From positions 64,293 to 128,292 of the forward strand of contig NZ_CP046190.1 in NCBI RefSeq assembly GCF_012568445.1: a DNA stretch of 64,000 nucleotides, given 5' to 3'. This document shows, one piece after another, positions 1 to 64,000 of the stretch. A program made the translations under genes and the position numbers. The notes under the pieces are model-generated. The model made no database searches and was not told the DNA's origin. It was given only the letters and a program-made list of their open reading frames with translations. Every line of letters starts with the position of its first letter. The first letter of the stretch is position 1. The DNA is from Enterobacteriaceae endosymbiont of Donacia vulgaris. GTDB lineage: Bacteria > Pseudomonadota > Gammaproteobacteria > Enterobacterales > Enterobacteriaceae.

Positions 1-673
1 TACTTTTACCATTTTTTATAGCAGTAATAGATGAGCCATTGCCTAAATGGCATGAAATACAATTGAATTTATCTAATGGAATATTCAATATTTTTGAAGC
101 CATTTTACTAACATATTTATGGCTAGTACCATGAGCCCCATAACGACGTATTTTATATTTTTCATAAAATTTTATTGGTAAAGCATATAAATATGATGTT
201 TCAGGGATTGTTTGATGAAAAGAAGTATCAAATACAGCAACTTGTTTATTTTTTAAATGAGGTAATATTTTGATACTTTCACTAATACCTATTAGTTGAA
301 TTGGATTATGTAAAGGAGCAAAAATAGATGCTTTTTTTATTGCTTCTATCACTTTTTTTGTAATAATAACAGATTCTGTAAATTTTTCTCCACCATGCAC
401 TATACGATGTCCTACTGCAATTATATTATTATATAATAAGGTTTTTTGTAAAATTTTATTTATTAAATACTTTAATATTATTTTATGATCAATTTTTGAA
501 TAAAAATTTTTTTTTTCTTTTTGACTATTAAAAGTCCATTTAATATAAGCATTTTTATTTTCAAAATTTTCTGATAAACCGGATAATAGAATTTTTTTTT
601 TTAAAACATTTATAACTGAAAATTTTAAAGAAGAACTTCCACAATTAATAACAAGTACTGATTTATTTATCAT
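1..673 (-). CDS. ackA: Acetate kinase, N-terminal part (cut by the window start)
   Basis: Acetate kinase interconverts acetyl phosphate + ADP and acetate + ATP in the cytoplasm, the substrate-level ATP step of the Pta-AckA route. The reading frame opens at the ATG at 673 and stays open to base 1 (about 224 codons; the E. coli protein is 400). It begins MINKSVLVINCGSSSLKFSV, the phosphate-binding start of the acetokinase family, followed by GHRIVHGGEKF, FAPLHNP, VAVFDTSFHQ and RRYGAHGTSHKYV, and ends in CHLGNGSSITAIKNGKS. An 11-A tract (coding strand) at about codons 24-27 does not break the frame. In E. coli pta follows ackA, so it may lie beyond the left edge. The identification is secure; C-terminal integrity cannot be judged. 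Confidence 0.95.
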   Translation of the reverse strand, partial: MINKSVLVINCGSSSLKFSVINVLKKKILLSGLSENFENKNAYIKWTFNSQKEKKNFYSKIDHKIILKYLINKILQKTLLYNNIIAVGHRIVHGGEKFTESVIITKKVIEAIKKASIFAPLHNPIQLIGISESIKILPHLKNKQVAVFDTSFHQTIPETSYLYALPIKFYEKYKIRRYGAHGTSHKYVSKMASKILNIPLDKFNCISCHLGNGSSITAIKNGKS

Positions 674-823
674 ATATTTTCCTGAAATAAAATTTTATTA
701 AATAAGTAAAATTTAATTATATATAAAAAAATTATAAAATTATATATAAGATAAATTATAATTTTTACTAAAAATAAAATATAATATGTACAGAATTAAT
801 AATTTAATATATTATGTACAAAT

Positions 824-895
824 GGCGCATTGGCAGAATGGTTTATGCAGAGGATTGCAAATCCTTTTATTTCGGTTCAATTCCGGGATGCGCCT
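824..895 (+). tRNA. tRNA-Cys (anticodon GCA)
   Basis: A cloverleaf can be drawn with acceptor arms GGCGCAT and ATGCGCC, an anticodon loop TTGCAAA giving GCA, a T arm TCGGTTCAATTCCGG and discriminator T. The CCA end is not encoded (the next bases are TGT). With the tRNA-Leu just downstream it preserves the cysT-leuZ pair of E. coli; the upstream glyW of that cluster is absent. Confidence 0.95.
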
Positions 896-925
896 TGTTT
901 AGTAAAAACTATTTATTTTTTTTTT

Positions 926-1012
926 GCCCAGATGGTGGAATTGGTAGACACAAGGGACTTAAAATCCCTCAGCATTTATACTGCTATGCGGGTTCAATTC
1001 CCGCTCTGGGTA
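926..1012 (+). tRNA. tRNA-Leu (anticodon TAA)
   Basis: An 87-nt class II tRNA with a long variable arm. The acceptor arms GCCCAGA and TCTGGGT include the first-pair G-U also found in the E. coli leuZ tRNA. The anticodon loop CTTAAAA gives TAA, which reads TTA and TTG, the Leu codons this AT-rich genome mainly uses. The discriminator is A and CCA is not encoded. It sits 30 bases after tRNA-Cys and is probably co-transcribed with it. Confidence 0.95.
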
Positions 1013-1020
1013 TTAAATTT

Positions 1021-1491
1021 TTATAAAATATATTTATATTTTTGTAAAATATTATTAAAATAAATAAAAAATAAGGATTTTTTTTTAATTAAAAAATAAT
1101 TATATAAATTTTTGTCTATATTATTTAATGAATATAAAAAAAGGAAAATTATTAAACATCCTTTAAATAAGCCAAAAAATAATCCTAATATACTATTAAC
1201 ATTTTTCATATGATATTGATTAATAATCTTTTGATTTAAATATTTTTTAATACTATTTCCTGATATAAAAATTAATACAAAATAAATAAATAATAAAAAA
1301 ATTTTTCTGAAATAAAAATTCATTATTTTTTTATCTTTTATAAAAATAATATAATTATAATATTTTTTAGATATATAAAATGATATAAACCAAGTAAATA
1401 TTGTAAAAATTTCTTTTATAAATCCTCTAAAATAACTAAATATTATAGAAAAAAATAACACTATTATAAATAAATAATCAATGTTAAACAT
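1021..1491 (-). CDS. cvpA: CvpA family inner-membrane protein
   Basis: A 156-residue, strongly hydrophobic protein with about four membrane segments. It matches E. coli CvpA (162 residues) in length and in the N-terminal pattern IDYLFIIVLFFSIIFSYFRGF followed by KEIFTIFTWFISF, and in the later LGLFFGLFKGCLI segment. CvpA was named for colicin V production and is implicated in envelope homeostasis; its molecular function is not settled. In E. coli it precedes purF, but here only tRNA genes lie downstream. Its stop falls 9 bases after the convergent tRNA-Leu. Identity rests on membrane topology and short motifs, so confidence is a little below the enzymes. Confidence 0.8.
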   Translation of the reverse strand: MFNIDYLFIIVLFFSIIFSYFRGFIKEIFTIFTWFISFYISKKYYNYIIFIKDKKIMNFYFRKIFLLFIYFVLIFISGNSIKKYLNQKIINQYHMKNVNSILGLFFGLFKGCLIIFLFLYSLNNIDKNLYNYFLIKKKSLFFIYFNNILQKYKYIL

Positions 1492-1520
1492 ATTTTTTAT
1501 GTAAATTTTTTGGTTACGTT

Positions 1521-1555
1521 AAATTATTTAAAATTTTCTAAATTTTAAATAATTT
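1521..1555. repeat. Near-perfect AT palindrome between truA and cvpA
   Basis: Two 16-base arms, AAATTATTTAAAATTT and AAATTTTAAATAATTT, are exact reverse complements around the 3-base centre TCT. It lies downstream of the truA stop and upstream of cvpA, both read on the minus strand. It could be a processing or stabilising hairpin; no clear U run follows it. Confidence 0.5.
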
Positions 1556-1608
1556 TAAAATAATAGAAATAAAATAAATTATATAATTTATTTAATATAA
1601 AATCTTCT

Positions 1609-1630
1609 TTTAATAAAAATTTTTATTAAA
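1609..1630. repeat. 22-bp perfect palindrome across the truA stop codon
   Basis: TTTAATAAAAATTTTTATTAAA is its own reverse complement and includes the truA stop codon (minus strand, 1626-1628). It may form a weak all-AT hairpin at the 3' end of truA; it could also be chance in such AT-rich DNA. Confidence 0.3.
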
Positions 1631-2450
1631 CTAATTTTTTAAAAAAATAAAATAAATTATTATTAATATTTGGAATTCCAAAATATTTTGGATATTCTAC
1701 TTCTACTAAAAACAAACCGTTTGGTTTAACTGTAGCAGCTGCTTTAGTTCTATCTTTCATTTTTATTAATTTTAATAACCAATCTTCTTTTTTATTACCA
1801 ATCCCTATTTCTAACAAACTTCCAACAATATTTCTAACCATATGATATAAAAAAGCATTAGCTTTAATATCAATTAAAATATAATTTCCATATTTTGTAA
1901 TATTACAATGTAAAATTCTTCTATAAGAAGAACCAATTAATTTACCAGATCTAAAAGATGAAAAATCGTGCTCTCCTAAAAGGAATTTCATTGCATTTTT
2001 TATTTTTTTTATATTTAAATTACAATTATATAAAGTAACTAAATTATTTAACAAAGCAGATCTATATCTATTATTATAGATAATGTAAAAATATCTACGT
2101 GATAAAGCACTAAAGCGAGCATGAAATTCTGTATTTACAGAGATTATCCAATTAATAACTATATCTTTAGGTAAAAGACTATTTATACCTAAAATCCAAG
2201 ATTTTTTTTTTCTAAAACTATATGTTTCAAAATGAATAACTTGGCCTAAACTATGTACACCAATATCAGTTCTACCTGCACAAAAAATTATTATATTATG
2301 ATTTGCTATTTTAGAAATAGCATTTTCTAAACATTCTTGTATAGTCTTTTTATAATGTTGTTTTTGTTTTTGCCATCCATGATAATTAGTTCCATTATAT
2401 TCTACTCCTAATGCAAATCTATATTTTTTTATAAATTTAAAATTTACCAT
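1626..2450 (-). CDS. truA: tRNA pseudouridine synthase A (positions 38-40)
   Basis: TruA isomerises uridines 38, 39 and 40 in the anticodon arm of many tRNAs to pseudouridine. The 274-residue protein matches the E. coli enzyme (270) along its whole length. The catalytic aspartate is D62 in CAGRTDIGVHSLGQ. Other conserved blocks are VEYNGTNYHGWQ near the start, RFSALSRRYFYIIYN, FHARF, and AFLYHMVRNIVGSLLEIG. The accD-folC-dedD genes that separate truA and cvpA in E. coli are missing here, leaving a 134-base AT-only spacer. Confidence 0.96.
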   Translation of the reverse strand: MVNFKFIKKYRFALGVEYNGTNYHGWQKQKQHYKKTIQECLENAISKIANHNIIIFCAGRTDIGVHSLGQVIHFETYSFRKKKSWILGINSLLPKDIVINWIISVNTEFHARFSALSRRYFYIIYNNRYRSALLNNLVTLYNCNLNIKKIKNAMKFLLGEHDFSSFRSGKLIGSSYRRILHCNITKYGNYILIDIKANAFLYHMVRNIVGSLLEIGIGNKKEDWLLKLIKMKDRTKAAATVKPNGLFLVEVEYPKYFGIPNINNNLFYFFKKLV

Positions 2451-2604
2451 ATGATAATTTTCTATCTTTATATTTTTTATAATATTATATTTTACTAAAA
2501 ATTAGTTACATTTTTAAAAAAATTATATAAAATAATGTTTTAATAAATAAAATTTAAATAATTTTAATAAAAATAAAAACATATTTATATGTGAGTAAAA
2601 TATA

Positions 2605-3819
2605 ATGAAAATATATAAAAAAAATAATAAATCTATGAATAATATATTAAAATTAATTATTATTGTATTTTTAGTATATTCAACAGTTATATATGCAAAT
2701 GAAAATATATTTAATATTACATCTCAACCAAATATTGGTGCTAAATCATATATTTTAATAGATTATAATACAGGTATTATTTTAACTGAAAAAAATTCAA
2801 ATGAAACTCAAAAACCAGCTAGTTTAGTAAAAATTATGACTAGTTACGTAATAGGGAAAGCATTAGTAAAAGGTAAATTACATAGAAATGATATAGTTAC
2901 GGTTGGTAAAAATGCTTGGGCTACAGGTAATGATGAATTTAACGGTTCATCACTAATGTTTTTAAAAATAGGAGACCATATTTCTGTAAAAAATTTAATA
3001 AAAGGTATTATATTACAGTCAGGTAATGATGCATGTGTTGCTATAGCAGAATATATATCTGGAAATCAAAATAATTTTGTAAATTTAATGAATTTTTACG
3101 CTAAAAAAATAGGATTAAAGAATACTAATTTTAAAAATGTACATGGATTAGATGAAGAAGGGCAATATACGTCTGCAAAAGATATTGCTATTATGGGAAA
3201 ATGTTTAATACGTGATTTTCCTTACGAATATTCTATATATAAAGAAAAATATTTTACTTTTAATCATATTTCTCAAAAGAATCGTAATTTATTATTATGG
3301 GATAAAACATTAAATGTAGATGGTATTAAAACTGGCCATACTGAAAATGCTGGTTATAATATAATTGCTTCTGCAATTAAAAATAATATGAGATTAATTG
3401 TTGTTATTTTAGGAGATAAAACAGAACAAGATAGAAAAAAAAATAGTAAGAAACTATTAAATTGGGGTTTTGAAACATTTCGTACAATTAATCCAATAAA
3501 AAAATATCAAAAAATAGCTACTATTCCAATTTTATATGGTAAACATAGTTATGTAAGAATTGGAATTAAACATAATGTTTTTTTAACAATTCTGAAAAAT
3601 CAAGAAAAAAAAATTAAAATTTTATATCATATTAAAAATAATAAAATTTTTGCTCCAATTCATAGAAATCAAATATTAGGCCATTTAACTTTCATGATTA
3701 ATAATCATATAATTGGCTATTATCCATTAATTGCTTTGGAAAATATACCCAAGGGTAATGTTTTCGTTTGTTTTTTAGATTATATAAGATTATTATTAAG
3801 TAAATGGATACATCAGTAA
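2605..3819 (+). CDS. dacA: D-alanyl-D-alanine carboxypeptidase (PBP5 type)
   Basis: DacA trims the terminal D-Ala from peptidoglycan pentapeptides at the outer face of the inner membrane. The three penicillin-binding motifs are present: S73-L-V-K76 (PASLVKIM), S139-G-N141 and K242-T-G244. A hydrophobic signal segment spans about residues 14-31, with likely cleavage after the Ala of VIYA. The last 20 residues, with DYIRLLLSKW, resemble the amphipathic membrane-anchoring helix of PBP5. Length 404 against 403 in E. coli. A second ATG at codon 11 is a possible start. The neighbours lipB and lipA match the E. coli dacA-ybeD-lipB order with ybeD lost; dacC is a close paralogue, so context decides the name. 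Confidence 0.93.
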   Translation: MKIYKKNNKSMNNILKLIIIVFLVYSTVIYANENIFNITSQPNIGAKSYILIDYNTGIILTEKNSNETQKPASLVKIMTSYVIGKALVKGKLHRNDIVTVGKNAWATGNDEFNGSSLMFLKIGDHISVKNLIKGIILQSGNDACVAIAEYISGNQNNFVNLMNFYAKKIGLKNTNFKNVHGLDEEGQYTSAKDIAIMGKCLIRDFPYEYSIYKEKYFTFNHISQKNRNLLLWDKTLNVDGIKTGHTENAGYNIIASAIKNNMRLIVVILGDKTEQDRKKNSKKLLNWGFETFRTINPIKKYQKIATIPILYGKHSYVRIGIKHNVFLTILKNQEKKIKILYHIKNNKIFAPIHRNQILGHLTFMINNHIIGYYPLIALENIPKGNVFVCFLDYIRLLLSKWIHQ

Positions 3820-3862
3820 TTATGTATATTTTAGATAAAATATAATATTTCAGTAAATATAA

Positions 3863-4489
3863 ATGTATAAAAATAATTTTATTATAAGAGATTTAGGAAT
3901 AGAATCATGGTATATAACTTATCAGAAAATGTATTATTTTAATTATATAAGATCTATTCATACATTAGATGAAATATGGTTAGTTGAACATAATCCTGTT
4001 TTTACTCAAGGAAAATTATCAAAAGTAAAAGATATTTTATCTTATAAACATAAGATACCAATCTTTAATACTGATAGAGGAGGGAAAATTACTTATCATG
4101 CTCCAGGACAACAAATTATATATATTTTAATTAATCTAAAAAAAAGAAAAATAAAAATTAAATCATTAATTACTATTTTGGAACAAACTATTATTAATAT
4201 ATTATTATATTTTAATATTACACCTGATTATTCTTTTAGTCATACTCCTGGTGTATATATTAATAATAAAAAAATTGCATCTATAGGAATAAAAATTTCG
4301 AAAGGATTTACTTCTCATGGAATGTCATTTAATATTAACATGAATATGTTACCTTTTAAATATATTAATCCATGTGGTTTCTATAAATTAAAAATGACTC
4401 AATTAAAAAACTTTATTCCATATATAAAACCAATTACAATTAAAAAATTATTAATAAAAGAATTATTATCATTAATAAATAATATTTGA
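3863..4489 (+). CDS. lipB: Octanoyl-[ACP]:protein N-octanoyltransferase
   Basis: LipB moves the octanoyl chain from acyl carrier protein to lipoyl domains, the first step of lipoate assembly. The 208-residue protein carries DEIWLVEHNPVFTQG, SDRGG-like TDRGGKITYHAPGQQ, the catalytic lysine K137 in VYINNKKIASIG and the catalytic cysteine C171 in INPCGF. E. coli LipB is 213 residues. It lies 43 bases after dacA and 89 before lipA. The octanoyl donor comes from the fatty acid genes elsewhere in this window. Confidence 0.96.
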   Translation: MYKNNFIIRDLGIESWYITYQKMYYFNYIRSIHTLDEIWLVEHNPVFTQGKLSKVKDILSYKHKIPIFNTDRGGKITYHAPGQQIIYILINLKKRKIKIKSLITILEQTIINILLYFNITPDYSFSHTPGVYINNKKIASIGIKISKGFTSHGMSFNINMNMLPFKYINPCGFYKLKMTQLKNFIPYIKPITIKKLLIKELLSLINNI

Positions 4490-4578
4490 GATTAATTAAA
4501 TTTATTTTTTTTTAAAAATTTTTCTTTTATAATGTTAAATATATTTTTTAAATACATAATTTATGAAATTTATATGAT

Positions 4579-5448
4579 ATGAAACAAAAAATTTTAAAAA
4601 AACCTAATTGGATTAAAATTAAATTTTCAATAAAAAATATTAATAAAATTAAAAAAATTAAATCTATTTTAAAAAAAAATAAATTATATTCAGTTTGTGA
4701 AGAAGCATCTTGTCCTAATTTAATAGAATGTTTTGGTAAAAAACAATTAACTTTTATGATTTTAGGTAATATATGTACAAGAAATTGTCCATATTGTGAT
4801 GTAATTCATGGCAGACCAAAAATTAAATATGATGAAAATGAAGCTTCAAATTTAGCTAATATTATTTTTAAAATGCAATTAAAATATGTTGTTATTACTT
4901 CAGTTAATCGTGATGATTTACATGATGGAGGTGCAAGTCAATTTGTTAAGTGTATAAAAAAAATACGTAAAAAAAATTCTAATATTAGAATAGAAATTCT
5001 AGTTCCTGATTTTAAAAATTGTATAGAAAAAGCTTTAAAAATATTTAGTAAATCATTACCTAATGTTTTTAATCATAATATAGAAACAGTACAACGTTTA
5101 TATTATAAAATACGGCCTTCTGGTAATTATCAAAAATCTTTAATATTATTAAAAAAATTTAAAAATTTATTTCCTAATATTTTAACTAAATCAGGTTTAA
5201 TGGTAGGTTTAGGAGAAACAAAAGAAGAATTATTTAATACTATAAAAGATCTAAAATATAGTAAAGTTGATATTTTAACTATAGGACAATATTTACAACC
5301 AAGTAAACATCATATACCTGTTTATCAATATATTAGTCTAAATGAGTTTGCACAAATTCAAAAAAAAGCAAAAAAAATTGGTTTTAAAAAAGTTATATGT
5401 GGTCCTTTTATTCGTTCTTCATATAATGCAGAAAAATTTTCTTTTTAA
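4579..5448 (+). CDS. lipA: Lipoyl synthase (radical SAM)
   Basis: LipA inserts two sulfurs into the protein-bound octanoyl chain. The auxiliary iron-sulfur cluster cysteines are C40, C45 and C51 (CEEASCPNLIEC) and the radical SAM cysteines are C66, C70 and C73 (CTRNCPYC). The RSSY motif near the C terminus (279-282) supplies the serine ligand of the auxiliary cluster. At 289 residues it is about 30 shorter than E. coli LipA, lost mainly from the non-catalytic N terminus. The start chosen is the only ATG before the KPNWIKIKF block that aligns with KPEWMKIKL of E. coli. Confidence 0.96.
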   Translation: MKQKILKKPNWIKIKFSIKNINKIKKIKSILKKNKLYSVCEEASCPNLIECFGKKQLTFMILGNICTRNCPYCDVIHGRPKIKYDENEASNLANIIFKMQLKYVVITSVNRDDLHDGGASQFVKCIKKIRKKNSNIRIEILVPDFKNCIEKALKIFSKSLPNVFNHNIETVQRLYYKIRPSGNYQKSLILLKKFKNLFPNILTKSGLMVGLGETKEELFNTIKDLKYSKVDILTIGQYLQPSKHHIPVYQYISLNEFAQIQKKAKKIGFKKVICGPFIRSSYNAEKFSF

Positions 5449-5461
5449 ATTTTATATAATA

Positions 5462-5604
5462 AATATGCCTCTGATAAAATTTAAAAATTTTATGTTTATA
5501 ATTATTTAAAATTAATAAAGTAATTAAAATCTCTTATATATTTATTAAAATAATAAATATTTAAAATAATTTTAATAAAAATAAATTTTTTTCAGAGGCA
5601 TATT
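5462..5604. repeat. Long-range 13-bp inverted repeat between lipA and cspE
   Basis: The arm AATATGCCTCTGA at 5462-5474 is matched exactly by its reverse complement TCAGAGGCATATT at 5592-5604. The 117 bases between are nearly pure AT. The arms are GC-richer than anything around them. They sit in the convergent gap between the lipA stop and the cspE stop. Possible roles are closing the base of a structured cspE 3' end, or flanking scars of a deleted element. Confidence 0.6.
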
Positions 5605-5636
5605 ATATTTAACCTTTTCTTACTAACTAACGAAAT

Positions 5637-5846
5637 TTAAAGAGCAACCACATTAGCAGCAGAAGGTCCTTTGGCGCCGTTAGTAATCTCAAATTCTACT
5701 CTTTGGCCTTCGGTTAATGTTTTAAAACCACTACTTTGAATTGCAGAAAAATGTACAAAAACATCTTTACTACCATCTTCAGGAGTAATGAAACCAAAAC
5801 CTTTAGATTCATTAAACCACTTAACGTTACCTTTAATCTTGGACAT
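5637..5846 (-). CDS. cspE: Cold-shock-family RNA chaperone CspE
   Basis: A 69-residue single cold-shock domain that melts RNA secondary structure. It carries both RNP motifs, KGFGFIT and VFVHFS. The sequence is closer to E. coli CspE ([20 protein letters not shown] and [16 protein letters not shown]) than to CspC, and the location next to lipA fits cspE. A TTG directly before the ATG would add one residue; I chose the ATG at 5846, which has GTAAAGGTAAT upstream. It is strikingly well conserved compared with its neighbours, which suggests strong purifying selection and high expression. Confidence 0.95.
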
Positions 5847-5940
5847 CAATTATTACCTTTACATAAAAATAGACACTAAATTTGTGTCATTTAAAAGTAC
5901 ATCAATTAATAATACATTTGTCTAGTGAAACAAATCAAAA
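5847..5940 (-). promoter_or_regulatory. Structured 5' leader of cspE
   Basis: Upstream of cspE are two short hairpins with unusual GC content for this genome: GACAC at 5872-5876 pairs with GTGTC at 5884-5888, and ATTTGT at 5916-5921 pairs with ACAAAT at 5930-5935. Cold-shock mRNAs usually have long structured leaders, so this may be a regulatory leader; that is inference. Confidence 0.35.
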
Positions 5941-5960
5941 AAGTGAGAGATATCGAGTTT

Positions 5961-5987
5961 TTAAATATTTTTTTAAAAAATATTTAA
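5961..5987. repeat. AT palindrome between divergent cspE and fabI
   Basis: TTAAATATTTTTT and AAAAAATATTTAA are exact reverse complements around a single T. It lies between the two divergent genes, perhaps a cruciform-prone promoter spacer, but could be chance. Confidence 0.35.
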
Positions 5988-6056
5988 TTTTTTTATTATT
6001 ATTAATAATTTTGTTAAGTTTATTAATAAAATTTTATTTTTTATAGGATAAAATTT

Positions 6057-6821
6057 ATGTGTTTACTTTTAGGAAAAAAAATATTAATTACTGGTATTTT
6101 AAATAAATTATCTATTGCATATGGTATAGCTCGTATTATGTATAAACATAAAGCAAATTTAATTTTTACATATCAAAAAAAAAAAAATAAAGATAAAATC
6201 CAAAAATTAGTAGGGAAAATGACAAAAAATCCAATTATAAAATGTGATGTATCTAATGATAAAGATATTAAATCTTTATTCTTAAAAATATCTAAAATAT
6301 GGAATAAATTTGATGGTTTTGTACATTCTATTGCATTTGCTCCTAGTAAAACTTTAAAAAAGAATTTTATTCAAAATACATCTCGTTTGGCATTTCAAAT
6401 TTCTCATGAAATTAGTTCATATAGTTTATTAGCTATGGTTAAAGAATGTGTTAATATATTAAATAATAAATCTTCAATTATAGTATTAACTTATTTAGGA
6501 TCAAGACGTGTTATACAAAATTATAATATAATGGGATTAGCAAAAGCTTCATTAGAAGCTAATATTCGTTATATAGCATGTAATATTGGTAATAAAAATA
6601 TTCGAATTAATGGTATTTCTCCAGCACCAATAAGAACAATTGCATCTTCAGAAATAAAAGATATTTACCAATTAATAAAATTATATAACAAAAATAGTCC
6701 TTTATCAGAAAAAATTTCCATTAATCATATAGGTAATGTAGCTACTTTTTTAGCTTCTGATTTATCTTTAGGTATTACAGGAGAAATAATAAACTTAGAT
6801 TCGGGATTTAACATAAAATAA
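6057..6821 (+). CDS. fabI: Enoyl-[ACP] reductase (NADH)
   Basis: FabI reduces trans-2-enoyl-ACP, the last step of each fatty acid elongation round. The 254-residue short-chain dehydrogenase fold keeps the catalytic Y146, Y156 and K163 at the same numbers as E. coli FabI (YLGSRRVIQNYNIMGLAKAS). The cofactor-binding start is ITGILNKLSIAYGIA. Position 93, a glycine in E. coli where changes affect triclosan binding, is alanine here (HSIAFAP). The C-terminal tail is about 8 residues shorter than in E. coli. It stands alone between cspE and pntA. Confidence 0.96.
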   Translation: MCLLLGKKILITGILNKLSIAYGIARIMYKHKANLIFTYQKKKNKDKIQKLVGKMTKNPIIKCDVSNDKDIKSLFLKISKIWNKFDGFVHSIAFAPSKTLKKNFIQNTSRLAFQISHEISSYSLLAMVKECVNILNNKSSIIVLTYLGSRRVIQNYNIMGLAKASLEANIRYIACNIGNKNIRINGISPAPIRTIASSEIKDIYQLIKLYNKNSPLSEKISINHIGNVATFLASDLSLGITGEIINLDSGFNIK

Positions 6822-6930
6822 AAATTTGAAAAATAAATTAATAAATGATAATTTTTAATTTTAAATAAATATTTTTTATTTTATTAAATTTTATTAAATA
6901 AACACATTTTCTTATATTCAAGGAATAAAT

Positions 6931-8472
6931 ATGATAATTGGAATACCAAAAGAAAAATATTTTAAAGAAACTAGAATAGCAATGACTCCTTTAAATATTA
7001 AAAAATTAATAAAATTAGGATTTAAAGTATATGTTGAAAAAAATGCAGGTAATTTATCTTATTTTACAAATGAAGATTTTATAAATGAAGGTGCTAAAAT
7101 AGTAGAAAATGAAAAAATTTGGGAATCAAATATAATTATAAAAATTCATCCTCTTGATACAGAAGAAATTAAATTAATAAAAAATAATAGTATATTAATT
7201 AGTTTTATTTGGCCTAATAAAAATAGTTTATTATTAAAAATATTAGCAAAAAAAAATATAACTACTATTGCAATGGATACAGTACCTAGAATTTCTAAAG
7301 CTCAATCTTTCGATGCATTAAGTTCAATGAATAATTTATCAGGTTACAGAAGTATTATAGAATCTATAAATTTATTACAAAGAACTCCAAATGGACAAAT
7401 AACAGCTGCCGGTAAAATATTACCAGCAAAAATAATGGTTATTGGAGCAGGAGTAGCAGGATTATCAGCAATAGGAACAGCTAAAAGTTTAGGAGCAAAA
7501 GTAATTGCTTTTGATAAAAGAAAAGAAGTAAAAGAACAAATCCATAGTATGGGTGCTGAATTTTTAGAATTAAAATATTATAAAGAAGACAATGATAATG
7601 AGTATCAAACCTTATCATCAAAAAAAAAAATACAATTAGAAAAAAATTTTTTTAATAACATTATCAAAACAACAGATATTATAATTACAACAGCAGTTAT
7701 TCTGAATAAAAAAGCACCTATTTTAATTACTAAAGAAATGGTTAGTTTAATGAAACCAGGTAGTATTATTTTTGATCTTGCAATTGAAAATGGAGGTAAT
7801 TGTGAATTAACAAAAATAAATCAAATGATTATTACTGATAATCAAATTAAAATCTTAGGATTTACTAATTTACCTAGTAAATTAGCTCCGCAAGCTTCTC
7901 AATTATATAGCACAAATATTATTAATTTAATAAATTTATTATCTAAAAATAATTTCGGTAAAATAAATATTGATTTAAATAATGAAATTATAAGAAACAT
8001 GACTATTATCTATGAAAGTAAAATTATTTGGCCAGCACCAGAAATTAAATTTGAAAAAACAAAAAAAAATATAGAAAAAAATAATAATTTTGAAAATAAA
8101 AAAAATGCTATAAAAAAAAATACATGTTTTTTTAAAAATAAATATTTTTTATATACTATAGGATTATTTTGTACTTATTATATAACACAATCTGTTCCTC
8201 ATGAGATAATTCCACATTTTATAATTTTTTTATTATCTTGTATAATAGGATATTATGTAGTATGGAATGTTGATCATAAATTACATACACCTTTAATGTC
8301 TGTAACTAATGCTATTTCTGGTATTATTATTATTGGTTCTATATTACAAGTAAATAGTGATTATTATACTATAATTCTATTTTCATTTTTGGGAACTTTA
8401 TTATCTAGTATTAATATTTTTGGAGGTTTAACTATTACTCAACGTATGTTGAAAATGTTTCGTAAAAATTAA
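6931..8472 (+). CDS. pntA: NAD(P) transhydrogenase, alpha subunit
   Basis: With PntB it forms the inner-membrane transhydrogenase that uses the proton gradient to make NADPH from NADH. The 513-residue protein (510 in E. coli) has the NAD-binding domain I with GAGVAG at 172-177, the [22 protein letters not shown] segment typical of the family, a Lys/Asn-rich low-complexity linker around residues 372-400, and four C-terminal membrane helices. It is followed after 13 bases by pntB with an AGGAGAA ribosome-binding site. Confidence 0.97.
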
Positions 8473-8485
8473 GGAGAATTTATAC

Positions 8486-9886
8486 ATGTTTGATAGGTCA
8501 TTAATATTTATATATACTATATCTGCAATATTATTTATATTAAGTATTGCTAGTCTTTCAAAAAAAGAAACTTCTAAAAAGGGTAATTTATTCGCTATTT
8601 ATGGAATGCTTATTGCTATTATTATTACTATATTAAAATCATCAATAGATAATATAGGTTTTGTACTAGGAGCAATTTTTTTAGGTTCAATTATAGGTAT
8701 TATTATTTCAAAAAAAATTGATATGACTAAAATGCCTCAATTAATTGCAATATTACATAGTTTTGTGGGATTAACTGCTATTCTCGTAGGATTTAATAAT
8801 TATTTACTATTAATGTATGATAAGATTTTATTTTATAAAAATATTCATATTCAATTAATAGAAATATTTATTAGTATTTTTATTGGTTCCATAACTTTAA
8901 TAGGATCTATTGTTGCATTTAGTAAATTATCAGGATTTATTCAATCAAAAGCTTTAAACTTAAAATATAAAAATCAAATACACATTTTTACTTTAATAAT
9001 ATCATTTATGTTTATGATGTTTTTTTTAAAAACACATAATATAATATTACAAATTATATCATTAGGATTAATTTTTTTAGTTTCACTAATATTTGGTTTT
9101 CATTTAATCATGAGTATTGGTGGAGCAGACATGCCTGTAGTAATTTCAATGTTGAATTCTTATTCAGGGTGGGCAGCTGCATCTTCAGGATTTATGTTAA
9201 CTAATGATTTATTAATTATAACAGGAGCATTAGTAGGATCTTCTGGTGCTATACTTTCATATCTAATGTGTAAAGGCATGAATAGATCATTTATTAATGT
9301 ACTTCTAGGAGGAAATAATAAATTTTTTAATAAAAAAATTACTACAACAAAAAAAGATATACAAAATTTTAAAAAAATATCTATTGAAAATACAGTAGAA
9401 ATGTTAAAAAATTCTAATAGAATTATCATTGTTCCTGGATATGGATTAGCTGTATCTCAAGCACAATATCCACTTTCTGAGATAGTAAAAAAATTACGTT
9501 TATTAGATATTATAGTAAAATTTGCAATTCATCCTGTAGCAGGACGTTTACCTGGACATATGAATGTGTTACTAGCAGAAGCTAATATACCATATGATAT
9601 CGTTTTAGAAATGGATGAAATTAATAATGATTTTATTAATACAGATACTGTATTAGTAATAGGTGCTAATGATACAGTTAATCCATTAGCTCAAGAAGAT
9701 ATTAATAGTCCAATATCAGGTATGCCTGTATTAGAAGTATGGAAAGCTAATAACATTATTATTCTTAAAAGAAGTATGAATCAAGGATACTCTGGAGTTA
9801 ATAATCCTTTATTTTATAAAGATAATAGTTATATGTTATTTGGTGATGCTAAAGATATAATAAATAAAATTTTAAAAATTATTTAA
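8486..9886 (+). CDS. pntB: NAD(P) transhydrogenase, beta subunit
   Basis: The 466-residue partner of PntA (462 in E. coli). The first half is a membrane domain with about nine helices, including [21 protein letters not shown] in the proton channel region. The last 180 residues form the NADP(H)-binding domain III with [40 protein letters not shown] and [17 protein letters not shown]. All family signatures are present. It converges on rne with a shared hairpin in between. Confidence 0.97.
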
Positions 9887-9890
9887 AAAT

Positions 9891-9934
9891 AAAGTTTACT
9901 CACTGTATATAACTAAAATACTAGAGTAAACTTT
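9891..9934. terminator. Bidirectional terminator-like hairpin between pntB and rne
   Basis: AAAGTTTACTC at 9891-9901 pairs exactly with GAGTAAACTTT at 9924-9934, leaving a 22-base loop. Read from rne (minus strand) the stem is followed by ATTTTTA, a short U run. It lies between two convergent genes, which suits a shared terminator. Confidence 0.6.
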
Positions 9935-9969
9935 ATAAAAAAATATATTTTGTTATATAAATAAAAAAA

Positions 9970-12414
9970 TTATGGTCTTTTTACCGGAGATGTCGCATAT
10001 CTTTTAGCAGCATGTCCTCCAGCACCTTTTTTGTTTTTTGAATTAAATGATGAATTAATTAATTTATTATGAAAATAATTTGTAAAATTATTTTGTATTT
10101 TTTTTTCATTTGAGAGAATATAATTCTTATATGTTTTTTTTTTTGTTAAAAAATGATTATTTTTAATTTTAAAATGATGTTTATGAATAAAATCAGGGAT
10201 AACTATATTTGTTTTAGATATTAGTTTTTTTTTAGAATGTAATTTTACTTTATCTAATATTACTTTATTAATAGAATTTTTAAATTTATTACATTCTATT
10301 TTATTTTCTATAGAAAATTTAGATATATTATTTTCTTTATTATCAGTAAGTTTAATATACTTTTTTTTATTTAAATATAAATTTTTATTTACTTGTATTT
10401 TTAAAAATTTTTTGGATTTTAAATAATTAAAATTATTTTGATTATTTTTTTGATTTTTATATATTAATTTATCATCTAATTTGAATAGTTTTAATTTATT
10501 TTTTATTAATTTAAAATTAGCAATGGGTACAGTTTTTTTTTTATAAAAATTTAAAATTTCTTTTTCTTGATTAAAATTTATTTTATTTAAAGAATTATTT
10601 ATATTTTGAGTTATACTATTTTTTTTTGTATTATAAAATAAATATTTATTACATAGATTTAAAATAATTGTTTTTAGAAATATTATTTTCTGAATAAAAA
10701 AATTTTTAACATTCTTTAGATAAACTGTTTTTTTTTTAAATAAATTAAATAATTTATATTTTTTAAAAAAAGAATAATTTTTTTTATCTATTATTGACTG
10801 ATTATATATTTTTGACGTTTTAAGTTTAATATCTTTATTAATTAAAGTTTTATTTAAACATGTATTTTTAAAATAATAATAATTATTAATATTGGAATTT
10901 AATTTATGAATTTTTTTTATAAAAAAATAAATATTTTTTTTATCTTCTCCATGTTTAACTCTTAAAATAGAATAATTAGGTGTATTTAATTTATCATTAG
11001 GAATAATAAATGTTCTTATTTTTCTATTTTCAATTGCATTAACTACATCTCTTTTTTCATTTAATAAATAAGATGCTATTTTTACAGGAACTATAGCATA
11101 GACTTCTTTTGTATTTTCTTTAAAAGACTCTTCTTCTATTAATCTTAAAATTGATAAAGATAAAGACTTACTATTTCTTAAATTACCATTACCTAAACAT
11201 CTAGGACATAAATAATAACTTAATTCTTTTAAAGATGATTTTAATCTCTGACGTGACATTTCTAATAATCCAAATTTTGAAATATTATTTATTTGAATTT
11301 TAGCCCTCTCCTGACGTATATTATATAATAATCTTTTTTCTATATTTTTTTTATTTTCTAAAAGAGACATGTCTATAAAATCTATAACAATTAATCCTCC
11401 TACATCTCGTAATCTTAATTGTCTAATAATTTCATCTGCAGCTTCTAAATTAATATTTAACGCTGTTTCTTCAATATCTATACCTGTAGTAGCTTTAGAA
11501 GAATTAACATCAACTGATGTTAGTGCTTCTGTTGTATCAATCACAATTGATCCTCCTGAAGATAATTGAACTTTTCTTTGAAAAGCTGTTTCAATTTGTG
11601 ATTCTATTTGATAATGACTAAATAAAGGAACAGTTCCTTTATATAACTTAATTTTATGTTTTAAATCGGATCTTCCTAAAATATTAATATGTTTTTTAGC
11701 TAATTTTAATATTTTAGGATTATCAATTAAAATTTCATTAATATCTTGATATAAATAATCACGTAGTGATCTTATAATGATATTACTTTCTTGATATATT
11801 AAAAACGGAGCAGGTTTCTGCTTAGCTATCTTTTTTATTATTTCCCAATGTTTTAATCTAAATTTTAAATCTAATTTAAATGTTTCTATATTTTTTCCTA
11901 ATCCGGCTGTACGAATAATTAAACTCATATTATTAGGTAAAGATAATAATGATAAAATTTTTTTTAAATATCTTCTATTATCACCTTCAATTTTTCTTGA
12001 TATCCCACTAGAATTAGGATTATTAGGCATTAAAACTAAAAAACTACCTGCTAAACTAAGAAATGTCGTTAATGATGCCCCCTTATTACCCCGTTCTTCT
12101 TTATTTATTTGTACAATAATTTCTTTACCAATTAATAAAGATTTTTTTAATTTTAATGTATTATATAAATTTTGATTAGATAAATATTCTTCTGTAATTT
12201 CTTTAATTGGCAAAAAACCATGTTTATCAACCCCATAATCTACAAAAACAGCTTCTAAACTTGGTTCAATTCGTGTAATTATACCCTTATATATATTAGA
12301 TTTTTTCTGTATATCATTAGAATTTTCTATATCTAAATCATACAATCTCTGTCCATCTACTAAAGCAACACGTAGTTCTTCATGTTGAGTAGCATTTATT
12401 AACATTCTTTTCAT
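9970..12414 (-). CDS. rne: Ribonuclease E, shortened tail with preserved C-terminal PNPase-binding motif
   Basis: RNase E is the endonuclease that starts bulk mRNA decay and processes tRNA and rRNA. The catalytic half (about 1-510) is intact: S1 domain (GIITRIEPSLEAVFVDYG), 5' sensor, DNase I-like domain with D302 (TSVDVNSS) and D345 (VIDFIDM), and the Zn-link C403-P-R-C406. The rest is Lys/Asn/Ile-rich and about 245 residues shorter than in E. coli. A basic-hydrophobic stretch at 548-561 (SFFKKYKLFNLFKK) lies where E. coli has its membrane-targeting helix. The final 20 residues, KKGAGGHAAKRYATSPVKRP, match the E. coli terminus GKGAAGGHTATHHASAAPAR, the PNPase-binding site. Length 814. Confidence 0.96.
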   Translation of the reverse strand: MKRMLINATQHEELRVALVDGQRLYDLDIENSNDIQKKSNIYKGIITRIEPSLEAVFVDYGVDKHGFLPIKEITEEYLSNQNLYNTLKLKKSLLIGKEIIVQINKEERGNKGASLTTFLSLAGSFLVLMPNNPNSSGISRKIEGDNRRYLKKILSLLSLPNNMSLIIRTAGLGKNIETFKLDLKFRLKHWEIIKKIAKQKPAPFLIYQESNIIIRSLRDYLYQDINEILIDNPKILKLAKKHINILGRSDLKHKIKLYKGTVPLFSHYQIESQIETAFQRKVQLSSGGSIVIDTTEALTSVDVNSSKATTGIDIEETALNINLEAADEIIRQLRLRDVGGLIVIDFIDMSLLENKKNIEKRLLYNIRQERAKIQINNISKFGLLEMSRQRLKSSLKELSYYLCPRCLGNGNLRNSKSLSLSILRLIEEESFKENTKEVYAIVPVKIASYLLNEKRDVVNAIENRKIRTFIIPNDKLNTPNYSILRVKHGEDKKNIYFFIKKIHKLNSNINNYYYFKNTCLNKTLINKDIKLKTSKIYNQSIIDKKNYSFFKKYKLFNLFKKKTVYLKNVKNFFIQKIIFLKTIILNLCNKYLFYNTKKNSITQNINNSLNKINFNQEKEILNFYKKKTVPIANFKLIKNKLKLFKLDDKLIYKNQKNNQNNFNYLKSKKFLKIQVNKNLYLNKKKYIKLTDNKENNISKFSIENKIECNKFKNSINKVILDKVKLHSKKKLISKTNIVIPDFIHKHHFKIKNNHFLTKKKTYKNYILSNEKKIQNNFTNYFHNKLINSSFNSKNKKGAGGHAAKRYATSPVKRP

Positions 12415-12753
12415 AATGACTTACTCATGTATTTTTTTATAAATTAATTAATATTTTTATATAAAAATATAAAATTATATAATAAGAAAAATATATTTAA
12501 TATTTAATATTTAATGAATTGAATAGGTTAAAAACTAAAATATCAATTATTTGCTAATAAAATATACTTTATAAGTATGTATATTTTATAAAAAATTATT
12601 TACTTAAATAATATTAACATAAAATTTTATTTTAAAATAATGATTTTATATGAAAGAATATTAAAAAAAATTAAATATTATTATATTTTTTTATATTTTT
12701 TAACTATATTAATAGAATTATTAATTTATTTTTATAAACATTTTTATAATATT
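12415..12753. other. Divergent spacer between rne and rluC
   Basis: About 340 bases, nearly pure AT, with no recognised gene. In E. coli rne has a long leader with hairpins used for autoregulation; here I see one candidate stem, AAAATATAC at 12559-12567 with GTATATTTT at 12579-12587, with an alternative inner ATACTT/AAGTAT pairing. An in-frame extension of rluC (12640-12753) reads as hydrophobic low-complexity residues and is probably not coding. Confidence 0.4.
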
Positions 12754-13692
12754 ATGTACAAAATAATAATTGTTTCCTCGATTATTGATACACAAAGAAT
12801 TGATAATTTTTTAATAAATAAATTTAAAACCGTACCTAAAAGTATGATATATAAAATGTTAAGAAAAGGAAAAATAAAAGTTAATAAAAAAAAAATACTA
12901 CCGAATTTTAAAATTAAATCTCAAGATATAATAAAACTTCCTTATATATATAAAAAAAAAATAAAACCAATTAAAGTTAATTTAACTTTAAATAAAAAAA
13001 AATTTTTAAAAAAAATAATTATTTTTGAAGATAAATATCTTTTAATTATAAATAAACCTTCTGGAATAGCTGTACATGGTGGTAGTGGAATTAACTATGG
13101 TATTATTGAAAATTTTAGATGTTTGTTTAAAAAAAACAAATTTTTAGAACTTGTACATAGAATTGATAAAGAAACTTCTGGTATTCTTTTAATAGCAAAA
13201 AAAAGATCAATATTAAAAATATTACAAAAACAATTAATAGAAAAAAAAATAATTAAAGAATATATTGCTTTAGTTAAAGGTAATTGTTTTGAAAAAAAAT
13301 ATATTTATATTAAAAATTTTTTATTAAAAAATTTTTTAAATAAAAAAATTAAAGTAAAAATAGATAATAAAGGTAAATATGCAGAAACTAAGTTTAAAAT
13401 AATTAAAAATTATAAAAATATGATGTTAATAAAAATTAACCCTATAACAGGACGAACCCATCAAATTAGAGTTCATATGTCTCATTTAAATTTTCCTATA
13501 ATAAACGATCAAAGATATGGTGATGATAATTTAAATTTTCAATTTAAAAAACATTATCATTTAGATAGATTATTTTTACATGCTAAAAGTATTAAATTTA
13601 TACATCCAAAAAATAATAAAAAAATAAAAATTGTTGCACCATTAAGTAATGAATTAAATAATTGTTTAGTAAAAATAGAATATAATAAATAA
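12754..13692 (+). CDS. rluC: 23S rRNA pseudouridine synthase (955/2504/2580)
   Basis: RluC makes pseudouridine at three sites in 23S rRNA. An S4-like domain at the N terminus (IDTQRIDNFLINKF, PKSMIYKMLRKGKIKVNKK) precedes the catalytic domain with D138 in HRIDKETSGIL, followed by PITGRTHQIRVHMSH. From the ATG at 12754 the protein has 312 residues (319 in E. coli) and its start, MYKIIIVSSIIDTQRIDNFL, aligns with E. coli. The frame is open back to an ATG at 12640, but those 38 extra residues have no counterpart in the family. rpmF follows, as in E. coli. Confidence 0.94.
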   Translation: MYKIIIVSSIIDTQRIDNFLINKFKTVPKSMIYKMLRKGKIKVNKKKILPNFKIKSQDIIKLPYIYKKKIKPIKVNLTLNKKKFLKKIIIFEDKYLLIINKPSGIAVHGGSGINYGIIENFRCLFKKNKFLELVHRIDKETSGILLIAKKRSILKILQKQLIEKKIIKEYIALVKGNCFEKKYIYIKNFLLKNFLNKKIKVKIDNKGKYAETKFKIIKNYKNMMLIKINPITGRTHQIRVHMSHLNFPIINDQRYGDDNLNFQFKKHYHLDRLFLHAKSIKFIHPKNNKKIKIVAPLSNELNNCLVKIEYNK

Positions 13693-13790
13693 TATTGCAA
13701 ATATAAATAAATATACTTATAATAAAGTGTATTTAAAATATATAAGATAAAATATTATTTTATAATGCAAAAGGTATATAAATAAACAAT

Positions 13791-13973
13791 ATGGCTGTAC
13801 AAAAACATAAAAAATCAAGATCTAGAAGAAACATGAGACGGTCTCATGATAAATTATCTAGTAATAAATTTTTATTAATTAATAAAAGAACAGGTAAAAA
13901 ATATTTATATCATCATATGACTGATGATGGTTTTTATCGAGGCAAACATATTATCAATAAACATAATAAATAA
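13791..13973 (+). CDS. rpmF: 50S ribosomal protein L32
   Basis: A 60-residue basic protein, MAVQKHKKSRSRRNMRRSHD at the start, matching E. coli L32 (57 residues), with the later HHMTDDGFYRGKHI block. Upstream yceD, which precedes rpmF in E. coli, is missing. Directly downstream, only 20 bases away, is fabD; plsX and fabH, which lie between them in E. coli, have been deleted. Confidence 0.97.
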   Translation: MAVQKHKKSRSRRNMRRSHDKLSSNKFLLINKRTGKKYLYHHMTDDGFYRGKHIINKHNK

Positions 13974-13993
13974 AATAAAATATACTGTAAAAT

Positions 13994-14949
13994 ATGAAAA
14001 AATTTGCTGCTATTTTTCCTGGCCAAGGAACTCAGTTTACTCAAATGATATCTTGTTTATATGTTAAATATAAAATTATAAGAGAAACTTTTTATACTGC
14101 TTCCGAAATACTTGGATATGATCTATGGAAACTTATTACAAATAGATCATTAAAAAAAATAAATATAACATATTATACACAACCTGCTATTTTAGTTGCA
14201 TCTATAGCTATATATAAACTATGGATACAAAAAAACAATATATTACCTAGTATAGTTACCGGTTATAGCTTAGGAGAATATTCAGCTATGGTATGTAGTA
14301 ATATTATTAGTTTTATAGATGCTATTAAAATAGTAGAATTCAGAGGAAAATTAATGCATAAAATATCATCTAATTTAAATGATTATAAAATTAATGGATA
14401 TTATATGCAAACTATTATCGGATTAAAAAAAAAACAATAGAAAATATTTGTAAAAAAATATCTACAAGTGATAATATCATATCAATATCAAATTATAATT
14501 CACTTAATAATATAACAATTAGTGGAAATAAATTAGCTATAATTAAGGCTATTAAAATATTTAAATCTTTAGGTGCACATATAATCCCTATTAATATCAA
14601 TATACCTTCTCACTGTTTATTAATGAAACCAATAGCATATAAATTTAAAATTTTTTTAGATAAAATTATTATAAATAAGCCAAAAATTCAATTTATTAAT
14701 AATATTAATTGTGAATATGAAAAATCATCTAAAAAAATTAAAAAAAATTTAGTAAAACAATTATATTCTACAATTAATTGGGTTGGATGTATAAATTTCA
14801 TCGAAAAACAAAATATATTTAATATAATAGAATTTACTCCTAAAAGTATGCTTAAAAAAATATCACAATCAATTACAAAAAATATTAGTATAGATTCCAT
14901 TTATAATGTAAAAACATTTCTTTTAACATCAAAAAAATATAAAGTTTAA
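13994..14949 (+). pseudogene. fabD: Malonyl-CoA:ACP transacylase, frameshifted in a poly(A) tract
   Basis: FabD loads malonate onto acyl carrier protein for every elongation step. The first frame (13994-14440) gives 148 residues starting MKKFAAIFPGQGTQF with the nucleophile in GYSLGEYSA. It runs into a stop just after a 10-A tract at 14425-14434. Homology continues in another frame from about 14434 (TIENICKKIS) through IPSHCLLMKP, which holds the catalytic histidine, to 14949. One extra A (11) would restore a single 318-residue protein (309 in E. coli). The catalytic Ser and His are thus in separate frames, so neither piece works alone. The downstream part is well conserved, so rescue by polymerase or ribosome slippage is plausible; a dead gene or sequencing error are the alternatives. 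Confidence 0.9.
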
Positions 14950-14958
14950 TATAAATAT

Positions 14959-15711
14959 ATGTTAAAAAACATTAATTTCAAAAATAAAATTGTTTTAGTT
15001 ACAGGAGCAAGTAAAGGAATAGGTTATAGTATTATTAGTACATTAGCTGATTATGGTGCCTATGTAATAGGTACATCAACTAACATGGATGGAATAAGAA
15101 AAATTAATAATTGTTTAGGTAAAAATGGTATTGGTTTAATTCTTGATTTAAAAAATAAATCACCATATATTATCAACAATTTAATCAGATATATTATTAA
15201 TAATTTTAAAAAATTAGATATACTTATTAATAATGCTGGTATTATATATGATAGACTTGTATTAAATATGACAGACTATCAATGGGATAATGTATTACAA
15301 ATTAATTTAACTTCTGTTTTTAGAATTTGCAGAGAAGTGATTTATTATATGTTACAAAAATCATTTGGACGTATAATTAATATTGGCTCTACTATAGCAA
15401 TTACCGGCAATATAGGACAAGCAAATTATGCAGCATCAAAAGCAGGTATTATAGGATTTAGTAAATCTTTAGCAAAAGAAGTAGCTTCTAAAGGTATTAC
15501 TGTAAATGTTATATCTCCTGGTTATATCAAAACTAATATGACATTAAATTTTCAAAAAAAAAATCATGATAGTATTATAGCACAAATTCCATCTAAACGT
15601 TTTGGTTATCCTCAAGAAATAGCTGATGCTGTAATTTTTTTATCTTCTGAAAAAGCATCTTACATAACAGGAGAAATACTTAATATTAATGGTGGTTTAT
15701 ACATGGGATAA
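14959..15711 (+). CDS. fabG: 3-oxoacyl-[ACP] reductase
   Basis: FabG reduces 3-oxoacyl-ACP with NADPH in fatty acid elongation. The 250-residue short-chain dehydrogenase has the cofactor motif TGASKGIGYS near residue 16, NNAGI, the catalytic Ser in NIGSTIAITG and the Y-x3-K pair in QANYAASKAGIIGFSKS, and the C-terminal GEILNINGGLYMG. It starts 9 bases after fabD and precedes acpP, the E. coli fabD-fabG-acpP-fabF order. Confidence 0.97.
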   Translation: MLKNINFKNKIVLVTGASKGIGYSIISTLADYGAYVIGTSTNMDGIRKINNCLGKNGIGLILDLKNKSPYIINNLIRYIINNFKKLDILINNAGIIYDRLVLNMTDYQWDNVLQINLTSVFRICREVIYYMLQKSFGRIINIGSTIAITGNIGQANYAASKAGIIGFSKSLAKEVASKGITVNVISPGYIKTNMTLNFQKKNHDSIIAQIPSKRFGYPQEIADAVIFLSSEKASYITGEILNINGGLYMG

Positions 15712-15775
15712 TTATATTATTTTATTTTTTCATAATAAATTATCTAAAATAATTTTATAGGAAAATATAACAATC

Positions 15776-16012
15776 ATGAGTAATTCTATTACTAACCGTA
15801 TTAAAAAAATCATTATTAATCAATTAGGAACAAAAAAAAATATTTTTCATTATTCTTCTTTTAAAAAAGATTTAGGTGCAGATTCTCTTGATACTATAGA
15901 GATTATAATGGCTTTAGAAGAAGAATTTAATATTGAAATTTTAGATGAAGATGCTGAAAAAATTACTACTATTCAAGAAGCAATTAATTATATTAATAGT
16001 CATAAAAAATAA
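15776..16012 (+). CDS. acpP: Acyl carrier protein
   Basis: A 78-residue acidic helical protein that carries the growing acyl chain on a phosphopantetheine attached to the serine of the [18 protein letters not shown] motif. It matches E. coli ACP (78 residues) closely, including [20 protein letters not shown]. It has a ribosome-binding site TAGGAAAA upstream and is followed by a perfect 42-bp palindrome that separates it from fabF. It also supplies octanoyl-ACP to LipB. Confidence 0.98.
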
Positions 16013-16024
16013 AATTTAATTGAT

Positions 16025-16066
16025 ATTATGGAAAAGAGTAAAATATATTTTACTCTTTTCCATAAT
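16025..16066 (+). terminator. Perfect 42-bp palindrome after acpP
   Basis: The sequence starting ATTATGGAAAAGAGTAAAAT is its own reverse complement over 42 bases, with arms of 19 bases around the centre TATA. It begins 12 bases after the acpP stop and ends 40 bases before fabF. No U run follows, so it may be an attenuator, an mRNA 3'-end stabiliser or a processing site giving more acpP than fabF. Confidence 0.7.
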
Positions 16067-16106
16067 CATAAATATTATAAAATAAAATTTATATAGAAGA
16101 TATATA

Positions 16107-17351
16107 ATGTTTAAACGTAGACGTGTAGTAATTACAGGAATTGGTATGATTACTCCTATAGGAAATTCAATAGAATCTAATTGGTTTAATCTTATTAACG
16201 GTAATAGTGGTATTAATTTTATTAATACTTTTGATACTAGTAAATATAAAACAAAAATTGCAGGATTAATAAAAAAATTTAAATATCACAATTATATTTC
16301 TGATAAAAAAAAAAAAAATATTGATTTATTTATTCAATATGGTTTAGTCGCATGTCAAGAAGCTATTAGAAATTCAGGTTTAATATTTCACCAATCTTAT
16401 CACCCTAGATTTGGAGTTTCTATCGGTTCTGGTTTAGGAGGTATCAATTTAATAGAAAAAAATACTAATATTTTATATAAAAAAGGTCCTAAAAAAATAA
16501 CTCCATTTTTTATGACATCAACACTTATGAATATGTTAACTGGAAATATTGCAATAAATTATAAAATAACAGGACCTAGTTTAACAATTAGTACTGCTTG
16601 TAGTTCTGGAATACATAATATTGGAATTGCTTTTAAAATTATATCATATAATGATGCTGATGTAATGATAACAGGAGCTTCAGAAAAAGCTATTACTCCT
16701 TTAAGTTTAAGTGGTTTTTGTGCAATGAATGCTTTATCTAAAAGAAATAATGAACCACAAAAAGCAAGTAGACCATGGGATAAAGATAGAGATGGATTTG
16801 TACTTGGGGATGGAGCCGGTATCATAATTTTAGAAGAATATAATCATGCAAAAAAAAGAGATGCTAATATTCTTGCTGAATTAGTTGGTTTTGGTATGAG
16901 TAATGATTCATTTCATATAACTTCACCTTCTTTCCATGGTAAAGGAGCACAATTAGCAATGTTAAATGCACTTAAAGATGCTAATTTAAATCCTGAAAAA
17001 ATTCAATATATAAATGCACATAGTACATCAACTATTTTAGGAGATATAGCAGAAGTAAATGCTATTAAAAAAATTTTTAAACATAATTGTTATAAATTAT
17101 TTGTAAGTTCTACTAAATCAATTACTGGACATTTATTAGGTGCAGCAGGTGCAATTGAATCTATTTATTCTATTTTATCTTTAAAAAATCAAATAGTACC
17201 CCCTACAATTAATTTAGATAATCCTGATAAAAATTTAGATTTAGATTTTATTCCAAAAATTTCAAGAGATGTTCGTAATATGAAATATGTATTATGTAAT
17301 TCTTTTGGTTTTGGAGGAACTAATGCATCATTAATTTTTAAAAAAATATAA
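16107..17351 (+). CDS. fabF: 3-oxoacyl-[ACP] synthase II
   Basis: FabF condenses acyl-ACP with malonyl-ACP. The 414-residue thiolase-fold protein (413 in E. coli) has the active-site Cys in ISTACSSGIHN and the two catalytic His in INAHSTST and SITGHLLGAAGA, then the C-terminal NSFGFGGTNASL. The first His motif reads AHS rather than the usual AHG. Since fabH is missing from this cluster, FabF (or an unlinked FabB/FabH) must be involved in chain initiation; that is inference. Confidence 0.97.
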   Translation: MFKRRRVVITGIGMITPIGNSIESNWFNLINGNSGINFINTFDTSKYKTKIAGLIKKFKYHNYISDKKKKNIDLFIQYGLVACQEAIRNSGLIFHQSYHPRFGVSIGSGLGGINLIEKNTNILYKKGPKKITPFFMTSTLMNMLTGNIAINYKITGPSLTISTACSSGIHNIGIAFKIISYNDADVMITGASEKAITPLSLSGFCAMNALSKRNNEPQKASRPWDKDRDGFVLGDGAGIIILEEYNHAKKRDANILAELVGFGMSNDSFHITSPSFHGKGAQLAMLNALKDANLNPEKIQYINAHSTSTILGDIAEVNAIKKIFKHNCYKLFVSSTKSITGHLLGAAGAIESIYSILSLKNQIVPPTINLDNPDKNLDLDFIPKISRDVRNMKYVLCNSFGFGGTNASLIFKKI

Positions 17352-17391
17352 AATTTAAATAATTAAATATATATTTAATTATTTAAATTTT
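17350..17391 (+). terminator. Perfect 42-bp AT palindrome after fabF
   Basis: Starting inside the fabF stop codon, 42 bases form an exact palindrome made only of A and T, followed by TTTATTTAT. A long stem with a U run after it fits an intrinsic terminator for the fatty acid cluster, despite having no GC. Confidence 0.65.
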
Positions 17392-17454
17392 TTTATTTAT
17401 AAAAATAAATATTATATATAATCTAATAATAAATGTATATTTCGAAAAAATAAA

Positions 17455-18075
17455 ATGAATAATAAAAAATTTATTGTAGTAGAAGGTATAGATGGTTCTG
17501 GAAAATCTACTATTTGTCATTATATAATTAAATTGTTAAATAATTTTAATATTAAAAATATAATTCAAATTCATGAACCAGGAGGTACTCCAATTGCAGA
17601 AAAATTAAGAAATATTATTAAATTTTCTAAAGGAGAAAAATTTTCTTATAAAACAGAATTATTATTAATATATGCTGCTAGATTACAATTATTAGATAAT
17701 GTTATAAGAAAAAATATTAATATTAATTGGATTTTATCAGACAGATATGATTTATCAACATATGCCTATCAAGTAGGAGGAAGAAAAATAAATAAAAAAA
17801 TTATATTATTTTTACAAAATTTTATTAATAATGATATAAAACCAGATATAATTCTTTATTTAGATGTAGAACCTAAAATTGCTTTACAAAGAATAAAATT
17901 CAAAATATATGATAGAATTGAGAAGGAATCTATAAATTTTTTTTATAAAGTTAGAAATTATTATTTAAAAATGGCTAATCAAAACAAAAATATTAAAATA
18001 GTTAATGCAAATAATAATTTAAAAAATGTAAAATTATCAGTTAAAAAAATTATATATAAATTAATATCATCATAA
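17455..18075 (+). CDS. tmk: Thymidylate kinase
   Basis: Tmk phosphorylates dTMP to dTDP. The 206-residue P-loop kinase begins with VVEGIDGSGKST (P-loop at about 11-18), has the DRY-like motif in LSDRYDLSTYAYQVGG, the EPGGTPIAEKLR substrate segment, and the lid region KIYDRIEKES. E. coli Tmk has 213 residues. The stop is one base before the holB start, an arrangement that implies coupled translation, as in E. coli tmk-holB. Confidence 0.96.
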   Translation: MNNKKFIVVEGIDGSGKSTICHYIIKLLNNFNIKNIIQIHEPGGTPIAEKLRNIIKFSKGEKFSYKTELLLIYAARLQLLDNVIRKNININWILSDRYDLSTYAYQVGGRKINKKIILFLQNFINNDIKPDIILYLDVEPKIALQRIKFKIYDRIEKESINFFYKVRNYYLKMANQNKNIKIVNANNNLKNVKLSVKKIIYKLISS

Positions 18076-18076
18076 A

Positions 18077-19093
18077 ATGAAAAAATATCCTATATTATCA
18101 TATTATCCTTGGTTAGATTTTTTTTATAAAAAAATAATTTCTCAATTTTTAAATAAAAAAAATTATAAAGCTTATATTTTTTGTTCTTTATATGGATTAG
18201 GTACAAATATTTTAATTTTTTCTTTAATTAAGTGGATTTTTTGTATAAATAAAAAAAAAATATATAGTTGTTTAAAATGTAAAAATTGTATTTTAATAGA
18301 AAAAAATATTCATCCTGATGTACATATTATTCAAGATAATAACAAAAAAGTTAGTATTAGTATCGAATTAATTAGAAATATAACTGATATTATTTCTAAA
18401 TCATCTTACAGAGATGTTGGTAAAGTTATTTGGTTCACAAATGCTAGTAAATTAAATGTTTCATCCAGTAATGCTATTTTAAAAATTTTAGAAGAACCTT
18501 GTAATAATACTTGGTTTTTTATTCAATGTAAAAATAAAACTGATTTATTACCCACAATATATAGTAGATGTCAATTTTGGTATATATGGCCTCCAAATGA
18601 AAAAATAGGTATATTATGGTTAAAAAAAAAAATCAAAAATTATAAATTTTTTAAAAAAGACTCTATAAAAACTGCATTACGTATATGTAATAATGCACCA
18701 ATTTATGCATATAAATTATTAAATAATGTAATATGGGAAAAAAGAAGTATTTTATATAATATTTTAGTTTCCTCTTTAGAAAAAGATATTATGAATTTGT
18801 TATCTATATTAAATAATAAAAATATTTTGTTATATTTAAATTGGATTTATCTAATTTTATTAGATGTAATAAAAATGCATTTAAATATAGATAAAAAATT
18901 TTTTTATAATTTAGATCAAATATATTTTATACATAAAATATCTAATCTAATTTTAGAAGATAAAATCTTATTAATGATAAAAAAAATATTATTTTTTAGT
19001 AATATTTTAATAAAAATTAATACAATTAATCATGAATTAGTATTAATTAATTTATTATTTTCTTTAGAAAAGATATATAAATATAATAAATAA
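18077..19093 (+). CDS. holB: DNA polymerase III delta' subunit
   Basis: Delta' is part of the clamp loader that puts the sliding clamp on DNA. The 338-residue protein (334 in E. coli) keeps a cysteine cluster for zinc (SCLKCKNC) followed by HPDVHII, the YRDVGKVIWF and ASSNAILKILEEP-like NVSSSNAILKILEEP segments, and the SRC motif in IYSRCQFW. The C-terminal third is poorly conserved and Lys/Ile-rich, as usual for this subunit. Position between tmk and ptsG supports the call. Confidence 0.92.
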   Translation: MKKYPILSYYPWLDFFYKKIISQFLNKKNYKAYIFCSLYGLGTNILIFSLIKWIFCINKKKIYSCLKCKNCILIEKNIHPDVHIIQDNNKKVSISIELIRNITDIISKSSYRDVGKVIWFTNASKLNVSSSNAILKILEEPCNNTWFFIQCKNKTDLLPTIYSRCQFWYIWPPNEKIGILWLKKKIKNYKFFKKDSIKTALRICNNAPIYAYKLLNNVIWEKRSILYNILVSSLEKDIMNLLSILNNKNILLYLNWIYLILLDVIKMHLNIDKKFFYNLDQIYFIHKISNLILEDKILLMIKKILFFSNILIKINTINHELVLINLLFSLEKIYKYNK

Positions 19094-19135
19094 TAATACT
19101 AATTAAATTTCATAATAAAAATTAGGATATTTATA

Positions 19136-20593
19136 ATGTTTAATAATACATTCGCTAATATGCAAAAAATAGGTAAATCTTTAATGTTACCAGTATCTGT
19201 TTTACCAATAGCAGGAATACTATTAGGTATAGGATCAGCTAATTTTTTTTGGTTACCTCATATTATTTCTAATATTATGGAAAAAACAGGTAGTTCTGTT
19301 TTTGCTAATATGCCATTAATATTTTCTATCGGGATTTCTTTAGGATTTACTCAAAATAATGGAGTATCTGCATTAGCATCTGTTGTTTCTTATGGTATTT
19401 TAACAAAAACTATTGAAGTTATGATACCTATTTTATTAAATAATAACTTAACACAAGAAATAATAATTCAAAAACATCTTGCAGATACAGGAGTATTAGG
19501 AGGTATTATTTCTGGTTCTATTGCAGCATATATGTTTAATCGTTTTCATAATATCGAATTAGTAGAATATCTTGGTTTTTTTTCTGGTAAACGTTTTGTT
19601 CCTATTATTTCTGGATTAGCATCAATTGTTTTTGGTTTATTATTATCTTTTATATGGATTCCTGTAGGAAAATTTATACAATTTTTTTCATACTGGGCTG
19701 CTTATCAAAATCCTATTTTTGCATTTGGTATTTATGGAATTATAGAAAGAACTTTATTGCCTTTTGGATTACATCATATTTGGAATGTTCCATTTCAAAT
19801 GGAAATAGGTTCATTTATGAATATAGTTACTAAACAAATATATCATGGTGATATTGCTAGATATATAGCTGGAGACCCATCTGCAGGAAAATTAGCAGGA
19901 GGTTTTTTATTTAAAATGTATGGATTACCTGGAGCTGCTATTGCTATATGGCACACAGCAAAGAAAGAAAATAAAAAAAAAATTGGTAGTTTAATGTTAT
20001 CAGCGGCATTAACATCTTTTTTTACAGGTATTACTGAGCCAATAGAATTTTCTTTTATGTATGTTACACCATTATTATATATAATACATATTATTTTGTC
20101 TGGATTATCTTTTCCTATTTGTATTATATTAGGAATGAGAAATGGGACAAGTTTTTCTCATGGTCTTATTGATTTTATTATTTTAAGTGGTAATGGTTCT
20201 AAAATCTGGTTATTCCCAATTATCGGTTGTATTTATTTAATTCTTTATTATTACATATTTAAAATATTAATTATTAAATTAAATCTACAAACTCCTGGTC
20301 GCGAACAGATACAAAATTATGTATATAAAGATAATTATATAGCATCAAATTATACTAAAAAATTAGTAGAAGCTTTTGGGGGAAGAAATAATATTACTAA
20401 TTTAGATGCATGTATTACTAGATTACGTATAAGTGTTATAAATATAAAAAAAGTTAATATAAAAGAATTAAAATTATTAGGTGCTTCTGCTGTTATTATA
20501 GTTGGTAATGGTGTTCAAGCTATATTTGGTACTAAATCTGATAATTTAAAAACAAAAATGGATGATTTTATAAAAAATAATAATCATAAATAA
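19136..20593 (+). CDS. ptsG: PTS glucose-specific EIICB transporter
   Basis: PtsG takes up glucose across the inner membrane and phosphorylates it. The 485-residue protein (477 in E. coli) has a membrane EIIC domain beginning [20 protein letters not shown], with [10 protein letters not shown] and the [11 protein letters not shown] segment, a linker with TPGREQ, and a C-terminal EIIB domain with the phosphorylated cysteine C426 in [10 protein letters not shown]. HPr, EI and EIIA are not in this window. ycfH, between holB and ptsG in E. coli, is lost. Confidence 0.97.
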
Positions 20594-20606
20594 ATATAAA
20601 AATATT

Positions 20607-20957
20607 ATGAATAATAAAAAAAATATATTTCAACAAATTTTATCTAAAAAAATAATTACTGATATTATTTATCAAGATGATTTAGTAACAGCTTTTAATG
20701 ATATAAATCCTCAAAGTCCAGTACATGTGTTAATAATACCTAATATTTTTATAAAAACACTTAATGATGTGAATCATAATCATGAATTAATTTTAGGTAG
20801 AATGTTATTAGTTGCGTCAAAAATAGCTAAAAAAAAAAATATTAATAACTCTGGATATAGGATTGTTATTAATTGTAATAAGCATGGTCATCAAACAATA
20901 TTTTATTTACATATTCATTTATTAGGGGGAAGAGAAGGTATAAAAATTTTATTTTAG
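20607..20957 (+). CDS. hinT: HIT family purine nucleoside phosphoramidase
   Basis: HinT hydrolyses adenosine phosphoramidates. The 116-residue protein has the family opening IFQQILSKKIITDIIYQDDLV, the FNDINPQSPVHVLIIP block and a C-terminal HIT motif. The motif reads YLHIHLLGG, so the first histidine of the HxHxHxx triad is Tyr while the central, nucleophilic one and the last remain. E. coli HinT is 119 residues. The neighbourhood (ptsG upstream) matches E. coli with fhuE lost. Confidence 0.93.
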   Translation: MNNKKNIFQQILSKKIITDIIYQDDLVTAFNDINPQSPVHVLIIPNIFIKTLNDVNHNHELILGRMLLVASKIAKKKNINNSGYRIVINCNKHGHQTIFYLHIHLLGGREGIKILF

Positions 20958-21010
20958 ATTTTGAATATGTTTAACATTAATAACATTTTTTAAAAAATAT
21001 AATTTTCTAT

Positions 21011-21041
21011 TTGCTATGTATTTTAATTAAATACATAGCAA
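21011..21041. terminator. Hairpin between convergent hinT and gapA
   Basis: TTGCTATGTATTT pairs exactly with AAATACATAGCAA around a 5-base loop. It contains the few G and C bases of this gap and lies midway between two convergent stop codons, which suits a bidirectional terminator. Confidence 0.65.
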
Positions 21042-21057
21042 GATAATATTTTAATTT

Positions 21058-22056
21058 TTATTTAAAAATATGTATTATTAAATCTAATACTTTAGAAGAA
21101 TATCCTGTTTCATTATCATACCAAGCAATTAATTTAAAAAAATTATTATTAATAGCTATACTTGCTTTTTTATCAAAAATAGATATTAATGTTGATCCAT
21201 TAAAATCACTTGATACAACATCATCTTCTGTATATCCAATAATATCTTTCATATTATTTTCGGAAGCATATTTAATAACTTCATAAATATCTGATAATGT
21301 AGTTTTTTTTATAACTTTTACTGTAAAATCAACAACTGAAACATTAGCAATAGGTACTCTCAAAGATATTCCTGTTAATCTATTATTTAATTCTGGCAAA
21401 ACAATTCCTACTGCTTTTGCAGCTCCAGTACTTGAAGGAATAATATTTTGATAGGCACCTCTACCTCCTCTCCAATCCTTTCTAGAAGGACTATCTACTG
21501 TTTTTTGTGTTGAAGTTACTGCATGAATAGTAGTCATAAGACCATTTTCAATAATATAATTATCATGAATAATTTTAGCTAAAGGAGCTAAACAATTAGT
21601 AGTACATGAAGCATTAGAAATAATATCTTCTCCATTATAACTATTAAAATTTACTCCTCTTACAAACATAGGAATAGAATTATCTTTAGGAGGAGCAGTA
21701 ACAATAACTTTTTTAGCACCAGCAATAATATGTTTTTTTGCTAATTCTTTTGTTAAAAAAATACCTGTAGATTCTACAACAACATCAATTTTTAAATCAT
21801 ACCATTTTAATTTACTAGGATCTGATTCAGAAAAAATATGTATAATATTTTTACCTATAATAAAACTATTATTCTGAATTTTAATTTTTTTTTTAAAAGG
21901 CCCATGTGTTGAATCATATTTTATCATATATGCCATATAATTTATTTCTAATAAATCATTAATAGCTATAATTTTAATTTTTGTATTTTTTTGAGCAGCA
22001 CGAAAAAAAATACGTCCTATTCTCCCAAATCCATTAATAGCAACTCTAATAGACAT
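21058..22056 (-). CDS. gapA: Glyceraldehyde-3-phosphate dehydrogenase
   Basis: GapA makes 1,3-bisphosphoglycerate from glyceraldehyde-3-phosphate with NAD. The 332-residue protein has the NAD-binding start [11 protein letters not shown], the catalytic cysteine C151 in [13 protein letters not shown], the proton acceptor H178 in [11 protein letters not shown], and the C-terminal [10 protein letters not shown]. It matches E. coli GapA (331). A ribosome-binding site AGGAGATAA lies upstream. It supplies the pgk substrate encoded elsewhere in the window. Confidence 0.98.
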
Positions 22057-22122
22057 TAAATTATCTCCTATTGATGAATAAAAAAATCATTTTAAATAAA
22101 TTTTTTTAATTTATTTATAAAT

Positions 22123-23919
22123 TTATACAACATACAAAGAATATATTTTTTGAGTATTTAAAGATTTGTCATTATTAAAAATTGTATTCATATAATTTTG
22201 AATTAAATTAGATAAAATAAATTTATTTGAATTCATTAAAAGATCTAATATAGAAAAAGTATTTGTATCTTCCCATTGTAGATTTATTTTTTTTATTTTA
22301 GTTAATTGTGAAATTTTTATTATTGCACTATCAAAATCACCTATATCATCAATTAAACCATATTTTTTAGCATCTTTACCTAAAAATACCATCCCATTAG
22401 CTAATTTTTTTACTTGTGCAATAGGTAAATGTCTTTGTTGAGAAACTAAATTAATAAATTTTTCATAACCATTTTTTATATTTAATTCTATTATTTTCTT
22501 TTCTATAGAAGATAATTTTTCATTTAGAGAAAGATTAAATCTTTCTGATATACTAACACCATCTCTATTAATACCAATTAAATTTAAAATATTATTAAAA
22601 TTATTTATAATACCAAAAATACCAATAGAACCAGTTAAACTAACTTTATCAGCAATTATAAAATCAGCTATTGTAGATATCCAATATGCTCCAGATGCAG
22701 CTACTTTACCCATTATAACTACAATTGGTTTATGTGCTTTTTTTAATAAAGTTAATTCATTATAAATTGCTTGTGATGCTATAATATCGCCTCCTGGACT
22801 ATTAATTCTTAATATTAATCCTTTAATTCGTGGATTTTTATAAACTCTATGTATTGCATTTACGATAATATCACTCCCATTATTACCATATGTGATAAGT
22901 CCATCTATTGTTATAACTGAAATATTACCATTATTTTGTGGTATATCAGCATCTATATAAAATCTTATATAATCATTAATATTAATTTTGTTATATGTAT
23001 TTTGATTTTTATCTAAACCAAAATTTTGAATCATTTCTTCTTCAAAATCATTATTATCAGATATTTTATCTACTAATTTATTTTTTAATGCAAACATAGT
23101 TGAATCTCCATGAACCTGTTCTAAAGACATTAAAAAATTTTGATCTGTAGGAAAAATTTCTTCTTTAGTTAATTGTCTATTAATTGTTATAGTAGTTAAA
23201 TAATCATCCCATAAATGATTAATTAAATAATTCATAACAATTTTATTATTACTAGACATGTTATTTCTATAAAAAGGTTCTACAGCAGATTTATATTTTC
23301 CTACTCTAAATATATGAGTTTCTATTTTTAGATTTTGTAAAAAATTTTTATAAAAATTTTTTTTAATATTAAAACCATATAGTTTTACACTACCATATGG
23401 TAGTAAAAAAATTTTATCAGCAAAACTAGCTAAATAATATTGATTCTGATCATATATATCTGAAATTGCATATATTTTTTTACCAGTTTTTTTAAATCTA
23501 TTTAAATATTTACCTATATATCTTAAAGAAGGAATATCATCAATATTTAAATTATTAAGTCTTAGTATAATTCCATTAATATTTTTATCTTGTCTTGCAT
23601 AATTTATAGCATAAGCTATATTTATAATAGCATTATATTTTTTTTTATTTACAAACTTATTAAATAATTTGAATATTAAATTTTTTTTATAAAAAGGTTC
23701 ATTATTAAAATTTTCATCAAAATTAATTTCTAATACTTGATGATTCTTTTTTAATATTCTATTATCTATATTTTTTTTATGATGAATATTATATATGTAA
23801 TAACATAATAAAGATATTAATAATATAAAAATAATATTTATTATTAATGTTCTAGTAAAATTAATTAAGGACCATAAATAACAACAAAAAAATTTTACTA
23901 AATTCAATAACTTAATCAT
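22123..23919 (-). CDS. sppA: Signal peptide peptidase SppA (protease IV)
   Basis: SppA is a membrane-anchored Ser/Lys protease that degrades cleaved signal peptides. The 598-residue protein (618 in E. coli) has one N-terminal membrane segment at about 22-43, the general-base lysine K210 in GKYKSAVEPF in the first half and the nucleophile S409 in AASGAYW in the second half, the latter at the E. coli number. Both tandem repeats of the family are present. An AT hairpin (22093-22117) follows its stop. Confidence 0.94.
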   Translation of the reverse strand: MIKLLNLVKFFCCYLWSLINFTRTLIINIIFILLISLLCYYIYNIHHKKNIDNRILKKNHQVLEINFDENFNNEPFYKKNLIFKLFNKFVNKKKYNAIINIAYAINYARQDKNINGIILRLNNLNIDDIPSLRYIGKYLNRFKKTGKKIYAISDIYDQNQYYLASFADKIFLLPYGSVKLYGFNIKKNFYKNFLQNLKIETHIFRVGKYKSAVEPFYRNNMSSNNKIVMNYLINHLWDDYLTTITINRQLTKEEIFPTDQNFLMSLEQVHGDSTMFALKNKLVDKISDNNDFEEEMIQNFGLDKNQNTYNKININDYIRFYIDADIPQNNGNISVITIDGLITYGNNGSDIIVNAIHRVYKNPRIKGLILRINSPGGDIIASQAIYNELTLLKKAHKPIVVIMGKVAASGAYWISTIADFIIADKVSLTGSIGIFGIINNFNNILNLIGINRDGVSISERFNLSLNEKLSSIEKKIIELNIKNGYEKFINLVSQQRHLPIAQVKKLANGMVFLGKDAKKYGLIDDIGDFDSAIIKISQLTKIKKINLQWEDTNTFSILDLLMNSNKFILSNLIQNYMNTIFNNDKSLNTQKIYSLYVV

Positions 23920-23948
23920 TTTTCACCTATTTTTTTTTAAACAAAAAT

Positions 23949-24758
23949 TCATTGAATATTTTTAAATTTTACCCAAATAGGAGCGTGATCTGAAGGTCTA
24001 ATTAAATTACGAATAGAATATTCTATATCTGAATCAAAATAATATTTTATTAATGAATGAGTAATTAAAATATTATCAATTCTTAAACCTTTATTCATAA
24101 GAAATCCTTTCGACCTATAATCAAACCAAGAAAATTTATTATTTATTAAAGGATTCATTAATCTCCAAATATCAAATAAACCCCAATTCAGTAATTTATT
24201 AATATAAAATCTTTCATGTGGTAAGAAAGAACATTTTCCTTGCTTTAACCATCTTTGACGATTTTTTTCGCCTATACCAATATCAAAATCAGAAATACTA
24301 ATATTAATATCTCCCATAATTATGATATGATTTTTTGAATTTAGATTATTTTTAATATAAAAATATAAACTTTTTAAAAAGCTAATTTTATAATGAAATT
24401 TTATATTATTATTTTGATTATCTCCTTGCGGAAAATAACAATTTATAATTTTTATATTACCAATAGAACTATTTAAATCAATCATTATTAATCTTTTTTG
24501 ATCATTAAAATTTGTTAAAAAATTTTTTTCAACATGAAATGGTATTTTTTTACTTAATAGAGCTACTCCATAATATTTTGATTGTCCACAAATATAAGTA
24601 TTATATCCTAACTGGTATATTTTTTCTTTAGGAAAATTTTTATTATTTACTTTTATTTCTTGTAAACCAATTATATCAGGTTTATATATTTTTATAATTA
24701 ATTTTAATTGATGTATATGTGCTCTTACACCATTAATATTAAATGAAAAAATTTTCAT
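23949..24758 (-). CDS. xthA: Exodeoxyribonuclease III
   Basis: The main AP endonuclease and 3' repair exonuclease. The 269-residue protein (268 in E. coli) opens MKIFSFNINGVRAH, has the metal-binding Glu in IGLQEIKV, the GDINIS motif with catalytic Asp, and the C-terminal RPSDHAPIWV with the catalytic Asp-His. All key residues of the family are present. It retains base-excision repair capacity in this reduced genome. Confidence 0.96.
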   Translation of the reverse strand: MKIFSFNINGVRAHIHQLKLIIKIYKPDIIGLQEIKVNNKNFPKEKIYQLGYNTYICGQSKYYGVALLSKKIPFHVEKNFLTNFNDQKRLIMIDLNSSIGNIKIINCYFPQGDNQNNNIKFHYKISFLKSLYFYIKNNLNSKNHIIIMGDINISISDFDIGIGEKNRQRWLKQGKCSFLPHERFYINKLLNWGLFDIWRLMNPLINNKFSWFDYRSKGFLMNKGLRIDNILITHSLIKYYFDSDIEYSIRNLIRPSDHAPIWVKFKNIQ

Positions 24759-24821
24759 AAAATTTAATTTTAATTAATATAGTAATATTCTATTACAGAA
24801 TAAGTAGTTATCCAATTTTTT

Positions 24822-26306
24822 TTATAAAATAAATTTAAATAAAAAAAATAATTTTTCTATTAATTTTTTCCAATATGGTCTTTGTATCCATAAATTATAT
24901 TTTAATTTTTGTGATTTTAAAATATATTTATTTTGTAAATATAGAAGCGATTTACTAAAAATAGGATCATCTATAATTAAATTAATTTCAAAATTTAAAT
25001 AAATACTTCGTATATCTAAATTTACGGTACCTATAAAACTAATTTTTTGATCAATGATAATACTTTTTGTATGTAGAAAACCTTTTTTTAATTGATAAAT
25101 TTTTACTCCTGATTTTAATAATTTATAAAAAAGAAATTTACTTGCCCAATAAATAAAAATTGAATCATTATACTTAGAAATAATAATTTTTACATTTACT
25201 CCTCTCTCAGAGGCTATACAAATAGCAGATAATAAATTATTACTTGGTATTAAATAAGGTGTTGTAATAATTAAACTTTTTTTAGATAAAAATATTGCTG
25301 TAATTAAAGAATTATATATTATTTTTTTAGATAATTGTAACCCTGAAAATACTACTTGTATCCTATTTATACTATTGTTATTTTTATTATTATTTTTATT
25401 TTTATATTTAATTAAATTATTTTTTAATTGATTAATGGATAAAATATATTTTCCAGTTTCTATTTCCCAATCATATGAATAAATAATACTTATTGTATTA
25501 ACAACAGGTCCTGTTATACGTACCATTAAATCAATCCATTTTATTAATTTAGTATTTTTTTTTAAATATTTTGAATCAATCATATTCATACTGCCAACAT
25601 AAACTATTTCATTATCAATTAATATTATTTTTTTATGTTGTCTAAGATCTATACGAGAATGGAAAAAATTAAAAATTGTAATTTTTAATGATTTAACAAT
25701 ACAAATACCAACTTTAGTCATAAGTTGATACCAATAACTATAAAAAAAATTTTTACTTCCAATATAATCTAACATAATATAACATTTTACACCTCTTTTA
25801 GCTGCTAAAATTATATATTTTGAAATTTCATTTACTAATCCTTTAGGAATCCAGATATAAAATACAATATGTATACTATATTTTGCTAATTTTATATCAT
25901 TAATTAATGATATAAAGAATTTTGATGATAATTCTAATAATTCTATAGAATTATTAGTCATACTAAATAAATTTTGTTTATTTTCACATAATTGAAATAG
26001 TGTTTGTATTTTTTTATTTACATAGATATTTTTTGTACATAATCCATAATGTTCTTGTAATTTCTTTAATAATGTACTATAATAAAACCATATTCTTTTT
26101 GCTTTTTGAGATTTATACTGTGTTTTTGAGTAGATTTCACCAAAAATAAAATAAAGAATAATGCCTATTTTAGGTAAAATATATAAAATAAGATACCATA
26201 ATACATAAGATTTTATATCCTTATGTTTAATGAAAATTCTAATTATAATATAAATTATTATTATAATATTAATATTTAATAAAATTAAATTTAAAAAATT
26301 AATCAT
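24822..26306 (-). CDS. cls: Cardiolipin synthase A
   Basis: Condenses two phosphatidylglycerol molecules to cardiolipin in the inner membrane. The 494-residue protein (486 in E. coli ClsA) has two N-terminal membrane helices and two phospholipase-D HKD motifs: HKKIILIDNEIVYVGSMN in the first half and HTKSIIIDQKISFIGTVN in the second. The YIPK-like FYIWIPKGLV segment is Lys-rich but recognisable. Both active-site halves look intact. Confidence 0.93.
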   Translation of the reverse strand: MINFLNLILLNINIIIIIYIIIRIFIKHKDIKSYVLWYLILYILPKIGIILYFIFGEIYSKTQYKSQKAKRIWFYYSTLLKKLQEHYGLCTKNIYVNKKIQTLFQLCENKQNLFSMTNNSIELLELSSKFFISLINDIKLAKYSIHIVFYIWIPKGLVNEISKYIILAAKRGVKCYIMLDYIGSKNFFYSYWYQLMTKVGICIVKSLKITIFNFFHSRIDLRQHKKIILIDNEIVYVGSMNMIDSKYLKKNTKLIKWIDLMVRITGPVVNTISIIYSYDWEIETGKYILSINQLKNNLIKYKNKNNNKNNNSINRIQVVFSGLQLSKKIIYNSLITAIFLSKKSLIITTPYLIPSNNLLSAICIASERGVNVKIIISKYNDSIFIYWASKFLFYKLLKSGVKIYQLKKGFLHTKSIIIDQKISFIGTVNLDIRSIYLNFEINLIIDDPIFSKSLLYLQNKYILKSQKLKYNLWIQRPYWKKLIEKLFFLFKFIL

Positions 26307-26347
26307 ATTAATATAAATGAAATTTAATATTTTAAAAAATTAAAATT

Positions 26348-27397
26348 TTAAATTTTAAAAAGAAAATGAATAATATCACCATCTTTTATTATATAATTTT
26401 TACCTTCTATTTTCATTTTACCAAATAATTTTGCTTTTACTTGACTTTTATAAAAAATAAAATCTTTATAATGAATTATTTGTGCTCTAATAAAACCTTT
26501 TTGAATATCACTATGAATTTTTTTAGCAGCAAAGAATGTTGTAGTTCCTTTTAAAATACTCCATGATCTTGTTTCTTTAATACCTACTGTATAAAAAGTA
26601 TGTAAATTTAATAACTTAAAACTATAAACTATTATTTTTTTTAAATCATAATTATCATTTATTGATAATAATTTTTGTTTTTCATAAAGTTTTTTAATAC
26701 ATATTTTTAAAATTAAGTAATTTTGATTAAGAATATTTATTTCTTCTGAAAATAAATTATTTTTAGTAAGAAGACTATTTTTATCTATATTAGCAATAAT
26801 AATTATTGGTTTAATTGTTAATAATTTTAAACTTTTTAAAAATTTTATTTCTTCTATATTTAATTTTAATAAATTTAGTAATTTACCCTTTTTTAAATGA
26901 TTCAAACAAATATTAAATAAATATTCCCATTTATTAAAATATTTTTCATTATTTTTTTTAGAAATATTTTTTTGTAATTTATATAATAAATTTATATCAA
27001 ATTGAATAATTTCATTATTTATAATATGAACATCTTTTAATGGATTATATGATAAATTTAATATATTTTTATTTTTAAAACAACGTACTACATGAATAAT
27101 AGCATTAACTTCTGATATATTATGTAAAAATTGATTTCCTAATCCTTCTCCTTTTGAGGCTCCTTTTATTAAACCAGCAATATCTACAAAAGTTATTGTT
27201 GATTGTATAGTTTTTTTAGATTTTACAATTTTAGATAAATAAAATAATCTATCATCAGGAACACTTACTATACTAGTATTTGGTTTTATTGTACAAAAAG
27301 GATAATTTAATGCATCTACATTAGATTTAGTTAATGCATTAAATAATGTTGATTTCCCTACATTTGGTAAACCTATAATACCACATTTTAATTCCAT
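26348..27397 (-). CDS. ychF: Ribosome-associated ATPase YchF (Obg family)
   Basis: A P-loop protein with GLPNVGKST at 9-17, DIAGLIKGASKGEGLGNQFL as the switch/G3 region, NIDK-like ANIDKN, and a C-terminal TGS domain with KIHSDIQKGFIRAQIIHYKDF. Family members prefer ATP and bind the 70S ribosome. Length 349 against 363 in E. coli. The internal helical region is degraded but the motifs stand. It is followed by pth upstream on the same strand, as in E. coli. Confidence 0.95.
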   Translation of the reverse strand: MELKCGIIGLPNVGKSTLFNALTKSNVDALNYPFCTIKPNTSIVSVPDDRLFYLSKIVKSKKTIQSTITFVDIAGLIKGASKGEGLGNQFLHNISEVNAIIHVVRCFKNKNILNLSYNPLKDVHIINNEIIQFDINLLYKLQKNISKKNNEKYFNKWEYLFNICLNHLKKGKLLNLLKLNIEEIKFLKSLKLLTIKPIIIIANIDKNSLLTKNNLFSEEINILNQNYLILKICIKKLYEKQKLLSINDNYDLKKIIVYSFKLLNLHTFYTVGIKETRSWSILKGTTTFFAAKKIHSDIQKGFIRAQIIHYKDFIFYKSQVKAKLFGKMKIEGKNYIIKDGDIIHFLFKI

Positions 27398-27410
27398 TAT
27401 GTTATCCTTA

Positions 27411-27995
27411 TTATTTTTTAGAATGTAAATAATTAATTGCTGTACTGTAATTACTTGTTTTAATAAAAATTAATAAAGCTTTTATGCTTTTTTTTATTGC
27501 AAAGTCAATATTTTTTTGTTCAATATTAGTTGGGTAATTTAATACAAAATTATTTACTTGCATTTTATTTCCTGGATGTCCTATACCTATTCTTAATCTG
27601 TAAAATAATTTATCATTAAAAATTTTAATAATACTATTAATTCCATTATGCCCACCACTACTTCCTCCATATTTAAATTTTATAATTCCAGGTAAATAAT
27701 CTAATTCATCATGAATAATTAAAATATTTTTTAAAACAATTTTATAAAATTTAGATACAATAAATATTGATTTTCCTGAATTATTCATAAAAGAATTAGG
27801 TATTAACAAAATTATTTTTTTATTAAAAATATTAAGACAACCAATATATTCATTTAATTTTTTTATTTTTTCAAATTTTATATTAAATTTATTAGATAAT
27901 TTTCTAATATAGTTTGCACCTATATTATGACGAGTTTTAATAAATTTATTGTTAAAATTATTACCTAATCCTACTATCATTTTAATATTATTCAA
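27411..27995 (-). CDS. pth: Peptidyl-tRNA hydrolase
   Basis: Pth releases tRNA from peptidyl-tRNA that has dropped off the ribosome. The 194-residue protein matches E. coli Pth (194) with VGLGNNF, the catalytic His in TRHNIGANYI, the HDELDYLPG motif and FKYGGSSGGHNGINSI. It lies 13 bases upstream of ychF and 23 bases after prs, all on the minus strand, likely one transcript. Confidence 0.97.
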   Translation of the reverse strand: MNNIKMIVGLGNNFNNKFIKTRHNIGANYIRKLSNKFNIKFEKIKKLNEYIGCLNIFNKKIILLIPNSFMNNSGKSIFIVSKFYKIVLKNILIIHDELDYLPGIIKFKYGGSSGGHNGINSIIKIFNDKLFYRLRIGIGHPGNKMQVNNFVLNYPTNIEQKNIDFAIKKSIKALLIFIKTSNYSTAINYLHSKK

Positions 27996-28018
27996 GTGTT
28001 TCCCTTATTAATTATAAT

Positions 28019-28966
28019 TTATTTAAACATTATAGAAATAGATTCTTCATTACTAATTCTTCTTATTGTTTCTGCAAGCATATAAGATAGAGTTAGAACT
28101 CTAACATTATTTAATTTTTTTATTTTTTTTGTTAATGGGATACTATCACATACAATAATTTCATCTATTACAGAATTATAAATATTTTTAATTGCATCTC
28201 CAGAAAAAATAGCATGGGTTGCATAAGCAAAAACTTTTGTAGCTCCATGATTTTTTAATGCTTTAGCAGCCTGACATAATGTACCAGCTGTATCAATAAT
28301 ATCATCTATTAAAATACAATCTCTTTTATTTACATCTCCAATAATATTCATAACTTCAGTATTATTAAAACTAGGTCTTCTCTTATCTATTATAGCCATA
28401 TCTGTACCATTAAATAATTTTTTTGCTAAAGATCTTGCACGTATTACTCCTCCAATATCAGGTGAAACTATAATAGGATTATTATATATATTTTTTGTGA
28501 TATCTCTTAAAAAAATAGAACTTGCGAAAACATTATCTACAGGAACATTAAAAAATCCTTGAATTTGTTCTGCATGTAAATCTACTGTTAGTATTCTATC
28601 AACACCTACTCGAGATAAAAAATCAGCTATTACTTTAGCAGTAATCGGAACTCTTGCAGAACGGATTCTTCTATCTTGTCTAGCATATCCAAAATAAGGT
28701 ATAACTGCAGTAATTCTACCAGCAGAAGCTCTTTTAAATGCATCAATCATTATAATTAATTCAATTAAATTATCATTTGTAGGATTACAAGTGGATTGAA
28801 TAATAAAAATATCACTTCCTCTTATATTTTCATTTATTTGTACAGATATTTCTCCATCACTAAATTTACCTACAAATATTTTTCCTAAATTAATATATAA
28901 ATGATTAGCAATTTTTGTTGCTAATTCAGGAATAGCATTACCAGAAAATAATTTCATATTAGTCAT
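28019..28966 (-). CDS. prs: Ribose-phosphate pyrophosphokinase (PRPP synthase)
   Basis: Makes PRPP from ribose-5-phosphate and ATP for nucleotides, NAD and histidine. The 315-residue protein (315 in E. coli) has [29 protein letters not shown], the divalent-cation loop [12 protein letters not shown], and the PRPP loop [13 protein letters not shown]. It is very well conserved. It provides the substrate for HisG encoded in this window. In E. coli ispE, lolB and hemA lie between prs and prfA; here they are absent. Confidence 0.98.
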
Positions 28967-29110
28967 AAAAATTCCTTATAATTATATTTATAATTATACT
29001 TAAAATATGTATAATAAAAATATTAAAAATTAATAAAATTTAATAATTTACATTAAATATTATATTTTATTATTATACAATGTTAATATCTTGTAATAAG
29101 AATATTATTC

Positions 29111-29139
29111 TTACATAACAATATTATTATGTTTATAAT
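29111..29139 (+). promoter_or_regulatory. Candidate sigma-70 promoter for prfA-prmC
   Basis: TTACAT at 29111-29116 and TATAAT at 29134-29139 are spaced by 17 bases, 46 bases before the prfA start. Since hemA, which precedes prfA in E. coli, is gone, prfA needs its own promoter. In AT-rich DNA a TATAAT alone means little; the spacing and position raise the odds. Confidence 0.4.
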
Positions 29140-29184
29140 AAGAGATATTCTATTTATAAATTTTTAAATATTAACATTATAATT

Positions 29185-30255
29185 ATGCATTCTTATATTC
29201 TTAAAAAACTTAATATTTTATACAATAAATATAATGATATAACTAAAAAGTTAAGTAATTATAAAACATATAATAATAACAACTGTTTACGTAATTTATC
29301 TAAGGAATATTCAAAATTATCTAATATAATTAAATTATTTAAAAAATGGAAAAAATTACAATCTAATTTAATTAATAATAAAATATTGTTAAAAGAAAAA
29401 GATCAAGAAATACATCTAATGGTATTAGAAGATATAGAAAATATTAAAATTAAAAAAAAAAAAATAGAAACAAAAATATATAATTTACTTACACCTAAAA
29501 ATAAAGAAGACACTCGTAATTGTTTTTTAGAAATTAAAGCTGGTTCTGGAGGAAATGAAGCAGCGATATTTGTCAAAGATATTTCAAGAATGTATATTAG
29601 ATACGCAGAAACAAAAAAATGGAAAGTAGAAATTATACATATTCATTATAGTGAAAATAATCATGGTTTTAAAGAAATTATTTTAAAAATTACAGGAATA
29701 GGAGTATATGGAAAATTAAAATTTGAATCAGGAGGTCATAGAGTACAAAGAATTCCTGAAACAGAATCACAAGGTAGAATACATACATCTACATGTATTA
29801 TTGCTGTTATGCCTGAATTATCAAAAACAGAAATGTCAAAAATAAATATCCAAGATTTAAAAATTGATACATTTAGATCTTCAGGAGCAGGAGGCCAACA
29901 TGTTAATACAACAGATTCTGCAATCAGAATTACTCATATTCCTACTGGAATTGTAGTAGAATGTCAAGATGAAAGATCACAACATAAAAATAAATCAAGA
30001 GCTTTATCTGTTTTAGCTGCTAGAATAAATAAATTAGAAATAGAAAAAAGAAATAAAGATAATGCAATAAAAAAAAAAATATTATTAGGTAGTGGTGATC
30101 GTTCAGATAGAAATAGAACATATAATTTTATTCAAAAAAGGATAACAGATCATCGTATTAATTTAACACTTTATAAATTAAATGAAATTATGGATGGTAA
30201 TTTAGATCTTTTAATAAAACCAATGATTCATCAATATATAAACAATAAATTATAA
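29185..30255 (+). CDS. prfA: Peptide chain release factor 1
   Basis: RF1 ends translation at UAA and UAG. The 356-residue protein (360 in E. coli) has the GGQ peptidyl-hydrolysis motif in SGAGGQHVNTTDSA and the codon-recognition PET-type motif in RIPETESQGRIHTST. The N-terminal helical domain is Lys/Asn-rich. It is 19 bases upstream of prmC, whose product methylates the glutamine of that GGQ. Confidence 0.97.
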   Translation: MHSYILKKLNILYNKYNDITKKLSNYKTYNNNNCLRNLSKEYSKLSNIIKLFKKWKKLQSNLINNKILLKEKDQEIHLMVLEDIENIKIKKKKIETKIYNLLTPKNKEDTRNCFLEIKAGSGGNEAAIFVKDISRMYIRYAETKKWKVEIIHIHYSENNHGFKEIILKITGIGVYGKLKFESGGHRVQRIPETESQGRIHTSTCIIAVMPELSKTEMSKINIQDLKIDTFRSSGAGGQHVNTTDSAIRITHIPTGIVVECQDERSQHKNKSRALSVLAARINKLEIEKRNKDNAIKKKILLGSGDRSDRNRTYNFIQKRITDHRINLTLYKLNEIMDGNLDLLIKPMIHQYINNKL

Positions 30256-30274
30256 TATATTATGAATATAATTA

Positions 30275-31117
30275 ATGATTATTAGACAATACTTAGAATA
30301 TTCTTACAATATTTTAAAAAAAAATAAAATTTTAGCATATCAATTAGAATCAGTTATAATATTATCTTTTGTTTTAAAAAAATCTAAATCATGGATTTAT
30401 GGTTTTAGTGAAACAAAAATAAATAATAAACAATTAACAACATTACAAAATTTTTTAAAAAGAAGAATTAAAGGAGAACCAATAGCATATTTATTAGGTT
30501 TTTGTGAGTTTTGGTCATTAAAAATTTATGTATCTCCTTATGTTTTAATACCTCGTAAAGAAACAGAAATATTAGTAGAAATTGTTTTAAAAAAAATTAA
30601 TATTGATACAAAAAAAATATTAGATTTAGGTACTGGAAGTGGGGCTATATCATTAGCCATTGCTTCTAAATTTAATTTTATTAATATTACTGCTACAGAT
30701 ATTTCTAAAAAAATTATCAATTTAGCAAAATATAATGCTAAAAAATTACATATTAACAATATTAATTTTTTAATAAGTAATTGGTTTAGTAATTTAAAAA
30801 ATAATAAATTTGATATTATAATAAGTAATCCTCCTTATATAAGTTATTTTGAGTATTTATTTTTAAAAAAACAATTAAAATTTGAACCTACTAAATCATT
30901 AGTATCACATAATAATGGATTAGCTGATTTATATAAGATTATTTTACATTCTTTCAAATATTTAAATAATTATGGCTGGCTCATATTAGAACATGGATAT
31001 AAACAGGGAAGTATTCTAAAAAAAATACTAAAAACAAATCAATTTCAAAATATTATGCAATATCATGATATACAACAGCATTATAGAGTTATTTGTGGAC
31101 AAAAAATATTATTTTAA
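30275..31117 (+). CDS. prmC: Release factor glutamine methyltransferase
   Basis: PrmC N5-methylates the glutamine of the GGQ motif of RF1 and RF2 using S-adenosylmethionine. The 280-residue protein (277 in E. coli) has the SAM-binding ILDLGTGSGAISLAIA and the catalytic NPPYIS motif, preceded by VLIPRKETEILVE. It is in the prfA-prmC pair conserved across bacteria. Confidence 0.96.
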   Translation: MIIRQYLEYSYNILKKNKILAYQLESVIILSFVLKKSKSWIYGFSETKINNKQLTTLQNFLKRRIKGEPIAYLLGFCEFWSLKIYVSPYVLIPRKETEILVEIVLKKINIDTKKILDLGTGSGAISLAIASKFNFINITATDISKKIINLAKYNAKKLHINNINFLISNWFSNLKNNKFDIIISNPPYISYFEYLFLKKQLKFEPTKSLVSHNNGLADLYKIILHSFKYLNNYGWLILEHGYKQGSILKKILKTNQFQNIMQYHDIQQHYRVICGQKILF

Positions 31118-31257
31118 ATTATATAAAATGTTAATTTATTAAATATAATTTTTTATAAAAAATATTTTATATAAAAAACTGAAATTAATATTTTTAATAT
31201 ATTTAAAAGAGAAATTTTGGTATTATAATGATATATTTATTTTAATAAAAGTAAAAA

Positions 31258-32529
31258 ATGGAACAAAATAATAATTCTAAAAAAATAAATTTATCTAATA
31301 AAATCAAATTATTAGAAATAGATCATAGAATTATAGGAAAGAAGTTAAATCTATACCATTTTCAAGATAAATCTCCAGGAATGGTTTTTTGGCATAATAA
31401 TGGTTATATTATTTTTAAAGAATTAGAAAAATTTTTACGTTTAAAATTAACTGAATATAATTATTTAGAAGTAAAAACGCCTTTAATAACTGATTTTTCT
31501 ATTTGGGAAAAAACAGGACATTGGAAAATTTATAAAGAAGCTATTTTTACTACTGTTTCAGAAAATAGAAATTATTGTATTAAACCAATGAATTGTCCTG
31601 GACATATGCAAATTTTCCAACAAAAATTAAAATCTTACAGAGATTTACCTTTAAGAATTGCGGAATTTGGAATTTGTCATAGAAATGAACCATCTGGTTC
31701 TTTACTAGGATTAATGAGACTAAGAAATTTTACACAAGATGATGCTCATATTTTTTGTACAAAAAAACAAGTTATAAAAGAAATAGAAAATTGTATTCAT
31801 ATGATGTATGATATTTATCATATTTTTGGTTTTAAAAAATTTCTTGTAAAATTATCTACTAGACCAACAAATAAAATTGGTGATAATATTATTTGGGATA
31901 AAGCAGAAAAAGATTTATCTTATATTTTAAAAAAACTAAATATTAAATTTGAATATCAAAAAGGAGAAGGTGCTTTTTATGGCCCTAAAATAGAGTTTTC
32001 TTTTTTTGATTGTTTAAATAGAGAATGGCAATGTGGTACAATACAATTAGATTTTGTGTTACCTAAATATTTAAATTTATTTTATATTAATACTAAAAAT
32101 AAGCATAGTACTCCAGTAATAATTCATCGTGCAATTTTAGGTTCATTAGAAAGATTTATAGGTATTCTTATTGAAGAATTTTCTGGATATTTACCTATTT
32201 GGTTAGCTCCAGTACAAATAATAATTTTAAATATCAGTGAGAAACATAATCAATACGTTATAAAAATATTTGAAATTTTTAAAAAAAATAATTTTCGTGT
32301 TAAATATAATATAAAAAATCAAAAACTTTCATTTAAAATTAGAAAATATACCATACAACATATTCCATATATTTTAATTTGTGGAGATGAAGAAATTAAA
32401 AATAAGAATATTTCTGTAAGAGATTGTTTTGGTAAAAGTTTGGGATTTATGAAAATCCATGATATTATCAATAAAATAAAAGAAGAAATTAATAATTATT
32501 ATATTCATAGAAAAAAAGAAGAGAGGTAA
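31258..32529 (+). CDS. thrS: Threonyl-tRNA synthetase lacking the N-terminal TGS and editing domains
   Basis: Charges tRNA-Thr. The protein has only 423 residues against 642 in E. coli and starts at about E. coli residue 222. The catalytic core is complete: zinc ligands C113 (MNCPGH), H164 (DDAHIF) and the His of VIIHRAILGS, motif 2 HRNEPSGSLLGL, motif 3, then the C-terminal anticodon-binding domain. The N1 (TGS) and N2 domains, which hydrolyse mischarged Ser-tRNA-Thr and help autoregulate thrS, are absent. The 140 bases upstream are AT-only with stops, so no split N-terminal gene is adjacent. A TATAAT lies at 31224-31229. infC follows by 3 bases. Confidence 0.97.
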   Translation: MEQNNNSKKINLSNKIKLLEIDHRIIGKKLNLYHFQDKSPGMVFWHNNGYIIFKELEKFLRLKLTEYNYLEVKTPLITDFSIWEKTGHWKIYKEAIFTTVSENRNYCIKPMNCPGHMQIFQQKLKSYRDLPLRIAEFGICHRNEPSGSLLGLMRLRNFTQDDAHIFCTKKQVIKEIENCIHMMYDIYHIFGFKKFLVKLSTRPTNKIGDNIIWDKAEKDLSYILKKLNIKFEYQKGEGAFYGPKIEFSFFDCLNREWQCGTIQLDFVLPKYLNLFYINTKNKHSTPVIIHRAILGSLERFIGILIEEFSGYLPIWLAPVQIIILNISEKHNQYVIKIFEIFKKNNFRVKYNIKNQKLSFKIRKYTIQHIPYILICGDEEIKNKNISVRDCFGKSLGFMKIHDIINKIKEEINNYYIHRKKEER

Positions 32530-32532
32530 AAT

Positions 32533-33072
32533 ATTAAAATTGGAAAAAGAAATATACAATTATTACGTCCTAATAAAATTAATGAAAATATTAGAAGTAA
32601 AATTGTAAGATTAATAGGATTAAATGGTGAACAAATTGGTATAATTAATATAAAAGAAGCTTTAATTAAAGCAAAAAACACCGGATTTGATCTAGTTGAA
32701 ATTAGTCCTAATTCTGAACCTCCTGTTTGTCGAATAATGGATTATGGTAAATTTTTATATACAAAAAATAAAGCATCTAAGGAACAAAAAAAAAAACAAA
32801 AAATAATACATTTGAAAGAAATTAAATTTCGGCCAGGAACAGATACAGGAGATTATAAAGTTAAGTTACGTAACTTAATTCGTTTTTTAAAAAAAGGAGA
32901 TAAAATAAAAGTTACTTTAAGATTTAGAGGAAGAGAGATGGTTCATACAAAACTAGGATTTTCTATGTTAAATCGTATTAAAAATGATTTACAAAATTTA
33001 GCTATAGTAGAATCATTTCCATCTAAAGTTGAAAGTAGACAGATTATAATGATTTTAATTCCAAAAAAATAA
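32533..33072 (+). CDS. infC: Translation initiation factor IF-3, ATT start
   Basis: IF-3 keeps ribosomal subunits apart and checks start codons. No ATG exists until codon 69, but homology ([36 protein letters not shown]) extends in frame to an ATT at 32533, 3 bases after the thrS stop and 6 bases after a GAGAGG Shine-Dalgarno. This gives 179 residues, against 180 in E. coli, whose infC also starts with the rare AUU codon used for IF-3 autoregulation. The C-terminal domain ([20 protein letters not shown]) is intact. Confidence 0.95.
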
Positions 33073-33102
33073 TTATTAATACATAAATTTGGATTTTGTG
33101 AT

Positions 33103-33300
33103 ATGAATAAATTAAAAACAGTACGTAGTGTTGCTAAACGTTTTAAAAAAACAAGTAATGGTTTTTTTAAACATAAACAAGCTAACTTAAGACATTTATT
33201 AACAAAAAAAAGTAAAAAAAAAAAAAGATCTTTAAGACATAAGAAAATAGTTACAAAAGGAGACTCATATTCATTAAAAATTTGTTTACCTTATTCATAA
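33103..33300 (+). CDS. rpmI: 50S ribosomal protein L35
   Basis: A 65-residue basic protein, [20 protein letters not shown], the same length as E. coli L35. It lies 30 bases after infC and 48 before rplT, in the conserved infC-rpmI-rplT operon. Confidence 0.97.
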
Positions 33301-33348
33301 AATAAGTAAACATATGAAAAAAATAATAATTACAGGAACTTAAATTAT

Positions 33349-33696
33349 ATGGTAAGAATTAAACGTGGAGTTACTGCAAAAGCAAGACATAAAAAAATTA
33401 TTAAGCAAGCAAAAGGATATTATGGCTCAAGATCTAGAACTTATAGATCTGCTTTTCAAGCAGTAATTAAATCTGGACAGTATGCATACAGAGATAGAAA
33501 ACAAAAAAAAAGAAAATTTCGTCAATTATGGATTATGAGAATTAATGCAGCAGCACGTCAAAAAAACATATCTTATAATCATTTAATTTTTAAATTAAAA
33601 AAAAATAATATTAATATAAATAGAAAAATTTTAGCTGATATGGCTATGTTTGATTATTTATCTTTTGAAAGATTAATAAATTTTACAAGTACTTAA
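33349..33696 (+). CDS. rplT: 50S ribosomal protein L20
   Basis: A 115-residue protein (118 in E. coli) starting [20 protein letters not shown], with [16 protein letters not shown] and [14 protein letters not shown]20 binds 23S rRNA early in assembly and in E. coli represses its operon through an mRNA site before rpmI; I did not find a clear version of that pseudoknot here. pheM (leader peptide) does not appear between rplT and pheS. Confidence 0.97.
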
Positions 33697-33773
33697 AATT
33701 ATATTTATGAAATTAAATATATTTTTTTTATATATGAATATTTATATTATCTTGTGTTAATGAGTAGATTTAT

Positions 33774-34769
33774 ATGTTATCTGATGATATAGTTGCTATT
33801 GCAAAAAAAGAAAGTTATGCAGTAAAAAATATTAATGATTTAAATAAATTAAAGATTAAATATTTAGGAAAAAAAGGATACATTACAATACAATTTTTAT
33901 CAATAAAAAATTTAAATAAGAAAGAAAAAATTAAAAAAAGTATTATTTTTAATAAACAAAAAATACAAATACAAAAAATAATAATAAAACGTAAAAAAGA
34001 AATAGAATTAGTAAAAAATAATAAAGAATTTTTAAATCAAAAAATTGATATTACATTACCAGGAAAATATATTAAAATTGGTTCTGAACATCCAATAAAA
34101 AGTATAATTAGTGAAATTGAAGAATTTTTTATGAATATTGGCTTTAAAATAGTTACAGGTCCAGAAATAGAAGATGTTTATCATAATTTTGATGCATTAA
34201 ACATTTCAAAAAATCATCCAATAAGAAAAGAACAAGATACATTTTGGTTAGATAAAAATATTTTATTACGTACTCAAACTTCTAATGTACAAATTAGAAC
34301 AATGAAAAAAGAAAGACCTCCTATACGTATATTAACTTCTGGTAAAGTATATCGTAATGACTACGATAGCAGTCATACACCTATGTTTCATCAAATAGAA
34401 GGATTATTTATTGATAAAAAAGTAACTTTAACTCATCTTAAAGGAACATTAAATTTATTCCTAAACTTTTTTTTTAATAAAAAATATAAAATACGTTTTC
34501 GACCTTCTTATTTTCCTTTTACAGAACCTTCTTTAGAAGTAGATATTTTAAATCAAAATAAACAATGGATAGAAATTTTAGGAGCAGGTATGGTACATCC
34601 TAATGTATTAAAAAATATTAAAGTAAATTTTTCTAAATATTATGGATTTGCTTTTGGATTAGGAATTGAAAGATTAGCTATGTTACGTTATAACATTAAT
34701 GATATTCGTTCATTTTATGAAAATGATATACGTTTTCTTAAACAATTTAAATTTAATAATTTTATATGA
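33774..34769 (+). CDS. pheS: Phenylalanyl-tRNA synthetase, alpha subunit
   Basis: The catalytic subunit of the alpha2-beta2 PheRS. The 331-residue protein (327 in E. coli) has an N-terminal coiled coil, GSEHPIKSIISEIEEFF, motif 2 with SGKVYRNDYDSSHTPMFHQIEG, the Phe pocket FRPSYFPFTEPSLEV and motif 3 GFAFGLGIERLAMLRY. Its stop overlaps the pheT start by four bases (ATGA), so translation is probably coupled. Confidence 0.97.
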   Translation: MLSDDIVAIAKKESYAVKNINDLNKLKIKYLGKKGYITIQFLSIKNLNKKEKIKKSIIFNKQKIQIQKIIIKRKKEIELVKNNKEFLNQKIDITLPGKYIKIGSEHPIKSIISEIEEFFMNIGFKIVTGPEIEDVYHNFDALNISKNHPIRKEQDTFWLDKNILLRTQTSNVQIRTMKKERPPIRILTSGKVYRNDYDSSHTPMFHQIEGLFIDKKVTLTHLKGTLNLFLNFFFNKKYKIRFRPSYFPFTEPSLEVDILNQNKQWIEILGAGMVHPNVLKNIKVNFSKYYGFAFGLGIERLAMLRYNINDIRSFYENDIRFLKQFKFNNFI

Positions 34770-37231
34770 TAAAATTTAGTACATCATGGTTAAATGAATG
34801 GTTAAATTATGATAAAGATATCAACTCTTTATCAGAAAAAATAACAATGTTAGGATTTGAAGTAGAAAGAATTGAATATATTAAAAAAAAAACAAATTTT
34901 GATAATATTTATGTAGGAGAAATAATTAAATCTGATTTATATACAACAGATCCTAAAATTTATAAATTAAAAATTTTAATTAATAATGAGAAATTATTAA
35001 AAATATTTTCTAATATTAATATTTTTAAAAAGAAAACTAAAATTGTTTTAGCAACTAAAAATTCGTCTTTATATAAAAAATATATTAATCATCCAGAGTA
35101 TTTTTTTTTATTAAAATCAGAAGGTTTATTATGTTCTAAAAAAATTTTGAATTTATATGAAAATAATATTTTAACAAAAAATCTTATTAAACTACCTAAT
35201 AATAGTTGTAATGGCGAAGATGCAAATAAGTACTTATATATAACTGATAATATTTTACATATTAATATACCTACTAATAGGACAGATTGTTTAAGTATAT
35301 TAGGATTTACTAGAGAATTATCTGTTTTAAAAAAATTTTTTTATTTTAAAAAACCATATATTAATAATTTAAAGAAAAAATCAAAAATATATAAAATTAA
35401 TATTAATTTTGATAAGAATATTAATGATATATTATATCAATATAATTATTGTATTATTAAAAATATTAATTTAAATAAAGAAATCCCATTATTTATTAAA
35501 AATAAATTATTACAATCTAGTATTAGAATTGTATCTGAAAATCCATTATTAAATATTTATAACTATATAATTTTAGAATTAGGATATCCCATTCAATTTT
35601 ATGATTTGAATAAAATTCAAGGTAATATTTATATAGAAAATAATAAACAAAATAAAAATAATTTCTTAAATTTTGAAAATCAAAAAATTAATTTAATAAA
35701 TAATAATTATCTTTTATTAATAAAAGATAATAATAAAATAATTTCGATACCAGGAATAACACAAAATAAAAATGTAATTGTTAATTTAAAAACAAAAGAT
35801 ATTTTTATAGAATGTTTTTTTATAAAAAAAGAATATTTTAATTTTTTACTTAGTAAAAATCCTTATTTTAATAATAAAACTAATATCTATACTAGATTTC
35901 TAGACCCATATATTCAAAAAGAAGTTATAATAAGAACGGTAAATTTAATTTTAAAAATATTTGGTGGAAATAGAAGTAAAATTTATACAAATAATATTAA
36001 TAATATTAATTATATAAAAAAGAAAATTAAATTATCATTTAAACATATATATAAAATGTTAGGTTTTAATATTTTAAAAAAAGATATAATTGATATTTTA
36101 AATAAATTAGGTTTTTTAATAATAAAAAAAACAACTAATAATTACATAATTAAAATACCTAGTTGGCGTAACGATATAGAAATTGAAGAAGATTTAATAG
36201 AAGAAATTATACGGGTATATGGATATGATAAAATTCCGAGTAAAATAAAAATATATTTAATTCAAAAAAATATTTTAAATAAAAAAAAAGTAATATTAAA
36301 AAATACAAATATTAATATTAAAAATATTAAAAATATTTTAATTAATAAAGGATATCATGAAGTTATTAATTATAGTTTTATTAATCCAAAAATACAATCA
36401 ATATTATATCCAAATATAAAACATATTAAAATTAATAACCCTTTAACTAATGAAACATCAGTTATGCGTAATTCTTTATCATATGGATTAATAAATAATA
36501 TTGTTTACAATCAAAATAGACAACAAAAAAATTTACGTTTTTTCGAATATGGATTGTGTTTTTTAAAAGATTTAAAAGAAAAAATTGGTATTTCTCAAAA
36601 ATTAATGTTAGCTGGGATAACAAATGGAAATTTATATTCCGATTATTGGGGGAAAAAAAAAGAATTAATTAATTTTTATGATATTAAAGGTGATATAGAA
36701 TATATTTTTAAAGTTTTTGATCAATCTAATATAATAGAATTTCGTCCACAGCATGATAATAAAATATTACATCCATATATAAGTACATCAATATATTTAA
36801 ATAATATATGTATTGGATATTTGGGTATGTTACATCCTAATTTAATTAATTTTTTTAATATAAAATATGATACTTTTCTATTTGAAATTTTTTTTAATAA
36901 AATTATTATTAATAATAATTTCAATTTTACAAAAATCATTAATTTACCAATTAATAAAAGAGATATATCCTTTTCTATAAAACAAAATATATATTTTGTA
37001 GAAATTTTGTCTTTATTAAAAAAACTAAAATTAAAAGAAATAATAAAAATAACTTTAATTGATATATATCAAGGAAATAATATTCCTATAGGATACAAAA
37101 ATATTACTTTAAGTTTATTTATTCAACATAAAGATCATACATTAAAAGAAGAAGAAATTAACAAAATATTAAATAAATGTATTTTAGAATTAAAAAATAA
37201 ATTTCAAATTTTATTAAGAGATAACATTTAA
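34766..37231 (+). CDS. pheT: Phenylalanyl-tRNA synthetase, beta subunit, with degraded editing site
   Basis: The 821-residue beta subunit (795 in E. coli) has the N-terminal OB-fold, the B1/B5 domains (PSWRNDIEIEEDLIEEIIRVYGYDKIP), the B6/B7 core (NPLTNETSVMRNSL, VYNQNRQQ, RFFEYG) and the C-terminal anticodon-binding fold (PINKRDISFS). In the B3/B4 editing domain, gap-free alignment to E. coli anchored on LELG-P, IEC-F and DP gives Q277 for H265, Q333 for G318, N369 for T354 and K371 for A356; only E349 (E334) is kept. The synthetic part of the enzyme looks complete, but hydrolysis of mischarged Tyr-tRNA-Phe is probably lost. Confidence 0.95.
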   Translation: MIKFSTSWLNEWLNYDKDINSLSEKITMLGFEVERIEYIKKKTNFDNIYVGEIIKSDLYTTDPKIYKLKILINNEKLLKIFSNINIFKKKTKIVLATKNSSLYKKYINHPEYFFLLKSEGLLCSKKILNLYENNILTKNLIKLPNNSCNGEDANKYLYITDNILHINIPTNRTDCLSILGFTRELSVLKKFFYFKKPYINNLKKKSKIYKININFDKNINDILYQYNYCIIKNINLNKEIPLFIKNKLLQSSIRIVSENPLLNIYNYIILELGYPIQFYDLNKIQGNIYIENNKQNKNNFLNFENQKINLINNNYLLLIKDNNKIISIPGITQNKNVIVNLKTKDIFIECFFIKKEYFNFLLSKNPYFNNKTNIYTRFLDPYIQKEVIIRTVNLILKIFGGNRSKIYTNNINNINYIKKKIKLSFKHIYKMLGFNILKKDIIDILNKLGFLIIKKTTNNYIIKIPSWRNDIEIEEDLIEEIIRVYGYDKIPSKIKIYLIQKNILNKKKVILKNTNINIKNIKNILINKGYHEVINYSFINPKIQSILYPNIKHIKINNPLTNETSVMRNSLSYGLINNIVYNQNRQQKNLRFFEYGLCFLKDLKEKIGISQKLMLAGITNGNLYSDYWGKKKELINFYDIKGDIEYIFKVFDQSNIIEFRPQHDNKILHPYISTSIYLNNICIGYLGMLHPNLINFFNIKYDTFLFEIFFNKIIINNNFNFTKIINLPINKRDISFSIKQNIYFVEILSLLKKLKLKEIIKITLIDIYQGNNIPIGYKNITLSLFIQHKDHTLKEEEINKILNKCILELKNKFQILLRDNI

Positions 37232-37317
37232 ATATAAATTTATTTAATTAATCAAAGTTTTTTTATGATAAATAATATATATTACTATTATAATAAATAA
37301 ATTCACTTTAAAAAAAT

Positions 37318-38004
37318 ATGTTTACAGGTATTATTCAATCTATAGGTATAATTCAAAATATTATTCTTAAAAAAAATTTGTATTTTTTATATATAAAAAC
37401 AAATAAAAACTTTATAAAAAATTTACAAATAGGAGAATCTATTTCAAATAATGGATGTTGTTTAACAATTATTAAATTACATAATAATGTGATGATTTTT
37501 AATCTAATTAAACAAACATTTAATAATACAACTTTTAAAAAAATAAAAATTGGAGATTATGTCAACCTTGAAAAACCTATAAAACTGAAAAATTTTATAG
37601 GAGGTCATATAGTTTCTGGACATATTACTAGTATAGCAATTATTACTAATATTACAAATTATACTTCTTCTAAAATTTTATGGATAAAACCGAAAAATAT
37701 TTTACAAATGAGATATATTTTTAAAAAAGGATCTGTGTGTATAGATGGAGTTAGTTTAACAATAGATAAAAAATTAAAAAATCAATTTAGTGTAAATATA
37801 ATACCAAAAACATTATCTAAAACTACATTATCCAAAAAAAATACTTATAATTATGTAAATATTGAAACTGATATACATACTAGAATTATTATTAAAACTG
37901 TAGAAAGATTATTTAATAATATTAAATATTTTAAACATAATAAAAGGAATATAAATGTTAAAAAAAAAAAAAATAAATATTATAGAAAAATTAGAAAATC
38001 ATAA
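37318..38004 (+). CDS. ribC: Riboflavin synthase alpha chain
   Basis: Converts two 6,7-dimethyl-8-ribityllumazines to riboflavin. The two tandem lumazine-binding repeats are visible: MFTGIIQSIGII with NNGCCLTI in the first half and GGHIVSGHITS with SVCIDGVSLTIDK in the second. The 228-residue protein is about 15 longer than E. coli because the C terminus runs 50 bases into tyrS as a Lys/Asn-rich tail (NKRNINVKKKKNKYYRK), apparently after loss of the original stop. Confidence 0.94.
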   Translation: MFTGIIQSIGIIQNIILKKNLYFLYIKTNKNFIKNLQIGESISNNGCCLTIIKLHNNVMIFNLIKQTFNNTTFKKIKIGDYVNLEKPIKLKNFIGGHIVSGHITSIAIITNITNYTSSKILWIKPKNILQMRYIFKKGSVCIDGVSLTIDKKLKNQFSVNIIPKTLSKTTLSKKNTYNYVNIETDIHTRIIIKTVERLFNNIKYFKHNKRNINVKKKKNKYYRKIRKS

Positions 38005-39238
38005 TATTTTATATCAAGTAACTAATAAAATTATTTTATCTAAAATTTTAAATGAAACAAAAATTAATCTTTATTGTGGTTTTGATTTAACTGCAGATAG
38101 TTTACATATAGGACATTTAATACAACTGATTGTACTTAAATATTTTCAAGAATTAGGACATACACCAATAATTTTATTAGGAGGTGCAACAAGTTTAATT
38201 GGAGATCCTAGTTTTAAATTAAAAAAAAGAAAAATTAATCCAATAGATCATATAAATATTTGGTTTCATAAAATTAGTTCACAATTAAAGAATTTTTTAG
38301 ATTTTAATTGTGGTAAAAACAGTGCAATTATAATTAATAATTATAAATGGTTTCAGAAAATGAATATTTTATTTTTTTTAGAAAAAATTGCAAAATATTT
38401 TAGTGTAAATCATATGATAAACAAGGATGCTATAAAAAAAAGAATGATAAGTAATGATATTGAAGGAATTTCTTTTACCGAATTTTCTTATAATTTATTA
38501 CAATCATATGATTTTGCTTATTTAAATAAAAATTTTAATGTTATCCTCCAAATTGGAGGTTCTGATCAATGGGGACATATTGTATCAGGAATAGATTTAA
38601 TTAAAAAAATAAATAAAAAAAAAGTTTTTGGATTAACTACTAATTTAATTATTAAAAATGATGGAACTAAATTTGGGAAAACTGAAAGAAAAACAATTTG
38701 GTTAGACTCTCAAAAAACTAATCCATATAAATTTTTTCAATTTTGGTTAAATATACCAGATTCTATTGTATTTAAATTTTTAAATATGTTTACTAATTAT
38801 GAATTAGAAATTATTAATATTTTTAATAAAAAAAAAAATAATATTAAAAGAAACAGTCCTCAATATCTTCTTGCAGAATATATGACTAAAATGGTTCATG
38901 GAGAAAAAAATTTAATTATATCAAAAAAAATCACTCATTTACTCTTTTATAAAAATATAAATAATTTTTCAGAAAATGATTTTTTAATATTACTTAAAAA
39001 TATTAAAAATATTTATTTAGAAAATAAAAATATTGATTTATTATCCATATTAGTTTTAAGTAAGTTTGCATCTTCTAAAAATAAAGCATCTATTTTAATT
39101 AATTCAAAATCGATATATATTAATAATGAAAATATATCGAATGTTACATTTATATTTACAAAATATCATAAAAAATTTAATCATTTTTCTCTTTTACGTA
39201 AAGGTAAAAAAAATTTTTGTTTAATTTATTGGAAATAA
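37955..39238 (+). CDS. tyrS: Tyrosyl-tRNA synthetase
   Basis: Charges tRNA-Tyr. The 427-residue class I enzyme (424 in E. coli) has LYCGFDLTADSLHIGHL (HIGH motif), QIGGSDQWGHIVSG in the Tyr pocket, KFGKTE as the KMSKS equivalent and a C-terminal S4-like domain. The start ATG lies inside the end of ribC, with AAAGGAATATAA as ribosome-binding site. A 14-A tract at 37960-37973 forms codons 2-7. Confidence 0.96.
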   Translation: MLKKKKINIIEKLENHNILYQVTNKIILSKILNETKINLYCGFDLTADSLHIGHLIQLIVLKYFQELGHTPIILLGGATSLIGDPSFKLKKRKINPIDHINIWFHKISSQLKNFLDFNCGKNSAIIINNYKWFQKMNILFFLEKIAKYFSVNHMINKDAIKKRMISNDIEGISFTEFSYNLLQSYDFAYLNKNFNVILQIGGSDQWGHIVSGIDLIKKINKKKVFGLTTNLIIKNDGTKFGKTERKTIWLDSQKTNPYKFFQFWLNIPDSIVFKFLNMFTNYELEIINIFNKKKNNIKRNSPQYLLAEYMTKMVHGEKNLIISKKITHLLFYKNINNFSENDFLILLKNIKNIYLENKNIDLLSILVLSKFASSKNKASILINSKSIYINNENISNVTFIFTKYHKKFNHFSLLRKGKKNFCLIYWK

Positions 39239-39242
39239 GAAA

Positions 39243-39268
39243 AATTTTATATTTTAAAATATAAAATT
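39243..39268. terminator. Perfect 26-bp AT palindrome between tyrS and tRNA-Val
   Basis: AATTTTATATTTT is followed directly by its reverse complement AAAATATAAAATT, 4 bases after the tyrS stop and 4 bases before the 3' end of the convergent tRNA-Val. It probably ends tyrS transcription, the tRNA transcript, or both. Confidence 0.5.
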
Positions 39269-39272
39269 CCTA

Positions 39273-39345
39273 TGCGTTCTAGAGGATTTGAACCTCTGAC
39301 TTTCACCATGTCATAGTGACACTCTAACCACTGAGTTAAGAACGC
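39273..39345 (-). tRNA. tRNA-Val (anticodon GAC)
   Basis: Acceptor arms GCGTTCT and AGAACGC, D arm AACTCAGTGGTTAGAGT, anticodon loop ATGACAT giving GAC, T arm AGAGGTTCAAATCCTCT, discriminator A. It lines up with E. coli valV/valW, which also lie near mdtK. CCA is not encoded. Confidence 0.93.
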
Positions 39346-39382
39346 ATACAAAAAATAAGAATTTATTATATACCATATATAT

Positions 39383-40729
39383 TTAATAATCAATTTTTTG
39401 TATTTTTAGAATACGTAATATGATTAATATTACTGCAATAATTAAACCAATAATAAAACCAATCCAAAAACCAGAAGGGCCCATATGATAAGTAATTAAA
39501 TTAGTAATAGATAAAATATAACCAATAGGTAAACTAATAATCCAATATGATATAAATGTAACTAAAAAAATAAATTTAGTATCTTTATATCCTTTTAAAG
39601 TACCTGAACCAATAACTTGAATAGAATCTAAAAATTGATAAATAGATGCTAATAATATTAAATTTGATGATAAATGTATAATATTTTTATTATGATTAAA
39701 AAATGAAGCAATTTTATCTTTAAAAAAAAAACTTACTAAAATAATAATAACAGATATTATTATACCTATAGTTTGAGAAATCCAACTAATAATTTTTGCA
39801 TTATCTTTATTTCCTAAACCTAAATAAAATCCTACTAATATAGTAGTAGCAATACTTAAAGATAAAGGAATAATAAAAATTAAAGAACTAAAATTTAAAG
39901 CTATTTGATGACTAATAATATCGTCTATACCCATTTTTGATGATATTAATAATGATACAATACTAAATAATGTAATTTCAAAAAAAATAGATAATCCAAT
40001 AGGTAATCCTAATTTAAATATTTTTTTTAAAATTTTAAAATTAGGTTTATTTAATAAATTAAAACACCTTATTTTTTTAAAGTAAGTAGATTTAAACATC
40101 CATAACATAGTTATAAAAAATAATATCCAATATATTAATACTATAGAGATACTACATCCTAAAATACCTAATGGAGGTATATAAAAAAAACCATAAATAA
40201 AAATATAATTAATTGGTATATATATAATTACTCCTACCCAGCTAATAATCATATCTGGTATGATTAATTCTAGTGATATACATAAACAACGTAATATTTG
40301 TAATAGTAAATATCCTGGTATACTCCAAATAATTATATTCAAAAATCTTTTTATTTTAAAAACAAAAAATTTATTATGAAATAATAAAGATATTAAAAAA
40401 TTTATCTTATATAAAATAAACATCATTATAAATGACAATATCATTGCTAATAAATATGATTGTTTAATATAATTTATTATTTTTCTTTGATTATTAGATA
40501 TATATAATTTTGTAATAATAGGTATTAAAGATAAAAAAATACCATGTCCAAATAATATTATTGGTAACCATATTGATGTTCCTATTGATAATATAGCAAT
40601 ATCAGTTTTATTAAAAGAACTAGACATGATAATATTAATAATACTTATTAAAAGATAAGCTATTTGTGTTAAAATTATTGGTATAGCAATATTCAATAAT
40701 TTTTTTATTTCAATTAAATATTTTTGCAC
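39383..40729 (-). CDS. mdtK: MATE family multidrug efflux protein
   Basis: A 448-residue inner-membrane protein (457 in E. coli MdtK/NorM) with twelve hydrophobic segments. The family signature near the start, IAIPIILTQIAYLLISIINIIMS, and the second-half GLPIGLSIFFEI and QFLDSIQVIGSGTLKGYKDT are typical MATE motifs. It exports cationic compounds in exchange for sodium or protons. Position between ribC and tRNA-Val genes matches E. coli. Retention of an efflux pump in a reduced genome is unusual but not unique. Confidence 0.92.
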   Translation of the reverse strand: MQKYLIEIKKLLNIAIPIILTQIAYLLISIINIIMSSSFNKTDIAILSIGTSIWLPIILFGHGIFLSLIPIITKLYISNNQRKIINYIKQSYLLAMILSFIMMFILYKINFLISLLFHNKFFVFKIKRFLNIIIWSIPGYLLLQILRCLCISLELIIPDMIISWVGVIIYIPINYIFIYGFFYIPPLGILGCSISIVLIYWILFFITMLWMFKSTYFKKIRCFNLLNKPNFKILKKIFKLGLPIGLSIFFEITLFSIVSLLISSKMGIDDIISHQIALNFSSLIFIIPLSLSIATTILVGFYLGLGNKDNAKIISWISQTIGIIISVIIILVSFFFKDKIASFFNHNKNIIHLSSNLILLASIYQFLDSIQVIGSGTLKGYKDTKFIFLVTFISYWIISLPIGYILSITNLITYHMGPSGFWIGFIIGLIIAVILIILRILKIQKIDY

Positions 40730-40766
40730 ATATCTTCTCTTTCAAATTTTAATATTTATTAAAAAA

Positions 40767-40792
40767 AATTTACTTTTAAAAAAAAGTAAATT
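40767..40792. repeat. Hairpin in the divergent mdtK-grxD spacer
   Basis: AATTTACTTTT at 40767-40777 pairs with AAAAGTAAATT at 40782-40792 around AAAA. It may be part of a leader; chance is possible at this stem length. Confidence 0.3.
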
Positions 40793-40847
40793 ATTATATA
40801 TGTAATTATGTTAATTTTTTATCATTATAAATAAAGTAGAAAATTTT

Positions 40848-41165
40848 ATGCAAATTTTTGATAAAATTAAAAAACAAATTAATAATAATCATGTAATTTT
40901 ATATATGAAAGGAAATCCTAAAAATCCTCAATGTGGTTTTTCTGATAGAACTGTAAAAATTATTTTATTTTATAAAATTAAATTTACTTATATTGATGTT
41001 TTGAAAAATCCTGATATTAGAAAATATTTACCAAAATATGCTAATTGGCCAACATTTCCTCAACTCTGGGTTAATAAAGAATTAATAGGAGGTTATGATA
41101 TTTTATACACATTACATAATAATGGTCAATTAAAAAATATTTTAAATTTTAAAAACATAATTTAG
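40848..41165 (+). CDS. grxD: Monothiol glutaredoxin (CGFS type)
   Basis: A 105-residue CGFS glutaredoxin (115 in E. coli Grx4) that carries and delivers iron-sulfur clusters. The cluster ligand is C29 in PQCGFSDRTV; WPTFPQLWVNKELIGGYDI is the glutathione-binding region. It would serve iron-sulfur enzymes such as LipA. It converges with rnt, 14 bases apart. Confidence 0.96.
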   Translation: MQIFDKIKKQINNNHVILYMKGNPKNPQCGFSDRTVKIILFYKIKFTYIDVLKNPDIRKYLPKYANWPTFPQLWVNKELIGGYDILYTLHNNGQLKNILNFKNII

Positions 41166-41179
41166 ATATTTTATAAAAA

Positions 41180-41818
41180 TTAGGAATAAATAGGAGGCCA
41201 TCCACCTTTTTTTTTCCATTTATTAACTAATTTACAAAATAATTCAGCAGTACGATTTGCGTCATATAATGCTGAATGAGCTTGAGTACTATCAAATGAT
41301 ATATTAAGTGCATGACAAGATTTAGCTAAAACAGTTTGGCCTAAAATTAAACCACACATTGAAGCTGTATCAAATATTACAAAAGAATGAAATGGGTTAT
41401 ATTTTACCATATTTGTTCTTTTAATAGCTTCCATGATAAAACTATGATCAAAGCTAGCATTATGAGCTACTATAACTGCTTTTCTACATTTATTTATTTT
41501 TATATCTTGAGATATTTTTTTAAAAATAATTTTTAAAGCTTCTGTTTCAGTTATAGCACCTCTTAAAGAGGTATTAATATTAATACCATTGAATGCTAAT
41601 GCTTCTGGAGAAATATGAGAACCTTTAAATGGTAAAATATGAAAATGTAATGTTTCATTTTTTTTTAGCCAACCATTCTGCATTTTTAATGTTATTAGAC
41701 TTATTTCTAATATAGCATTATATTTAGAATTAAATCCTGAAGTTTCGATGTCAATTACAACAGGATAAAAACCTCTAAATCTATAAGATAAAAGGTCTAA
41801 TTTTGATAAGTTATTCAT
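41180..41818 (-). CDS. rnt: Ribonuclease T
   Basis: A DEDD 3' exonuclease that trims tRNA and 5S rRNA ends. The 212-residue protein (215 in E. coli) has D23-I-E25 in [18 protein letters not shown] and the final [14 protein letters not shown]. Because none of the tRNA genes seen here encodes CCA, 3' trimming enzymes like this one probably work ahead of CCA addition. Confidence 0.96.
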
Positions 41819-41956
41819 TTTTATTTTTTGAACTTTTATTTAAATATATTTCATATTAATATTATATACATAAATAAGTTATACTTTTATAAAAAAAAAT
41901 ACAAGTATAAAATGTTTTATATATTTTCATACTTTCAAAAATATTAATATTTTTAA

Positions 41957-41984
41957 TAAAATTATTTTAGATAAAATAATTTTA
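41957..41984. repeat. AT palindrome just upstream of minC
   Basis: TAAAATTATTTTA and TAAAATAATTTTA are exact reverse complements around GA, ending 20 bases before the minC start. It may affect minC translation initiation. Confidence 0.4.
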
Positions 41985-42004
41985 GTGAATTAAAGGCGAT
42001 AAAA

Positions 42005-42772
42005 ATGTTAACAAAAATAATTAAATTTAAAAAAAATAATTTTTCATTTTATGTAATTTATTTATATAATAGTGAACCTGAACTTATATTTAATGAAATA
42101 AAAAAAAAAATCAATCATTCTCCTATATTTTTCAAAAAAATATCAGTTATTATTAATATTTATCATATAAAAAATGAAATAAATTGGGAAAAAGTTTATA
42201 ATGCTATTATTGCTACAGGAATTAATATTATAGGAGTAAGTGGTTGTAATAATAAAAATATAATTAAAAATATAAATAATACTGGTTTACCTATTTTATT
42301 TACAAATAATAAAGATAAAAAAAAGAATAATAATGTTGATATTAAAAATAGGGAAAATATTACTAATAATAAAGTACCAAAATCTATTATTAAAATAATA
42401 AAAGAAAAAAGCTCATTATCATTAAATGATAATATTACTTTTAATAAAAGTAAAATTATTTTAAATCCTATTAGATCTGGACAACAAATTTATGCTTATA
42501 ATAGTGATTTAATTATTATAAATAATGTTAGTACAGGAGCTGAGTTAATAGCAGATGGTAATATTCATATTTATGGTTTTATGAGAGGAAAAGCTTTATC
42601 TGGTGCTAATGGAGATACAAATTGTCAAATTTTTTGTAATCAATTATTTGCTGAAATGTTATCAATTGCTGGTGAATATTTACTTCAGGATCAAATTCCT
42701 GATAAATTTTTAGGTAAATCATCAAGAATATATTTAAAAAATAAAGTATTAACAATAAAATCATGTAATTAA
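42005..42772 (+). CDS. minC: Septum site-determining protein MinC
   Basis: MinC blocks FtsZ ring formation near the poles. The 255-residue protein (231 in E. coli) has a divergent N-terminal FtsZ-binding domain, a Lys/Asn linker, and a conserved C-terminal beta-helix (RSGQQIYAYNSDLIIINNVS, GADGNIHIYG-like ADGNIHIYGFMRGKALSGANGD, FCNQLFAEMLSIAGEY). It starts the minCDE operon with GGCGAT upstream. Confidence 0.95.
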   Translation: MLTKIIKFKKNNFSFYVIYLYNSEPELIFNEIKKKINHSPIFFKKISVIINIYHIKNEINWEKVYNAIIATGINIIGVSGCNNKNIIKNINNTGLPILFTNNKDKKKNNNVDIKNRENITNNKVPKSIIKIIKEKSSLSLNDNITFNKSKIILNPIRSGQQIYAYNSDLIIINNVSTGAELIADGNIHIYGFMRGKALSGANGDTNCQIFCNQLFAEMLSIAGEYLLQDQIPDKFLGKSSRIYLKNKVLTIKSCN

Positions 42773-42799
42773 TTTTATTTACATTTAATATTAAAGGAG

Positions 42800-43615
42800 A
42801 TGCTAATGCGTATAATTGTTGTTACTTCGGGTAAAGGTGGAGTAGGGAAAACTACTTCTAGTGCTGCTATAGCTACCGGATTAGCTAAAAATGGTAAAAA
42901 AACAGCTGTTATCGATTTTGATATTGGATTACGTAATCTTGATTTAATCATGGGATGTGAAAGAAGAGTTGTTTATGATTTTATCAATGTTTTACAAGGA
43001 GAAGCAACATTAAATCAAGCATTAATAAAAGATAAAAAAAATAAAAATTTATATATTTTACCTGCTTCACAAACAAAAAATAAAGATGCCTTAACTTATA
43101 AGGGGGTAGAAATAATTTTAAAAAATTTATATACTATGAATTTTGATTTTATAATTTGTGATTCACCTGCAGGTATTGAAACTGGAGCTTTAACTGCATT
43201 ATATTTTGCAGATGAAGCTATTATTACTACTAATCCTGAAATTTCTTCTATTAGAGATTCTGATAGAATATTAGGTATTATTTCTTCACAATCTAAAAGA
43301 GCTAAATATGGTGAAGATCCTATAAAAGAATATTTATTATTAACACGTTATAATCCTATCAGAGTAGATTGTGGAGATATGTTAAGTATTGATGATATTA
43401 TTGAAATTTTAGGTATTAAAATAATAGGTGTTATTCCTGAAGATCCTTTAGTTTTAAGGGCATCAAATCAAGGTAAAAGCATAATTTTAAATAATAATTC
43501 TAATGCTTCACTAGCATATAATGACACAGTAAAGCGTTTATTAGGAGAGAAAATCCCTTTGCGTTTTATAAAAATTAAAAGAAAAAATTTTTTACAACGT
43601 TGGTTTTGGAGATAA
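42800..43615 (+). CDS. minD: Septum site-determining protein MinD
   Basis: The membrane-cycling ATPase of the Min oscillator. The 271-residue protein (270 in E. coli) has the deviant Walker A SGKGGVGKTTSS, FDIGLRNLDLIMGCERRVVYD, DSPAGIE and the C-terminal amphipathic membrane-binding helix FLQRWFWR. An AAAGGAGATG ribosome-binding site precedes the start. It is 27 bases after minC. Confidence 0.97.
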   Translation: MLMRIIVVTSGKGGVGKTTSSAAIATGLAKNGKKTAVIDFDIGLRNLDLIMGCERRVVYDFINVLQGEATLNQALIKDKKNKNLYILPASQTKNKDALTYKGVEIILKNLYTMNFDFIICDSPAGIETGALTALYFADEAIITTNPEISSIRDSDRILGIISSQSKRAKYGEDPIKEYLLLTRYNPIRVDCGDMLSIDDIIEILGIKIIGVIPEDPLVLRASNQGKSIILNNNSNASLAYNDTVKRLLGEKIPLRFIKIKRKNFLQRWFWR

Positions 43616-43616
43616 T

Positions 43617-43901
43617 ATGAATTTTATTAATTTTTTTTTATCAAAAAAAAAAAAAACTGCTAATATTGCGAAAAAAAGATTACAAATTATTATATCAGAA
43701 GAATCAAAAACAGGATATATATATCCTTGTTATATTACACAATTAAAACAAGAAATATTAAAAGTAATTTCTAAATATATTAAAATTAATCCAAATATGA
43801 TTAATATAGAATTAGATGATAAAAAAAAGAATATATCAAAACTAGAATTAAATATTACATTACCTAAAACAAAAAAATATATTAAAAATCATAATAAATA
43901 G
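43617..43901 (+). CDS. minE: Cell division topological specificity factor MinE
   Basis: MinE stimulates the MinD ATPase and drives pole-to-pole oscillation. The 94-residue protein (88 in E. coli) has an N-terminal MNFINFFLSKKKKTANIAK segment (membrane and MinD binding) and a C-terminal topological domain ending in LELNITLPK. A 14-A tract at 43643-43656 encodes the four Lys; a shift there would destroy the protein. It starts one base after minD. Confidence 0.95.
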   Translation: MNFINFFLSKKKKTANIAKKRLQIIISEESKTGYIYPCYITQLKQEILKVISKYIKINPNMINIELDDKKKNISKLELNITLPKTKKYIKNHNK

Positions 43902-43910
43902 AAATTAGTT

Positions 43911-44591
43911 TTAGAATATATTTTTAATATAATTAATTTTATAATCTTTTTGTATTTTTTTTTGATTTAATAAAATATTATTTATAATATTAATAATTTC
44001 TTCTGAAAAAGAAGTATTATTTTTAATAAAATATATTTTTAAATTTTTGTTTAATATTTTTTTTATATCATATTCTAAACATTGATTTTTATTATATATT
44101 AAAGACCATATTCCTTTTAATAATAAAACTTTTTTAATAAAATTTTTATAATTCACTAAACATTCATTATTTTTTCCAATCCATAAACCTTTTTTATTTC
44201 TTTTATATAATGAAAAATATAAAAATTCTTTATTACAATTAATAATGGTTATTATTTTTTTAATTCCTGTTATTTTCCAAGATTTTTCTGCTAAAATCAT
44301 TAAATGTGATAATCCTATTTTAGGAATATTAAAAACATAAGAAATACTTTCTATTGTTGCAATTCCTATTCTTATACTTGTAAAATTACCAGGTCCTAAA
44401 TTATATCCTAATAAATTTATTTGAGATAATGATATATTAGCTTGTTGTAAAATATCATTAATTAAAAAAAGTATATATTTCATATGAGAAAAAGGACAAT
44501 ATTGAATTTTTTTATAAATAATTCCATTATTTTTTAAAATAACTGAACAATATTCTGTAGATGTATCAATAGTTAAAATATTTTTATACAT
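43911..44591 (-). CDS. tsaB: tRNA threonylcarbamoyladenosine biosynthesis protein TsaB
   Basis: TsaB partners TsaD in making t6A37 of ANN-reading tRNAs. The 226-residue protein (231 in E. coli) has ILTIDTSTEYCSVIL and the GPGNFTSIRIGIATIESISYVFNIPKIGLS block typical of the family. The C-terminal half is Lys/Asn/Ile-rich and less certain. It converges with minE with only 9 bases between stops. Confidence 0.92.
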   Translation of the reverse strand: MYKNILTIDTSTEYCSVILKNNGIIYKKIQYCPFSHMKYILFLINDILQQANISLSQINLLGYNLGPGNFTSIRIGIATIESISYVFNIPKIGLSHLMILAEKSWKITGIKKIITIINCNKEFLYFSLYKRNKKGLWIGKNNECLVNYKNFIKKVLLLKGIWSLIYNKNQCLEYDIKKILNKNLKIYFIKNNTSFSEEIINIINNILLNQKKIQKDYKINYIKNIF

Positions 44592-44687
44592 GTAATTTTT
44601 ATTTAATAATAAATTTATTGTTTAAAATTAAAATTATGTTATAATTTTATTGTTTTAATAAAATTTCAACTGTAATGTTGATGATTA

Positions 44688-44717
44688 TAATATATTATTT
44701 TATAAAATAATATATTA
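44688..44717. repeat. Perfect 30-bp AT palindrome between tsaB and hslV
   Basis: TAATATATTATTTTA is followed directly by its reverse complement TAAAATAATATATTA. It sits about midway in the 243-base divergent spacer, upstream of both genes. No sigma-32 type CTTGAAA or CCCCAT promoter element was found for hslV. Confidence 0.45.
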
Positions 44718-44834
44718 AATATCTAAAATTAGAATAAATTTTATAATAATTATATTAAGATAATTTTAATATAATATTATTTACGTATTGTTATGAGATA
44801 TAAAATAATAATAATTGAAGTGAGGGATAAACTC

Positions 44835-45362
44835 ATGACAACAATAGTTAGTGTTAGAAAAAATGATAATGTAGTTATCGGTGGTGATGGACAAGCAACT
44901 CTGGGACATATTATAATGAAAGGGAATGTAAAAAAAATTCGCAAATTATATCATGATACAGTAATTGCTGGTTTTGCCGGTGGAACTGCAGATGCATTTA
45001 CTCTTTTTGAATTATTTGAGCAAAAATTAGAAGTATATCAAGGAAATTTAACTAAATCAGCCGTAGAATTAGCCAAAGATTGGAGAACAGACCGTATTTT
45101 ACGTAAATTAGAAGCTTTACTAATAATTGCAGATAAAGTTACTTCTTTAATAATTACAGGTAGTGGCGATGTTATACAACCTGAAAATAATATAGTAACT
45201 ATTGGGTCTGGTGGCCCATATGCTCAAGCATCAGCTCGTGCTTTATTTGAAAATACTGATTTAAGTGCATATGAAATAGTAAAAAAATCTTTAAATATAG
45301 CAGGAGATATTTGTATTTATACTAATCATAATTTTACTATTGAAAAATTACAATGTAAATAA
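44835..45362 (+). CDS. hslV: ATP-dependent protease subunit HslV
   Basis: The proteolytic ring of the HslVU protease. From the ATG at 44835 the protein has 175 residues and starts [20 protein letters not shown]; the Thr after Met is the N-terminal nucleophile, so this start is required rather than the upstream ATG at 44793, which would add 14 residues. GTGAGGGAT is the ribosome-binding site. Conservation to E. coli (176) is very high. Confidence 0.97.
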
Positions 45363-45382
45363 GCATGAGGAAAATGCTCATT

Positions 45383-46702
45383 ATGTCTGAAATGACCCCA
45401 AAAGAAATCGTTAAAGAATTAGATAAATTTATTATTGGCCAAGAAAGTGCAAAAAAAGCCGTAGCTATAGCATTAAGAAATCGTTGGCGTCGTATGCAAT
45501 TAAATGAAAATTTAAGGCAAGAAGTGACACCTAAAAATATACTTATGATAGGTCCTACTGGTGTTGGAAAAACAGAAATTGCACGTAGACTAGCAAAGTT
45601 AGCTAATGCTCCTTTTATTAAAGTAGAGGCAACTAAATTTACTGAAATTGGTTATGTTGGTAAAGAAGTAGATTCTATAATTCGTGATTTAACTGATGTA
45701 GCGATAAAAATGATAAGGATACAAGCATTTAATAAAAATTGTAATAGAGCTAGAGAAATGGCAGAAGAAAGAATTTTGCATGTTTTAATCCCGAATAAAA
45801 ATAATTGGAAACAAGATGATAATCTTGAATCTATTAGACAAAAATTAAAAACTAAATTAAAAAATGGATTATTAGATAATCAAGAAATTGAAATTAATTT
45901 GTCTAGTACTCCTATGGGTATAGAAATTATGGCTCCTCCAGGAATGGAAGAAATGACTAGTCAATTACAATCATTATTTCAAAATTTAGGGGGTAATAAA
46001 CAAAAAAAACGTAAATTAAAGATTAAAGATGCTTTTAAATTATTAATGGAAGAAGAAGCAGGTAAATTAATTAATAATGAAGATATTAAACATAAAGCTA
46101 TAGAAGCAGTAGAACAAAATGGTATTGTTTTTTTAGATGAAATAGATAAAATTTGTAGAAGAAGTAATAATGTATCTTCTGATATTTCTAGAGAAGGAGT
46201 ACAAAGAGATTTATTACCATTAGTAGAGGGATGTACAGTATCAACAAAACATGGAATGGTTAAAACAGATCATATTTTATTTATTGCTTCAGGATCATTT
46301 CAAATATCTAAGCCTTCTGATTTAATCCCTGAACTTCAAGGAAGATTACCGATTAGAGTAGAATTAAAAGCATTAACTAGTAATGATTTTGAAAGGATTC
46401 TAACAGAACCTGATACATCTATAACAGTACAATATAAAGCATTATTAGCAACTGAAAAAGTAAATATATCTTTTACTAAAGACGGTATTACAAGAATTGC
46501 AGAATCTGCTTGGAAAGTTAATGAAACTACAGAAAATATAGGAGCTAGAAGATTACATACTGTTCTAGAACATTTAATGTCTGATATTTCCTATAATGCT
46601 AATGAATATAATAATAAATCTATTGTTATTGATAAAAACTATGTAAGTGCACATCTTGATACATTAATAATTAATGAAGATGTTAGTAGATATATTTTAT
46701 AA
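45383..46702 (+). CDS. hslU: ATP-dependent protease ATPase subunit HslU
   Basis: The AAA+ unfoldase of HslVU. From the ATG at 45383 it starts [20 protein letters not shown], as in E. coli, with GAGGA upstream; the ATG at 45365 would add six residues with no family support. It has the Walker [24 protein letters not shown] pore loop, FLDEIDKI Walker B, and the C-terminal activation tail DVSRYIL. 439 residues (443 in E. coli). Confidence 0.97.
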
Positions 46703-46713
46703 TATATTTTTTA

Positions 46714-46731
46714 TTATAAAAAGTTTTATAA
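46714..46731. terminator. Weak hairpin between convergent hslU and hisI
   Basis: TTATAAAA and TTTTATAA pair around AG in the 53-base gap between two stops. Short and all AT; listed only as a candidate terminator. Confidence 0.3.
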
Positions 46732-46755
46732 CTCATAATTTAAAAAATCTTAAAA

Positions 46756-47364
46756 TTAAGAATTTCTTTCTTTTAAAATTTTTATTATATCATATAAACT
46801 AATATTTTTTATTTTTAATAAAACTATTAAATGGTAAATTAAATCAGCTGTTTCTTGTATAGTTTCTTTTTTATTATTGTCATTTGCAGCTATGATAGTT
46901 TCTATAGCTTCTTCTCCTACTTTTTGGGTAATTCTTTTTAAACCACTTTTATATAAATTATAAGTATATGAAGATTCTATAGAATTTTTTTTTTTATTTA
47001 AAATATATTCTAATAAATATAAAAAAGTAAAATCTGATATAGTATTTTTAAAACAACTATATTCATTTAAATGGCATGTTTTGTTTATAGGATGAACTAA
47101 AATAAGTAATGTATCTTTATCACAATCTGTTGTAATTTTTTTTACATATAAAAAATTACCTGTTGTCTCTCCTTTTGTCCATATTTTATTTTTAGTTCTA
47201 GAAAAAAACGTAACTTTTTTAGTTTCTAAAGTAATTTTAAGTGATTTCTTATTCATGTAAGCATGCATAAGTATTTGTCCTGAAATTTTATGTTGTATAA
47301 TAACAGGAATTAATCCATTTGTTTTAACCCAATTTAAATTATTTAAATTATTTTTTATTAACAT
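46756..47364 (-). CDS. hisI: Bifunctional phosphoribosyl-AMP cyclohydrolase / phosphoribosyl-ATP pyrophosphatase
   Basis: Catalyses histidine steps 2 and 3. The N-terminal cyclohydrolase has the metal-binding cysteines in [12 protein letters not shown] and [12 protein letters not shown]; the C-terminal pyrophosphatase has [16 protein letters not shown] and [13 protein letters not shown]. Length 202 (203 in E. coli). The start overlaps the hisF end by 7 bases. Last gene of the his operon. Confidence 0.97.
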
Positions 47365-48137
47365 ATTCTTACCTCAATATTTTTTTTATATAAAAATTTT
47401 TTTAATGTATGTATATTAATAATATTTTTATGAAATACTGATGCTGCTAAAGCACCATCAACATTAATTTTTTTATGGAAAACATCATAAAAACTATTTA
47501 AAGAACCTGCTCCACCAGAAGCTATTAAAGGAATTTTACAAATTTTTCTTACTTTTTTTAATTGTAATAAATCATATCCTGTACATAATCCATCTTGATT
47601 CATCATATTTAAAACTATTTCTCCAGCACCTAATTCTTGTACTGTTTTAATCCATTCAATAGTTTCCCATTTTGTTATTTTTATATTTTTCTGATTACCA
47701 GTATATTTATACACATAATATTTTCCATTTTTTTTGTTATACCAAGAATCTATACCTACAACAATACATTGTTTACCAAAATATTTAGATAATTTTGTAA
47801 TTAAATAAGGATTATTTAATGCAGGAGTGTTTATAGATATTTTTTCAGCACCTAAATATAATATTTTTGCGGCATCATCTATAGATTGTATACCTCCTGC
47901 TACACAAATAGGTATACTAATTATTTTTGCAATTTTAGATATCCATTTTTTATTTACTAAACGTTTATCAATAGATGCTGTAATATCATAAAATACTAAT
48001 TCATCAGCTCCTTCTTTATCGTACTTATGAGCTAGTGATAAAATATCTCCTACAATTTTATGATTTTTAAATTTTTTCCCTTTAACTACTACATTTTTAT
48101 AAACATCTAAACAGGGAATTATTCTTTTTGCCAACAT
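47358..48137 (-). CDS. hisF: Imidazole glycerol phosphate synthase, cyclase subunit
   Basis: With HisH makes imidazole glycerol phosphate and AICAR. The 259-residue TIM barrel (258 in E. coli) has the catalytic D11 in IPCLDVYKN and the second Asp in [10 protein letters not shown], plus [15 protein letters not shown] and [10 protein letters not shown] phosphate loops. Overlaps hisA by 19 bases, as in enterics. Confidence 0.97.
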
Positions 48138-48859
48138 AAATTAGCCTCTTGAATCGTAAATTTTTTTTCTAAAAAAGCTCTTCCTATAATTATATGTTTT
48201 ACTCCAATATTTTTTAAATTAGTAATATCTTGAAGTGAAGAAATACCTCCTGATGCTTGAAAAAATATTTCTGGATATTTTTTTACTATTTCAGCATATA
48301 AATTTATATTTGGTCCTAAAAAAGTTCCATCCCTAGAAATATCTGTACATAAAACATTTTTTAGTCCTAAATATAAAAATTTTTCAATAATATCTTCAAA
48401 AATAATATTACTTTTATTTTGCCAACCATTAATAAATACTATTTTTTTATTATTTTTATCAATTTTAAGATCTAATGCTAAAATTATAGAATACGGATTA
48501 TATAATTTAAACCATGTTTTAACATTTTCAAAATCTTGTATAATTGAGGATCCTAATATGATTTGAATTTTAGATGTTAAACTAAAAATTAAATCTATGT
48601 CTTTTTTAGTTCTAATACCTCCTCCTAATTGTATAAAAGGTAGTTTATGTTTAAAAATATTTTTTAATAAAACTATCTGTTTTTTACCTGGATTTTTTGC
48701 TCCATCTAAATCTATAATATGAATTTTTTTAGTTCCTTGTTTAATATATTTTTTAATATAGAATAAAGGTTCATGTTCATATTTTCGTTTTAAATTAAAT
48801 TTTCCTTGATGTAATCTAACTACTTGTCCTTTTATTAAATCAATTGCGGGGATAATCAT
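48119..48859 (-). CDS. hisA: ProFAR isomerase (HisA)
   Basis: The Amadori isomerase of histidine step 4. The 246-residue TIM barrel (245 in E. coli) starts [20 protein letters not shown] with the catalytic D7, and has [28 protein letters not shown] with the second catalytic Asp, and [12 protein letters not shown]. It lies 8 bases after hisH. Confidence 0.97.
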
Positions 48860-48867
48860 ATTTTATT

Positions 48868-49458
48868 TTATATATTTAAAAAATTTTTAATTAATTGAAT
48901 ACCATTATTTCCTGATCTTTCTGGATGAAATTGTACTCCAAAAAAATTTTTTTTTTGAATAGCAGAACTAAAAATATTGTCATAATTAGTAGTAGCTATT
49001 GTATAATTATTAATATTAATATTATAACTATGTGAAAAATAAAAATAAGAATTTTGATTAATATTATGAAATAATGGTGATGATATTATATAATTTACTT
49101 TATTCCAGCCCATATGAGGAATAGGTGTATATTTATTATTCATTAAATTTACAGAATAGTTTAAAATACCTAATGTAGGAGTACCTCCATTTTCTTCACT
49201 ATATTTTCCTAATATTTGCATACCTAAACATATTCCTAAAACATCTGTCTTACAATTTTGAAGTAATCTTATTAAATTAGCACTTTTTAATTTTTTTATT
49301 ATAGAATTAGCAGACCCTACACCTGGTAAAAAAATTTTTTTAGCATTTAAAATTAAATCCTTATTGTTTGTAATTTCAGAATTAAATCCTATTTTTTTTA
49401 TAGTAGATTTTAAAGAATAAAAATTACCACAAGATGTATCTATAATAACAATTTTCAA
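48868..49458 (-). CDS. hisH: Imidazole glycerol phosphate synthase, glutaminase subunit
   Basis: Supplies ammonia from glutamine to HisF. The 196-residue class I amidotransferase (196 in E. coli) has the nucleophile Cys in LGICLGMQILG and the His-Glu pair in VQFHPERSG, as well as IFLPGVGSA. Its ATG overlaps the hisB end by 4 bases. Confidence 0.97.
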   Translation of the reverse strand: MKIVIIDTSCGNFYSLKSTIKKIGFNSEITNNKDLILNAKKIFLPGVGSANSIIKKLKSANLIRLLQNCKTDVLGICLGMQILGKYSEENGGTPTLGILNYSVNLMNNKYTPIPHMGWNKVNYIISSPLFHNINQNSYFYFSHSYNININNYTIATTNYDNIFSSAIQKKNFFGVQFHPERSGNNGIQLIKNFLNI

Positions 49459-50522
49459 ATTAAAACTCCTTTTGAACTAGGAATATTATCATTAACTATT
49501 TTAATAGCTTGTTTTAAAGAACATCCAAATGCTTTAAACAAACTTTCTATTTTATGATGATCATTATCTCCTGTGACTTTTAAATATATATTACATGCCA
49601 TAGAATATGAGAGAGAATAAAAAAAATGTTTAATCATTTCTGTACTTAAATCACCAATTTTTTGGTATTTAAATTTTACATAATATTGTAAATATGGTCT
49701 TCCTGATAGATCTAATGAACATTGGGCTAAAGATTCATCCATTGGTAATATAAAACCAAATCTGTTAATTCCTTTTTTATTACCAATAGCTTTAGTAAAA
49801 GCTTGTCCTAGTGATATTGCAATATCTTCTATTGTATGATGATCGTCAATATATAAATCTCCTTTACTATAAATATTTAAAACAAATCCACCATGTACCG
49901 CTATTTGTTCTAACATATGATTTAAAAAATTAATTCCAGTATTAATTTTATTTTTACCTATTTTATTTAAAAAAAGTTCAATATGTATGGAAGTTTCTTT
50001 GGTAACTCTTTTTATTATAGCATATCTTTTTATTGGTGTTAACTTAGTTAAAATATTTAACCAATTACATGTTTTTTTATTATATAAAATACCATTAATG
50101 CCAATATTTTTAGCTAATTTAATATCAGTCAAACGATCTCCTATAACATAACTATTCTTTTTATCTAAATTATTATTTATATATGAATTTAATAATGTTG
50201 TATTAGGTTTTCTGCAAATACAATTATTATAAGAATAATGAGGACAAATTAAAACATTTTCAAATTCTATATTTTGCGACTTAAAAACATTAATCATAAA
50301 ATTATGAGGAATATTAAAAGATTCATAAGGAAAATCTATACTTCCTAAGCCATCTTGGTTGGTAACTATCACAAATAAATATGAAAATTTTTTTAATTCT
50401 GATAATGCAATAATTACATATTTTTCAAAAAATAATTTGTTGATATGATCAACTTGATGATTATTTGTAGGTTCAGTAATTAAAGTTCCATCTCTATCGA
50501 TAAAAAGTATTTTTTTTAACAT
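49455..50522 (-). CDS. hisB: Bifunctional histidinol-phosphatase / imidazoleglycerol-phosphate dehydratase
   Basis: Catalyses steps 6 and 8. The N-terminal HAD phosphatase begins MLKKILFIDRDGTLI with the Asp pair and has the zinc ligands in CPHYSYNNCICRKP; the C-terminal dehydratase has INFLNHMLEQIAVHGG, DDHHTIEDIAISLGQA and DNDHHKIESLFKAFG. From the ATG at 50522 it has 355 residues, equal to E. coli. The frame is open to 50594, but those 24 residues would overlap hisC and have no match. Confidence 0.96.
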   Translation of the reverse strand: MLKKILFIDRDGTLITEPTNNHQVDHINKLFFEKYVIIALSELKKFSYLFVIVTNQDGLGSIDFPYESFNIPHNFMINVFKSQNIEFENVLICPHYSYNNCICRKPNTTLLNSYINNNLDKKNSYVIGDRLTDIKLAKNIGINGILYNKKTCNWLNILTKLTPIKRYAIIKRVTKETSIHIELFLNKIGKNKINTGINFLNHMLEQIAVHGGFVLNIYSKGDLYIDDHHTIEDIAISLGQAFTKAIGNKKGINRFGFILPMDESLAQCSLDLSGRPYLQYYVKFKYQKIGDLSTEMIKHFFYSLSYSMACNIYLKVTGDNDHHKIESLFKAFGCSLKQAIKIVNDNIPSSKGVLI

Positions 50523-50550
50523 ATAATAATTTCTTTTTCTTAAAATTTTA

Positions 50551-52965
50551 TTAAGATAATTGTTGTAATTCAAAAAATAATTTTTTACATTCAAATATTG
50601 TTCCTATCGTAATTCTTAAACAATTATTTAAATTTTTTTGATTATTTTGATTTCTTATAATGATTTTTTTTTTATTTAATTTTTTAAATATATAATCAGA
50701 ATTATAAAATTTTACTAAAATAAAATTAGTTGAACTATTAAATATATATTTAACACAACGACAATTATATAAATTTTTTACTAACCATTTTTTATTATTA
50801 ATAATTGTTTGTACATTATTTTTCATAATAATTAAATTTTTTAAATTTAAAGCTTGTATAGCTATATCTGTAGAAGGTTCAGATATTGGATATGGAGCGA
50901 TAACTTTAAGTAAAGTATTTATAATATATTCATTTGTTAAAAGAAAACCACAACGTATTCCTGCTAATGCAAATGCTTTTGATAAAGTTCTTAATATAAT
51001 TAAATTATGATACTTATTTATTAAGTAAGTAAAAGTTTGATCAATACAAAATTCAATATATGCTTCATCAATAACAATCATTGTCGTATTTTTTGTTAAT
51101 TCTAATAATTCTATTATAATATTTTTATTTATATAGTTACCAGTAGGATTATTAGGATTACAAATATAAATAATTTTAACATTATTAAGATTTTCTTTAA
51201 TTTTATTTAAATTTAATTCCCAATTAATATTATTACTATTAATAGTTATATATTTTATATCTAATATTTGAGCAGTAACACGATACATATCATATGTTGG
51301 TGGGCAAAATAAAATTTTATCATTTTTCTGATTACAGAAAGTACGCATAACTAAATCAATACCTTCATCTGCTCCTCTTGTAACTAAAATATTTTTAACA
51401 TTTAAATTAACATATTTACTATATAAAACAATTAATTTTTTTGGTTGTGGTTCTGGATATTTATTAAATATTTTTTTATTTAAAGAAAAATAAGAAATTA
51501 TAGAAGATTCATTTGCATTTAATGCAATTAAATTTTTATTATCATTATCTTTATATAATAACCGGGCAGATTTGTATGGAATTAAATTAATAATATTTTT
51601 TTTAATAATTTTATTAATATTATCTATTTTTTTATTTTTCTCCTGATGTATATTATTTTTATTAATATATTTTTTTCTTATTGTAACAGAATTACTATGA
51701 CCTAATAAATTTTCTTTTTTTGCCATAATTTCTACTGTATCAGAAATATTTAGTAATCCTTTCTGAGTTAATTTTTGAACAGACATTCTTTTTTGAAAAT
51801 CTGATACTCCTAAACATGAATATGTTGAAGCATAACCATAAGTAGGTAAAACATGATTAGTTCCTGAAGCATAATCTCCAACTGATTCTGGAGACCAATT
51901 ACCTAAAAAAATTGATCCTGCATTCATAATTTTAGGTAAAATTTTATCATAATTATGACATTGAATAATAAGATGTTCAGGAGCATATTTATTTATTATT
52001 TTTATACATTCTTCAATATTTTTTACTATTATAATATAGCTTTTTTTTAAAGATTTTTTTGCTATATCTTTTTTAGGTAATTTTTCTAATTGTTTCAAAA
52101 GTTTTTTTCTAACTAATTTTGCTATTTTTTCTTCAATAGTAATTAAAAACACTTGTGAATCTATTCCATGTTCTGCTTGTGATAATAAATCAGCTACAAT
52201 AAAATTATGATTTGCTGATTTGTCAGCTAAAATCATTAATTCTGATGGTCCTGCTGGCATATCTATAGAAATATTATTATAAGTTGTATTTTGACTACTT
52301 ACTTGTCTTTTAGCTTCTGTAACAAACACATTTCCTGGACCAAAAATTTTATTTACTCGATTAATCGTTTCTGTTCCAAAAGCCATTGCTGCAATAGCAT
52401 GAGCTCCTCCTACTTGAAAAATATTTTTTATATTGCATAAATATGCAGAAAATAAAATTTCATTAGATATGGGAGGGGGAGAACATAATATAATATTAGG
52501 ACATAATGCTAATTTAGCTGGAATTCCTAACATTAAGACAGTAGAAAATAATGAGGATGTACCTCCAGGAATATAAAATCCTATTTTAGAGATAGGACGT
52601 ACAATTTGATTACAAAATACCCCAGGTATAATTTCTATAATTTTATTCTTTAAATTTTGATATTTATGAAATTTATATATATTATCATATGCCTTTTTTA
52701 TAGCATTTTTAATTTTTTTATCTACATAAATTTTTGAATTATATATTTTTTCTTTATCTATTTTTAAATTATTAATTTCGATTTTATCAAATAAAAAACT
52801 ATATTTTTTTAATGCCTGATCTCCTTTTTTTTTTACTTGATTTAAAATATCAGTTACATTATTTTTAATTGTTTTATCTATTAAACATATAGGCCTAGAC
52901 AATATCTTTTGTTTTTGTTTTTTATTATAATTATTCCAATAAATTAAATTATTTATAATTGTCAT
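50551..52965 (-). CDS. hisD: Fused histidinol dehydrogenase - histidinol-phosphate aminotransferase (HisD-HisC)
   Basis: One 804-residue frame joins two normally separate enzymes. Residues 1-436 are HisD (FYIPGGTSSLFSTVLM, FGPGNVFVTEAKRQVSS, DMPAGPSELMILAD, zinc and catalytic His in AEHGIDSQ, YAPEHLII and SGTNHVLPTYGYAST), which oxidises histidinol to histidine. After a 10-15 residue Lys/Asn linker, residues about 447-804 are HisC (IPYKSARLL, NANES, RGADEGIDLVMRTF, NPNNPTGNY, PLP lysine in TLSKAFALAGIRCGF), which makes histidinol phosphate. No ATG, GTG or TTG start suits HisC. The HisC Met1 position is an ATA (51625-51627) and a CAGGAG lies 12 bases upstream (51640-51645), suggesting a leftover start region. 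Confidence 0.95.
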   Translation of the reverse strand: MTIINNLIYWNNYNKKQKQKILSRPICLIDKTIKNNVTDILNQVKKKGDQALKKYSFLFDKIEINNLKIDKEKIYNSKIYVDKKIKNAIKKAYDNIYKFHKYQNLKNKIIEIIPGVFCNQIVRPISKIGFYIPGGTSSLFSTVLMLGIPAKLALCPNIILCSPPPISNEILFSAYLCNIKNIFQVGGAHAIAAMAFGTETINRVNKIFGPGNVFVTEAKRQVSSQNTTYNNISIDMPAGPSELMILADKSANHNFIVADLLSQAEHGIDSQVFLITIEEKIAKLVRKKLLKQLEKLPKKDIAKKSLKKSYIIIVKNIEECIKIINKYAPEHLIIQCHNYDKILPKIMNAGSIFLGNWSPESVGDYASGTNHVLPTYGYASTYSCLGVSDFQKRMSVQKLTQKGLLNISDTVEIMAKKENLLGHSNSVTIRKKYINKNNIHQEKNKKIDNINKIIKKNIINLIPYKSARLLYKDNDNKNLIALNANESSIISYFSLNKKIFNKYPEPQPKKLIVLYSKYVNLNVKNILVTRGADEGIDLVMRTFCNQKNDKILFCPPTYDMYRVTAQILDIKYITINSNNINWELNLNKIKENLNNVKIIYICNPNNPTGNYINKNIIIELLELTKNTTMIVIDEAYIEFCIDQTFTYLINKYHNLIILRTLSKAFALAGIRCGFLLTNEYIINTLLKVIAPYPISEPSTDIAIQALNLKNLIIMKNNVQTIINNKKWLVKNLYNCRCVKYIFNSSTNFILVKFYNSDYIFKKLNKKKIIIRNQNNQKNLNNCLRITIGTIFECKKLFFELQQLS

Positions 52966-52970
52966 TTTAA

Positions 52971-53870
52971 CTACTCCATTATCTTTTCGATAGGTAAAAC
53001 TAAAACAGAACTGACTCCTAATAATTTTAATTTTTCTATTTTTTCTAAAAATAGTGTTTCGCTACATACCATATGTATGGCTACTTTTTTATTTTCTCCT
53101 ATTAATGGTAAAATAGTAATGTTTTTTATATATGATAATAAAGACATAACATGTTTTAATTTTTTACTAGGAACATGTAACATTACATATTTAGATTCTC
53201 TAGCTTTAATAACTCCTTTAATTCTTGTTAATAACTTATTTATTAATTGTTGTTTAAAATTTGTTATTTTATCATAACGTTGAATTAAACAAGCCTGTGA
53301 AGTATATATAGTTTCAACTTCTTTAATTCCATGTGCTTCTAAAGTAGCTCCTGTAGATACTAAATCACAAATAGCATCTGATAAACCTAATCTAGGTGCT
53401 AATTCTACTGAACCATTTAACATACAAGATTTAAATTTTATATGATGTTTATCAAGATATTTTTTTAATAAATTAGGATAAGAAGTTGCAATACAAGTAT
53501 TCTGTAAAGATTGTAAACCTAAATACTGTTTATTAATAGGCATTGCTATAGATAATCTACATATACCAAAATTTAGTTTTCTTAATGTCAAATAATTTGC
53601 ATTATCACCTCGTGATAATCTATTTAACACTTCTTCTTCTAAAACATTTTTACCAATTATTCCTAAATCAACTACTCCTTCCATAATTAAACCAGGTATA
53701 TCATCATCACGTACTTTTAAGATATCAATCGGCATATTTTCCGCAAAAGCTATTAACTTACGTTGTTGTAAATTAATTTTAAGACCACAACTTTTTAAGA
53801 GCTTACTAGATTCATTACTTAAACGACCAGATTTTTGCATAGCTATGCGTAAACGATTGTTATCTAGCAT
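52971..53870 (-). CDS. hisG: ATP phosphoribosyltransferase
   Basis: The committed step of histidine synthesis, joining ATP and PRPP. The 299-residue long-form protein (299 in E. coli) begins [18 protein letters not shown], has the PRPP loop [18 protein letters not shown] and the C-terminal ACT-like regulatory domain ([12 protein letters not shown]) that binds histidine, so feedback inhibition may persist. AAGGATATAAGT precedes the start. No his leader peptide with a run of His codons is found in the 125 bases upstream. Confidence 0.97.
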
Positions 53871-53995
53871 ACTTATATCCTTTTTTTTTTAAAATAAAAT
53901 TTAATTTTAAAAATTAATTAATTTATTTAAACTTAAATAAGTTATAACAAAATAACAACTATTTTTATTATTAATTTTATTAAAATGAAAAATAT

Positions 53996-54463
53996 TTATT
54001 TTTCTTTTATGTATCCAAAATCTTCATTTATAGGATTATTAGCTGAAATACGAGCTAATTTATCACATTTATTATTCATTTTATTATATGAATGACCTTT
54101 AATCCATTTCCAATAAATATTATGATTAGATAACAATAATTCTAATCTTTTCCATAAATCAATATTTTTAACTTTTTTTTTATTATTACGAAACCAATTA
54201 CATTTTTTCCAATTATATAACCATATTGTAATACCTTTTTTTAAATAAATACTATCAGTAAATATATAAATATTACAATTTTCTTTTAAAGATTCTAATG
54301 CAATAATAGAAGCCATTAATTCCATTCTATTATTAGTAGTTAAAAAAAAACTTTTAGTCAAAATTTTTTCATATTTATGATATTGTAATATAGCTGCACA
54401 TCCTCCAGGACCAGGATTATATATACAAGAACCATCAGTAAAAATATTTATACTTTTATACAT
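53996..54463 (-). CDS. rnhA: Ribonuclease HI
   Basis: Cuts RNA in RNA-DNA hybrids. The 155-residue protein (155 in E. coli) has the catalytic carboxylates in FTDGSCIYNPGPGG, NNRMELMASIIALE and FTDSIYLKKG, then WKWIKGHSYNKMNNKCDKLA with the active-site His and final Asp. Divergent from dnaQ, as in E. coli. Confidence 0.97.
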   Translation of the reverse strand: MYKSINIFTDGSCIYNPGPGGCAAILQYHKYEKILTKSFFLTTNNRMELMASIIALESLKENCNIYIFTDSIYLKKGITIWLYNWKKCNWFRNNKKKVKNIDLWKRLELLLSNHNIYWKWIKGHSYNKMNNKCDKLARISANNPINEDFGYIKEK

Positions 54464-54501
54464 ATTATTTTAATAAAATTTATATTATTTATATAACAAA
54501 T

Positions 54502-55236
54502 ATGAAAAAAATTAATATACGTCAAGTAGTTTTAGATATAGAAACAACAGGGATGAATTTATCTCATCCTTATTATATAGGACATCGTATTATAGAAATA
54601 GGAGTAATAGAAATTATTAATCGTCATATTACTAAAAATTATTTTCATACATATATCAATCCACAAAAAACTATAAGCAAAGAAGCATTTAATATCCATG
54701 GTATTTCTAACACATTTTTAAATAAAAAACCTTTTTTTTCTGATATTTTTAATAATTTTTTAAATTTTATAAAAAATTCAGAACTTATTATACATAATGC
54801 ACAATTTGATATTAATTTTTTAAATTATGAATTATCATTATTAAATAATAAATTACCTAAAATTGAAAATATTTGTATTGTTAAAGATACACTAAAAATG
54901 GCTAGAAATATATTTCCTGGAAAAAGAAATTCATTAAATTCTTTATGTTCTAGATTTAATATTAATATAAATAAACGTAATTTACATGGAGCTTTATTAG
55001 ATGCAAAATTATTAGCTAAAGTTTTTTTATTTATGACGACAAAACAAAATTCATTTCAATTAAATTTCTTAAAAGAAAAAAATAATAGTTTTAACAATCA
55101 ATTAAAAATTTTATGTAAAAAATTAATAAAAAAAAAAAGATTAATTTTAAATGCTTCTAATGAAGAATTAAGATTACATAAATTAAAATTAGAATTAATT
55201 AAAAATACATGTGGTTTTAATTTATGGAAATCATAA
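54502..55236 (+). CDS. dnaQ: DNA polymerase III epsilon (proofreading) subunit
   Basis: The 3'-5' proofreading exonuclease of the replicase. The 244-residue protein (243 in E. coli) has ExoI VLDIETTGMNLS, ExoII IIHNAQFDINFLNYEL and ExoIII LHGALLDAKLLAKVFL. The C-terminal polymerase-binding part is Lys-rich but present. Replication proofreading is therefore kept, unlike some of the translational proofreading in this window. Confidence 0.96.
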   Translation: MKKINIRQVVLDIETTGMNLSHPYYIGHRIIEIGVIEIINRHITKNYFHTYINPQKTISKEAFNIHGISNTFLNKKPFFSDIFNNFLNFIKNSELIIHNAQFDINFLNYELSLLNNKLPKIENICIVKDTLKMARNIFPGKRNSLNSLCSRFNININKRNLHGALLDAKLLAKVFLFMTTKQNSFQLNFLKEKNNSFNNQLKILCKKLIKKKRLILNASNEELRLHKLKLELIKNTCGFNLWKS

Positions 55237-55252
55237 AAAATATAAAAAAGTA

Positions 55253-55280
55253 TTGACTGTTAACTATCTGATAGATAATA
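55253..55280 (+). promoter_or_regulatory. Candidate promoter for tRNA-Asp
   Basis: TTGACT at 55253-55258 and GATAAT at 55275-55280, spaced by 16 bases, precede the tRNA by 14 bases. A second -10-like TATAAT (55280-55285) overlaps. This is one of the best -35 matches in the window. Confidence 0.5.
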
Positions 55281-55294
55281 TAATAGTAATTATG

Positions 55295-55368
55295 GTGCGA
55301 TAGTTCAGTTGGTTAGAATACCGGCCTGTCACGCCGGGGGTCACGGGTTCAAATCCCGTTCGCACCGT
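55295..55368 (+). tRNA. tRNA-Asp (anticodon GTC)
   Basis: Acceptor arms GGTGCGA and TCGCACC, D arm TAGTTCAGTTGGTTAGAATA, anticodon arm CCGGCCTGTCACGCCGG giving GTC, T arm ACGGGTTCAAATCCCGT, discriminator G. CCA is not encoded. The dnaQ-aspV order of E. coli is preserved. Confidence 0.96.
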
Positions 55369-55405
55369 GTTATTTATTTTTAAATAAAAAATTAATATGA
55401 TAATG

Positions 55406-56239
55406 TTAATCATTATTAATCCATAACACACATGATTTTTTATATAATTCCAAATTATTTTTTAAAATATCAATTAAATCTGAGCAAATTTCTTTTTTAT
55501 TTATGAAATCATTAATCCAAAAAAAAACAGTAAAATTTATTGAGTTATTAGTAATTTCATCAACAATAACGTTAACAATTGAATTTTTTATTATTTTATC
55601 ATTTACTGATACAGTATCTAATAAAATTTTTTTAATCATATTTATATCTTTTTGTATTAAATTTCTTGCAATACCTAAAGTAATTTTATTTCTATATGCA
55701 TTAGATTTAGAAAAATTTATTATATTTTCAGTTAATATTTTCCCATTAGGTACAGATATAATACTCCCGTCAAATGTTTTAAAAAGAGTACAAAAAATTT
55801 CAACATTAGTAATTTTTCCAGTTACATTACCAATATTAATATAATCTCCTACTTTAAAAATACGAAAAGTAATAATTAATAATCCTGATGCTAAATTTGC
55901 TAAAGCGCTTTGCCATGCTAAACCTATAACTAATCCTATAGTACCAAATGCAGCAAAAATTGACGACGTCTTTAATCCTATACTACTTAATGCACTAACA
56001 ATAACAAATACTGTTAAACTATATTTAAAAATATTTGTAAGAAATCCAGTTGTAATAGGGTCTATATTTCTTATAGTAAAAACATTTCTTACAGTTTTAG
56101 TAAAAATTTTAACTCCCCATAATCCAAAAAATAGAATCATACCAGCTAAAATAAAATGTTCACATTGATATAAAATAAAAATTTTATTTTGAAATATCGT
56201 AGATATTATAAAATCTAATACACTAGTAAATTTATTCAT
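55406..56239 (-). CDS. mscS: Small-conductance mechanosensitive channel
   Basis: Opens under membrane tension to release solutes. The 277-residue protein (286 in E. coli) has three N-terminal helices; the pore helix IGLVIGLAWQSALANLASGL carries the Gly/Ala packing pattern of MscS and is followed by IITFRIFKVGDYINI and the beta domain with VPNGKILTENIINFS. It ends at the convergent tRNA-Asp. The fbaA-mscS order matches E. coli. Confidence 0.94.
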   Translation of the reverse strand: MNKFTSVLDFIISTIFQNKIFILYQCEHFILAGMILFFGLWGVKIFTKTVRNVFTIRNIDPITTGFLTNIFKYSLTVFVIVSALSSIGLKTSSIFAAFGTIGLVIGLAWQSALANLASGLLIITFRIFKVGDYINIGNVTGKITNVEIFCTLFKTFDGSIISVPNGKILTENIINFSKSNAYRNKITLGIARNLIQKDINMIKKILLDTVSVNDKIIKNSIVNVIVDEITNNSINFTVFFWINDFINKKEICSDLIDILKNNLELYKKSCVLWINND

Positions 56240-56300
56240 ATTATATAATCCATTTTATGAAATAATTCGTATTTTTTTTATAGTTAAAATAATTTATTTT

Positions 56301-57380
56301 TTATAAAATATTAATTGCATTTAATTCTTTAAATGTTTTTTCTAATCTTTTTTGCATAGAAATCTGTGAAGCTCTAATCCATGATCTAGGATCATAATAT
56401 TTTTTATTTGGTTTATTAACACCTTGTGGATTTCCAAGTTGTTTTTGTAAATATTTTTTATATTTTTTATAAAATTTTAATACACCTTTCCATGTAGCCC
56501 ATTGTGTATCTGTATCGATATTCATTTTAACAACACCGTAATTTATAGAATCTTTTATTTCTAAAGGTGTAGAACCAGAACCTCCATGAAAGACAAAACT
56601 AATAGAATTATTAGGAATATTATGTTTTTTACTAATAAATTTTTGTGATTTTTTTAAAATTTTTGGTAATAATTTTACATTACCTTTTTGATATACTCCA
56701 TGTACGTTTCCGAAAGAAGCTGCAATAATAAATTGAGAACTAATTAATTTTAATTTTTCATAAGCATAATTAATATCATGTGGGTCTGTATATAATGATT
56801 TTTTATTTAAATTACTATTATCAATGCCATCTTCTTCACCACCGGTACATCCTAATTCTATTTCTAATGTCATTTTCATTTTTGACATTCTTTTTAAATA
56901 ACGACTACATATTTTAATATTATCTTGAATAGATTCTCTAGATAAATCTATCATATGAGATGAAAATAAAGACTTTTTATGTATTAAATAATATTTTTCA
57001 TTTTCATCTAATAAATGATCAATCCAAGATAATTTGTTTTTCGGACAATGGTCAGTATGTAAAATAACTGGAATACCATAATATTTAGCAATATTATGAA
57101 CATGTTTAGCACCAGATATAGCTCCAATTATTGAAGATAAATGTGGATTTTTTTTTTCTATTCCTTTACCTGCAATAAAGGAAGATCCTGAATTAGAAAA
57201 TTGAATAATTACTGCAGATTTTAATTTTGCAGCAGTTTCTAAAACTATATTAATAGAATCAGTACCTATACAATTAATAGCTGGTAAAGCAAATTTATTT
57301 TCTTTTGCTATTTTAAATATTGTTTGTACATCATGACCTACAACAACACCAGGTTTGATAAAATTTAAAATTTTAGACAT
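56301..57380 (-). CDS. fbaA: Fructose-bisphosphate aldolase, class II
   Basis: The zinc aldolase of glycolysis. The 359-residue protein (359 in E. coli) has FALPAINCIGTDSINIVLE, the zinc His and catalytic Asp in VILHTDHCPKNKL, EIELGCTGGEEDGIDN, the ASFGNVHGVY zinc ligand and SFVFHGGSGS. It is downstream of pgk with a 74-base AT spacer. Confidence 0.98.
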   Translation of the reverse strand: MSKILNFIKPGVVVGHDVQTIFKIAKENKFALPAINCIGTDSINIVLETAAKLKSAVIIQFSNSGSSFIAGKGIEKKNPHLSSIIGAISGAKHVHNIAKYYGIPVILHTDHCPKNKLSWIDHLLDENEKYYLIHKKSLFSSHMIDLSRESIQDNIKICSRYLKRMSKMKMTLEIELGCTGGEEDGIDNSNLNKKSLYTDPHDINYAYEKLKLISSQFIIAASFGNVHGVYQKGNVKLLPKILKKSQKFISKKHNIPNNSISFVFHGGSGSTPLEIKDSINYGVVKMNIDTDTQWATWKGVLKFYKKYKKYLQKQLGNPQGVNKPNKKYYDPRSWIRASQISMQKRLEKTFKELNAINIL

Positions 57381-57454
57381 AATATATACTTTACATACCT
57401 TATTAAAATTTTTTATTGTTAATAATTTTATTATTTTAATTTTTAAATAAAATA

Positions 57455-58609
57455 TTATGAAATATTTTCTAATATAGATATAACAGGTAATTTATTTCCC
57501 TCTATATATTTTAAAAAAGATCCTCCACCTGTAGAAATATAAGAAATTTTATTAAATGAGTTAAATAATTCTATAGCAGCTAAAGTATCTCCTCCTCCTA
57601 TAATAGAAAAAGCATTACTATGTGTAATTGCTTTAATTATCATTTCAGTTCCTTTTCTAAATTGTTTAAATTCAAACACTCCAATAGGTCCATTCCATAA
57701 TATGGTTTTAGCTTTTTTTAATTCATTTTTAATTATGTTTATAGTTTTATTACCTATATCAAGAATTTTTTCATTTTTTAAAATATTATTAATATCTTTG
57801 TTTTTTATTAAAGAATTATTGGTAATAGATGTGCTAACTATACAATCAATAGGCATAATTATATTTTTATATTTTTTCATTATTTCTTCAGCTAATAAAA
57901 TAGCATTAGGTTCATATAATGAATTTCCGATATTATTGTTTAATGATAATAATGTATTTGCTATACCTCCACCTACAATAACTTTATCTGATAATTGAGT
58001 TAATTTTTTTAAAATATTAAATTTTGTTGATATTTTAGATCCTCCTATAATAGAAATTATAGGTTTTGCAGGATTTTTTAAAAATTTATTTAAATTTTTT
58101 ATTTCATTTATTAGTAATAATCCTGCACAAGATTTTTTAGCAAAATTCATAATACCATATGTAGAGGAATGGAGACGATGTGAAGTAGCAAATGCGTCCA
58201 TTACAAATATATCACATAAAGATGCATATTGCTTAGATAATTTTTCATTATTATTTTTTTCACCAATATTAAAACGGACATTCTCTAAAAGAATAATTTC
58301 ATCTTTTTTAAAATTACATCCATTTAAATAATCTTTTTGTAAAGATACTTTATGATTTAAAATTTTTTCTAAATATATAGCAATTTTTTTTAAAGAAAAA
58401 AATTTATTATATTTTCCTTCAATAGGTCTTCCTAAATGAGATGCTATAATTATTTTAGATTTTTTTTCCAAGGCGTATTTTATAGTAGGTAATGATAATT
58501 TAATTCTCATAGCAGAAGTAATATTACCATGTGCATCTAAAGGTACATTTAAATCGGATCTAATTAATAAAATTTTATTTTTAATATCCAAATCTAGAAT
58601 ACTTAACAT
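57455..58609 (-). CDS. pgk: Phosphoglycerate kinase
   Basis: Makes ATP and 3-phosphoglycerate. The 384-residue protein (387 in E. coli) has RSDLNVPLDAHGNITSAMR, SHLGRPIEGKYNKFFSL, MDAFATSHRLHSSTYGI, the hinge and GPIGVFEFKQFRKGT, then SIIGGGDTLAAIE and STGGGSFLKYIEGNKLP. epd, upstream of pgk in E. coli, is missing. Confidence 0.97.
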   Translation of the reverse strand: MLSILDLDIKNKILLIRSDLNVPLDAHGNITSAMRIKLSLPTIKYALEKKSKIIIASHLGRPIEGKYNKFFSLKKIAIYLEKILNHKVSLQKDYLNGCNFKKDEIILLENVRFNIGEKNNNEKLSKQYASLCDIFVMDAFATSHRLHSSTYGIMNFAKKSCAGLLLINEIKNLNKFLKNPAKPIISIIGGSKISTKFNILKKLTQLSDKVIVGGGIANTLLSLNNNIGNSLYEPNAILLAEEIMKKYKNIIMPIDCIVSTSITNNSLIKNKDINNILKNEKILDIGNKTINIIKNELKKAKTILWNGPIGVFEFKQFRKGTEMIIKAITHSNAFSIIGGGDTLAAIELFNSFNKISYISTGGGSFLKYIEGNKLPVISILENIS

Positions 58610-58643
58610 AAGTAATTAATCCTAATATATATAGTTAAAATAA

Positions 58644-60656
58644 TTAATTGTATGATTTTAAATTTTTTTTGATTTTTAAAATAATATTTTCAACAGTAAA
58701 ACCAAATTTTGTAAATAATTTATTTGCAGAAGCAGAATAACCAAAAGAATTAATACCAATTACACTACCATTTAAACCTACATATTTATACCAAAAATCT
58801 TTTGATCCAGCTTCAATAGCTATTTTACATTTAACATTCTTAGGTAATATATAATTTTTATATTCTTTTGTTTGCTCATCAAAAGTATCTGTAGATGGCA
58901 TTGATATTACTCTGATTTTATATTTTAACAAAGATAATTTTCTATATACTTCAACTGCTAAAGAAACTTCTGAACCTGTAGCTATTAATATAATTTGCGG
59001 ATTTTTATCTAAACAATCTTTTAAAATATATGCTCCATATGATATGAAAGATATCTTTTTTTTACTTCTTTTTTGTGTAGGTAAATTTTGTCTAGATAAA
59101 ATTAATATAGTTGGTTTATGTATATTTTCAATACTAATTTTCCAAGATATAGCTGTTTCTATTTTATCACATGGACGCCAAATACTAATATTAGGAATTA
59201 ACCTCAAACTAGATAGTTGTTCTATTGGTTGATGTGTTGGCCCATCTTCTCCTAAACCAATAGAATCATGAGTAAAGATCATTATATTTCTTATTTTCAT
59301 TAAAGCAGCCATTCGAATAGCACTGCGACAATAATCAGAAAAAACTAAAAAAGTAGCTGTATAAGGAATAAAACTATTATATAAAGCAATACCATTTGCT
59401 ATTGCTAGCATACCAAATTCTCTTACTCCATAATAAATATAATTCCCATTTTTAAATTTATTGATTGGTTTAGAATTTTTTAAAATAGTTAAATTACTAC
59501 TAGATAAATCTGCTGATCCTCCTAATAATTCTGGTAATAATTTTGAATATTTTTGTAAAATATACTGTGATGCTTCTCTTGTAGAAAAATTAGTATTAAT
59601 ACTATTATTTAATTTGTAAATAAAATTATTAATTTTTTTATCCCAATCACAAGGAAGTATATTATTAATTCTTCTTTTAAATTCTTTAGCTAAAATAGGA
59701 AATGCATTACAATATTTTTGAAACATATTTTTCCATTTTAATTCTTTGATATTACCTATTTTTTGCGCATCCCATTTTTTGTAAATAGACGAAGGAATTT
59801 TAAAAGGTTTATAATTCCAATTTAAATTTTTTCTTGTTAAAAAAACTTCTTTTTCTCCTAAAGGAGAACCATGTGAAATATTTTTTCCTGATTTATTAGG
59901 TGATCCAAAAGCAATAATTGTATTACAAATTAATAAAGAAGGTTTATCTTCTTTAAAAGATTTAGCTTTATTAATAGCTTTTTCTATACTTTCAAAATTA
60001 TGCCCATCTATATTAGATATAACATTCCATCCATAGGCTTTAAATCTTTTTTTTGTATCATCATTAAACCATCCTTTAACATCTCCATCTATAGAAATAC
60101 CATTATTATCATAAAAAACGATTAATTTTTTTAATTTTAATGTTCCTGCTAAAGAACATACTTCATGAGAAATACCTTCCATTAAACAACCATCACCTAA
60201 AAAAACATAAATATAATGATCAATAATATTGTAATTTAACTTATTAAATTGAGCAGCTAATGTTTTTTCAGATATTGCCATACCAACAGCATTAGCTAAT
60301 CCTTGTCCTAATGGTCCTGTACTAGTTTCAATATTAGGAGTACATCCAAATTCAGGATGTCCTGGTGTTTTAGAATATAATTTTCTAAAATTTTTTAAAT
60401 CAGAAATTGTTAAATTATATCCAGTTAAATGTAACAAACTATAAATAAGCATTACACAATGTCCATTTGATAATATAAATCTATCACGATTAATCCATTG
60501 AGGATTATTGGGATTATGATTTAAATATTTACGCCAAAGTACTTCAGCAATATCTGCCATACCCATAGGAGCACCAGGATGTCCTGACTTAGAATTTTCT
60601 ATAGCGTCTATACTTAAAAATCGAATAGCATTAGCAAGATCTCTTCTAGAAGGCAT
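58644..60656 (-). CDS. tktA: Transketolase
   Basis: Transfers two-carbon units in the pentose phosphate pathway with thiamine diphosphate. The 670-residue protein (663 in E. coli) opens [20 protein letters not shown], has [33 protein letters not shown], the cofactor motif [12 protein letters not shown] and [20 protein letters not shown] in the pyrimidine domain. It supplies ribose-5-phosphate for Prs. 34 bases before pgk. Confidence 0.97.
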
Positions 60657-60870
60657 AATATAAGTTACTCCTAAAATTTTAATAAAATATTTTTAAAAAA
60701 TTCTTTATATAAAGGAATATATACGTAAAATGTTTTAAAATCTATTTTTTCTAATTTTAAAATTTTAGAGATATAATGTATTTAAAATAATAACTTTATT
60801 TACATTTTATTTTATTTAAATATATACTAATGTAATTAGAATTTTTTTATAATTATATAAGGTAACATTA

Positions 60871-62028
60871 ATGACGGAATATTTATTTACTTCAGAATCT
60901 GTATCAGAAGGACATCCTGATAAAATAGCAGATCAAATTTCTGATGCTATATTAGATGATATAATAAAACAAGATATTAATGCACGTGTAGCATGCGAAA
61001 CATATATTAAAAATAATATGGTATTAATTGGAGGAGAAATAACAACAAAAGCTATTTTAAATATAGAAAAAGTAACTAGAAAAACAATAAAAGATATAGG
61101 ATATAATAATTCAAATTCTGGATTTAATTCTACTACATGTACTATATTAAATATTATTAGTAAACAATCAGAAGATATTAATAGAGGAATAACATCTAAC
61201 TTAAGTAAATATAATCAAGGAGCAGGAGATCAAGGTTTTGTATTTGGATATGCAACTGATGAAACTGATGTTTTTATGCCAGCCCCTATTATATATGCAC
61301 ATAAGTTAGTACATCAACAAGCATTAATTAGAAAAAAAAAAGTTCTATCATGGTTAGAACCAGATGCTAAAAGTCAAGTTACTTTTAAATATAAAAATAA
61401 TAAAATTATTGATATAGATTCTGTAGTTTTATCAACACATATTTCAAAAGAAATATCATTTAAAGAATTAGAAGAAGCAATTATGGAAGAAATTATTAAA
61501 CCAGTATTACCTAAAATATGGATAAATAAAAAAACAAAATTTTTTATTAATCCTTCAGGACGTTTTATTATAGGAGGTCCTATAAGTGATTGTGGTTTAA
61601 CAGGAAGAAAAATTATTGTAGATACTTATGGGGGGATGGCAAGACATGGTGGAGGAGCTTTTTCAGGTAAAGACCCCTCTAAAGTAGATAGATCGGCTGC
61701 TTATGCTGCTCGTTATATAGCAAAAAATATAGTAGCATCATCTTTAGCTTCACGGTGTGAAATACAAATTGCATATATTATTGGTATTGCTAATCCAATT
61801 TCAATAATGATAAATACATTTGGTACTGGAAAAGTATCTAATAAAAAAATAATTTCTTTTATTCGTGAAATTTTTGATTTAAGACCTTTTAATTTAATTA
61901 AAATGTTAAATTTATTACAACCAATATATAAAAAAACAGCTTCTTATGGACATTTTGGTAGAAATATTTTTTCATGGGAAAAAACAGATCAAACACATAA
62001 ATTTAAAGATTTTTTTAAAATTAAATAA
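60871..62028 (+). CDS. metK: S-adenosylmethionine synthetase
   Basis: Makes SAM from Met and ATP. The 385-residue protein (384 in E. coli) has [56 protein letters not shown] and [30 protein letters not shown] is the ribosome-binding site. SAM serves LipA and PrmC among others. Divergent from tktA by 214 bases of AT-only spacer. Confidence 0.98.
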
Positions 62029-62049
62029 AATTTTTTTTTACTATAACTT

Positions 62050-62069
62050 AAATTTAATAAATTAAATTT
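62050..62069. terminator. Weak AT hairpin between convergent metK and gyrA
   Basis: AAATTTAAT and ATTAAATTT pair around AA, overlapping the gyrA stop. The only visible terminator candidate in this 33-base gap. Confidence 0.3.
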
Positions 62070-64000
62070 TTTGAATACTAACAACTTTTTCATTAAGTTT
62101 TGTTTTTATTATAGTAACTCCTTTAGTATTACGTCCCACAACACAAATTTCTGATATATTAATACGGATTAATGTACCCATATTAGTAATTATAAGAATT
62201 TGATCATTATCTTTTACTTTTAAAGTATCAACTAATTTCCCATTTCTATTATTAATTTTCATTGATATAATTCCTTTTGTTGATCTAGATTTTGTAGGAA
62301 AAGCTTGACTATTAGTACATTTACCATATCCATTTTCTGTTATGGTAAAAATATTATTTTGTAATTTACTATTTTTTATAGTTATTAATGAAACGACAGA
62401 ATCTTCTTTTTTTTTTGAAAAATTAATACCTTTTACACCTAGTGTATTTCTTCCTATTGATTTAATTTGAGATTCATTAAATTTTACTACTTTACCTAAT
62501 GAAGAAAATAACATGATTTTATCATTTTTTTTCGTAATAGCTACTGCTATTAAAGAATCATTTTTTTTTAATTTTATTGCAATAATTCCATTAGATCTAG
62601 GTTTATTAAATTTATCTAAATTTGTTTTTTTGACTTTTCCTTGTGCAGTCACCATAATTAAATTATAATTATTTTTATAATTATTTACTCTAAGAAAAGT
62701 ATTAATAATTTCATTATTTTTTAAAGGAATTAAATTTATAATAGGTCTACCTTTTGCATATCTATTAGCTTCAGGGATATTATATACTTTTAACCAATAC
62801 AAATATCCTGTATTAGAAAAACATAAAATATTATCATGAGTATATGCTATTAATATTTTAGATATAAAATCATTATCTTTTAATTTTACAGCTATTTTCC
62901 CTTTACCTCCTCTATGTTGTAAATTATATTCAGTAATTTTTTGATATTTTATATATCCTTGATGAGAGAGAGTAATTATAACTTTTTCATGATTAATTAA
63001 ATCTTCTTTTTGAATGGTAGATTTATTATCTAAAATAATTTCTGTTTTTCTTTTATCTCCAAATTCTTTTTTTACTAATACTAATTCGTTATATACTATT
63101 TTCATTAAATATTCATAATTTTCAATAATTTTAGTTAAATTTGATATTTTATATATTAAATTTTCATATTCTATACATAATTTTTTATGTTCTAAATTTG
63201 TTAATTTATTTAATTTTAATTCTAAAATAGCTGTAATTTGTTTATCACTAAAATGATAATTATCATTAAATTTTATTAAATTAGAATTAGTTAAATAAAT
63301 ATTTAATGTTTTTTTTTCTTGTAAATTAAATATTTGAAATATATTTGGTATTTTCCAAGATTGTAAATAAATTTTATTTTTTAAAGTTTCTGATATTTTA
63401 GATGAACGTATAATATTTATAATTTCTTTTATATTAAGTAAAGCAACTATTAAACCTTCTAAAATATGTGCTTTATTTTGTGCTTTAGTTATTTCATAAT
63501 TTGTTCGTCTTATTACTATTTCACGCCTATGAGAGATAAATGCTTTAATAATTTTTTTTAAAGACATTAATGTAGGTTTACCTTTATATAAAGAAACCAT
63601 TTTTATACTAAAAGTAGTTTGTAAAGGAGTTAATTTATATAAATTATTTAAAATTACATTAATTGATATATCGTATTTTATTCTAATTAAAATTCTTATA
63701 CCATCTTTATCAGATTCATCTCTTAATGTTTTAATACCCTGAATTTTTTTCTCTTTTATTAAATTAGCTATTTTTTCTATTAATTTAGATTTATTTACTT
63801 GATAAGGAAGTTCATAAATTATAATTGTTTTATATTTTTTTTTTTTATCTTTAATAATTTTAATACGTCCTCTAAGAAATATTTTTCCTTTTCCTGTAAT
63901 ATATGCATTTTCAATTTCATGAATACCATAAATAATACCTGCAGTAGGAAAATCAGGCCCAGGAATAGAATTCATTAATTCTTTAATTGTAATGTTGTTA
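62062..64000 (-). CDS. gyrA: DNA gyrase subunit A, C-terminal two thirds (cut by the window end)
   Basis: Part of the type II topoisomerase that adds negative supercoils. The frame stays open past the right edge; the visible part begins with NNITIKELMNSIPGPDFPTA and includes the coiled coil and C-gate (FGDKRKTEI), the GyrA box QHRGGKG, and the six-bladed DNA-wrapping domain (GRPIINLIPL, SNGIIAIKL, STKGIISMKI, GRNTKGVTIIKT). It stops at EKVVSIQKI, so the acidic tail of about 35 residues present in E. coli is missing. The catalytic Tyr lies outside the window. Confidence 0.97.
   Translation of the reverse strand, partial: NNITIKELMNSIPGPDFPTAGIIYGIHEIENAYITGKGKIFLRGRIKIIKDKKKKYKTIIIYELPYQVNKSKLIEKIANLIKEKKIQGIKTLRDESDKDGIRILIRIKYDISINVILNNLYKLTPLQTTFSIKMVSLYKGKPTLMSLKKIIKAFISHRREIVIRRTNYEITKAQNKAHILEGLIVALLNIKEIINIIRSSKISETLKNKIYLQSWKIPNIFQIFNLQEKKTLNIYLTNSNLIKFNDNYHFSDKQITAILELKLNKLTNLEHKKLCIEYENLIYKISNLTKIIENYEYLMKIVYNELVLVKKEFGDKRKTEIILDNKSTIQKEDLINHEKVIITLSHQGYIKYQKITEYNLQHRGGKGKIAVKLKDNDFISKILIAYTHDNILCFSNTGYLYWLKVYNIPEANRYAKGRPIINLIPLKNNEIINTFLRVNNYKNNYNLIMVTAQGKVKKTNLDKFNKPRSNGIIAIKLKKNDSLIAVAITKKNDKIMLFSSLGKVVKFNESQIKSIGRNTLGVKGINFSKKKEDSVVSLITIKNSKLQNNIFTITENGYGKCTNSQAFPTKSRSTKGIISMKINNRNGKLVDTLKVKDNDQILIITNMGTLIRINISEICVVGRNTKGVTIIKTKLNEKVVSIQKI

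Follow-up and report, generated by a model that had tools for sequence, protein, structure and literature searches.

The window, a 64,000-nucleotide stretch of contig NZ_CP046190.1 from the Enterobacteriaceae endosymbiont of Donacia vulgaris (465,742 bases on two contigs, 20% GC), carries thrS on the plus strand at 31258..32529, in the gene order prfA-prmC-thrS-infC-rpmI-rplT-pheS-pheT (names read from translations, those of thrS, pheS and pheT backed by Pfam). The ORF opens with ATG and encodes a threonyl-tRNA synthetase (ThrRS) of only 423 residues, which lacks the TGS (N1) and N2 editing domains. Pfam finds two domains and no others, the class II catalytic core, which includes the three zinc ligands (PF00587, E 3e-53; residues 97-307, 31546..32178, plus strand), and the anticodon-binding domain (PF03129, E 7e-16; residues 320-410, 32215..32487, plus strand), with no match to TGS or tRNA_SAD in the 423 residues. 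In the PDB alignment residues 19-416 pair with 240-637 of the 642-residue chain 1qf6, which we take to be full-length E. coli ThrRS. The first 18-21 residues are unaligned, and this N-terminal tail (residues 1-21, 31258..31320, plus strand), which cannot be aligned to E. coli ThrRS, varies in length across the genus. The start at about E. coli residue 222 given in the preliminary description is correct as the alignment offset of Met1, but true homology begins only at about 240-243. The best PDB matches are core constructs of 400-411 residues; 1evk, 1evl, 1fyf, 1kog and 4hwo, presumably all constructs of the E. coli ThrRS core, have the same domain set but are engineered, the natural E. coli enzyme being full length.

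Zinc ligands C334, H385 and H511 and eight further active-site positions are present in the short enzyme, and all eleven are identical in every one of the 43 aligned rows, short and full-length ThrRSs alike (12 of the 24 reed-beetle symbionts and 13 other short ThrRSs included). A compensating change among these residues is thereby ruled out, and the active site is without visible adaptation for rejecting serine. The protein has the attributes of a bacterial ThrRS, i.e. class II core, HGTP anticodon domain, zinc ligands and motif residues, and in none of the 24 genus genomes are TGS and N2 found in the same chain, as they are in the full-length bacterial enzyme. Pfam, PDB alignment and active-site residues thus agree with the initial view of an enzyme that has shed N1 and N2 and kept a complete synthetic core.

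The organism is host-restricted with a reduced genome, and its relatives are endosymbionts of reed beetles (Donaciinae), the protein matches naming symbionts of Donacia (in the relative set D. piscatrix, L032), Plateumaris, Neohaemonia and Macroplea. A short thrS is present in all 24 genus genomes searched (our own and 23 others), at 414-437 residues from the first possible start, and in the ThrRS tree (43 rows) the reed-beetle sequences, 12 of the 24 being used, form one group with support 100/99. dN/dS lies between 0.08 and 0.25 in all ten close pairs computed, indicating purifying selection. The short gene is real, old and used. The uniform occurrence in the genus disposes of the assembly error at 31118-31257 that the preliminary description had allowed for. 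Sixteen of 17 other Enterobacterales compared have ThrRS frames of 638-695 residues, the seventeenth (G037) giving only a weak, ProRS-like match. An order-wide survey of 394 genomes returned ThrRS matches in 384, and among the matches listed only our own gene (counted there as 424 residues) and that of G059 (447, at a contig end) are short, the rest having at least 639 residues. Four genomes of about 200 kb from the same order (G090, G107, G123 and G138) have no ThrRS match at E 1e-40, and at a looser cut-off their matches are weak or absent; in the two tested, G107 and G123, LeuRS was found and PheRS beta was not found at E 1e-10.

The region upstream of thrS

The gap between thrS and the upstream gene, prmC by reading, spans 31118..31257 on the plus strand and is 72-230 bp long across the genus, where no relic of N1-N2 is seen in it. 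Its fold in our genome is unremarkable (z -0.99) and an Rfam scan yielded no RNA leader, only four tRNAs, ruling out a known RNA leader for thrS. A candidate extended -10 element, TTTTGGTATTAT, is located at 31215..31226 (plus strand), 31 nt before the thrS start, and in 16 of the 24 genomes a similar candidate precedes the start by 28-34 nt, a count made after the pattern had been picked by eye from the gap sequences. The promoter scan, with 28 found against 19.3 expected by shuffling, is uninformative. On the other side of thrS, infC seemingly starts with ATT at 32533-32535, directly after the gene, as E. coli infC likewise starts with ATT, and the stretch ATTAAA after thrS recurs in most genus members.

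The E. coli thrS leader is about 160 nt long. Chain 1kog, which we take to be the ThrRS-operator complex, has the same N-deleted sequence of 401 residues as 1evk, 1evl and 1fyf. The operator is described in PMC11088916 as two hairpins recognised through their similarity to the anticodon loop of tRNA-Thr. Hairpins of this kind and the N-deleted sequence of 1kog contradict the earlier proposal, in which the thrS operator is bound by the N-terminal half, and operator binding could therefore survive the N-terminal deletion. The loss of autoregulation proposed at the same time is still probable, not for the cause then given but because no E. coli-like leader is seen. The position of the candidate -10 so close to the start, the unremarkable fold and the empty Rfam result together indicate that this control has probably been lost.

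Search for an editing domain elsewhere

As the preliminary description had advised, a stand-alone ThrRS editing domain or AlaX-like hydrolase was sought throughout the 24 genus genomes, using PF07973 (the tRNA_SAD family, which we take to include AlaX), PF04073 (YbaK/ProX) and a profile built from 12 ThrRS N1-N2 regions. Each of the 24 genomes has a single tRNA_SAD match, located in an AlaRS-sized frame, and 21 have PF04073 in ProRS-sized frames. The N1-N2 profile has no match at E ≤1 in 22 genomes, and in each of the other two it matches only one frame of AlaRS size and place. TGS matches, present in 19 genomes and not in our own, lie in minus-strand frames of 339-371 residues whose size, strand and place fit YchF; our own YchF lies at 26348-27397 (translations and Pfam). 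As a control for sensitivity, a version built from ten rows, the two insect-symbiont rows dropped, matched seven symbiont ThrRSs with changed N2 or lost N1 (G417, G048, G070, P0025, P0027, P0077 and P0037), all with E values no worse than 8e-39, and our own AlaRS at E 0.005. No second ThrRS-like frame exists in our genome except ProRS. These searches rule out a relocated gene for N1-N2, upstream or unlinked, and an AlaX or YbaK/ProX protein, there being no tRNA_SAD, N1-N2 or PF04073 protein outside the AlaRS- and ProRS-sized frames of the 24 genomes.

Ser-tRNA-Thr might nonetheless be cleared in trans, and fidelity kept, by an unrecognised protein, whether DTD-like (PF02580), archaeal ThrRS-ed-like (PF08915), of a new family or from the host. 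Archaea do divide the work between a ThrRS-cat, which likewise has no cis-editing domain, and a separate ThrRS-ed, as reported in PMC4787780. Unlike in the archaeal pair, no separate N2-type protein was found here with PF07973, the N1-N2 profile or PF04073, and the accompanying loss of editing motifs from LeuRS and PheRS (below) fits a general loss of proofreading. We consider such clearance unlikely.

Less likely still is that the short enzyme is itself selective against serine, through its active site or by pre-transfer editing, so that little mischarging occurs. Yeast mitochondrial ThrRS, a natural editing-less enzyme, hydrolyses Ser-AMP before transfer but still makes Ser-tRNA-Thr in vitro, according to PMC4267643, and it differs in being organellar and nuclear-encoded, the 460-residue chain 3ugq scoring 268 bits where the bacterial core scores about 580. 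The eleven active-site residues equal those of full-length enzymes, so no special selectivity is visible. An artefact of assembly, a wrongly read start and a decaying pseudogene can be dismissed, as the structure is the same in 24 of 24 genomes, the gap holds no relic, dN/dS is low and our genome has no other ThrRS-like frame except ProRS.

Editing sites in other synthetases and other symbionts

We surveyed editing motifs in the other synthetases of the genus (LeuRS, PheT and AlaRS from all 24 members, ProRS from 17, IleRS and ValRS from 12). The LeuRS motif TTRPDT is absent in 24 of 24, the editing domain still being present in length, and the second motif, GHDQRD, has given way to variable letters around one kept Asp; our own LeuRS (L144:668-3217, minus strand) retains HMGH and KMSKS. 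The pheT gene of the window (34766..37231, plus strand) encodes a PheRS beta subunit of 821 residues in which the B3/4 domain (residues 225-400) is present and the GGEHSG editing motif is gone, as it is in all 24 members. AlaRS retains HxxxH and CxGTH throughout, and the IleRS and ValRS motifs are retained in all 12 fetched. From ProRS the whole editing insert has been lost in two of 17, G007 and G018, whose enzymes have 403 residues against 544-584 in the other 15. The PheRS beta subunits of the same two genomes, at 705 and 709 residues, have lost about 110 residues from their N-terminal portion, and the ValRS of G002 (L237) has 845 residues, the 11 other fetched members having 924-950.

The ratio of identity in the editing region to that in the rest of the protein, calculated over 12 genomes (11 for ProRS) with domain borders set by hand, is 0.68 for LeuRS and 0.75 for ProRS, indicating relaxed constraint, and 0.88, 0.93 and 1.00 for IleRS, AlaRS and ValRS. 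For PheT it is 0.96, i.e. no relaxation, so it is the missing motif that argues for loss of PheRS editing. With its domains deleted in ThrRS and catalytic motifs gone from LeuRS and PheRS, editing is predicted to be lost in three synthetases of the genus. We are evenly divided on the fuller proposition that proofreading has been lost together for Thr, Leu and Phe and excised for Pro in two species, and is held under selection for Ala, Ile and Val.

Similar ThrRSs are evident in other insect symbionts. A length-limited protein search scored 8,000 candidates, and among the matches listed (the best 120 of 7,952) ThrRSs of 401-414 residues without tRNA_SAD occur on contigs of at least 450 kb in four Blochmannia, Ca. 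Providencia siddallii, Schneideria, Purcelliella and one Buchnera, and on shorter contigs in Lightella. Like the reed-beetle enzymes these consist of core and anticodon domain only, and the 13 non-reed-beetle short ThrRSs that were aligned begin no further than about 30 residues from the core. They belong to other lineages, and the tree, in which deep symbiont branches are poorly supported, leaves independent deletions undecided: a least-change count gives five state changes, of which well-supported branches force only one. On this evidence loss of the ThrRS editing half is genus-wide and appears to recur in insect symbionts. A short frame of Spirabiliibacterium mucosae (L037) was dropped because N2 is present in another frame; L071 (432 residues, from a MAG) and L096 gave no N2 match.

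Seven of seven reduced genomes compared (G417, G048, G070, G338, G086, G066 and G176) have at least one change among ThrRS residues H73, H77, C182 and H186, which in G176 is C182 to S and no other. Thr, Leu and Phe editing motifs are all lost in G417 (a Buchnera with a ThrRS of 655 residues), G048 and G070 and all damaged in G338; the 5-Mb genome G024 retains all three. One Buchnera and two genomes of symbiont size, at about 0.3 Mb, have the same trio in a degenerate state. Three Buchnera ThrRSs of 591-593 residues (P0025, P0027 and P0077) and that of Westeberhardia (P0037), the four together spanning 580-593, have no TGS listed and keep an N2-like region. Such N1-less enzymes are a possible intermediate before full loss, and ThrRS lengths across symbionts look like stages of erosion.

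Proposed loss of proofreading

Taken as a whole, we regard it as probable that the part of thrS coding for N1 and N2 was deleted in an ancestor of the reed-beetle symbionts, leaving a working ThrRS without cis-editing as one element of a selective proofreading decay. One ancestral deletion would explain the whole genus. Translation would now begin just before the catalytic core, and the product would activate threonine via the zinc site and charge two tRNA-Thr species; two are found, with anticodons GGT and TGT. Deletion of the editing domain from a bacterial ThrRS is reported to leave activation intact and to weaken charging (PMC4267643). Without N2 the enzyme would not hydrolyse Ser-tRNA-Thr in cis, so we infer from the sequence that its editing activity has been lost. 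Accuracy would then rest on the active site, on pre-transfer hydrolysis of Ser-AMP if there is any, and possibly on a Thr:Ser ratio that favours threonine; that a high ratio limits errors is conjecture. Ser-for-Thr errors would probably rise in the cell and protein synthesis become less accurate. The decay as we envisage it would have removed proofreading from ThrRS, LeuRS and PheRS, would be removing it from ProRS and would spare AlaRS, IleRS and ValRS.

It is established that host-restricted organisms can lose synthetase editing (PMC7373986, PMC10057733, PMC11020763, PMC4014445), and the cases these reviews draw from Li 2011 and Melnikov 2018 likewise combine proofreading loss in ThrRS, LeuRS and PheRS with a reduced genome. 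In Mycoplasma, as the reviews describe it, the ThrRS editing domain is mutated, and for other host-restricted organisms they describe whole domains missing with ThrRS unnamed; here the ThrRS domain is excised, in a mutualist, and three functions are predicted to be lost together. One of the reviews, in its discussion of Mycoplasma, states that no case is known in which as many as three editing functions have disappeared. Another, citing Melnikov 2018, states that editing is gone from many synthetases in most host-restricted bacteria, so the triple loss should not be stressed as novel. The kind of loss is already known, and it is the joint loss in three enzymes that is worth following. Among the titles and abstract openings listed none reports a truncated ThrRS in insect symbionts, which is weak evidence of absence. 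The short symbiont enzymes contradict the statement in PMC4267643 that bacterial ThrRSs contain N2.

If the predicted losses are true, the joint loss for Thr, Leu and Phe would exceed the limit of two seen in Mycoplasma by the review that discusses that genus, and the reed-beetle symbionts would be mutualists with a statistical proteome throughout the clade. In a group of 24 genomes ThrRS proofreading has been physically removed and the lineage has persisted, and other insect symbionts offer similar cases. The amount and order of proofreading loss a cell tolerates become testable. The kept set (Ala, Ile and Val) and the lost set (Thr, Leu and Phe) are concrete predictions that mass spectrometry and other symbionts can be used to check. 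Shrinking genomes may lose their proofreading functions in a predictable order.
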